NCBI GenBank assembly: GCA_027460615.1
Contig: JAPZAO010000004.1
Span: 1-33,505 of the forward strand
Direction of reading: 5' to 3'
DNA length: 33,505 bases
DNA from: Candidatus Methanoperedens sp.
GTDB taxonomy: Archaea; Halobacteriota; Methanosarcinia; Methanosarcinales; Methanoperedenaceae
Made by a program: the position numbers and the translations under genes. Below, in pieces: positions 1-33,505 of the stretch. Under the pieces are notes generated by a model. It was not told where the DNA came from and searched no databases. It saw only the letters and a list, made by a program, of their open reading frames with translations. The stretch's first letter is position 1. The number at the start of each line of letters is the position of its first letter.

Positions 1-1455
1 GATATTACTGTTACGCTTCACGAATCATGTGTTCTCAAATCTGCCCGTTCGACAGTTGTAATGAGGAATATTTCAGAGCTCGGGAAGATTATTGAAACGC
101 ATCCTCCGATTAAGGAAATTGAAGACGAGAAGTTTGACAGGGAATTCAGGATTGTGGTTTCGACTAAAGAAGAGCCCGCAAAATTAGAAAAAAGCATAAT
201 GAATATTTCGGAGATTGCAAAAGTGGAGATTAAAACACATGAAGGGGCACAGGCAAAGGCAAAAACCGAAGAAAAATCCTGTAATCCGGATAGTAACAAG
301 ACCGCAATAAAAAGCGTCCAGAGCGTCCGTGTAAGCATAGAACGCCTGGATTCGCTGATGAACCTTGTCGGGGAACTGATTATTAATAAAATACGGTTGA
401 TGCAGCTTGCCACTGTTCATAAACTGGATGTCCTGGAAGAGACGCTTGCAAGTCTTAACCGTCTCACGAATGAATTGCAGGAAGAAATCATGGCATCCAG
501 GATGGTGCCGATTGAACAGATATTCAACCGTTTCCCGAGGATGGTAAGGGACCTTGCCAAAAAAGAGGGAAAGGAGATAGATTTGATCCTGGAAGGCGGC
601 GATATTGAACTTGACCGTACAGTGCTGGATGAGATAGGAGACCCTCTTGTCCACATCCTGCGCAACTGCGTGGATCATGGTATCGAATCCCCGGAAAACA
701 GGAAACAGGCAGGTAAAAACCCCAGGGGTACTATCAGGTTGATTGCAAGGCGTGAGAAGAATCATGTTGTCATTGAAGCCACGGATGACGGTAAAGGAAT
801 GGACCCGCAGAAGTTCCGGGAAACTGCTGTCAGGAAAGGGTTATTGACGCAGGAAGAGGCGGGAAAACTTTCAGATAATGAAGCAATCAACCTGTCATTT
901 ATGCCTGGCTTTAGCACTGCCGAGAAAGTAACGGATGTTTCAGGGCGCGGGGTGGGGATGGACGTTGTGAGAACCAAAATAGGGAGTATGGGCGGCTCGA
1001 TAAAACTTGAGTCTGCAAAAGGGACAGGTACAAAAATCATTCTCAAGTTGCCTTTAACTGTGGCAATCATCCATTCCCTGATGGTAAAGGTGGGCAAGGA
1101 TGTATATGCCGTGCCCATTGCCAATGTTGTAAGGGATTTGTCTATCAAGAAAGACCAGATAAAGACAATAAGGGGCGAGGAAGTCATAATGATACGGGGC
1201 GAAGTCCTGCCTATTGTCAGGCTTCACAAGCTTTTCGGAATCGATACCAACGGTTCGGAAGACCTTCTTGTCGTGGTCGTGGAACGCGGCGGAAGCAACA
1301 TCGGGCTAGTAGTAGACCAGGTCATCGGCCAGCAGGAAGTCATACTCAAGAACCTTGAAAATCATATTCTCAAAGGCGTCAGGGGATTTGCCGGAGCGAC
1401 AATATTGGGCGACGGCAATGTTGCACTGATTCTTGATGTGGGGACACTGCTATGA
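1..1455 (+). CDS. cheA: Chemotaxis histidine kinase CheA (5' end cut by window)
   Basis: The reading frame is open from base 1, so the N-terminal phosphotransfer (P1) domain lies outside the window; an internal ATG at 61 is not the real start. CheA is the cytoplasmic kinase that takes signals from chemoreceptors through CheW and phosphorylates CheY and CheB. Visible parts are a P2-like response-regulator docking segment (first ~80 residues), the P3 dimerisation helices starting near SVRVSIERLDSLMNLVGEL, the P4 ATPase with N box (HILRNCVDHGIE), G1 box (DDGKGMD) and G2 box (GRGVGMDVV), and the C-terminal CheW-like P5 domain from about IIHSLMVKVGKDVYAVPI. Its TGA stop overlaps the cheR start, so it heads the visible cheA-cheR-cheC-cheD operon. 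Function is confident; the complete length cannot be judged. Confidence 0.96.
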   Translation, partial: DITVTLHESCVLKSARSTVVMRNISELGKIIETHPPIKEIEDEKFDREFRIVVSTKEEPAKLEKSIMNISEIAKVEIKTHEGAQAKAKTEEKSCNPDSNKTAIKSVQSVRVSIERLDSLMNLVGELIINKIRLMQLATVHKLDVLEETLASLNRLTNELQEEIMASRMVPIEQIFNRFPRMVRDLAKKEGKEIDLILEGGDIELDRTVLDEIGDPLVHILRNCVDHGIESPENRKQAGKNPRGTIRLIARREKNHVVIEATDDGKGMDPQKFRETAVRKGLLTQEEAGKLSDNEAINLSFMPGFSTAEKVTDVSGRGVGMDVVRTKIGSMGGSIKLESAKGTGTKIILKLPLTVAIIHSLMVKVGKDVYAVPIANVVRDLSIKKDQIKTIRGEEVIMIRGEVLPIVRLHKLFGIDTNGSEDLLVVVVERGGSNIGLVVDQVIGQQEVILKNLENHILKGVRGFAGATILGDGNVALILDVGTLL

Positions 1456-2294
1456 TGAATACTTCTGATATCGTGACATTGCGCGAGGATGACAGGGAAT
1501 TTTCAGAATTGAAAGTCATTATCAAAAGAAAAATCGGTTTTAATTGCGAGCAATACAAGCAGGCGCATTTGAAAAGGAGACTGGCTGTCAGGCTCAGGGC
1601 AACCCAATCAAAATCTTATAAAGAGTATGCAGAGATCCTTTTAAAAAATCTGGCTGAAGAGAAACAATTGAAAGAGACATTAACAGTAAATGTTACGGAA
1701 TTGTTCAGGAACCCTGAAACCTACGAAGCGTTCCGAAGAGCGGAGCTTCCTGAATTGATCAAATCCAGAGGAGAGAACCGGACCTTGAAAGTTTGGAGCG
1801 CCGGGTGTTCAAATGGGGAAGAACCGTATTCCATAGCCATTATGCTGGCCGAATACTTGGGAATAGCAGCCAGGAGATATAATATCTCCATCATGGGCAC
1901 AGATATTGATGAGGATTCACTAAGTAAAGCTGAACTTGGCATATTTCATCCGAAGGCACTCGAAAAAATAAGTAAAGAAAGGCTTGAACGTTTTTTTAAT
2001 AAAAAAGATAATAATTACGAGGTCACTGACGAAATTCATCGCATGGTCACTTTTAAAAACCATGATATGATATCCGGACCGAAACTATCAGGATTTGACA
2101 TAATCTTTTGCAGGAATGTCACTATATATTTTGAGCAGAAACTCCAGGAGAAGCTATATTTTGATTTCTATAATGCCCTGAAAGACGGCGGTTATTTTGT
2201 TATGGGAAAAACAGAAACCCTTATCGGACAATCAAGCAGGCTTTTCAAACACGTTGATTTGAAAGAAAGAATATACCAGAAAAAGGTGAACTAA
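1452..2294 (+). CDS. cheR: Chemoreceptor glutamate methyltransferase CheR
   Basis: CheR transfers methyl groups from S-adenosylmethionine to glutamates of methyl-accepting chemotaxis proteins, setting the adaptation level. The 280-aa protein has the family layout: an N-terminal all-alpha domain (about 1-90), then a Rossmann methyltransferase domain with SAM motif VWSAGCSNGEEP (114-125), acidic ribose-binding motif GTDID (149-153) and the FCRNVTIYF strand (219-227), where families more often have CRNVLIYF. Length is normal. The start overlaps the cheA stop by 4 bases (ATGA), a classic coupled arrangement; a second ATG three bases on is possible. cheC follows after 2 bases. Confidence 0.96.
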   Translation: MMNTSDIVTLREDDREFSELKVIIKRKIGFNCEQYKQAHLKRRLAVRLRATQSKSYKEYAEILLKNLAEEKQLKETLTVNVTELFRNPETYEAFRRAELPELIKSRGENRTLKVWSAGCSNGEEPYSIAIMLAEYLGIAARRYNISIMGTDIDEDSLSKAELGIFHPKALEKISKERLERFFNKKDNNYEVTDEIHRMVTFKNHDMISGPKLSGFDIIFCRNVTIYFEQKLQEKLYFDFYNALKDGGYFVMGKTETLIGQSSRLFKHVDLKERIYQKKVN

Positions 2295-2296
2295 TT

Positions 2297-2914
2297 ATGA
2301 CTGAATTAAAAACACTTACGGAATTCCAGAAAGATGCACTCAAAGAGGTCGGGAATATCGGGATAGGGCATGCAACGACATCGCTCTCCCAGATGGTCAA
2401 CAAGCGTGTCTGGATATCCCTGCCAGACCTTAAGCTGATACCATTAATAAAAGTGCCTGACCTTGTGAAGAATGAAGCTCCGGTGATAGGGATAATATTG
2501 GAATTGACGGGAGATTCCAAAGGTTTTCTTCTGCTTTTATTATCGAAAAAAAGTGCGAAGTACCTGATTAATCTTGTGCTTGGTACGGTAAATGAGACCG
2601 AGACCTTTGATGAAATGGAACAATCTGTCCTTAAAGAGGTGGGAAACATAATGAGCGGGACATATATATCATCTCTTTCAAATTTCCTGGGAATAGCGAT
2701 TGGTCTTTCGCCGCCATTGAATATCTATGATATGGCCGATGCAATAATTAACCAGATTGTATGCATGATGAGCAGGGATGTCGAGGATATCCTGTTTATA
2801 AATACCGAATTCACAATAAATACCGAGAAAATTGAAGGGAAAATACTCATATTTACAGATTCTGCATCCCTTTCTAAAATACTGGATGCCATAAACAGGA
2901 TTTCAGGGAATTAA
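2297..2914 (+). CDS. cheC: CheY-phosphate phosphatase CheC
   Basis: CheC removes phosphate from CheY-P and binds CheD, linking adaptation to CheY-P level in archaea and Gram-positive bacteria. The 205-aa protein carries both copies of the CheC phosphatase helix: LKEVGNIGIGHA, with Glu17 and Asn20 as the presumed catalytic pair, and LKEVGNIMSGTY, with Glu114 and Asn117. Two intact motifs indicate a true CheC and not the single-site CheX. It starts 2 bases after cheR and is co-transcribed. The following 89-bp gap before cheD contains TATA-like stretches (about 2930-2940), so cheD may also have its own promoter. Confidence 0.95.
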   Translation: MTELKTLTEFQKDALKEVGNIGIGHATTSLSQMVNKRVWISLPDLKLIPLIKVPDLVKNEAPVIGIILELTGDSKGFLLLLLSKKSAKYLINLVLGTVNETETFDEMEQSVLKEVGNIMSGTYISSLSNFLGIAIGLSPPLNIYDMADAIINQIVCMMSRDVEDILFINTEFTINTEKIEGKILIFTDSASLSKILDAINRISGN

Positions 2915-3003
2915 AACAGCATTTCGAGCTATATTTATATCAATCATCATAATCATAGTTATCAGCAAACCTTATTACGTTAAAGAATAATATACATTAC
3001 ATT

Positions 3004-3492
3004 ATGGATATGGTTAAAGAGAAGATTATCGTTGGAATTGCAGACCTTGTTGTTGTTCATAACCCGGCAGTGCTTGTGACAATCGGGCTTGGTTCCTGTG
3101 TGGCGGTTTCATTTCGCGACCCGGTGGCAAAATTCGGGGGTCTTGCCCATATATTACTTCCCGCTATAGAAGAATCAAAAAATAAAGACAATCCGTTGAA
3201 ATTTGCGGACACGGCAATCGAAAAGGGTGTCGAGATGATGCTCCAGAAGGGATGTTCGAAGAACAGGATAGAAACCAAGATAGCAGGCGGGGCAAGCATG
3301 TTCAGTTTTAAAGAAGCGGACATGCAGATAGGGGCAAGAAATGTTGAAGCTGTCAGGAAAAAACTTAAAGATTTGAAACTTCCGATTATAGCAAGCGATA
3401 CCGGGGGAAATTACGGCAGGACCATAGAATTCGATATCGCATCCGGGGCTATGTTTGTTAAAAGCGCATTTAACGGGAACAAAGAAATTTAA
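3004..3492 (+). CDS. cheD: Chemoreceptor glutamine deamidase CheD
   Basis: CheD deamidates selected glutamines of chemoreceptors and acts with CheC in the adaptation loop. The 162-aa protein shows the catalytic cysteine in GLGSCVAV (Cys32), the histidine in FGGLAHILLP (His49) and a threonine in KFADTAI (Thr70), matching the papain-like Cys/His/Thr arrangement of the family, and the glycine-rich IAGGASMF segment. The ATG at 3010 is an equally good start and would remove two residues. It closes the chemotaxis run; the next gene is convergent and begins only 6 bases downstream, leaving little room for a terminator. Confidence 0.95.
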   Translation: MDMVKEKIIVGIADLVVVHNPAVLVTIGLGSCVAVSFRDPVAKFGGLAHILLPAIEESKNKDNPLKFADTAIEKGVEMMLQKGCSKNRIETKIAGGASMFSFKEADMQIGARNVEAVRKKLKDLKLPIIASDTGGNYGRTIEFDIASGAMFVKSAFNGNKEI

Positions 3493-3498
3493 TTTTTC

Positions 3499-4374
3499 TT
3501 AATGGTAATCCTCATGCCCTATTTCTACAGGGGCGCATTCGGCACATTCAAATTGCATTGTGGTATGCAATATCCGAAACCTGTCTTTTACAATTTCGCT
3601 TATCCTGTTTATTAATACCTCTGTCTGCTGGACATGAATCCTGTCAACGAGTACATGGGCGCTCATGGCATGGATATTGGAACAGATGCTCCAGATATGG
3701 ATATCATGGACTCCTTTTATGCCTTCTATCTGCATTATTGTTTCTTTTAATTTCTCAGCATCAACATGCGCGGGGGCGAATTCAAGGAGAATCCGGGCTG
3801 AGCCGAAAATGAGCTTTGCAGAACCATACAGAAGCATCATACCCAATAAAATGCTAAGCACAGGGTCGACGATTGTTTTGCCTGTGAAGATTATGATAAG
3901 GGCTCCAGCTATCACCCCGATGGATGCAAGGGCGTCCCCGATTACATGCAGGTATGCACCCCTTATATTGAGGTCATGATGCCCGCTCAATTTTAAAGCC
4001 ACCCACAAATTCACAACCAGTCCAACACTGGCTATTACCAGCACCTGGGCTCCTCTCACCGGTGGAGGATTCAGGATTCTTCCATAAGCCTCATAAAAGA
4101 TGAATATGGAAATTCCGAGGATTGTTAATCCATTGATTAATGCAGCAAAAATTTCAAACCTGTGGTAACCGAAGGTAACGTTCCTGTTGGACGGGCGGGA
4201 GGATATTTTTATTGCGCCATAGGTAAGAACCAGTGCCACAGCATCCATAAAAACATGGGCTGCATCAGAAAGAAGAGCAAGGCTGTTGGATATTATTCCT
4301 CCCGCAAATTCGAGGAAAAAAATAAGTGTTGTGAGGATTATTGCAATAATTAAGTTCTTGTTTATATCTTCCAT
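3499..4374 (-). CDS. Cation diffusion facilitator transporter, CzcD/ZitB-like
   Basis: A 291-aa inner-membrane metal/proton antiporter of the CDF family, probably exporting Zn2+ or a similar divalent ion. Six transmembrane helices fill residues ~8-190. The transport-site motifs are both HxxxD: His40/Asp44 in TM2 (SDAAHVFMD) and His143/Asp147 in TM5 (LHVIGDALAS), the pair typical of the zinc-selective ZitB/CzcD branch. A cytoplasmic C-terminal domain (about 205-285, EGIKGVHDIHIW) follows, ending in a His/Cys-rich tail that could bind metal. It is convergent with cheD and divergent from the DUF1805 gene, sharing a 66-bp promoter region with it. The exact metal cannot be read from the sequence. 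Confidence 0.9.
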   Translation of the reverse strand: MEDINKNLIIAIILTTLIFFLEFAGGIISNSLALLSDAAHVFMDAVALVLTYGAIKISSRPSNRNVTFGYHRFEIFAALINGLTILGISIFIFYEAYGRILNPPPVRGAQVLVIASVGLVVNLWVALKLSGHHDLNIRGAYLHVIGDALASIGVIAGALIIIFTGKTIVDPVLSILLGMMLLYGSAKLIFGSARILLEFAPAHVDAEKLKETIMQIEGIKGVHDIHIWSICSNIHAMSAHVLVDRIHVQQTEVLINRISEIVKDRFRILHTTMQFECAECAPVEIGHEDYH

Positions 4375-4440
4375 GTTACAGAGTCATATAAGATTGGCTC
4401 CATGATAAAATATTTCTATCGGTAAAGCCACCTATGATTC

Positions 4441-4728
4441 ATGCTTGTTGAACAGATTAAGCTTGATAAGGGAAGCGCTCTTGGTTTAAAGATGGACATG
4501 GAAAATGCCCCGCTTCTTGTTATCAGGGCCGGGTGCGGCTTTGTTATGTGCGGGTATCTTAACATGGATATTGCCAATAAGCTGGGAGATGTGGCCGTGC
4601 GGGTGACCGGTGTAAGAAGTTTTGAGGAGGTTCTGAATGCAAAAGCGCAAGATGTTTCCCTGGCAGCAAAAAGTCTGGGCATAATTGTGGGGATGACCGC
4701 AAAAGATGCGCTTAATAAGATGTTCTAA
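4441..4728 (+). CDS. DUF1805 (YunC-like) family protein
   Basis: A 95-aa protein that fits the DUF1805 family known from archaea and Bacillus YunC: the signature CGFVMCGYLNMDIANKLGD (residues ~32-50) and VRVTGVRSFEEVLNAK are both present. The biochemical role of this family is not established to my knowledge. There is no strong ribosome binding site; a TATA-like AT stretch (about 4405-4414) precedes it, so it may be leaderless or nearly so. The gene stands alone, divergent from the CDF transporter and convergent with the MgtC-like gene. Confidence 0.8.
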   Translation: MLVEQIKLDKGSALGLKMDMENAPLLVIRAGCGFVMCGYLNMDIANKLGDVAVRVTGVRSFEEVLNAKAQDVSLAAKSLGIIVGMTAKDALNKMF

Positions 4729-4763
4729 CCCAAAATTTCACGGCTGCACTGGATAATGTGATC

Positions 4764-5399
4764 TCACTCAATTTTACAGGAATCAAACCAATCTTTTTCA
4801 AATAATGTTTCAGGGATTCTGTATATCTCTTCGGCAGTTCCCTCTATTAAATAAGTTATAGATATTTTACTATTCTTTTTATCTACATCGATGCTGATGA
4901 ATTTTGACCTCTTAGAGCCCACTGATAATAATTGGTTTTTTATTTCTATTTCATCAATAATTCTATTTGTATTAATAATCAATTTTTTTTGATAATAACC
5001 CATCCCTTTTTTTTCATAAAGTTTATCGAAGAAAATTACTATCCAGGTTAAAATATAAATACTGATTCCTATAAAATATTCACCGACTCCTGTGGCTATT
5101 CCAAATATTGCAAAAACCCATATGCTTGCCGCAGTTGTAAATCCAAATGTTTTATCATTGGTTTTTATTAAAGCGCCCGCCCCCAAAAAGCCTATACCCG
5201 TTACAATTGCACCTAATAGCGGCAGGGGATTTTCTAAATCTATAATAGTTGCTGTAATTGCAAGCCCGCACGCGCCAACCGAGACAAAAATAAATGCGCC
5301 AAAACCTATGGGTTTATGGGATCTCTGTCTTTCAATACCGAAAATCAGGGACAGTACAAACGTAATAATTAATCTTAAGAGGATTACTGATCTTTCCAT
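4764..5399 (-). CDS. MgtC/SapB family membrane protein
   Basis: A 211-aa integral membrane protein. The N-terminal half has the MgtC hallmark: an initial helix with LIFGIERQRSHKPIG, then SVGACGL and GIGFLGAGALIK, followed by TTAASIWVFAIFGIATGVG, giving about four to five membrane helices up to residue ~130. The remaining ~80 residues form a soluble, ACT-like C-terminal domain rich in charged residues. MgtC proteins are linked to growth at low Mg2+ and, in pathogens, to F-type ATPase control; in archaea the role is not defined. It lies just downstream of a CDF transporter on the same strand (60-bp gap with a short TATGC/GCATA hairpin), so the pair may share metal-related regulation. Confidence 0.86.
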   Translation of the reverse strand: MERSVILLRLIITFVLSLIFGIERQRSHKPIGFGAFIFVSVGACGLAITATIIDLENPLPLLGAIVTGIGFLGAGALIKTNDKTFGFTTAASIWVFAIFGIATGVGEYFIGISIYILTWIVIFFDKLYEKKGMGYYQKKLIINTNRIIDEIEIKNQLLSVGSKRSKFISIDVDKKNSKISITYLIEGTAEEIYRIPETLFEKDWFDSCKIE

Positions 5400-5459
5400 C
5401 GACCTGACTTATGCGTTAAAGCATATGTATATTTCGTGGTTGGATTATATCCGGGATTA

Positions 5460-6413
5460 CTAATCAGCAGGGTTGTTTGGCATTTTACAAACATCAAGTT
5501 TCTTGCATATTTCACAGTCTGCTTCACATGGTTCGATGTGAATCAAAATCGAAAGGTTCGGGATTTTCTCCTTTATATCCTTCTCAAGATGGTCACAGAA
5601 TTCATGTGCCTCCGCAACCTGCTGGTTTTTGGGCACAACAAGATGCAAATCCACATACCGTTCTGCGCCAGACATCCTTGTGCGTAAGTCATGATATTCT
5701 GCAAACTCCGAGTAATGTTCTGAAATTATGGATTTGATGATATTTTCTTCCTTGTCTGAAAGTTTCACGTCCATAATTCCAGAAACTGAGCGTTTTGTCA
5801 GGTCGTACGATGCTTTGAGTATAATAAGAGCCACAATTATAGCCAGTAGCGGGTCAAAAATAGGGTTCTTTGTGATCTGAATGAGAATAAGACCTATGAA
5901 AACACCTGCCGAGGTATATACATCCGTGGTGAGGTGATAGGCATCTGCTTCGAGGGCAATAGATTCGGCTTTCTTTGCCACTTTCATGATCCTTGCCGAT
6001 ACATAAAAATTGACGATTGCGGAGATGCCCATGACGACAATACCGATTCCTATTAGCTCGAATTCAATCCCATCATTTCCCAGTAACTTTTCAGCTGATT
6101 TATAAAGTATGATTATTGCTGCTAAGAAAATGAGAATTGCTTCTACGGTTCCGGATACATTCTCAAATTTACCATGCCCGAACTTGTGTTCATCATCAGC
6201 AGGCTGCCCTGCCTTCCTGACAGAATAATTAGCTATTATCGCAGCTAGGAGGTCGATGCCTGAATGGAGCGCTTCGGAGAGTATACTTATTGAACCTATG
6301 AATAAGCCGACCGCGAGCTTCATTATAAGCAACAGAGAATTGGAATATATGGAGAGTTTCGCTACCGAAGTTATTTCCTTATGGGCTGCAAAATACTTGT
6401 TGTTTTCAGGCAT
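5460..6413 (-). CDS. Cation diffusion facilitator transporter, FieF/MamB-like
   Basis: A second CDF antiporter, 317 aa, clearly different from the one at 3499-4374. Six helices span roughly 15-215. Transport motifs are His50/Asp54 (SEALHSGIDL) in TM2 and His160/Asp164 (DAYHLTTDVYTS) in TM5; bacterial FieF has Asp in place of the first His, so selectivity may differ. FGHGKFENVSG between TM2 and TM3 is the usual CDF loop. The cytoplasmic domain contains DVHLVVP-type strands and ends in a cysteine cluster (CEADCEICKKLDVC) that could bind metal. Start ATG at 6413 is followed directly by an AT-rich intergenic region. Confidence 0.88.
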   Translation of the reverse strand: MPENNKYFAAHKEITSVAKLSIYSNSLLLIMKLAVGLFIGSISILSEALHSGIDLLAAIIANYSVRKAGQPADDEHKFGHGKFENVSGTVEAILIFLAAIIILYKSAEKLLGNDGIEFELIGIGIVVMGISAIVNFYVSARIMKVAKKAESIALEADAYHLTTDVYTSAGVFIGLILIQITKNPIFDPLLAIIVALIILKASYDLTKRSVSGIMDVKLSDKEENIIKSIISEHYSEFAEYHDLRTRMSGAERYVDLHLVVPKNQQVAEAHEFCDHLEKDIKEKIPNLSILIHIEPCEADCEICKKLDVCKMPNNPAD

Positions 6414-6569
6414 TTATTTTAGCTTAATCTCAGTAATAGTATAAAGGGATATTTAATGACCTATTTTACATAGATAAATCCGATTATAAAATCTATTTAT
6501 CAATCCCGAAAGAAGGAAAAAAATAATCAGAAAGTATTTTTCAAACTTGGATTCTGGTGCAAAGATAGG
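6414..6569. other. AT-rich intergenic region, first half of a 309-bp gap
   Basis: No gene was found here. It holds the divergent upstream sequences of the CDF transporter (left) and the 51-aa small protein (right). The right half of the gap (6570-6722) carries a TATA box, a hairpin and a short possible leader ORF, listed separately. Confidence 0.6.
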
Positions 6570-6577
6570 TATAAATA
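6570..6577 (+). promoter_or_regulatory. TATA box for the small-protein transcript
   Basis: TATAAATA is a near-perfect archaeal TATA element. A start point about 25-30 bases downstream would fall near 6600, at the foot of the hairpin at 6604-6624, giving a 5' leader of about 120 nt before the 51-aa gene. The position is inferred from archaeal promoter spacing only. Confidence 0.55.
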
Positions 6578-6603
6578 CAGGAACGTAATTATTAAATATT
6601 ACA

Positions 6604-6624
6604 AATGCTTGGAGGTTAAGCATT
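6604..6624 (+). promoter_or_regulatory. Hairpin presenting GGAGG in its loop
   Basis: A perfect 7-bp stem AATGCTT/AAGCATT closes the 7-nt loop GGAGGTT. The loop is a consensus Shine-Dalgarno sequence, and a TTG codon lies 7 bases after it, partly inside the stem. Located at or near the predicted transcript start, it could stabilise the 5' end or control ribosome loading. Confidence 0.5.
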
Positions 6625-6676
6625 GGAAAGAGAAGGGAGATTATTGCAAAACCCGGCGGAAAGTTTAAATTATTAG
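6623..6676 (+). CDS. Possible 17-aa leader peptide
   Basis: A TTG-initiated ORF sits 7 bases after a perfect GGAGG and encodes MERKGR-like charged residues (TTG GAA AGA GAA GGG AGA ...), ending in TAG. The spacing to GGAGG is ideal, but a TTG start and the small size make this uncertain. It would be translated from the leader of the 51-aa gene. The alternative is that the GGAGG is a chance or a regulatory decoy. Confidence 0.22.
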   Translation: MEREGRLLQNPAESLNY

Positions 6677-6722
6677 TTAATATAATTTTTAGATGCTAAT
6701 AAAACTATAAGGAGGTGAAAAA

Positions 6723-6878
6723 ATGGTTGGGCTGGAAAGTTCAATGGAGCAGGCTGAAACTGCCCAGAAGGTAAAGAAACCAAAGGTTGCTGAAGCCGAA
6801 AGAGAGAGGCAGAAAGAGTTCTATGCAAAACTGAGAGCCAGAAAGGCGGAACAGCCGAAAGGTGCACAATATAAATAA
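6723..6878 (+). CDS. 51-aa highly charged small protein
   Basis: An ATG preceded at ideal distance by AAGGAGGTGA (6709-6718), one of the best ribosome binding sites in the window, opens a 51-codon frame to TAA. The product is rich in Lys, Glu, Ala and Arg with no Cys or Trp; the central part (AEAERERQKEFYAKLRARKA) should be one long amphipathic helix. There is no signal peptide or membrane segment. A TATA box at 6570 and a candidate terminator at 6916-6943 frame it as its own transcription unit. I do not recognise the family; a nucleic-acid or ribosome-associated role would fit the charge, but this is only a guess. Confidence 0.72.
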   Translation: MVGLESSMEQAETAQKVKKPKVAEAERERQKEFYAKLRARKAEQPKGAQYK

Positions 6879-6915
6879 GTTAAGTAAAATGCGCAAAGAG
6901 AAGTGTGACGCAAAT

Positions 6916-6943
6916 ACCTTATGTAAAAAGGTTTTTATTTTTT
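6916..6943 (+). terminator. Candidate terminator after the 51-aa gene
   Basis: A short stem ACCTT/AAGGT with a 7-nt loop is followed by a long T-rich tract (TTTTTATTTTTT). The stem is weak but the T-run alone would work as an archaeal terminator. It lies 38 bases after the stop codon. Confidence 0.5.
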
Positions 6944-7025
6944 GTGTCGATTCTCTTATTTTTTATTAAAAAGAAAGAACCTTAGGAAATAATGAATACA
7001 ATCGTGAAACAGGGAGGCCAGAATT

Positions 7026-7193
7026 ATGTGCAGCACATATACGCCTTTTGAAATAAAACCGGAAGAACTGGCAGAGAAAGGAAGAATGTACGGGATGTAC
7101 TGGTGCATTTCATGCAAGAAGACTTTCATGAAAAAAGGGGCGACTGAATGCCCGAACTGCGGCTCAAGGAAAATAAAACCGAGGGCCCCATAA
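7026..7193 (+). CDS. 55-aa zinc-ribbon protein
   Basis: The ATG at 7026 follows an AGGGAGG ribosome binding site (7011-7017) and opens a 55-codon frame. The protein has two CxxC pairs, CISC and CPNC, about 15 residues apart, the spacing of a rubredoxin/zinc-ribbon fold binding one metal ion, with a basic tail. This shape is shared by many small archaeal zinc-ribbon or rubrerythrin-like proteins, so a precise function cannot be given. A second tiny frame (6992-7051, preceded by AGGAAA) overlaps its start out of frame and may be noise or a leader. Confidence 0.75.
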   Translation: MCSTYTPFEIKPEELAEKGRMYGMYWCISCKKTFMKKGATECPNCGSRKIKPRAP

Positions 7194-7292
7194 AAACTAT
7201 CAGGCAACTCTAACAATATTCTTTTCAATCAACCCGTTCAAAAAGTTTTTGCACTTTAGTTCAGCTTCGCTGTAATGCATCTACCACAAACT

Positions 7293-7323
7293 TTATGTGA
7301 CATAATTGTGATTCATGTCATAA
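7293..7323. promoter_or_regulatory. Imperfect palindrome in front of the 101-aa gene
   Basis: TTATGTGACAT and ATGTCATAA are inverted arms (TGACAT/ATGTCA core) spaced by 11 bases. The dyad spans a TATA-like CTTTATGT and the expected start of transcription, 10 bases before the ATG at 7333. This is where archaeal repressors commonly bind; it could alternatively be a hairpin in the mRNA leader. Confidence 0.4.
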
Positions 7324-7332
7324 GTGATTTTC

Positions 7333-7638
7333 ATGGCAGATACTGAATCCAAATATGTAGGCGACGAATTTGTTGAAGAGGAAACTATTGCAGGCGAAAA
7401 GGAAAATGAACTTGAAGGCTTATATGACCTTGTTTTACCACCAGGAGTTCCTCAAAAATTGATTGCAGAGGCTATGGAAAAATTCAATTTAGAAGTTACC
7501 GTCCGCAAATGTGCGCTTAAAACAATCGATGTTGATACTGATAATCTTCTGGTATTACGTGGGGAACTTGATGCGGTAAATAATGCGCATGATTATATTT
7601 TTCAAAAAATGAGTGAAAAGTATAATTATAAGAAATAA
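7333..7638 (+). CDS. Uncharacterised 101-aa protein near the mcr operon
   Basis: The frame is open from a GTG at 7324, but the ATG at 7333 (MADTESKYVGDE) is the more natural start. The acidic N-terminal third is probably disordered; from about residue 30 the pattern LYDLVLPPGV - KLIAEAMEKFN - LEVTVRKC - LLVLRGELD - AVNNAHDYIFQKM suggests alternating strands and helices of a small ferredoxin-like domain. I do not recognise the family. It is convergent with the CxxCxGxG protein, separated by a bidirectional terminator, and is only 0.4 kb from mcrA, so a link to Mcr is possible but not shown. Confidence 0.72.
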   Translation: MADTESKYVGDEFVEEETIAGEKENELEGLYDLVLPPGVPQKLIAEAMEKFNLEVTVRKCALKTIDVDTDNLLVLRGELDAVNNAHDYIFQKMSEKYNYKK

Positions 7639-7677
7639 TTATTTTTTTCTAAAAAACTGATATTAATACAGATAAAT

Positions 7678-7695
7678 ATAGGGGAAAACCCCTAT
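7678..7695. terminator. Bidirectional terminator between convergent genes
   Basis: A perfect 7-bp stem ATAGGGG/CCCCTAT with an AAAA loop lies between the stops at 7638 (+) and 7708 (-). T-rich sequence follows in both directions, so it can serve both genes. Confidence 0.65.
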
Positions 7696-7707
7696 TTCTC
7701 TATAATT

Positions 7708-7956
7708 TTAAAACAATCGCTCTTTCCCAATAGGTCTTGTTGCGCCGGTTCCACCGCAATTAGTGCATGGTATGCCATGCATTAAATAACCTCTTCCCTT
7801 GCACCACTGGCATTTTCGGGATGAGTCTACAACCTCTACTTTTCCTGTTCCGCCGCAGACAATACATGCCGTGCCAAAGTGTTTTCCTGTCCCGTCACAA
7901 TACGCGCATTTAACTACACCTGGTACTTTGGGGGTTCTTACTTTTGCTTCTGCCAT
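7708..7956 (-). CDS. DnaJ-type zinc-finger protein with four CxxCxGxG motifs
   Basis: An 82-aa protein made almost wholly of the cysteine-rich zinc domain of DnaJ: CAYCDGTG, CIVCGGTG, CQWCKGRG and CTNCGGTG, four CxxCxGxG repeats that would bind two zinc ions. No J domain or substrate-binding domain is present, so it is a stand-alone zinc module that may act in protein folding, metal handling or thiol chemistry. A GGTGATG-type ribosome binding site precedes the ATG. It lies directly downstream of mcrA on the same strand but after a terminator, so it is a separate unit that may still be linked to Mcr assembly. Confidence 0.85.
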   Translation of the reverse strand: MAEAKVRTPKVPGVVKCAYCDGTGKHFGTACIVCGGTGKVEVVDSSRKCQWCKGRGYLMHGIPCTNCGGTGATRPIGKERLF

Positions 7957-8020
7957 TTTAAATCACATCACCATTAATTTCAAACTATGTTATAAATTTT
8001 TCCATTTGATTTTCGTATCC

Positions 8021-8056
8021 CAAAAAAAATAAGAAAAGTAGGCATTTAGCCTACTT
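8021..8056 (-). terminator. Intrinsic terminator of the mcr operon
   Basis: Eight bases after the mcrA stop codon, AAGTAGGC and GCCTACTT form a perfect 8-bp stem with a 5-nt loop (8036-8056). On the transcribed strand it is followed by a T-rich run of TTTTCTTATTTTTTTT. Position and shape fit a strong end of transcription for mcrBDGA. Confidence 0.75.
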
Positions 8057-8064
8057 AACATTGT

Positions 8065-9753
8065 TTACTTTGCTGGGATAACGAATGCTCTCTCACCGGC
8101 GCAGCGGTCCCACTCTCTGAGTGCTGCCTTGCCGAATGCTCCTCTTGGGTCAGCGAAGTCAAAGTTGACAAGGTCATCTGCGAAGCAGGCCTTGACTAAC
8201 GGGTTGACAACGAAGGCATCTTTGCCAGCGTGAGCTGCTGCAACTACAGCGGTGTATCCACCCTGGTGACCTACGTTCATTGCGTAGTTGGGGTAGTTAG
8301 CGCCTCTGCATTCGCCTATGCAGCCTTCATCTGATGCAATTGAGAACACGTTGGTTGCACCGCACTGATCCTGCAGGTCATACCCGTAGAATCCAAGTCT
8401 GCCGTGTGCCTCTTTGTGGAGGTACATGGACAGGTACCATGCAGAGAGACCGGCCTGGCTGTGGCCTGTTGCCAGAGCTGTTGCGCCACCTGATGCGAGC
8501 GCGACGGCTGTTGCTCTCAGTGAACCACCGAAATGGTCTTCCAGTGTTGTTGGGTACTTCTCGTATGCTTCAAGACTGTACAGTGTTGTTTCTGTAGCAA
8601 TATCTTTTACAGTTTCAATGGTGGCTTTTGCCTTTCCATTTCCGCCGTATTTCTTTGATGCATAGTCGTTGCCCCAGTACAGGAAGTCGTCAAGGATATC
8701 GTTGCAGTATGCTGGTAATGCATACATTGTGAATCCGACGCCGCCTGACATGTAGCCACCGAGCCAGATCTGGTCATACAGCATTGTGGCTGCGCTTCCA
8801 ACCTGCAATACTACGTTGACTGGATCTTCTGGTGTCTTCCTGTTGGTCTGGACGATATCTGCCATGTGACCGAAGGACAATCCTCCGGGCTCATTTGGTC
8901 CACGGGCTCTGCGTGCCGGGATCATATCACCCATTTCGACAAGTCCTGCATGTTTGGCTGTGAATGCAAGTTCTCCGACTGCTGCTTCACCGGCGCACAT
9001 ATGATATGCGCTGATAAAGGTCATACCGACCTGCATTGCCATCCAGCGGCTTGTACCTGGTCCATCTTCAGTTCTTGTAACGATGGTTGGGATATGTACT
9101 GCCTGCCAGGAGGTCTTGCCTACTGCTGCCTTGACCTGTTTTGCCTGTGCTCCTGGGAATTCGTTGTCAATGTTGATAACGAACTGCTTATCTACTTCAT
9201 CCTGTAAGGTTTCGTCACCTGTGAATATTTTCACATAGCAGTCATCTACTAATGCCGGGTGTGTCTCGACCATGTGTTCCTGAACGATTGCTGCGCCAGG
9301 CATTGCGTGGTTCAAAACTTCCAGATAGTAGTTGATTGTCTCAGGTGTAACTTCCTTGCCCAATCTCTTTTCAAGAGTCTCATGTGCGAGGTCAAGACCT
9401 ACAACGCATGTTCTCCTGATATCGTCCCATTCCTGCTGCATTGCTGCATTGTTGACGAAGTGGAGATCGTCACCGTCGCATACGATATCTGTTCCAGATA
9501 TTGTGTATGGGGTCAACTGTCTCTGACCCATGGGTATACCGGCAAGGTGCAGTTTCGGATCATATGCCTGCAATCCTCTCTTCTTGGTGATTGCTGCTCC
9601 GCATTTTGCCATTTCTACCTTTCTTGGGTTCTGTGTATACCCAAGTCTCAGGTATTTGGTCTTCTTATCGGTTATTTTACCGCCCTTGTTTTTATTGGTG
9701 CCCCATTCTTTAGTATATTTTGTTTCCATTGCTTTTTGGAATCTTGGTGCCAT
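8065..9753 (-). CDS. mcrA: Methyl-coenzyme M reductase subunit alpha
   Basis: Catalytic subunit of the F430 nickel enzyme that forms, or in methanotrophic archaea activates, methane. At 562 aa it is full length. Using M. marburgensis numbering from memory: the Ni-ligand Gln147 is Gln158 (IVQEHMVE), N-methyl-His257 is His268, methyl-Arg271 is Arg282 ([12 protein letters not shown]), Phe330/Tyr333 are Phe341/Tyr344 (GGVGFTMY), Phe443-Tyr444-thioglycine445 are 455-457 ([11 protein letters not shown]), Asp450 is Asp462 and methyl-Cys452 is Cys464. The methyl-Gln400 position is Leu412 (GGSLRA), and the Gln usual in GFTQY is Met343. Additional cysteines include a CIGEC pair (478/482). SD GAGGTGA precedes the ATG. 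Last gene of mcrBDGA. Confidence 0.98.
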
Positions 9754-9763
9754 TTAATTCACC

Positions 9764-10513
9764 TCACGCCTTTGGGACGAACCCATATTTGGTTCTTAAT
9801 TCCCAGACTCTCTGAACATGTTCAACAACTTCCTTGTCGCTTCTGAAGGCTACATTGTCCACTCTATAGAATGTGGTTCTCTTGGCTGCTTCTGCTTCGC
9901 TCATTGGTTTGCCAAGGTTGACTTTTCTGTCAATTGGGACGCCGACCTGGTCTTTGTCACTTACAATGACGCCGCCTTCAAGTCTGCGCCTGTCCAGCAT
10001 ATCGAACATGGTGCCGTCTTCCTGCAATCTGAGGGAGTGTCCGTGAACTGTACAGCCTCTAAGGCCAGCAAGACCCGGGCATGTCATTTCGGTCTCTAAC
10101 TGTCTCTTTGTGTACTCTTCCATATCTCTCTCTCTCATTTCGTTGACCTGTCTGCCTGACAATGTGCCTGGGTCAACTCCTCTGAAATTGATTGCTGCAT
10201 GGTACGATCTCCAGTATGGTACTGATGGAGCATTGTACATGGAGTCAGCGAACTGTGAATATCTGACTCTGTCTCCAGCTGCTGCGCCTGGTGTTGGGTC
10301 AACGACCTCTCTTACGGAGCATTCTGGTTCGCCCATCTCTGAAAGTGGTGGGTGTGTGCTGGGATAATCCGAGCCGGGTGCTCTATGACCCAGTAATGCT
10401 GTTAAGTCCTCATCGGAAACATCACGCAGTTTCTCTACGTCATCAGACATGTGTTTTCTTCTATTCTTAGCAACTGAGGTATTGCCAGGATAATATTGTG
10501 GTTTATATGCCAT
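9764..10513 (-). CDS. mcrG: Methyl-coenzyme M reductase subunit gamma
   Basis: A 249-aa gamma subunit of the alpha2-beta2-gamma2 enzyme. Family landmarks are the N-terminal YKPQYYPGNTSVAKNRRKHM, the LLGHRAPGSDYPSTHPPL segment that shapes the substrate channel, and GLRGCTVHGHSLRLQEDG near the middle. Length is normal. A strong AGGAGGAAAA ribosome binding site lies just upstream of the ATG. It is separated from mcrA by 10 bases and from mcrD by 55 bases; that 55-base gap is where mcrC would sit in the Methanosarcina order, and no mcrC is present. Confidence 0.98.
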   Translation of the reverse strand: MAYKPQYYPGNTSVAKNRRKHMSDDVEKLRDVSDEDLTALLGHRAPGSDYPSTHPPLSEMGEPECSVREVVDPTPGAAAGDRVRYSQFADSMYNAPSVPYWRSYHAAINFRGVDPGTLSGRQVNEMRERDMEEYTKRQLETEMTCPGLAGLRGCTVHGHSLRLQEDGTMFDMLDRRRLEGGVIVSDKDQVGVPIDRKVNLGKPMSEAEAAKRTTFYRVDNVAFRSDKEVVEHVQRVWELRTKYGFVPKA

Positions 10514-10568
10514 ATTTTTTCCTCCTAATTAATTTGAATCGGTCCTTCTGCTCTGTGGATGGATAAAC

Positions 10569-11090
10569 TCACGATTTCTCCTCTGTTCCAATTACACAGA
10601 GGTTCGTTTCCGCTTTTGCATGCGGGTCCATTAGGCCGAGTATTCGTTCATCTTCAAGATTGATGCGTTCATCAGTCTTGCTTTTGAACCCATACTTACC
10701 ATAATCAGTCAAAGTAGCTTTTTTCTTGATGAAGAATCCCTGTTTGAATTCAAAGGAAAAAGGTAACGCTCGCTCACACGCTTTTCTAAGCTCTTCCTTT
10801 GCGGTTTCATCTTCTATTTCGACGATTACTTCGCCAACCATTACATGCAATTCGAATGCACAATCTCCTACATGGATTATTTCCATGTTGGGGTGGTTAA
10901 CATCCGTCCCTGTTCCAGGTCCGCATGTGACCTTCCTGGGAAGATTTTTACCGCCGATAAGCATTCGTATTACCCCCTTGACCTGATCAATCTCATTTAA
11001 GAGTTTTTCAGCAGTCGCAGGTTGTAACAATTTACACGGAAATACTTTGATTTGGATCGGTTTACCCGGTATTGGAGCAGCTCTTACCAT
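10569..11090 (-). CDS. mcrD: Methyl-coenzyme M reductase operon protein D
   Basis: A 173-aa McrD protein, not part of the mature enzyme but found with apo-Mcr and thought to assist assembly or F430 delivery. Typical features are the IQIKVFPCKLLQPATAEKLLNEI start region, RMLIGGKNLPRKVTCGPG and the ELHVMVGEVIVEIED strand pair. It begins 14 bases after mcrB with a modest GGAG ribosome binding site, which fits lower output than mcrG and mcrA, whose sites are stronger. Confidence 0.95.
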   Translation of the reverse strand: MVRAAPIPGKPIQIKVFPCKLLQPATAEKLLNEIDQVKGVIRMLIGGKNLPRKVTCGPGTGTDVNHPNMEIIHVGDCAFELHVMVGEVIVEIEDETAKEELRKACERALPFSFEFKQGFFIKKKATLTDYGKYGFKSKTDERINLEDERILGLMDPHAKAETNLCVIGTEEKS

Positions 11091-11104
11091 TCAATTTCTC
11101 CGAT

Positions 11105-12409
11105 TTATACGGCTCCTGCTACTGCCTTGATTGGCTCTCTGAACTCATCTACCGAGCTGAAGACATCTCCTACTAATCCTGAGGTCTTCTCGGGGCTGTA
11201 GATCTGAACACCTGCGTCAAGAGCAACTGCTGCTGCTACGCATGGTACTGCAAGACCCTTTGAGTGCCTGGTAACGACGTGGTTGCCGTTGAAGACTCCT
11301 GGTCCACCGCCTCCATAAATGGAGTGTGAGAAGAAGGAGAATCCGACTGCTGCGCCCTCTACCTTACCGAAGTCACATCCTGGGAGTGAGGTTTCCTTCT
11401 CAACGAGGTCGTTGAAGTACAGCAATACTGCTGATACTGACTGTGGGGCTCTCATCGCACCGCAGTTAATGAGTGTTGCTGCAAGTGTGCCTGCTGCACA
11501 GTATGCATTCCACTTTGCGACATCGTTGGTCTTATAGGTCGTATAGCCAGATGCGAATTTCTTATCTGCACTGATTACCTTGTCTGCAATTGCCTTTTCG
11601 ACACATGCATGGACGACTGTACCGATTGTACCGGTCTTGCCCTGTGCTTTTACTGTTCCATACACCATGTTGTTTGCATTTAAGCCCTGGTGGGAGAATG
11701 CCATTAATCTGTGTCTCTCCTGGTTACCGATTGCGTCACCCATTTCGAATACGGCTGTATTCTCAAGGATTGAGCAAAGGGCGGCTGTGTTCATAGCGCT
11801 CTTCTTGCATACTGCTGCAAGGTGGTTTGCCATGACGTTTCTTAATGTATAGCCAAAGCCTTCATCTTTCTGTGGGATTTCGACGATTGACTTTACGTTT
11901 CCGCCTACCATATCAAGTGTCTGTGGGTACTGTCCCCAGACAGCGGACTTAATGGTTGGTGCATCGAACATTCCAATGTTGAACTGGCTTATTATTGCCT
12001 GTGTTGTTGCTGATGCTGCGCAGGTCAATGATGATACATATTCTGCTGCTACATCTATTCTTGCGGATGGTACTTGAACGATTAACTGTTTTCCACCATT
12101 TAAGGCATTTACAACAGTGTCATCTCCGCTGTCTACCTTTACCATATCGGCAACTGCGGCCTGTATTTTTGAAGCGTTCTTTACTATATCTAATTTCATT
12201 TCTCTACCGGGAATCTTTCTGCCCTTGCCACCGATTGCGGATGTTGCTAAGGTTTTCTCGATTCCTGCTAAGTCAACGGCTGCTGTTCGCTTAATACCGG
12301 TGACTATTTTCTTGATAGCGGCATTTCTCATCGGGCTTATGTCGTTTATGTCGACGCCTGATTTGAGTTTTGCTCCTCTGTCGCTATATAGGTCTATTGT
12401 GTCAGCCAC
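11105..12409 (-). CDS. mcrB: Methyl-coenzyme M reductase subunit beta
   Basis: A 434-aa beta subunit, which lines the active-site channel and binds coenzyme B together with alpha. Recognisable segments are IDLYSDRGAKLKSGVDINDI at the N-terminus and SIYGGGGPGVFNGNHVVTRH near residue 365-385, including the Gly-rich stretch and the HVVTRHSKG motif. The start codon is GTG (12407-12409), chosen because it is preceded by a perfect TAGGAGGTAA site and because the family N-terminus aligns there. It is the first gene of the operon and has a structured leader upstream. Confidence 0.97.
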   Translation of the reverse strand: MADTIDLYSDRGAKLKSGVDINDISPMRNAAIKKIVTGIKRTAAVDLAGIEKTLATSAIGGKGRKIPGREMKLDIVKNASKIQAAVADMVKVDSGDDTVVNALNGGKQLIVQVPSARIDVAAEYVSSLTCAASATTQAIISQFNIGMFDAPTIKSAVWGQYPQTLDMVGGNVKSIVEIPQKDEGFGYTLRNVMANHLAAVCKKSAMNTAALCSILENTAVFEMGDAIGNQERHRLMAFSHQGLNANNMVYGTVKAQGKTGTIGTVVHACVEKAIADKVISADKKFASGYTTYKTNDVAKWNAYCAAGTLAATLINCGAMRAPQSVSAVLLYFNDLVEKETSLPGCDFGKVEGAAVGFSFFSHSIYGGGGPGVFNGNHVVTRHSKGLAVPCVAAAVALDAGVQIYSPEKTSGLVGDVFSSVDEFREPIKAVAGAV

Positions 12410-12435
12410 GTTTATTTACCTCCTAATTTTGTATT

Positions 12436-12561
12436 TTCCAAGAAATTGCTCACTTGGAATCGATACAACAAACGAGCGACCACAACATGATAGAGTATAG
12501 AACCCAAAATAAGATAATTATGTTCTATTCATCCCAGTCACATTGTTTTTTATTGTATCGA
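12436..12561 (-). ncRNA. Predicted structured 5' leader of the mcr operon
   Basis: Three sets of perfect inverted repeats lie in front of mcrB. P1 pairs TCGATACAA (12460-12468) with TTGTATCGA (12553-12561), 9 bp, extendable by three A-U pairs after one mismatch. Inside it P2 pairs ATAGAAC (12497-12503) with GTTCTAT (12522-12528), 7 bp. Just outside, beside the mcrB ribosome binding site, P3 pairs TTCCAAG (12436-12442) with CTTGGAA (12453-12459), 7 bp with a 10-nt loop. P1 and P3 abut with no gap between 12459 and 12460, allowing coaxial stacking. I do not recognise a known riboswitch class. Confidence 0.45.
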
Positions 12562-12597
12562 ACATCCATTACAATCCCTTGTACCACCTACCAATTC

Positions 12598-12614
12598 CTT
12601 TAAAGTACTTAAAG
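12598..12614. promoter_or_regulatory. Palindrome CTTTAA-N5-TTAAAG upstream of mcr
   Basis: A perfect 6-bp dyad with a 5-base centre sits about 190 bp before mcrB. It overlaps an AT-rich TATA-like segment, so it may be the TATA box itself, a repressor site over it, or both. Confidence 0.35.
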
Positions 12615-12704
12615 CTTACGAATCGTTCATGATAATACATTATAAAATAAATCGTGTCGACGAAGCATGGTTTTAATTAGCAAGTAGCTTCTTTTATTAT
12701 ATAT

Positions 12705-13013
12705 TTATCCGCCGCTTTCCACACTGACATCACTCATTTCAGCGTTACCAGCTTCTTTCTGTTTTTCCAATACTTGGTTGACTTCTTCACGAGTTAATAT
12801 TTTCTCACTGAGCTCTTTCTCCTCAACAGGATTTATTATTTTTAGAACCTCGGTTTTATAATATAGATTTGTCTTATCTACAAGAGCCCAGGTCCCTTCA
12901 TCGTCAGAAACGATTTCAATTACATTACCTTTCGTACCTGTATTTATATATTGTACAAAACTTCCCGCATGCAAAGGGTTTCCTGCCGAATCGGATACCT
13001 TTATTTCACTCAT
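12705..13013 (-). CDS. DUF2098 family protein
   Basis: A 102-aa protein matching the DUF2098 pattern conserved in methanogens: SAGNPLHAGSFVQYINTGTKG, VIEIVSDDEGTWALVDKTNLYY, and a strand-rich SH3/Tudor-like first half, followed by a charged helical tail. Its role is unknown; presence in methanogens and position directly upstream of mcrB on the same strand suggest a methane-metabolism link, but the 295-bp gap argues for separate transcripts. The insertion sequence begins 48 bases upstream of the ATG and may have separated this gene from its former promoter. Confidence 0.8.
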   Translation of the reverse strand: MSEIKVSDSAGNPLHAGSFVQYINTGTKGNVIEIVSDDEGTWALVDKTNLYYKTEVLKIINPVEEKELSEKILTREEVNQVLEKQKEAGNAEMSDVSVESGG

Positions 13014-13061
13014 CTGTTCCTGTGATTGAACTGATTACTATTAATAATTACGGTCATAAGC

Positions 13062-13080
13062 GGCTGTGGGACAAAACTAA
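13062..13080 (+). repeat. Left terminal inverted repeat of the insertion sequence
   Basis: Nineteen bases that match the complement of 14237-14255 at 17 positions; the outer 12 (GGCTGTGGGACA) are identical. Confidence 0.75.
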
Positions 13081-13092
13081 AAATAGCACTTA

Positions 13093-13263
13093 TCAAACCC
13101 CTCCATCTTTTAAGACAATTACAAACACCCTTTTTCCAATGTATTTCTTTTGAGCATCAATTTTAGCCCCATTTCCATAAGGTGTTACTCTCTTTTCGTA
13201 TATCTCTTCAACATTATCTTTAATTGATAGCTTTCCGCCTACCACTGCTTTGATTTCTCTCAT
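13093..13263 (-). CDS. DUF2080 transposon-associated protein
   Basis: A 56-aa protein beginning MREIKAVVGGKLSIKDNVEE and containing VTPYGNGAKIDAQKKYIGKR, the signature of DUF2080 proteins encoded inside archaeal insertion sequences. The fold is probably a short AbrB-like or beta-rich unit; its role in transposition is not known. An upstream in-frame ATG (13287) exists, but the family begins at the ATG used here. It is divergent from the transposase with a 53-bp gap, so both can be driven from one central promoter region with TATA-like TATAATATATAC. Confidence 0.78.
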   Translation of the reverse strand: MREIKAVVGGKLSIKDNVEEIYEKRVTPYGNGAKIDAQKKYIGKRVFVIVLKDGGV

Positions 13264-13316
13264 AGTATAATATATACATGTAAACACTTATATACTTTAC
13301 GGACGTATTAGGAACC

Positions 13317-14240
13317 ATGATGAGAAGTGAGGAAATAAGAAAAAGGTTGAAAGATATTGACGAATTTCTGCTAAACCAGTACAAAGATAACAAAGCAGAA
13401 AAGAAACGTGATTGGCGAACTTATGAACAGCAATTGATGAATCGGGCAAAAGGAGCAATCCGTAACCTTGAACCTTTATTACAGAGAGTCATTATCCTCC
13501 TGCTGAAAGAACTTTTTGGGGAAAGCAACAGGAGAATGGCATCAATGCTTGCTTTATTTTCTCTCCTCTCTGGAGTTGAGATCAGCTATAAGACTGTAGA
13601 ACGTTTATATTCAAATCCTGATGTTGAAATGGCAATTTACAACCTCCACGTGCTGATTTTAAAGACTAAAGGGGTTAAGAACATTCATGCATGTGGAGAT
13701 GGGACTGGTTATTCATTAACGATAAAAAAGCATTATGCTTCTGAAACTCAGTTACGAAAGGATAAAGCAAAAGAGTATTCGGGGACAAAGGCTTTCGTTT
13801 ATTCTTTTAAGTTGATGGATATTGAGTCCAAAATGTATGTAGCATTTGGAATGAGTTTAAAGAGTGAAAAAGAAGCTTTTGACAAAGCAATGGAAATGCT
13901 AAAACACATTGATGTAAAAATCGATAGTGTGAGGCTTGATAAATATTACAGCTTTCCTTCTTATGTGGATAGATTCGGGAAGGCAAAGGTCTATGTCATT
14001 CCGAGAAAAAATGCGACTTTGAGGGGTTCCTGGAAATGGAAGGATACGATGGATGAGTTTGTAAATGATACGATTCCTTACCTTGGACAATATTTTCTCA
14101 GAAATAATTCTGAGTCTGGATTTTCGGCGGATAAGAGAGGGTTTGGATGGACGGTGGGACAAAAAAGGGATGATCGGATTGACACTGCTTTAACCTGCAC
14201 TGGTGTCTGGCATAATTTGTTATACTTGTACCCCACTTAA
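13317..14240 (+). CDS. DDE transposase
   Basis: A 307-aa transposase with an N-terminal helical DNA-binding part (about 1-110) and a DDE RNase H-like core. Likely catalytic residues are Asp128 (HACGDGTG), Asp208 (VRLDKYYSF) and Glu266 (NNSESGFSADKRGFGW). It opens with ATGATG at 13317/13320 and its TAA stop lies inside the right inverted repeat, as in compact insertion sequences. No frameshift is present. The family is probably the ISNCY group near ISA1214, judged from the DUF2080 partner; a sequence search would settle this. Confidence 0.85.
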   Translation: MMRSEEIRKRLKDIDEFLLNQYKDNKAEKKRDWRTYEQQLMNRAKGAIRNLEPLLQRVIILLLKELFGESNRRMASMLALFSLLSGVEISYKTVERLYSNPDVEMAIYNLHVLILKTKGVKNIHACGDGTGYSLTIKKHYASETQLRKDKAKEYSGTKAFVYSFKLMDIESKMYVAFGMSLKSEKEAFDKAMEMLKHIDVKIDSVRLDKYYSFPSYVDRFGKAKVYVIPRKNATLRGSWKWKDTMDEFVNDTIPYLGQYFLRNNSESGFSADKRGFGWTVGQKRDDRIDTALTCTGVWHNLLYLYPT

Positions 14241-14255
14241 TTCTGTCCCACAGCC
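14237..14255 (-). repeat. Right terminal inverted repeat of the insertion sequence
   Basis: Read on the minus strand it begins GGCTGTGGGACAGAATTAA and pairs with the left end. It includes the transposase stop codon at 14238-14240. Confidence 0.75.
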
Positions 14256-14320
14256 TGTTTTTGGTCATACGTGAAACATGTGTTGCTTTTTGTACAAAAG
14301 AAAGGAATGAAGAAAAAGAA

Positions 14321-14938
14321 TTAAAATACGGATGAAAGTTTCTTAAAAATCTCATATAGCGTGTACTTCCTATAATCTATCAATCTGGCGTACGCTGCTG
14401 AAAAAATTTCTTTTTTTGGTTCCTGTGTTTTTGCTCCTGTTAACATCGAAGGATTTGATGACGGGGGCACTCCATGGCATTTTGGACATGCAGACTCAAG
14501 TTTTGCTTTGTGAACCTCATGGATTTTCCCTCCGCCAGTGATTGATACTGACGCTCCGTGGCATCCTGCACAGTTCGTTCTACTAATACCCGGTCTTACA
14601 GGTAAAGTGCCGTTCCCATGACACTTTTCACATGAAACTCCGTTGTGCATCTGATGATATGCTTCCGGGGTATCCGGAGTGTTATGGCATTTGCTGCATA
14701 TCTGACTGTGTGCCTGTTCAAGATTATTGATATTATCTTTGATATTGTGACATTTATCGCACGCTTCATCTGTGCTGGAAAAACTTCCTATTGAATATCC
14801 CTTCACATAATGGCAGTAGTAACATATTGGTATTGGTCTATGGTCTGATATTATGTCTTGCTGTGACTCTGCTGCAACGACCGAAATTGTTAAAAAAGCA
14901 ATTGACAGAACCAGAAAAGATAAGCGTGTTTTGTTCAT
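14321..14938 (-). CDS. Secreted hexahaem c-type cytochrome
   Basis: A 205-aa protein with a signal peptide (MNKTRLSFLVLSIAFLTISVVA, cleavage probably before AES) and six CxxCH haem-attachment sites at Cys39, 60, 81, 103, 123 and 151. Six haems in about 120 residues is very dense, as in electron-wire cytochromes of the class III/NrfB/OmcZ style. The C-terminal ~45 residues lack haem and are rich in Tyr, Lys and aromatic residues. It would act outside the cytoplasmic membrane in moving electrons from methane oxidation to an acceptor. It lies 44 bases after the pentahaem cytochrome, beyond a terminator, with a TAGGAAC ribosome binding site. Confidence 0.9.
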   Translation of the reverse strand: MNKTRLSFLVLSIAFLTISVVAAESQQDIISDHRPIPICYYCHYVKGYSIGSFSSTDEACDKCHNIKDNINNLEQAHSQICSKCHNTPDTPEAYHQMHNGVSCEKCHGNGTLPVRPGISRTNCAGCHGASVSITGGGKIHEVHKAKLESACPKCHGVPPSSNPSMLTGAKTQEPKKEIFSAAYARLIDYRKYTLYEIFKKLSSVF

Positions 14939-14949
14939 AAGCCGTTCCT

Positions 14950-14980
14950 AAAAAAAAGGAAGGGGTTTAACCCCCTTTCC
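14950..14980 (-). terminator. Terminator or attenuator between the two cytochrome genes
   Basis: On the minus strand GGAA(A)GGGG and CCCCTTCC pair with one bulged A around a short loop, followed by eight T. It starts 2 bases after the pentahaem stop and its T-run leads straight into the ribosome binding site of the hexahaem gene. Partial read-through would give unequal amounts of the two cytochromes. Confidence 0.7.
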
Positions 14981-14982
14981 AT

Positions 14983-16224
14983 TTATGTGCCGTTACTGTG
15001 TGTTACTGTGGCTCCTGTCGCACTGTATCCTCCAGGGAACCATGTACCATCTGTGCCTTCATTCGCATCGAATGTAAGCGTTGAGGGTCTGGTGTAGCTG
15101 ATATCCACAGCGACGTGGGTATGACAGGCGATACATGCAGCATTGCTTGCTGGTTGCATCCTTCCGCCGAATACTCCGATATTCGGATTGTTCGGGTCAT
15201 TCTTTACAAACTCTTTGTGTACTTCTGCTTCACCACTGTCGAATACTTCATTGGTTATACCGCCAAATCCGCCTGCTGATAGAGCATATGTTCTGATATC
15301 ACCGGGTAATTCTGTACCATAATGGCATTGTGCGCAATAGGTTTCATCGTCAGCAGATGTCGCACCGAGTCTTGCTGTTTCATGGCCTGGCTGCGGGCTT
15401 GCGCCTGCATGGCAGTCCATACATGCAACAAGTGATGCTGCGTGATACCTGCTTCCAGCGTTGACTGTTCTTGAGCCTGCTCCGGTAAGGTTTACTGCTG
15501 GCTGTGATGTGGGTCCTGTTACACCTGTTGTATCCCATGAGACAAGTGCCGGGTTGAATGCACTATCTTTCGTTAATGGATTCGTGTCATATGGTGCTCC
15601 AGCGCTTGCATTATACAATGGGTATATTGTTCCTCTAGCGACAAAGACTACAGTCCCAAGACCTGAGGTCTGGTTGATTATATCGGTTTGTCTTGCTCTG
15701 TTTGAAACAGTGTTGTTCCATGCAAAGACTGTAGCACTGTAATTCCATAAGCCGTCTGGATTGTACAATGGACTCAGGCTGCCTCCTGCTGTAGCCATAG
15801 TCGATACGTTTGTTACAAGTGGATTATTTGAAACAGTTGCCGGATACTTTTGGGCTTCATAATCTGCCGTCTTCATTACAAGGTATCTTCTTGCTGTTAC
15901 ACTTGCGCCTGTGCTGTTGAGGGCTGTTCCCTGATATTCAACAATTGCATAAGCACTGTCACCGCTTGACAGACCGATTTGCAGCCTGTGACAGAATTCA
16001 CACTTCATGTTAGCGTGCGGGCCGTTTGTTCCGGTTACTGTAGAATGTTCACTCTGTAACTCTGCCTGTATATCACCGTGACATTTAATACAATCGATCT
16101 GATTGCCTGTCGGGTCGATGTTAACAAAGCCATGTTGTCCTGCGAACAACGCCACCGTTGATGGCAGGGCGAACACGCCTACACTTACTAGCGCAACTAA
16201 GGCTAGACCTAATTTCGCATTCAT
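14983..16224 (-). CDS. Secreted pentahaem c-type cytochrome with large haem-free insert
   Basis: A 413-aa protein with a signal peptide (hydrophobic residues 4-28) and five CxxCH motifs at Cys45, 75, 268, 297 and 364. Additional His residues (for example 60, 70, 261, 281, 336, 370, 409) could complete bis-His ligation. Between haems 2 and 3 lies a stretch of about 185 residues without haem, rich in Ser, Thr, Asn, Val and Tyr and probably beta-sheet. It holds most of about eight Asn-X-Ser/Thr sequons, pointing to a glycosylated extracellular protein. There is no C-terminal membrane anchor. A role in extracellular electron transfer is likely; filament formation is possible but not shown. SD AGAGGTAA precedes the ATG. 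Confidence 0.9.
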   Translation of the reverse strand: MNAKLGLALVALVSVGVFALPSTVALFAGQHGFVNIDPTGNQIDCIKCHGDIQAELQSEHSTVTGTNGPHANMKCEFCHRLQIGLSSGDSAYAIVEYQGTALNSTGASVTARRYLVMKTADYEAQKYPATVSNNPLVTNVSTMATAGGSLSPLYNPDGLWNYSATVFAWNNTVSNRARQTDIINQTSGLGTVVFVARGTIYPLYNASAGAPYDTNPLTKDSAFNPALVSWDTTGVTGPTSQPAVNLTGAGSRTVNAGSRYHAASLVACMDCHAGASPQPGHETARLGATSADDETYCAQCHYGTELPGDIRTYALSAGGFGGITNEVFDSGEAEVHKEFVKNDPNNPNIGVFGGRMQPASNAACIACHTHVAVDISYTRPSTLTFDANEGTDGTWFPGGYSATGATVTHSNGT

Positions 16225-16590
16225 ATTTTTACCTCTTTATTTTTCCCCCGCTTTAAGCGGAGTTTTAATTTGTGTTTTTTTATCAGGTTTCCTCCTGAAT
16301 CTAAGGTTTCCTATCCTATTCCTTTGATGTTTCTAAAATCAAACATCTAAAAGATATTTGACCTTATGATCGTGATAAATTGTGGAAGGTTACTTCGTCT
16401 ATTTTGATCTTTTTTAGCTTCCATTTTAGATCATCTCTTTAGCATCATTACCTGCTAAGTCCGGGTTTCTGGCTTTTAATTCCTATCCCTTTGGAAAGAG
16501 TAAACAGAGCAGATAGCCCTGCACCAATCTTTCCTTACAGCCAGAAGATGTAAGATAATCTTCGTTGTATCCTATGTGTTAATTTATGCA
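16225..16590 (-). ncRNA. Predicted structured 5' leader of the pentahaem cytochrome
   Basis: No gene is seen in 16225-16884. If transcription starts near 16570 the mRNA has a leader of about 350 nt with several perfect stems: P1 16469-16474/16539-16544 (CTGGCT/AGCCAG) encloses P2 16493-16498/16529-16534 (GGAAAG/CTTTCC), which encloses P3 16509-16512/16519-16522. Next come hairpins 16439-16458 (TTAGCA/TGCTAA, 8-nt loop), 16326-16347 (GATGTTT/AAACATC) and 16248-16260 (CCGCTTTAAGCGG), the last just before the ribosome binding site. Nested order and perfect stems suggest a folded regulatory RNA. It matches no riboswitch consensus that I can place. Confidence 0.4.
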
Positions 16591-16592
16591 TC

Positions 16593-16605
16593 TAATATAA
16601 TAAAA
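16593..16605 (-). promoter_or_regulatory. Candidate TATA box for the pentahaem cytochrome
   Basis: The minus strand reads TTTTATTATATTA, lying 20 bases downstream of the operator array at 16625-16669. This is the expected order of an upstream regulator site and a core promoter. Start of transcription would be near 16570. Confidence 0.4.
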
Positions 16606-16624
16606 GGTATAACCGGTTCTTATG

Positions 16625-16669
16625 AATGAGAATCATTAATGAGAATCATTGAGATTATGATTATCATTT
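16625..16669. promoter_or_regulatory. Iron-box-like operator array
   Basis: AATGAGAATCATT occurs twice in perfect tandem (16625-16637 and 16638-16650), each a near palindrome with arms AATGA/TCATT. A third related site, ATGATTATCATTT, follows at 16657-16669. The pattern closely resembles Fur or DtxR boxes built from TGA...TCA arms around AAT. It sits upstream of the candidate cytochrome promoter, suggesting metal-dependent control of a haem-rich, iron-demanding protein. Which regulator binds is not shown by the window. Confidence 0.6.
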
Positions 16670-16884
16670 TGAAGAAAACACGACATTGCAAACAACTTAA
16701 TATTTATTTTGACATTATCACCGGTGTTTCAATTTAATACCAATTTTGTATATTTCATCAGATTCCTGAATCGTGAAAATGCCATTACCCACCTTTAACA
16801 ATACTGTTATTTAGACAATTAACATCAACATAAGCTTATTTCTGGATATACCGTTCATCAATTTCTTCTCCGATTATGGATTTT

Positions 16885-17262
16885 TCATTTCGATTTGAAC
16901 CTTTGCCATACCCTTAAAATCTTAGTTATGTGATCCATCCTTTTAAGATCGATGGAAAACTTCCCATCATGAAAGCTCACAGTGGCTTCATTGACCAGAC
17001 ATCTATAATACTTTTCTTCGTTACCTGAGAGATTGATAGTAGTTTTCACATTTTCTATCATCTCAGAATTTTCAAGAAGTTTGAGTTTCCTGTAAACAGT
17101 AGCTAAAGGTATGTTAAGTTCCTTGCTTAATTCAAGCGCCGAACATTCTTTAATCGAAGTCAAACTCAAAATTTCGTCTATATACTTATTTCCCAGAAGT
17201 TCTAAAAATTCGCTTACGCCGTCCGTCGATTGCGCGTTACTTTGCAATTGATTATCGGGCAT
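16885..17262 (-). CDS. Winged helix-turn-helix transcription regulator
   Basis: A 125-aa protein with an ArsR/TrmB-like winged HTH: GNKYIDEILSLTSIKECSAL, then ELSKELNIPLATVYRKLKLL as the HTH, with VYRKLKLLE as recognition helix, and a short wing. The ~45-residue C-terminal part (SFHDGKFSIDLKRMDHITKI) may form the dimer or sensor region; no obvious metal-binding Cys cluster is present. An earlier in-frame ATG exists at 17280, but AGGTGAT stands directly in front of the ATG at 17262, which I prefer. It lies upstream of the cytochrome region on the same strand and is a candidate regulator of it. Confidence 0.8.
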   Translation of the reverse strand: MPDNQLQSNAQSTDGVSEFLELLGNKYIDEILSLTSIKECSALELSKELNIPLATVYRKLKLLENSEMIENVKTTINLSGNEEKYYRCLVNEATVSFHDGKFSIDLKRMDHITKILRVWQRFKSK

Positions 17263-17266
17263 AATA

Positions 17267-17425
17267 TCACCTAAAAGCATTCCCGGCTATGATCCCGGAT
17301 TTGTGTGAGTTTTCCCGGCAAGAGTGGCGGGGATATAACCTTAATCTCTCAGATGCTCTTTCATTGATATGCAGTGCCAGCCTCTTTGAAAGTGACAATT
17401 GTACCTGAATGTCACTAATAGTCAT
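17267..17425 (-). CDS. Possible 52-aa ORF coupled to the regulator
   Basis: An ATG at 17425 preceded by GGAG (GGATAGGAGTTGAATGA) opens a 52-codon frame whose TGA lies inside the AGGTGAT ribosome binding site of the regulator, as expected for translational coupling. The product begins MTISDIQVQLSLSKRLAL and turns into low-complexity, Arg/Ser/His-rich sequence, so it might be a decayed gene start. No family recognised. Confidence 0.3.
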   Translation of the reverse strand: MTISDIQVQLSLSKRLALHINERASERLRLYPRHSCRENSHKSGIIAGNAFR

Positions 17426-17480
17426 TCATTCAACTCCTATCCTTTGTTCCCAGTGCTATCTCTATGTTAAACTATCCAGT

Positions 17481-17517
17481 CGTTTTTCCCCGTTTTTTTA
17501 CGTTTTTGACCGTTTTT
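17481..17517. repeat. Four CGTTTTT units at exact 10-bp spacing (phased A-tracts)
   Basis: CGTTTTT begins at 17481, 17491, 17501 and 17511, one DNA turn apart. Runs of five to seven A/T at helical spacing are the classic cause of intrinsic DNA bending. The array lies about 220 bp upstream of the regulator start and 10 bp from the palindrome at 17527-17547. Confidence 0.7.
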
Positions 17518-17526
17518 GGTGAACTA

Positions 17527-17547
17527 AAAGATAAACACCTTATCTTT
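17527..17547. promoter_or_regulatory. Perfect palindrome AAAGATAA-N5-TTATCTTT
   Basis: An exact 8-bp dyad with a 5-base centre (ACACC), immediately beside the phased A-tracts and upstream of the winged-helix regulator. Probably an operator; a hairpin in a transcript is the alternative. Confidence 0.5.
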
Positions 17548-17851
17548 CCAATATAACTTCTTAACTTATAGGATATAAATATTTTTAAAATTTTCAATAT
17601 ATATATTTATTAAATAATATTTATATATAAATAATTAAGCTTCCAGATTATACACTCCTAGTTTTTCTATTAATAGTTATTATAATGAATTTTATATTAC
17701 CACAACTGTCTAAATCTATTCTCTGAAATGATAACCGATGTCTAACGATATATATCATAACTAATATCTAAATTATTGATGGTGAGTTACTAATCCTATC
17801 CACAATATTAGTTTATGTGTTTTCACCTAAACACAACCACCATCTTTCTTC
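17548..17851. other. Very AT-rich intergenic DNA
   Basis: About 300 bases with no gene. It includes nearly pure A/T sequence at 17571-17640 with a 10-bp inverted repeat TATAAATATT (17574-17583) / AATATTTATA (17616-17625), and many possible TATA elements for the regulator. At 17816-17835 TGTGTTT/AAACACA forms a perfect 7-bp hairpin with a 6-nt loop, 16 bases after the stop of the 201-aa gene, perhaps its 3' end. Confidence 0.5.
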
Positions 17852-18457
17852 TTACATAATACTTTTGTTTAAGAAATCAGTCGTTAATAATGCCTTAGCT
17901 CGAGTTTGTTTAACACTCGTTGAGCTAAGTTTATCCATCATGTCGCCTATCAACACAAACAAACCTGTCAGGATAAGGAAAGCCATTATAACCGAATCCG
18001 GCGACGGGGGTGTCATCCCGTAGGCAGCCATCAGATTTGCCCTCATTGCCATAATGCCACCCGCGCAGTGCGCAACCAGAAAACCGGTGATTGTCCAGTA
18101 TGTATTTGTTTGTCTGGATATAATCCATACCATGAGCAATATAATAAACCCAAAGCATATTTTAAAAGAGATAATACCCGGCGCACCAGATGATGCATAA
18201 AAAAACTGCAAAATCGGATTTGATTCCCTCATTACACCCGTCTTTTCAATCATGTAAGCTGCAGTTACACCATCTCCGACCCCGTAAGTCAAAAATGATA
18301 GTAAGAACATGAGACGTTGGAGGTTTGCTGTACTTATAAAATATTTTATTAACAACATGATGAAGTCAGATATGTAAACTGGTGTAGTCATTGATGTGCC
18401 ATCTGCTATATCACCAGTTAATGTTTTTTGAACTGTCATCCCGGGATTAGCTTTCAT
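17852..18457 (-). CDS. Predicted four-helix membrane protein
   Basis: A 201-aa protein with about four hydrophobic helices after a polar N-terminus of ~45 residues: LQRLMFLLSFLTYGVGDGVT, ISFKICFGFIILLMVWII, WTITGFLVAHCAGGIMAM and VIMAFLILTGLFVLIGDMM. The YGVGDGVTAAYMIEKTG - RESNP pattern in the first helix and loop resembles DUF5658-type archaeal membrane proteins, which is a loose match only. The last ~25 residues are basic and cytoplasmic. It lies downstream of the RHH protein on the same strand with a 21-bp gap, so it is probably co-transcribed with it. Function unknown. Confidence 0.75.
   Translation of the reverse strand: MKANPGMTVQKTLTGDIADGTSMTTPVYISDFIMLLIKYFISTANLQRLMFLLSFLTYGVGDGVTAAYMIEKTGVMRESNPILQFFYASSGAPGIISFKICFGFIILLMVWIISRQTNTYWTITGFLVAHCAGGIMAMRANLMAAYGMTPPSPDSVIMAFLILTGLFVLIGDMMDKLSSTSVKQTRAKALLTTDFLNKSIM
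17894..17929. repeat. Inverted repeat inside the 3' end of the 201-aa gene
   Basis: CTTAGCTC (17894-17901) and GAGCTAAG (17922-17929) are exact complements, with GAGT/ACTC able to extend the stem inward past a 3-base bulge. An imperfect 12-bp hairpin within coding sequence near the stop is unusual and may mark RNA processing or an old element end. Confidence 0.45.
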
Positions 18458-18478
18458 ATTTGAAGTATAACCGAAGCA

Positions 18479-19513
18479 TCAGTCTAAATTTTCTGCCTGT
18501 CCCTCATTTGTCTGCACTACAGGACTCATCACAATCAGGTTTTCAGAGCACCGGGATTTATATTTGGTGCCGTTGGAGTTAAGCACATTCAAAAGAATTT
18601 TTTCTATTGCATTTATAGCACGCACATCCGTATTCCCATGATAGATATACAATGTATTCTCGTTCACATCGATTCTTTCCACAATCCCCATGAATTCATA
18701 CACAGATTTCATCGTCGGGATAAGTATTTCCAGCGGTATGTCACGTATCGGGATCTTATGAATTGCCTCTATAGGCGCTGTGAGATAACTTGGCGCCTCT
18801 TTTCCTATTAACAGTTCATTATAATAATTTTTTGGAATGGTTACCATGTTATAATTGGTCTGTTTATAGAGATTGACAATACATTTCCAGAATTCCTGCT
18901 TTTTCACAATTTCGCATGCTATATCGTCCATATCCCCAAAATAATTGACAAGAGATTGCCTGGCAAGATTCGTATTCGCCTGTTTCTTGAAACTAATCGT
19001 GATTTTGTTGGACATCTTTTTCAGTGATACGATTTCCTGCTTTTTATGCGTGATTAAATAAGAAGAAATCATTCCACCGAGAAATTCCATTTTATATATG
19101 CTGTTCCCGGAAAGAGTGACCTTCACATGCAATGGATGAACGTTATCATCGTAATCATCTATTTTTATAGTGGTCTGCCAGCTCACACCTGATGTCATAT
19201 CATCAAGATACCGCTCAAGGTCGGAGAGCATCACTATCTTTGCCGGGTCTATAATGCTGTTGAGATGTTCGGTATCTATCAGCCTGCCGCGGGCCTGTTT
19301 GATCAGCCAGTAAACAATTGTTTCTGTGAAGTTGTAGTCTGTTTTTAACCCGTCTATAAGTTTATTTACAGCTTCAGGATCTTTTGTCATTATATCTATA
19401 AGGTCTATTATTTCACGCATCGCAGCGCTGAAATTCCCATTATGTTTTCGGACAAGCGGCTCCAGTTTCTGGAGGTGTCCTGTTTCCAACGATATGTTTT
19501 TTCTTATAGACAT
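18479..19513 (-). CDS. Ribbon-helix-helix protein with large C-terminal domain
   Basis: A 344-aa protein. The first ~45 residues (MSIRKNISLETGHLQKLEPL ... NFSAAMREIIDLID) fit a ribbon-helix-helix DNA-binding unit: a short strand RKNISL followed by two helices. The remaining ~300 residues hold two alpha/beta blocks: 110-190 with strands VKVTLSG and ITISFKK, and 250-340 with ENTLYIYHG and ENLIVMSP. These could be a sensor or dimer domain, but I know no family for them. SD AAGGA precedes the ATG. An 8-bp inverted repeat made of TGTGAA motifs lies 55-135 bp upstream, and related motifs occur before other genes nearby, so it may be an autoregulator and local regulator. Confidence 0.75.
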   Translation of the reverse strand: MSIRKNISLETGHLQKLEPLVRKHNGNFSAAMREIIDLIDIMTKDPEAVNKLIDGLKTDYNFTETIVYWLIKQARGRLIDTEHLNSIIDPAKIVMLSDLERYLDDMTSGVSWQTTIKIDDYDDNVHPLHVKVTLSGNSIYKMEFLGGMISSYLITHKKQEIVSLKKMSNKITISFKKQANTNLARQSLVNYFGDMDDIACEIVKKQEFWKCIVNLYKQTNYNMVTIPKNYYNELLIGKEAPSYLTAPIEAIHKIPIRDIPLEILIPTMKSVYEFMGIVERIDVNENTLYIYHGNTDVRAINAIEKILLNVLNSNGTKYKSRCSENLIVMSPVVQTNEGQAENLD

Positions 19514-19568
19514 AAAAACGTCCTTTTAGCGCGCAAAACGTTCTATGGTTCACCTGAATATAAACGAA

Positions 19569-19646
19569 GTTGTGAAATTTGTGTGAATAGTGAAAAAATG
19601 AATAATGAAAACCATATTAAATCCATGTATCACACTTATTCACAAC
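19569..19646. promoter_or_regulatory. TGTGAA-type operator pair upstream of the RHH gene
   Basis: GTTGTGAA (19569-19576) and TTCACAAC (19639-19646) are exact complements. The left site reads TGTGAA-N4-GTGTGAATAG and the right one, on the other strand, TGTGAA-N3-GTGTGAT. They flank the divergent starts of the RHH gene and the 62-aa membrane protein. Confidence 0.55.
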
Positions 19647-19693
19647 AGTAGTTTTATCCTTGAGAAGCTGTTTGGTATAAGGAAGACTAAAAT

Positions 19694-19882
19694 ATGGTAT
19701 CCAAAAATATTACAATCCTTAGTTTTTTACTTCCTATTGCCATGACTTTAGGCACCAGCCTTGCAATATTTTTTTATGAATATTATTCATTGACAATGCT
19801 TATTCTGTATGCAGTCGGAGGATTGTTGCTCTGCATATATGTTTTAGTATTAAGGGCTGACCGGCACAGGTCTGTAAGGTAG
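19694..19882 (+). CDS. 62-aa two-helix membrane protein
   Basis: Two hydrophobic helices (ITILSFLLPIAMTLGTSLAI and LTMLILYAVGGLLLCIYVLVL) joined by a short FYEYYS loop, ending in a basic tail RADRHRSVR. A GGAAG site lies 9 bases before the ATG. It is divergent from the RHH gene and shares the motif-bearing 180-bp intergenic region. Function unknown; too small for a transporter alone, possibly a regulatory subunit. Confidence 0.6.
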   Translation: MVSKNITILSFLLPIAMTLGTSLAIFFYEYYSLTMLILYAVGGLLLCIYVLVLRADRHRSVR

Positions 19883-19923
19883 ATCCTGATTGAAACAGTC
19901 AAAATTATAATCCTGTGATGTTT

Positions 19924-20499
19924 TCAGACACCGGCAACAAGTTTTATTTTGGAGCCGCAATACGGGCATATGAGCCAGCTCGGCTCGATGTTTTTCTTAC
20001 AGAATGAACATGTCTTGGCAACTTCCACTTTCTTTATCAATTGGCTGCCGCAATATGAACAATTATTCCATTTGGGGTCTATAAGGTTCTGGCATTTATC
20101 ACAGAGCTTATATGTCGAAGCCCATTTCTGGCTCTTTAACTCAATCCCGCATTTGGTACAGAACCTGTAAGAAACGACTACGCGTTCCCCGCATGAAGTG
20201 CACATGGGAACATCGTGCATCAGCGTCGGATTGAGTTTCTTTTTAAGGTTCTCAAGGCACACGCCGGCTTCACGCTTTACCATTTCCTCAGGGTCTTTTT
20301 CTGCCTGCATCTCGATAATCCTGACAAGACTCTTGGTAAAATCAGGCATTTCCATATCCATTTTTGCAAAATCCACCTTATCCTGGTTTATCGAAGAAGA
20401 AATGTATTTCAGGGTCATGAAGCGCGTGGCGACTATTTTACTTTCAAGCTTTTCAAGCATGTGCCGCCGTTCTTCTTCGGATAATATCTTGCCGCCCAT
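19924..20499 (-). CDS. Triple zinc-ribbon protein
   Basis: A 191-aa protein. Residues 1-95 are helical and charged (EEERRHMLEKLESKI ...). Residues 100-181 carry six CxxC pairs: C100/C103, C114/C117, C133/C136, C147/C150, C164/C167 and C178/C181, giving three zinc ribbons in a row (double zinc-ribbon, DZR style). Such modules mediate protein or nucleic-acid contacts. It begins one base after the stop of the membrane gene at 20501-20821 and is the last gene of a three-gene operon. The combination with two small membrane proteins suggests a membrane-linked adaptor, but this is inference. Confidence 0.82.
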   Translation of the reverse strand: MGGKILSEEERRHMLEKLESKIVATRFMTLKYISSSINQDKVDFAKMDMEMPDFTKSLVRIIEMQAEKDPEEMVKREAGVCLENLKKKLNPTLMHDVPMCTSCGERVVVSYRFCTKCGIELKSQKWASTYKLCDKCQNLIDPKWNNCSYCGSQLIKKVEVAKTCSFCKKNIEPSWLICPYCGSKIKLVAGV

Positions 20500-20500
20500 A

Positions 20501-20821
20501 CTATTCCGTTATCTCCTCAATCGATATGGATAGTAGTATCGCGAACACAAAAAACAGAATCAGTGTCACCGATAATAAAGCCTCAAAAACCGGATAGAAC
20601 CCTTCAAAAATAATAGTTCCGATAGAGCCGACCGCCCTTGTAATACCAAGCAATATGAAAAGATTGGCCATTATTATGAAATTCTTCCACATCAGGTCCA
20701 TAGTCTTTAAGCCTTTCAGTTCTCTTGAAATCCCGACAAGTAAATGAAAGGAAAGAACGCTGCAAACCATTACTATCATGGATGCAATAGAATTCAGGAC
20801 AACAAAGAATTCTTCATTCAT
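20501..20821 (-). CDS. Small membrane protein (operon with zinc-ribbon protein)
   Basis: A 106-aa protein with three likely transmembrane helices: EFFVVLNSIASMIVMVCSVL, WKNFIIMANLFILLGITRAV and FEALLSVTLILFFVFAILL. A frame open further upstream exists, but the ATG at 20821 is preceded by a perfect AAGGAGGATT and overlaps the end of the upstream gene by 8 bases, so I use it. Both neighbours have the same strand and tight spacing. Layout resembles the second half of the 159-aa neighbour, so the two may be distant paralogues forming a heteromer. Function unknown. Confidence 0.72.
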   Translation of the reverse strand: MNEEFFVVLNSIASMIVMVCSVLSFHLLVGISRELKGLKTMDLMWKNFIIMANLFILLGITRAVGSIGTIIFEGFYPVFEALLSVTLILFFVFAILLSISIEEITE

Positions 20822-21293
20822 CTGAATCCTCCTTGCTGAACACACTCCACGGCTCATTACGCATCGCATTTATAATCTTCCGAAGCCCGAAAAGAAGTAT
20901 TACGAATACAAGAACCTCTATAACCGGGTCGAGAATCCTTACAATCGCATAATAAGTATTCAGGGCATCCGCTGATATGGCAATTTCATGCTCGGCTCTT
21001 TGCACTGTCAGGACATCCAGCAAAATACCAAAAGCCATTATGACATTCCAGAACACGAACAAAACCATGGAAATCGAAAGGTATTTCCAGGTCTCGGACC
21101 CTTTTTCCGCTCTCTGCCACAATCCTGCTGCCAGGTAAGTCGCACCGCACATGCCAAGAAGGAACGAAATTAACCTTACGATTGTCCCGCTGATGTCAAT
21201 CCCGTTACTTATGCCGTAGGCAGCCCGGGCGACATCCAAGTCAGCCAATAATAATAAAAAAACGCCAACTGTGGTTATTGTTCGTTTATTCAT
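20814..21293 (-). CDS. Membrane protein, four helices, first gene of a three-gene operon
   Basis: A 159-aa protein. The first helix (TTVGVFLLLLADLDVARA) may be a cleaved signal peptide; three further helices follow: IVRLISFLLGMCGATYLAAG, YLSISMVLFVFWNVIMAFGI and VIEVLVFVILLFGLRKI, with a short acidic C-terminus. The ATG has only a weak AAGGT site upstream; a TGTGAA-N4-GTGTGTAATG motif lies 73 bp before it. Co-transcribed with the next membrane gene (8-base overlap) and the triple zinc-ribbon gene. No family recognised. Confidence 0.75.
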   Translation of the reverse strand: MNKRTITTVGVFLLLLADLDVARAAYGISNGIDISGTIVRLISFLLGMCGATYLAAGLWQRAEKGSETWKYLSISMVLFVFWNVIMAFGILLDVLTVQRAEHEIAISADALNTYYAIVRILDPVIEVLVFVILLFGLRKIINAMRNEPWSVFSKEDSDE

Positions 21294-21365
21294 GATATCA
21301 AGAACCTTAATCGTTTTTATTCTGAATTTAAACTTAATGTTAATTAATCAGGATATAAACCAATT

Positions 21366-21385
21366 TGTGAAAAACGTGTGTAATG
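21366..21385. promoter_or_regulatory. TGTGAA-N4-GTGTGTAATG motif upstream of the membrane operon
   Basis: A copy of the motif found near the RHH gene and in front of the two-CW gene; the last ten bases, GTGTGTAATG, are identical to the copy at 21659-21678. It lies between the two-CW gene stop and the membrane operon start. Confidence 0.5.
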
Positions 21386-21405
21386 GCCGAAAACAGGCGC
21401 GAAGA

Positions 21406-21621
21406 TTACATCTTAACGGATTTATACCAATCGCAAACCATGCATGTGCCATGTTTCTGGGCATCTGTGCCCTGGACTTTGCCTCCGCAGAATGTTCCTG
21501 CAACCGTCCAGCAGTCCTTTCCATGATGTGGATATGCCGGGCATACGCCCATTTCTTTAACTTTTATTCCGCCAAGTTCTCTGCCGCATTTCTTAAGTTC
21601 CCAACAATTTTTCGGTGCCAT
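21406..21621 (-). CDS. Two-CW domain cysteine-rich protein
   Basis: A 71-aa protein with the two-CW pattern: NCWELKKCGRE near the N-terminus, GVCPAYPHHGKDCWTVAGTFCGGK in two parts in the middle, and CMVCDWYK at the end, with eight cysteines and the two Cys-Trp pairs that name the family. In bacteria and archaea the domain occurs alone or attached to sensor proteins and may bind metal or a redox cofactor; its role is not established. The ATG is preceded by a poor ribosome binding site. A 9-bp inverted repeat with TGTGAA arms sits directly upstream. Confidence 0.85.
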   Translation of the reverse strand: MAPKNCWELKKCGRELGGIKVKEMGVCPAYPHHGKDCWTVAGTFCGGKVQGTDAQKHGTCMVCDWYKSVKM

Positions 21622-21635
21622 ATGTATGAGGTTGT

Positions 21636-21678
21636 TTTCACATGTTTATTAAGTTACATGTGAAAGAGGTGTGTAATG
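21636..21678. promoter_or_regulatory. TGTGAA dyad upstream of the two-CW gene
   Basis: TTTCACATG (21636-21644) and CATGTGAAA (21657-21665) are perfect 9-bp complements, 12 bases apart. The right arm begins a TGTGAA-N4-GTGTGTAATG motif (21659-21678). A further TGTGAA lies at 21703-21708, next to the lysA start, so the region may control both divergent genes. Confidence 0.55.
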
Positions 21679-21717
21679 ATGGCAAACGTCAGGATTCCGT
21701 GATGTGAAAACTATAAT

Positions 21718-23022
21718 ATGATTACAACTAATTGTGCACCTATGTTCACAATAAAAAATCATCTTGAGATCAGGAACAATCACCTGGTAATAGGAGGGGC
21801 GGACACCACAGAGCTTGCAGAGCGATATGGTACACCGTTATATGTTACAAATGAGTCCCGTGTTATCGATAATTTCTCTACTTACAGGAAAGCATTCCCC
21901 GATGCCGATATATACTATGCGGCTAAAGCCAACGGAAGTTTTGCTATCCTGCGGATGCTTGCCAGGGAAGGGGCAGGCGCTGATGTTTTCAGTTACGGCG
22001 AGCTTTATATGGCGCTCCTTGCCGGCATCCCGCGTGAGAAAATCCTCTTTAACGGCAATTCAAAAACAGATTACGAGCTTCAAAAAGCCGTGGATATCGG
22101 CGTGAAAGTGTCCGTGGACTCAAGAGATGAACTTCATGCTCTTTCAGGAATTGCAGAAAGCCTGGGAAAAACCATAGATATCGCATTTCGTGTAAATCCG
22201 GATGTTTCTACAAAGACACATCCCAAGATATCCACCGGACTTCGGACTTCCAAATTCGGAATACCTGCCGAGGATGTTGTAAATATTTATGGCGAAGCAA
22301 AAGAGCTTCCCGGAATCTCACCAGCCGGGATACACTGCCATATCGGTTCGCAGATTCTGGATACAACGCCATTTAAGGAAGCTGCGCATAAAATGATGGA
22401 TCTCGTGGAGAAGGTGACCGCGCTCGGCATCAATCTCAAATTCGTGGACATGGGCTCGGGTCTTGGGATTCCATATAAGAAAGATGAGAGCGCCCCGACG
22501 CCGCGTGACCATGCAAGCGCAATTCTCCCGGTATTCCGGGAAAGAACAGAAGCCCTTGGAATCAAACCTAAACTCATAATTGAGCCCGGGCGCTATATCG
22601 TAGCCGATACCACCATCCTTCTTACCCGTGTCAATACGGTAAAGAAAGCGGCAAAGAATTTTGTGGGAGTGGATGCCGGTTTTAATCTCCTTGTGCGTCC
22701 CACGATGTATGATTCCTACCATTATGCCGTGGTGGCTAACAAGGCGGCTTCACCTGCTGAAGAAAACTATACTATAGTCGGGCCGATATGCGAGACCGGG
22801 GACATATTCGCAAAGGATAGAATGCTTCCGCAAGTGGAAAAGGGCGACCTGATAGCGCTTCTTGATGCCGGAGCATATGGGTTCAGCATGAGCAGCCAGT
22901 ATAACGGGAGACCAAGATGCGCAGAAATACTGGTGAAGGACGGGGATGCTGATGTTATCCGGAGCGCCGAGGATGTCGGGGATTTGCTGGCTAAGCAGAA
23001 ATTACCGGCGAGGCTGATGTAG
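21718..23022 (+). CDS. lysA: Diaminopimelate decarboxylase
   Basis: The last enzyme of lysine biosynthesis, a PLP enzyme that decarboxylates meso-diaminopimelate. The 434-aa protein has the PLP lysine in YYAAKANG (Lys70), the alanine-racemase-like barrel with HCHIGSQI and the glycine motif GSGLGIPY, EPGRYIVADT for cofactor phosphate and substrate binding, the catalytic GPICETGD cysteine, and GAYGFSMSSQYNGRPR at the dimer interface. Length is normal. The ATG at 21718 has no ribosome binding site but follows ACTATAAT; ATG 21742 is an alternative start. The gene stands alone. Confidence 0.96.
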   Translation: MITTNCAPMFTIKNHLEIRNNHLVIGGADTTELAERYGTPLYVTNESRVIDNFSTYRKAFPDADIYYAAKANGSFAILRMLAREGAGADVFSYGELYMALLAGIPREKILFNGNSKTDYELQKAVDIGVKVSVDSRDELHALSGIAESLGKTIDIAFRVNPDVSTKTHPKISTGLRTSKFGIPAEDVVNIYGEAKELPGISPAGIHCHIGSQILDTTPFKEAAHKMMDLVEKVTALGINLKFVDMGSGLGIPYKKDESAPTPRDHASAILPVFRERTEALGIKPKLIIEPGRYIVADTTILLTRVNTVKKAAKNFVGVDAGFNLLVRPTMYDSYHYAVVANKAASPAEENYTIVGPICETGDIFAKDRMLPQVEKGDLIALLDAGAYGFSMSSQYNGRPRCAEILVKDGDADVIRSAEDVGDLLAKQKLPARLM

Positions 23023-23032
23023 AGTGTTTTAA

Positions 23033-23845
23033 TTAGATTCTTTCAAAATGTTTCTCTTTATTACTTTTTTTATTTTCAAAGTTTTTCAAAAACCTATCTA
23101 TTCTTTCAGTTACTATATCTTTATGAGTCCCATTCGGAATGATAAAAAATAATCTCGCTGTTCCTCTATGATACCATAATGCTCTAATTTCATCACCATT
23201 TTTATCAAATTTTTTACTTAATTTATTTTTTATTTCTTCAGCTTGTTCTTTTATTTTCTTTCGTGTTGCGTGATGGTATATTATTAAACTTTTATCTGCA
23301 TTATTCCCCAATTCATGATAATAAATGTGTTTTACACTATTACTACCATCATCGTCTTTTAAACCATTATCCGGGTCGAAGAAAATCACATCACATTCTT
23401 TTAATTGCTCAAATCCGTTAGCTACCCAATCTCCTCTATCTGTATTTTGTAATTCTTTATCATAAAAAACAGTACCTTTTGGCAATATCTCACGTTTACT
23501 TATTTCTTCAATCTTTTTATTTTCACTAATTTGTGCCCACTCATCATCATTTAATTGTGAAGGATTATTTTTTAATTTCGATAAAATTTCATCATTTAAG
23601 TTTCGAAACATTAAAGTTTGAATTTTATTGTAAAGTTCCTTACTTTTGGGATTACAACATTCTTCTAATTTAAAATTGTCTTTTCTTAAATATCTGATAT
23701 GTTTTCCATAGCTGCCGTCATTTTTTACTTTATACCAATTAACACCCAATTTTAACTTCTTATCCGAATCCGCAGGTGAGCAAATATTCCATAGCAGTAA
23801 ATATTTACCGAAGTCACCTACATCGCCGACATATCCATCCTGCAT
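23033..23845 (-). CDS. Uncharacterised 270-aa protein, possibly methyltransferase-like
   Basis: Starts MQDGYVGDVGDFGKYLLLW and holds LGVNWYKVKNDGSYG and DVIFFDPDNGLKDD (about 152-165), then SLIIYHHATRKK and ARLFFIIP. I recall proteins of this style as uncharacterised relatives near mobile or defence genes. The GDFGKY start and acidic DPDNG motif parallel the RlmJ methyltransferase pattern (N-terminal GNxxDxxKH and DPPYE), so a SAM-dependent enzyme is a reasonable guess. The gene is clearly more AT-rich than its neighbours, a sign of transfer. A TTG one codon earlier is a weaker start. It begins 12 bases after the YgiT-type gene, in the same operon. Confidence 0.75.
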   Translation of the reverse strand: MQDGYVGDVGDFGKYLLLWNICSPADSDKKLKLGVNWYKVKNDGSYGKHIRYLRKDNFKLEECCNPKSKELYNKIQTLMFRNLNDEILSKLKNNPSQLNDDEWAQISENKKIEEISKREILPKGTVFYDKELQNTDRGDWVANGFEQLKECDVIFFDPDNGLKDDDGSNSVKHIYYHELGNNADKSLIIYHHATRKKIKEQAEEIKNKLSKKFDKNGDEIRALWYHRGTARLFFIIPNGTHKDIVTERIDRFLKNFENKKSNKEKHFERI

Positions 23846-23857
23846 CAAATACCCCTA

Positions 23858-24112
23858 TTACGCCAGCGCCGCCGCCTTCGCATCTATTTCATACGCTGTG
23901 AATTTAGTGCCAAGAATCTCTTTATGCTTGAACTTTTCAATTATGTTCTCGATTTTTTTCATGGTGGGATAATCCACTATGGACTCGCCACAATGCGAAC
24001 ACACTTTTGCAGGCAGGTTATCAATGACCAGCAACTTGCCCTCTACCCATACCTCTTCCCGGATTTTATCCTCTTTTAATTGTCCTCCACAAACAGGGCA
24101 TTGCTTAGTCAT
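23858..24112 (-). CDS. YgiT-type zinc-finger protein (probable antitoxin)
   Basis: An 84-aa protein with two CxxC pairs in the YgiT/MqsA N-terminal style: KQCPVCGGQL and KVCSHCGESIVD, followed by a helical C-terminus (TMKKIENIIEKFKHKE). The MqsA HTH half is missing, as usual for this short family found next to DUF4258 toxins. The ATG at 24112 overlaps the toxin stop by 4 bases (ATGA), which favours it over the upstream ATG at 24136. It would bind and neutralise the DUF4258 product and perhaps repress the operon. Confidence 0.82.
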   Translation of the reverse strand: MTKQCPVCGGQLKEDKIREEVWVEGKLLVIDNLPAKVCSHCGESIVDYPTMKKIENIIEKFKHKEILGTKFTAYEIDAKAAALA

Positions 24113-24405
24113 TTGCGTTTCTTGTGAGCTTCCCATAAATTCTCATCTGGATAATAGGTTGTAATTATAAATAACTGTTCCTCAGCGACAGCACATACAA
24201 CATGTATATATTTTTGGTCAAGTTTAGCATAAAGCAAAAAGCTGGGATACGGTTTATCATCACTGTATTCTTCTATTATTTCACCGTCAAGTAAACATTG
24301 TTTAACATCGGCAGAGTTAATTTTGCGTGCATACATTTGCGCTCTTGCATGATGTGTAAATTCTATGCATTCTTTTTTAGCAAGTTCTCTTATTTTACCA
24401 ATCAC
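24109..24405 (-). CDS. DUF4258 protein (probable toxin of a type II pair)
   Basis: A 98-aa protein with the DUF4258 pattern: FTHHARAQMYARKINSADVK near the N-terminus, then the IIEEYSDDKPYPSFLLYAKL strand region and VHVV-type strand KYIHVVCAVAEE. DUF4258 belongs to the RelE/HicA-like mRNA-interferase fold family and is typically encoded just before a YgiT-type zinc-finger antitoxin, exactly as here. The N-terminal His-His-Ala-Arg is the likely active-site region. It heads a three-gene operon, with the 270-aa gene third. Confidence 0.82.
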   Translation of the reverse strand: MIGKIRELAKKECIEFTHHARAQMYARKINSADVKQCLLDGEIIEEYSDDKPYPSFLLYAKLDQKYIHVVCAVAEEQLFIITTYYPDENLWEAHKKRK

Positions 24406-24426
24406 ACTATCACATCATTTTCTTTC

Positions 24427-24861
24427 TCATAGAAACCTTATCGGCGAAGTCCCCAACTTCTCGTCAAACACCCTTTCCGCAGCAATATCCATCTCAACTA
24501 TAAATATTTCAACAACCATGAACGCCTGCGCTTTTTTCCTGAAACATCCCATTATCATGTTTTTACTATTTCCGGCAGCGCCATGAAGATGAATTTTTGG
24601 AGCGCCGTTCTCCAGGAAAATGTTACCTGCACCAATAATCTCGCGCGCATCGTCGAATGCCGACCAGACAGTGGTGGGCGGCACGACTTTTTCTTTCGGA
24701 CCTGTTACGAGTTCTGCTTCTGCCATTGCCCCGAGCATAACAAAAAAAGCTGAGTTTATGTTTTCTTTCAATGCTAATTTGCATATCTCTGCAATTACAT
24801 CTTCACCGTGGTCAATCCTGACTGCAAAGAGTCTCCCTATTGAACCTGTTCGATAATCCAT
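24427..24861 (-). CDS. PPC/DUF296 domain protein
   Basis: A 144-aa protein with the plants-and-prokaryotes-conserved (PPC, DUF296) fold. Marks are IGRLFAVRIDHGEDVIAEI at the N-terminus, FVMLGAMAEAELV, and the His motif PKIHLHGAAGNS (about 88-99), where His residues bind zinc in solved relatives; VVEIFIVEM is the closing strand. In prokaryotes the domain forms trimers and often acts as a DNA-binding or regulatory protein; a specific role is not known. It is divergent from the lipoprotein gene and follows the toxin-antitoxin operon with a 21-bp gap but opposite context. Confidence 0.88.
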   Translation of the reverse strand: MDYRTGSIGRLFAVRIDHGEDVIAEICKLALKENINSAFFVMLGAMAEAELVTGPKEKVVPPTTVWSAFDDAREIIGAGNIFLENGAPKIHLHGAAGNSKNMIMGCFRKKAQAFMVVEIFIVEMDIAAERVFDEKLGTSPIRFL

Positions 24862-24977
24862 GACCAGTATATCATCAAACCAGATTTTAAAATTTGTGAT
24901 TGGTTTATAAACTAAAGTAACTATTCAACCGTTACCTTTTTGAAATCCTCTGCATATTAACGGTAGGAGATAAACAT

Positions 24978-25481
24978 ATGTCAAAAAAATTATGGATATC
25001 AGCAGTGCTTATTATAACAGTCCTTATTTCAGGCTGTATTTTCGATAAAGAGAAAGTAAACCAAAATTCGACTTTAAATTCCGGGCCAATTCCGCAAACC
25101 GGTTTACCAGCTGGATTCACGTTTATGGCAATCCATGAAACCACCCAGGATATTGGAGGAACCTCGATAAATTCAACTGAAGGAGTTTACAGGTATAATA
25201 ATGTCGAGGATGTTTATATCCAGGTAATCAAAAATGACAATCCAGAGACTTTAATTGCACAGTATAAGTCGAGCTATAAAGATGCCAAATATGATCCATT
25301 TACGGAGATTTCTTTAAACGGGCATAAAGCAACACAGGTGGCGGATTATACTACTAAAAATGGACAGAATACGCAAAGTTATTCTATAATATGGGCAACA
25401 GATAAAGCAATGATCCTTGTCTCTTCACCGACTTCCGATGCCAAGACGCTGATCGCCTTAGCGACCGCGACAGGATATTAG
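24978..25481 (+). CDS. Predicted lipoprotein
   Basis: A 167-aa protein with a hydrophobic leader and lipobox VLISGC (Cys20), so probably anchored outside the cell membrane by a lipid. The mature part opens with a Ser/Asn linker, then an antiparallel beta-rich domain (GFTFMAIHETTQDIGGTS, YIQVIKND, THNGHKATQVADY-like strands). No family recognised; it resembles archaeal DUF-type surface lipoproteins with about 130-residue domains. The gene is convergent with queE and their 3' ends overlap by 4 bases. Confidence 0.8.
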   Translation: MSKKLWISAVLIITVLISGCIFDKEKVNQNSTLNSGPIPQTGLPAGFTFMAIHETTQDIGGTSINSTEGVYRYNNVEDVYIQVIKNDNPETLIAQYKSSYKDAKYDPFTEISLNGHKATQVADYTTKNGQNTQSYSIIWATDKAMILVSSPTSDAKTLIALATATGY

Positions 25482-26206
25482 AGCAAATTCATCATCTTGT
25501 GCGTTTGCGGTATAGCACGCACATCTTTTAATTTTTCCCCGGCAAAATCCATAAGCTCAGCCAGTTTCAACGAGGAAACCCTCGTACTTGAAGTTACCGG
25601 CTGGAGCACAAAGGGAATATTCCTGTCGATTGATGCAACACCGTCTATTGCAGGAGATAATGATTGCTTTGTGGTCTCGGGGAGGATTATCACCTTTACG
25701 AAAGTCGAGGAGGTTTCGTTAAATATCGATATTGTCTCAAGCTCGTTTTTTAATAATTCAGCGTATTGGTCAGTAGAATCGTGTTCAGGAAGCTTGATGT
25801 CGCATGATGCTATTGCAACCATATCTTTCAGTTCCCGGGCTTTTTCCGGAAACCCTGCGTTTGTTTCAAGATAAACCGGATATTCAATTTCGAGCGTCCT
25901 GATAAAATCCGAATGGAGGAGAGGTTCTCCCCCGGTCAGGCTTACATGCCTGGTTGAAGGCGACCATAATTGCCGGATTAACCCAGCGACTTCGTCCCTG
26001 TCGAGAGGGGTTTTGACAGTATAGAAATCTCCGCTTCCGGGGGTTTTCTCAATCCTGCATGAGCCGGAGACATTCCGGGTTTGCGGCGTATCGCAGTATC
26101 CACAGTGAAGCTGGCACCCCTCAAACCTGACAAATACCTGCCGTACGCCTACATACGGCCCTTCGCCCTGTATTGAATTGAAAATCTCATTTATGTATGC
26201 AGGCAT
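25478..26206 (-). CDS. queE: 7-carboxy-7-deazaguanine synthase
   Basis: A radical SAM enzyme that rearranges 6-carboxytetrahydropterin to 7-carboxy-7-deazaguanine, the shared step toward archaeosine in tRNA (and queuosine in bacteria). The 242-aa protein has the diagnostic start EIFNSIQGEGPYVGVRQVFVRF and the cluster motif Cys31-x3-Cys35-x2-Cys38 (CQLHCGYC), then SLTGGEPLLH and the VIIP segment. The cluster spacing is the canonical radical SAM one. It starts 10 bases after the ftsZ stop and ends the cdc48-PRC-dtdA-ftsZ-queE operon. Confidence 0.94.
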   Translation of the reverse strand: MPAYINEIFNSIQGEGPYVGVRQVFVRFEGCQLHCGYCDTPQTRNVSGSCRIEKTPGSGDFYTVKTPLDRDEVAGLIRQLWSPSTRHVSLTGGEPLLHSDFIRTLEIEYPVYLETNAGFPEKARELKDMVAIASCDIKLPEHDSTDQYAELLKNELETISIFNETSSTFVKVIILPETTKQSLSPAIDGVASIDRNIPFVLQPVTSSTRVSSLKLAELMDFAGEKLKDVRAIPQTHKMMNLL

Positions 26207-26216
26207 TTAAAATTTG

Positions 26217-27308
26217 TTATTTGACAAAATCAATTCCGTATTTGGCAGTGCGAATGTCTCCTGCCGTATTTTTGCCCATTATCTGCGGTGACTTTACGCC
26301 TGTGACCACAATCATTGTCCTGACTATATTCTCAAGCTCCGGATCTACAGCGGCGCCCCATATCAACCTGGCCTTGGAATCTACACGGGTATAAAGTTCA
26401 TTCACCACACTTTCGGCTTCGGCTATTGTCATATCCGGGCCACCCACGACATTGACAAGAGCGCCTGTTGCTCCCGAGACATCCACATCAAGAAGCGGGC
26501 TCCGGAGCGCCTTCTGGACGGATTCGATTGCTTTGTTCTCTCCTTCCGCTTCTCCCAGGCCTATCATTGCCACGCCGCTTTTTTGCATAATTACCCTTAC
26601 ATCTGCAAAATCAAGATTCACAAGTCCCGGCTTTGTTATCAATTCAGTAATACCTTTGACAGACCGCATTAATATCTCATCGCAGACCTTAAAAGCAGTT
26701 TGTAATGGAAGATGGGGAACCACTTCAAGCAATTTATCATTGGGCACAACGATTACCGTATCAACAATATCGCGAAGCCGCTCAAGGCCGGCCTCTGCAT
26801 TTTCCAGGCGTACGGACCCTTCAACCGAGAAGGGCAGCGTGACCACGGCTATTGAGAGGGCGCCTGCATCCCGCGCAATCTCCGCCACTACGGGAGCTGA
26901 ACCCGTGCCGGTTCCCCCGCCAAGGCCGCATGTGATAAAAGCCATATCGGCATCTCCTATTGCTTTCTCTATTGCAGCCTTTGACTCCTGGGCTGCATCC
27001 ATGCCTATCTGGGGAAGACTTCCTGCCCCCAATCCCCGTGTCCTGCTTCTTCCGATAAGGATTTTCCGTTTTACCTTAATATTCAACAGATGCTGGGCAT
27101 CCGTATTGATCGCATACAGGTCTGCGCCCTGTATTCCCTCTTCAGACATTCTCTGGATTGTGTTTGAGCCTGAGCCTCCACATCCTAATACCACGATTTT
27201 AGTTTTTAATTCCTGCAGAATTTCCGCAAGTTCCTGGTCTGTATCCCCGACAACAGGTAATTGCGATTCTCCTGCTCTTGAAATTGCCTCTTTTATTATT
27301 GATTCCAT
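26217..27308 (-). CDS. ftsZ: Cell division GTPase FtsZ (FtsZ1-like)
   Basis: A tubulin-like GTPase that forms the division ring. The 363-aa protein has the nucleotide motifs GCGGSGSNT (42-50), AINTDAQHL, and the tubulin signature [12 protein letters not shown] (128-139), plus the T7 loop NLDFAD (231-236) that completes the active site of the next subunit, so it should polymerise. The N-terminal 30 residues ([15 protein letters not shown]) resemble the extended start of euryarchaeal FtsZ1. The Ala usual in GCGGAG is Ser here. A GGAGAAA site precedes the ATG. It starts 12 bases after dtdA and is followed by queE. Confidence 0.93.
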
Positions 27309-27320
27309 ACTTTTTCTCCT

Positions 27321-28703
27321 TCACTCGTTTAACTTGCCTAATTTAATGGCTCTTTTGTTTATTTCATATACCATCTCTGGATTTATAGTTTTTCCATCTA
27401 TAATCACAGATTCGCCCTGAGCCAGTCTTCCAAAGAGAGGACCTTCGCGTATTCCATATGATTCTGCAAGTCTGGGGTTGAATTTTTTTTCGGTTATTTG
27501 CAAAGTCCCTTTGTCAAGTTTGACATCATAATGTTTTTTAAGTATTTTCACGCATTCATCAGTCAATTCTTCGGCCGCCAATCGCGCGCAGTGGTCATTT
27601 AATCCGATAAGGACATGGGCGAACCTGCCGTCTTCATATTCTATATATGCAATGTTATGGCTTGAGAGGAATTCCTTCAACCTGTTCCTGTCAAGTTTTT
27701 CAGCTTCTGATAATAGAGCCGGGTTTATCCGCGCAATTTTCACCTTCGGGCATATGCAGCCCTGGCATGATGAAACTTCACATTTTATACCGCTTGTTAT
27801 CACCGGCTTGCCTGAAGGACAAATCTCCTTTACTCTTTTCCGGAGGTGCGCGCAGAACTCCCATGGTATGCCGTCCATATCTTTTATATCGCTTTCTTTC
27901 AGAACTTCAAATCCGATACTTTCCACCAATTTGCGCAATTTTTCGCGCTGCCCGCTTTTCATCGATTTCCTGTCAAAATAAGCAAAATCAGCCTTTGATT
28001 TCATAAACGCCTGGCGTACCATATCCTCATCCAGTACCTCGAGTGCGTGGGACGGGAATATATGCCCGAATGCAATATCTGATGACAATATGAGCGCAGT
28101 CTGCCTCGGAGCGTAATGAGTTCCCCCGAAACCCACAGCAACCGGCGAGTCGTCTTCTTTTAACATGAGTATTGCATTTGCAACCATCCTGCCTGCGATT
28201 TCATCTGTCCACCGGGATTCGTCGCTCCCTATTTCAATGAAGACTGAAGGTACGTCGATATCCGTTGGGCCGTGGTGAGTGCATTCAAGAGTAACTTCAT
28301 ATTCCTCATTTTCAGCCAGTATTTTGAGGGAGCGAAGTAGTGAGCGCACAGCCTGCGGCGCTGCAACTGCAAGTTCCTTCGGGCTTCCCCCGAAAACGGC
28401 TTCATTAACATTCCCTGTGGAATGGACTGTAAGAATAGCCCGCCCGTCTTTGCTCCTGTGTTTTGATGCAAAGATTATAAGGGATGCCGGAAAACCCCAT
28501 GCAATTAATTTTTTATCAATCCCATCCTGGTGAATGAGGGATTCGCTTATTTCAACAATCCTGAAATCCTTGTACTCAAGGGCCGTACAATCAGAATCGG
28601 TTATGGTCTGCCATTTCCTGCTATTCAGGAGATTGTTTTTAATATTCTGGCTTGCCCTGTCCAGGGTTGAGCAAATTATTGTGACTTTTATTTCACCCTT
28701 CAA
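27321..28703 (-). CDS. dtdA: Archaeal D-aminoacyl-tRNA deacylase
   Basis: Hydrolyses D-amino acids wrongly attached to tRNA, a translation quality step. The 460-aa protein has the DtdA core: ICSTLDRASQNI at the start, TVHSTGN, ECTHHGPTDIDVPSVF, GFGGTHYAPRQT with its histidines, and GHIFPSHALE. Relative to the ~275-residue core it has a C-terminal extension of about 185 residues with a Cys cluster (CEVSSCQGCICP), seen in some euryarchaeal members. The only in-frame start that keeps the family N-terminus is TTG at 28703; no ATG is available. It lies between the PRC-barrel gene and ftsZ. Confidence 0.9.
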   Translation of the reverse strand: MKGEIKVTIICSTLDRASQNIKNNLLNSRKWQTITDSDCTALEYKDFRIVEISESLIHQDGIDKKLIAWGFPASLIIFASKHRSKDGRAILTVHSTGNVNEAVFGGSPKELAVAAPQAVRSLLRSLKILAENEEYEVTLECTHHGPTDIDVPSVFIEIGSDESRWTDEIAGRMVANAILMLKEDDSPVAVGFGGTHYAPRQTALILSSDIAFGHIFPSHALEVLDEDMVRQAFMKSKADFAYFDRKSMKSGQREKLRKLVESIGFEVLKESDIKDMDGIPWEFCAHLRKRVKEICPSGKPVITSGIKCEVSSCQGCICPKVKIARINPALLSEAEKLDRNRLKEFLSSHNIAYIEYEDGRFAHVLIGLNDHCARLAAEELTDECVKILKKHYDVKLDKGTLQITEKKFNPRLAESYGIREGPLFGRLAQGESVIIDGKTINPEMVYEINKRAIKLGKLNE

Positions 28704-28742
28704 AACATTGCCTTCTGATACCGCCCCTGATTTTAAAAAAAT

Positions 28743-29006
28743 TTAATCAAAATCGCTGCCTGTTATCAGCTTTTTATCAACGATAGCGTAATCCTTTGCA
28801 GCTCTTACGGCTTCAAACGGTATCAATACATAACCATTCTGTGTTTTATATTTTGAAGTTTCAACCATTGCGGTTGGTTTGACAACCAAATATATCAAAG
28901 CTCCACTCTGGGTATCTATAACCACGTTGCTGGCAAATCCTAATTCCGACCCGTCAGTAAGCATTACCCTCTTATTAGCTAAATTTTTTGCAAGTATTTT
29001 TGCCAT
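28743..29006 (-). CDS. PRC-barrel protein, candidate CdpB-like division factor
   Basis: An 87-aa single PRC-barrel protein: KRVMLTDGSELGFASNVVID, GALIYLVVKPT, then YVLIPFEAVRAAKDYAIVD. Archaeal PRC-barrel proteins of this size (CdpB1/CdpB2) were reported as partners of SepF and FtsZ in division. The strand pattern with TDGSELG, VVID and AVRAAKDY..V agrees with that type, and the gene lies two genes from ftsZ in one operon. PRC barrels also occur in RNA processing (RimM-like), so the division role is inference. Strong AGGAGATT site. Confidence 0.82.
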   Translation of the reverse strand: MAKILAKNLANKRVMLTDGSELGFASNVVIDTQSGALIYLVVKPTAMVETSKYKTQNGYVLIPFEAVRAAKDYAIVDKKLITGSDFD

Positions 29007-29025
29007 AATAATCTCCTATCTTTTT

Positions 29026-31248
29026 TTATCTATAACCTATATAAGACTTCTGTTCCTGCTTTGTCCCGCCTTTGAATTGTTCCTGCAGCTTCTCGTAATA
29101 TTCCATCATATCTTCGGCTAGAGCAGGTCTTACTTTCTTCTGTGCATCAAGGAAATGTTTCATTTCAACCTTCTCGGCCTCGAAATTCTCCCTGAGCGCC
29201 AGCATCACCGCTTCCCTGCACAGTGATTCTATATCAGACCCTACATAATTTTCAGTAAGGTCTGCCAGTTCTTCTATATTCACGTCGTCCGAGACAGGGA
29301 TATTTTTCATGTGAATCCTGAATATCCCTATCCTTCCTTCCCTTGATGGCGGTCCTACGAAAACCAGCCTGTCAAACCTGCCTGAACGGATAAGAGCAGG
29401 ATCGATTATCTCGGGCCTGTTTGTTGCTGCAATCACCACAACGCTCTTTAAGACTTCAATCCCGTCAAGCTCTGTGAGCAGCTGGTTGATTACGCGTTCC
29501 GATGTCTTCGAACCGAATTCCGTGCCCCGGATGGGAGCTATCGCGTCAAGTTCATCAAGGAATATTATAGACGGCGCTACCTGGCGCGCCTTCTTGAACA
29601 CTTCGCGTATCGCTTTTTCCGATTCCCCAACCCATTTGGACAATAGCTGCGGGCCCCGGACGCTTATGAAATTAGCAGAACTCTCGGTCGCGACTGCTTT
29701 TGCAAGGAGTGTTTTCCCGGTTCCCGGAGGACCGTAAAGAAGTATTCCCCGCGGGGGACGGATACTCATCTTTTCAAATTTCGACGGATGATTAAGAGGC
29801 CATTCAACAGCTTCTTTTATTTCCTGCTTTGCCTCATCAAGCCCGCCCACGTCATCCCAGGCAACCTTTGGGATCTCTATCATCACTTCCCTCATTGCCG
29901 AGGGTTCAACCTCCTTGAGCGCATCTTCAAAGTCGTCCGCCGTGACGCGCATGCTTTCAAGCACCTCATTCGGAACGGCTTCATCCTGTTTGATTCTGGG
30001 AAGATATCTGCGAAGCGCTTTCATTGCCGCTTCTTTTGCGAGGGCTGATATGTCCGCTCCTACAAAACCATGTGTCCTGTCTGAAATATATTCAATCCTC
30101 ACCTCGTCTGAAAGCGGCATGCCGCGCGTATGTATCTGGAATATCTCCATTCTCTCATGCCTGTCCGGCACTCCAATTTCTATCTCGCGGTCAAACCTGC
30201 CAGGGCGGCGCAATGCCGGGTCAATGGCATCGATGCGGTTCGTGGCTCCTATTACCACTACCTGCCCCCTCTCTTCAAGCCCGTCCATCATCGTAAGAAG
30301 CTGCGCCACAACGCGCCTTTCCACTTCTCCTGTCACTTCTTCCCTTTTTGGGGCAATGGAATCCAGTTCATCTATGAATATAATCGACGGCGCAGCTTTG
30401 TTTGCCTGTTCGAATTTCTCGCGAAGCTGCTGCTCGCTCTCCCCATAATATTTGCTCATTATCTCAGGACCTGCAATAGAGAAGAAATTCGCTCCTGATT
30501 CGTTTGCCACCGCCCTTGCGATAAGCGTTTTACCGGTCCCCGGCGGGCCATACATCAAAACACCTTTTGGCGGCTCTATTCCCAGCCGTTCAAATACTTC
30601 AGGGTGTTTCATGGGCAGTTCTATCATCTCACGCAAGCGCTGGATTTCATCAGTCAGGCCGCCAATGTCCTCATAGGTTATTCCTGTCCCCCTTACTTTC
30701 AGTACCACAGGTTTTTCCATGAGTTTTATTTCAGTATTATCTGTGATCAGTATAACACCGTCAGGCTCGGCTTCTGTAACTATAAGAGATATCGCCTGCC
30801 CGGTTACCACCTTTCCCAGGAAAGGATGCGCCATTGTGCTCATTACCGGTATTATATCCCCTTTTGTGAGGGGGCGCTTCATTATCTGGCGCTTGACCAT
30901 CTCGTCGGCTTCACCTTTGAACTGGATGGATGTGCCTTCCGAGGGTGCAAGAATCACCATCTCAGCCGGTTTTACCTCGGCTTTCTTTATTTTAATGGAG
31001 TCACCGATGCCGACTCCCGCATTTTGCCTGATAAACCCGTCAATCCGGATAATATTCTGTTCCCAGTCATTCCGGTCTGCGCGCCAGACTTTTGCAGACG
31101 TTCTTTTTTTCCCTTCGATTTCTATGATATCTCCGGGCACAAGCTGTAATACCATTAATGTATGCGGGTCAAGACGCGCTATTCCTCTTCCTGCATCGTT
31201 CGGGTATGCCTTTGCAACTATGAGCTGGTTGTTATGCTTTTCGTCCAT
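29026..31248 (-). CDS. CDC48/VCP-like AAA+ ATPase
   Basis: A hexameric unfoldase that extracts and unfolds proteins, in archaea often feeding the proteasome. The 740-aa protein has the double-psi barrel N domain (1-100) and the following CDC48_2 part to about 185, then two AAA modules: D1 Walker A GPPGTGKT at 234-241 and Walker B IIFIDELD ending at 296, and D2 Walker A 506-513 and Walker B IIFLDELD ending at 568. Arginine-finger segments ([13 protein letters not shown]) are present in both. The tail ends KSYIGYR; archaeal CDC48 proteins often end in a hydrophobic-Tyr-X motif that docks on the 20S proteasome. First gene of the five-gene operon, SD GAGGGGAT. Confidence 0.95.
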
Positions 31249-31373
31249 TGTTAATATCCCCTCAGATATTTTGATTTTCCTTCAATTAGTCCATTTAAAT
31301 ATATTCCTGGCTACTTAATTGTATCACATAGATAAAACTGTTTGCAAAAGAACAGAATCGACACAGGTTTCAC

Positions 31374-31856
31374 TTATTTTCGATTTCTTATTTCCATGAC
31401 TGCCTTTGCAATAACGGCGCTTCCCGCAAGATTGGCAAGCAGCCCGATGATGATGAATGTGTTTTTGTATTCTGTGAGGAACGACGATGCAGCAAGGATA
31501 AAACCCAGGGCTGGCAGCAGTTCACCCGCATGGTGGAGGCAGCACAATACCATCGTCACAGAAGATGTGACCGACCCTGTCATACCTATTTTTTCAGATG
31601 CGCACAATTTTTTTTCTGCCGTAATGTTCCTGTGCCACCTGAAAAGGCCCATCTGCACACCTACGGCCGGGGGAACAAGGTATGCAAATATCCCGTTATC
31701 AAGGAATACAGAATATCCGTTTTCCAGGGAACCTTCGATTATCGAAACGATCAGGATATTGAAAATGATTACAAGAATCCCGGCTGATAACCCGAAAAAC
31801 AATGGGTTTCGTGAGAGCCTTTTGATTCCCGCGATTCCATGTTGTATGTTTACCAC
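31374..31856 (-). CDS. Four-helix membrane protein with CCxHH motif
   Basis: A 160-aa protein with four helices: LFFGLSAGILVIIFNILIVS, FLDNGIFAYLVPPAVGVQMG, SSVTMVLCCLHHAGELLPAL and TFIIIGLLANLAGSAVIAKA. The third helix contains MVLCCLHHAGELLP, with adjacent Cys and His residues that could bind copper, haem or another metal inside the membrane. The start codon is GTG at 31856; it overlaps the lipoprotein stop (GTGGTAA), so the two genes are translationally coupled. Family not recognised; metal transport or sensing is a guess from the motif. Confidence 0.75.
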   Translation of the reverse strand: MVNIQHGIAGIKRLSRNPLFFGLSAGILVIIFNILIVSIIEGSLENGYSVFLDNGIFAYLVPPAVGVQMGLFRWHRNITAEKKLCASEKIGMTGSVTSSVTMVLCCLHHAGELLPALGFILAASSFLTEYKNTFIIIGLLANLAGSAVIAKAVMEIRNRK

Positions 31857-32245
31857 TTGAAGACCCTTTCTTTTACATCCCCTACATCCTGGATTACGAG
31901 TTCAAATCCTTTGGTTTCTATTTTCGGGAAGCGAAGCGTTCCTGCTGCATGATGTCCCCTGCTGCCCTCATAGGATACAGGCCGGTAGATTTTCCCGGTT
32001 GAATCCCGCAAATATGAACTATTCTCAAATCCATCGTTGTAATCCATATGGGCTGTAACTCCAATAGCAAATGCCGTGCCATCAGATATTTCAGGTAAAT
32101 ATGTTACGGATATTTTTATACCCCCATCTGAATTTTCCCTGGGTTCAAGCATATCTGCGGGTGTATTCTTATTACCGGTTAAGCAACCGCTGAATGCAGT
32201 TACTATCACCAGTAATGAAACTAAAAAAATCCCATAAAGCTTCAT
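31850..32245 (-). CDS. Predicted lipoprotein, partner of the CCxHH membrane protein
   Basis: A 131-aa protein with lipobox AFSGC (Cys21) after a hydrophobic leader MKLYGIFLVSLLVIVT. The mature part is a beta-rich domain with SVTYLPE, FAIGVTAHMDY and a RGHHAAGTLRFP stretch containing two His that could bind metal, as in copper-binding or Ca-binding surface proteins. A longer frame opens at 32326, but the lipobox only makes sense from the ATG at 32245. It overlaps the downstream membrane gene by 7 bases, forming a two-gene unit whose combined His/Cys motifs suggest a metal function. Confidence 0.8.
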   Translation of the reverse strand: MKLYGIFLVSLLVIVTAFSGCLTGNKNTPADMLEPRENSDGGIKISVTYLPEISDGTAFAIGVTAHMDYNDGFENSSYLRDSTGKIYRPVSYEGSRGHHAAGTLRFPKIETKGFELVIQDVGDVKERVFKW

Positions 32246-32295
32246 GTTTTTTTCATTTTTAACTATAATACTGAATAAACTACCAGAATTTCCAC

Positions 32296-32801
32296 CAGGG
32301 GTTTTGTTTAATGCCTGCCGTTCCAAAAAACTTCCCTGGGACGATCTAAAACTTGTCCTTCCTGAAGTGGCTTCTCTTAACCGAAAGGCCCTAGAAATTG
32401 GTCTGAATTTTCATATCCATTCATGCACCGATGTAACAGGTTTTGGTATCCTTGGACATTCCTTGGAGATGGCAAAGGGAAGCCATGTGCAGATGGACCT
32501 TTTCTATGACCAAATTCCTCTCTATCCGAATGCGCTTCAAATGTATCTTAAAGGTCAGACAACAGGGAGCAACGAGGCGAACAGGAGATTAGTCGAAGGA
32601 TTATTTAAGAAGATTAAACCACTGTCCAGAGCAGAAGAAGAGCTGCTGTTCGACCCTCAGACGTCAGGAGGACTCCTTTTCTCTGTTCCCAAGAGCGATG
32701 CCGGTTCTCTCGTTCGGGAATTAAAAAATGCGGGTATTGGGGCTGCTTCTCAGGTGGGCGAAGTCGTCGCCACCAGCCAGCCTTGTATCCGGGTCCTCTG
32801 A
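32296..32801 (+). pseudogene. selD: selD fragment: C-terminal half of selenide, water dikinase
   Basis: From about 32296 the plus frame reads as the second half of SelD, the enzyme making selenophosphate: GVLFNACRSKKLPWDDL, LNRKALEIG, SCTDVTGFGILGHSLEMA, TGSNEANRRLVEG and DPQTSGGLLFSVP, to a proper stop at 32801. The first ~165 residues, including the glycine-rich loop and catalytic Cys/Sec-Lys part, are absent: upstream of 32296 the sequence is the leader of the archaeal lipoprotein. It cannot be functional alone. Homology style is bacterial. It is followed at 49 bases by another truncated gene, as if part of a bacterial operon had been pasted in. Confidence 0.82.
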
Positions 32802-32850
32802 AGACGGAGAATCCCCGAGTCTTCTTAAGAGAGAAGGATTTTTTAGGACC

Positions 32851-33297
32851 ATGGGCGATATTCGAAGGTTATTCAATCCCCAAACGGCTGCGCTGGTTGG
32901 CGCCACTGAGGAAGAAGGCAAGGCTGGAAGAACAATTCTTGAAAATTTGCTCCTGACAAAAAATAGAAAAATATTTGCCGTAAACCCTAACAGAAAAGTC
33001 GTCATGGGCTTAGAGTGCTATTCAACGATCACCGACGTTCCGGAAAAGGTTGATCTTTCCGTGGTAGCCACCCCTCCACAGACCGTCCCGGAAGTTGTTG
33101 AAGAGTGTGGGAAAGCTGGGGTAGAGGGAATCATCATCATCTCGTCAGGTTTCAAGGAGATGGGAGAAGAGGGGAGGAAGCTAGAAGAACAGATTATCCA
33201 AATCAAGAGAACCCATGGAATGAGAATCATTGGCCCTGATTGCCTGGGCGTGATCAGGCCGAACATCGACCTAAATGCATCCCTTTCTTACCTTCAA
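32851..33297 (+). pseudogene. Truncated CoA-binding domain of an ADP-forming acyl-CoA synthetase
   Basis: From the ATG at 32851 the protein has the N-terminal CoA-binding Rossmann domain of acetyl-CoA synthetase (ADP-forming)/Pat-type proteins: RRLFNPQTAALVGATEEEGK, FAVNPNRK, VDLSVVATPPQTV, GIIIISSGFKEMGEEGRK and RIIGPDCLGVIRPN. Family proteins continue with KMPKPG...SQSGA, but after about NIDLNASL (33280-33290) the sequence turns into unrelated text (ends at a stop at 33369). So about 145 residues of a 450-700-aa protein remain. The break lies close to where the next ORF on the other strand ends. Confidence 0.82.
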
Positions 33298-33494
33298 GCA
33301 ATTCCATGTCCTGAACCATCCGCGAATTCCAAAGTGTCTACGACAACACGCCTGCCATGCTTATTGTAGAGGCTTCTGGATTCCGCAACCTTCACCTTAT
33401 CGAATTTACTTCGCAAGACACGCACCATACATAGCATCACATTGTAACTCAGTATAGCCTTTTTAGCGCGTGCAGACAATTGGAAGACAGTGTT
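33294..33494 (-). CDS. Unrecognised ORF at the right end
   Basis: On the minus strand a frame runs from a TAA at 33495-33497 to a TGA at 33294, with SARAKKAILSYNVMLCMVRV and SRSLYNKHGRRVVVDTLEFA as main text. The possible start is TTG at 33479. The basic, hydrophobic pattern could be part of a transposase or another decayed gene; no family was recognised. Its stop falls at the break of the acyl-CoA synthetase fragment, so it may be cut by the same event. May be non-coding. Confidence 0.25.
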   Translation of the reverse strand, partial: NTVFQLSARAKKAILSYNVMLCMVRVLRSKFDKVKVAESRSLYNKHGRRVVVDTLEFADGSGHGIA

Positions 33495-33505
33495 TTAGTT
33501 TCATT

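Follow-up and report, generated by a model that had tools for sequence, protein, structure and literature searches.

A TTCACA Direct Repeat at a Fixed Position Before the Archaellum and Chemotaxis Genes of Methanoperedens, With One of Two Neighboring Ribbon-Helix-Helix Proteins as Its Probable Reader

The control of archaeal motility is understood in only a few lineages. In Methanococcus maripaludis and Pyrococcus furiosus, archaellation is under the positive control of the EarA regulon (PMC5512572, PMC10665913). Similar to the sites of EarA, those described in this study are short repeats at a fixed distance just 5' of the BRE/TATA box of the archaellum operon. The EarA sites, however, have only been reported ahead of the first arl gene, and their consensus, A(C/G)(C/G)TACA(T/C), does not fit the logo derived here from 89 sites. 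Moreover, the repeat of this study has a TTCACA core and an 11-bp period, precedes many arl, che and signaling genes and has a ribbon-helix-helix (RHH) protein as its candidate binder, whereas EarA is a winged-helix protein. In Haloferax volcanii, the motility regulon is that of CsmR, a small winged-helix protein whose targets rise in the deletion strain (PMC13286277). Likewise, this archaeal regulon covers motility as a whole and has its motif beside the TATA box, but the CsmR motif is a semi-palindrome, TATCA-N4-TGATA, and not a direct repeat. Dimers of RHH regulators, such as Arc and omega/ParB of pSM19035, bind arrays of short repeats (PMC9499535). Different from the candidates of this study, Arc and omega are small proteins of bacteria, phages or plasmids, lack a large C-terminal domain and are not known to regulate motility. 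In the literature searched, neither a motility regulon nor an archaellum promoter element was found to have been published for Methanoperedens (ANME-2d). These uncultured methane oxidizers express archaellin in electrogenic growth and manganese reduction (PMC10874420).

The window, which is the whole stretch of 33,505 nucleotides that was analyzed, is contig C4 of an archaeal MAG of Candidatus Methanoperedens with 2.39 Mb and 208 contigs. Three near-identical intergenic sites that a sequence-only reading had placed in the window were all found there, of which those at 21366–21384 and 21659–21677 matched its pattern exactly and that at 19571–19589 matched with two mismatches. Read on the minus strand, the motif is (T/A)TCACAC-N4-TTCACAA, a direct repeat whose period is 11 bp, and at each window site six bases lie between the second TTCACA and TTTATA. 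A composite pattern, TTCACA-N5-TTCACA-N6-TTTATA on the minus strand, was preferred over the original one. With up to two mismatches, the composite occurred three times in the window, while 0.003 occurrences were expected. The original pattern occurred twice with up to one mismatch (0.007 expected) and had no exact match in 300 shuffles; with up to three mismatches it was at the chance level (5 observed, 3.7 expected).

Site 1 (19559–19587, minus strand, TATA box included) matches the composite without mismatch and lies 5' of the RHH gene; 13 relatives have conserved it ahead of the RHH start. At a fixed offset 5 bp past its TTTATA stands an inverted half-site (19550–19553) that reads GTGA on the minus strand and is optional. 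Site 2 (TACACA-N5-TTCACA-N6-TTTATA, one mismatch; 21354–21382, minus strand) is 5' of the m2-m1-ZnR operon, and site 3 (TACACA-N5-TTCACA-N6-TTAATA, two mismatches; 21647–21675, minus strand) is 5' of the two-CW gene. The 9-bp dyad TTTCACATG/CATGTGAAA that had been noted at the third site is present, and its left arm includes an inverted half-site (21638–21641, minus strand) located past the TATA box. The targets of all three sites are minus-strand genes; lysA (21718, plus strand) was rejected as a target because the site points away from it. The inverted partner that had been proposed near 19629–19645 does exist as a plus-strand copy of the motif (ATCACA-N4-TTCACA with TTTTAT, 19629–19657), but it is weaker, has a 10-bp instead of an 11-bp repeat and faces the divergent m3 gene. 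A similar sequence was found in the near relatives L055–L058.

The RHH gene (18479–19513, minus strand) encodes the candidate regulator, a polypeptide of 344 amino acid residues with an N-terminal ribbon-helix-helix and an uncharacterized alpha/beta C-terminal domain. The gene m0 (17852–18457, minus strand), which encodes a membrane protein of 201 residues (DUF5658), follows 21 bp after RHH and is possibly cotranscribed with it. Also on the minus strand are m2 (20814–21293), which is the first gene of its operon, and m1 (20501–20869), both for small membrane proteins, as well as ZnR (19924–20499), which encodes 191 residues with three zinc ribbons and lies inside the archaellum island in relatives. 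The m2 homologs in L283 and L288 have their own site. The two-CW domain protein (21406–21621, minus strand) has 71 residues and matches NF045718 with 73.8 bits at a cut-off of 35; in relatives, its homolog is found amid chemoreceptor and island genes. The m3 gene (19694–19882, plus strand) encodes a membrane protein of 62 residues, and its homolog adjoins arlJ in the RHH-lacking genomes G009, G017, and G021, which suggests a direct archaellum role for m3. Homologs of m3 beside arlJ were seen in L195, L196, and L201 of RHH-lacking genomes.

Throughout the 2.39-Mb genome, the composite was found at 13 sites with up to two mismatches, while its reversed control was found at none. Sites with three mismatches, which are on C28, C52, C112, C138, and C169, were left out of this count. 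Twelve of the 13 sites precede archaellum, chemotaxis, signaling, small-membrane or window genes. In addition to the three sites of the window, they are located before the archaellin-ArlF-G-H-I operon (C12), before cheB, which follows arlI-arlJ (C66), before a KaiC-like ATPase, a kinase/response-regulator operon and two chemoreceptor-CheW pairs (C107), before a histidine kinase (C68) and before two small membrane proteins (C93 and C203). ArlG, ArlH, and ArlJ scored above curated cut-offs, while archaellin, ArlF, MCP, CheW, and CheB were assigned via family matches. The 13th site, C82:11476 (two mismatches), to which no motility gene is tied, was counted as chance. The regulon is almost certainly real, and the motif is a control site at one fixed position before the archaellum and chemotaxis genes of Methanoperedens.

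Among 52 perfect repeats, which came from loci picked without the composite pattern, 39 had TTTATA exactly at +6 and only one had it elsewhere among the 35 positions scanned; on the opposite side of these repeats, four TTTATA were scattered. The logo of the 89 sites has the consensus (T/A)TCACAC and TTCACAA, with near-invariant CACA cores and a T-rich spacer followed by the TATA box. After removal of near-duplicates, 75 sites remained, of which 13 have an inverted GTGA exactly 5 bp past TTTATA, at a distance of 22 bp to the proximal half-site. At scattered offsets near the 75 sites, four further GTGA occurred. The inverted half-site occurs in both the RHH and the CW promoters, in the latter as part of the 9-bp dyad.

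In M. nitroreducens and relatives (genomes G001, G002, G012, and G028), the genes of the window are part of one contiguous archaellum-chemotaxis island. Its order is cheB, cheY, a site, arlJ-I-H-G-F-B, a site, a response regulator gene, RHH2, RHH, a site, m3, ZnR, (m1, m2), a site, (CW), chemoreceptors, CheW, KaiC, and ArlC/D/E, of which m1, m2, m3 or CW are without an ORF call in some of the maps and the far end is taken from G001. In such islands, a site precedes the arl operon, cheY/cheB, RHH, m2-m1-ZnR, CW, MCP and KaiC genes. RHH, arl and RHH2 form one cluster in M. nitroreducens and others. In the closer relatives of the window, the CW-m2-m1-ZnR-m3-RHH block is apart from arl, and in several of them lysA is alongside. 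Given that the genes of the window sit inside the archaellum-chemotaxis island in relatives, the regulon is a motility regulon and not an unconnected new system. The earlier proposal of one undescribed system is thus retained as a single regulon but not as a separate system of RHH, membrane and zinc-ribbon proteins, as the regulon is the archaellum/chemotaxis set and, in relatives, the small genes lie within its island. By way of the cis-element, several orphan proteins (small membrane, zinc-ribbon and two-CW) can be assigned to motility. Outside the islands, 20 further site regions were inspected in four genomes, and 17 of them had a nearby same-strand ORF, mostly for histidine kinases, response regulators, MCPs, archaellin, KaiC, m2 or related small membrane proteins. 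A small number of the sites outside the islands precede unrelated ORFs or are without an ORF call. Small membrane proteins with an R-x-FLN stretch carry the site at L072:5388-5720, L276, L281, and L287. In G003 (L192:8162-10788), three ORFs lie between arlF and arlG, at least one of which is transposase-like by eye.

RHH orthologs with identities of at least 70% were identified in 21 of the 34 Methanoperedenaceae genomes. The sites per genome at up to two mismatches ranged from 7 to 24 in these 21 genomes and from 0 to 4 in the other 13, a co-occurrence that covers one family whose genomes are not phylogenetically independent. The seven RHH-lacking genomes that are at least 95% complete had 0–2 sites each. 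No site was found at the arl operon of the RHH-lacking genomes G009, G016, G017, G021, and G022, in which this operon is divergent and, in the case of G021, the contig stops before the archaellin gene. RHH2, a shorter RHH paralog that adjoins the archaellum operon and lies at C12:5506-6183 in the genome of the window, was found in 23 of the 34 genomes. Two of them, G008 and G033 (87% and 67% complete), have sites and RHH2 with no RHH ortholog detected; their RHH2 is beside a response regulator, CheY, and CheB, and a site precedes a chemoreceptor. The distribution of CheB did not track that of RHH cleanly. In the rest of the order, the genomes had 0–4 sites each, except for G101 of another family, whose 11 matches were discarded because all of them were tandem-repeat arrays. 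The motif is imitated there by tandem arrays of roughly 23 bp with TTTCACA, which are on contigs C41, C125, C128, and C158.

The reader of the motif is probably one of the two neighboring RHH proteins, RHH or RHH2. RHH had been named as the natural binder, and an RHH-family candidate is supported by the site in the RHH promoter of all 13 relatives inspected, by the linkage to arl in several species and by the co-occurrence with the motif. RHH itself is not singled out over RHH2. RHH2, which 23 of the 34 genomes have and which G008 and G033 keep together with sites, fits almost as well as RHH. Moreover, their predicted DNA-contacting strand, RKN(I/V)S (RKNIS in RHH), is common to both, so that the two are not separable by sequence; it is also common to many other paralogs of the same genomes. 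The defined cis-element, along with the two candidates for its regulator, opens the question of motility control to direct tests in vitro.

In the mechanism that we propose, the motility regulon of Methanoperedenaceae would have the motif as its upstream activating sequence. The two direct half-sites of the motif, (T/A)TCACA, which are 11 bp or one helical turn apart, lie on the same face of the DNA exactly 6 bp 5' of the TATA box, and some promoters have a third, inverted half-site on the far side of the TATA box, 22 bp further on. RHH and/or RHH2 would bind the repeat as two dimers, which would contact TFB/TBP at the BRE/TATA box, and upon a signal this contact would turn on the archaellum, chemoreceptor and signaling genes. 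The regulator would also control its own gene. Of this picture, the regulon with its gene content, the fixed geometry, the conserved self-site and the co-occurrence were observed, whereas the binder, the sign and the signal are inferred. The half-sites of Arc are about 11 bp apart, and the heptads of omega have a TCAC core. The position and spacing of the repeat suggest activation near the BRE/TATA box, by analogy with the unrelated winged-helix protein EarA.

Three other explanations were considered. A chance or generic promoter feature, such as an extended BRE, with no dedicated regulon would agree with the background level of the original pattern at three mismatches in the window, but this explanation is already refuted by the 13 sites against none for the reversed control, by the near-exclusive link to motility and signaling genes and by the arl operons of the RHH-lacking genomes inspected, which are without the motif. 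The site could also be a repressor operator, on which RHH dimers at the repeats and the inverted half-site would block TBP/TFB until a signal frees them. The best-known RHH proteins are repressors, and the downstream inverted half-site is present in 13 of the 75 dereplicated sites. It is missing from most sites, however, and the repeat lies entirely 5' of the BRE/TATA box at a single fixed spacing, which is the layout of archaeal activators such as EarA and Ptr2; repression is thus rather improbable.

Finally, the regulon may be real and its binder a non-RHH protein, either a winged-helix EarA homolog or a FilR1-like protein, with RHH and RHH2 as mere members of the regulon. We regard this as unlikely, though less so than repression. 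EarA and CsmR, both known regulators of the archaellum, are of the winged-helix type, EarA sites are short repeated motifs just 5' of the BRE, and a FilR1-like wHTH gene is found amid the chemoreceptor genes of G002 and G028. However, among the inspected islands only these two showed a FilR1-like gene and none showed a gene of the EarA type, the published EarA consensus is unlike TTCACAC, and nearly all site-bearing genomes have RHH or RHH2. The best explanation, which we hold with reasonable but limited confidence, is that an RHH-family protein (RHH, RHH2 or both) binds the motif as an activator. More tentatively, and at slightly worse than even chances, the master activator of the archaellum and chemotaxis genes in Methanoperedenaceae might be a member of the RHH family whose C-terminal domain is large, either RHH or RHH2 or the two in a mixed complex. 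Such an activator would belong to a regulator class unrelated to EarA and CsmR and act on an 11-bp half-site lattice straddling the TATA box.

Relatives of the window RHH protein that are 95–97% identical to it are in Candidatus Methanoperedens MAGs, which makes the organism an ANME-2d methanotroph. No Pfam or NCBIfam matches to this protein were found, and a PDB sequence search gave no match. Comparison by hhalign of 16 N-termini of the family with five RHH sequences, NikR and CopG among them, gave an RHH profile match with a probability of 94% and an E-value of 9.7e-8, and one RHH paralog matches PF01402 below the cut-off (E 0.028). The C-terminal 240 residues are uncharacterized, and their AlphaFold model is poor, with a mean pLDDT of 56. 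With low confidence, the model shows two alpha-beta-beta-alpha-beta-beta repeats in residues 96–335. The top Foldseek matches of the C-terminal domain were often LAGLIDADG endonucleases and were not significant (E of at least 0.0046, TM about 0.2). The RHH protein family is large in Methanoperedenaceae, with several paralogs per genome in classes of about 350 and 480–540 residues, and members were also present in two further genomes of the order.
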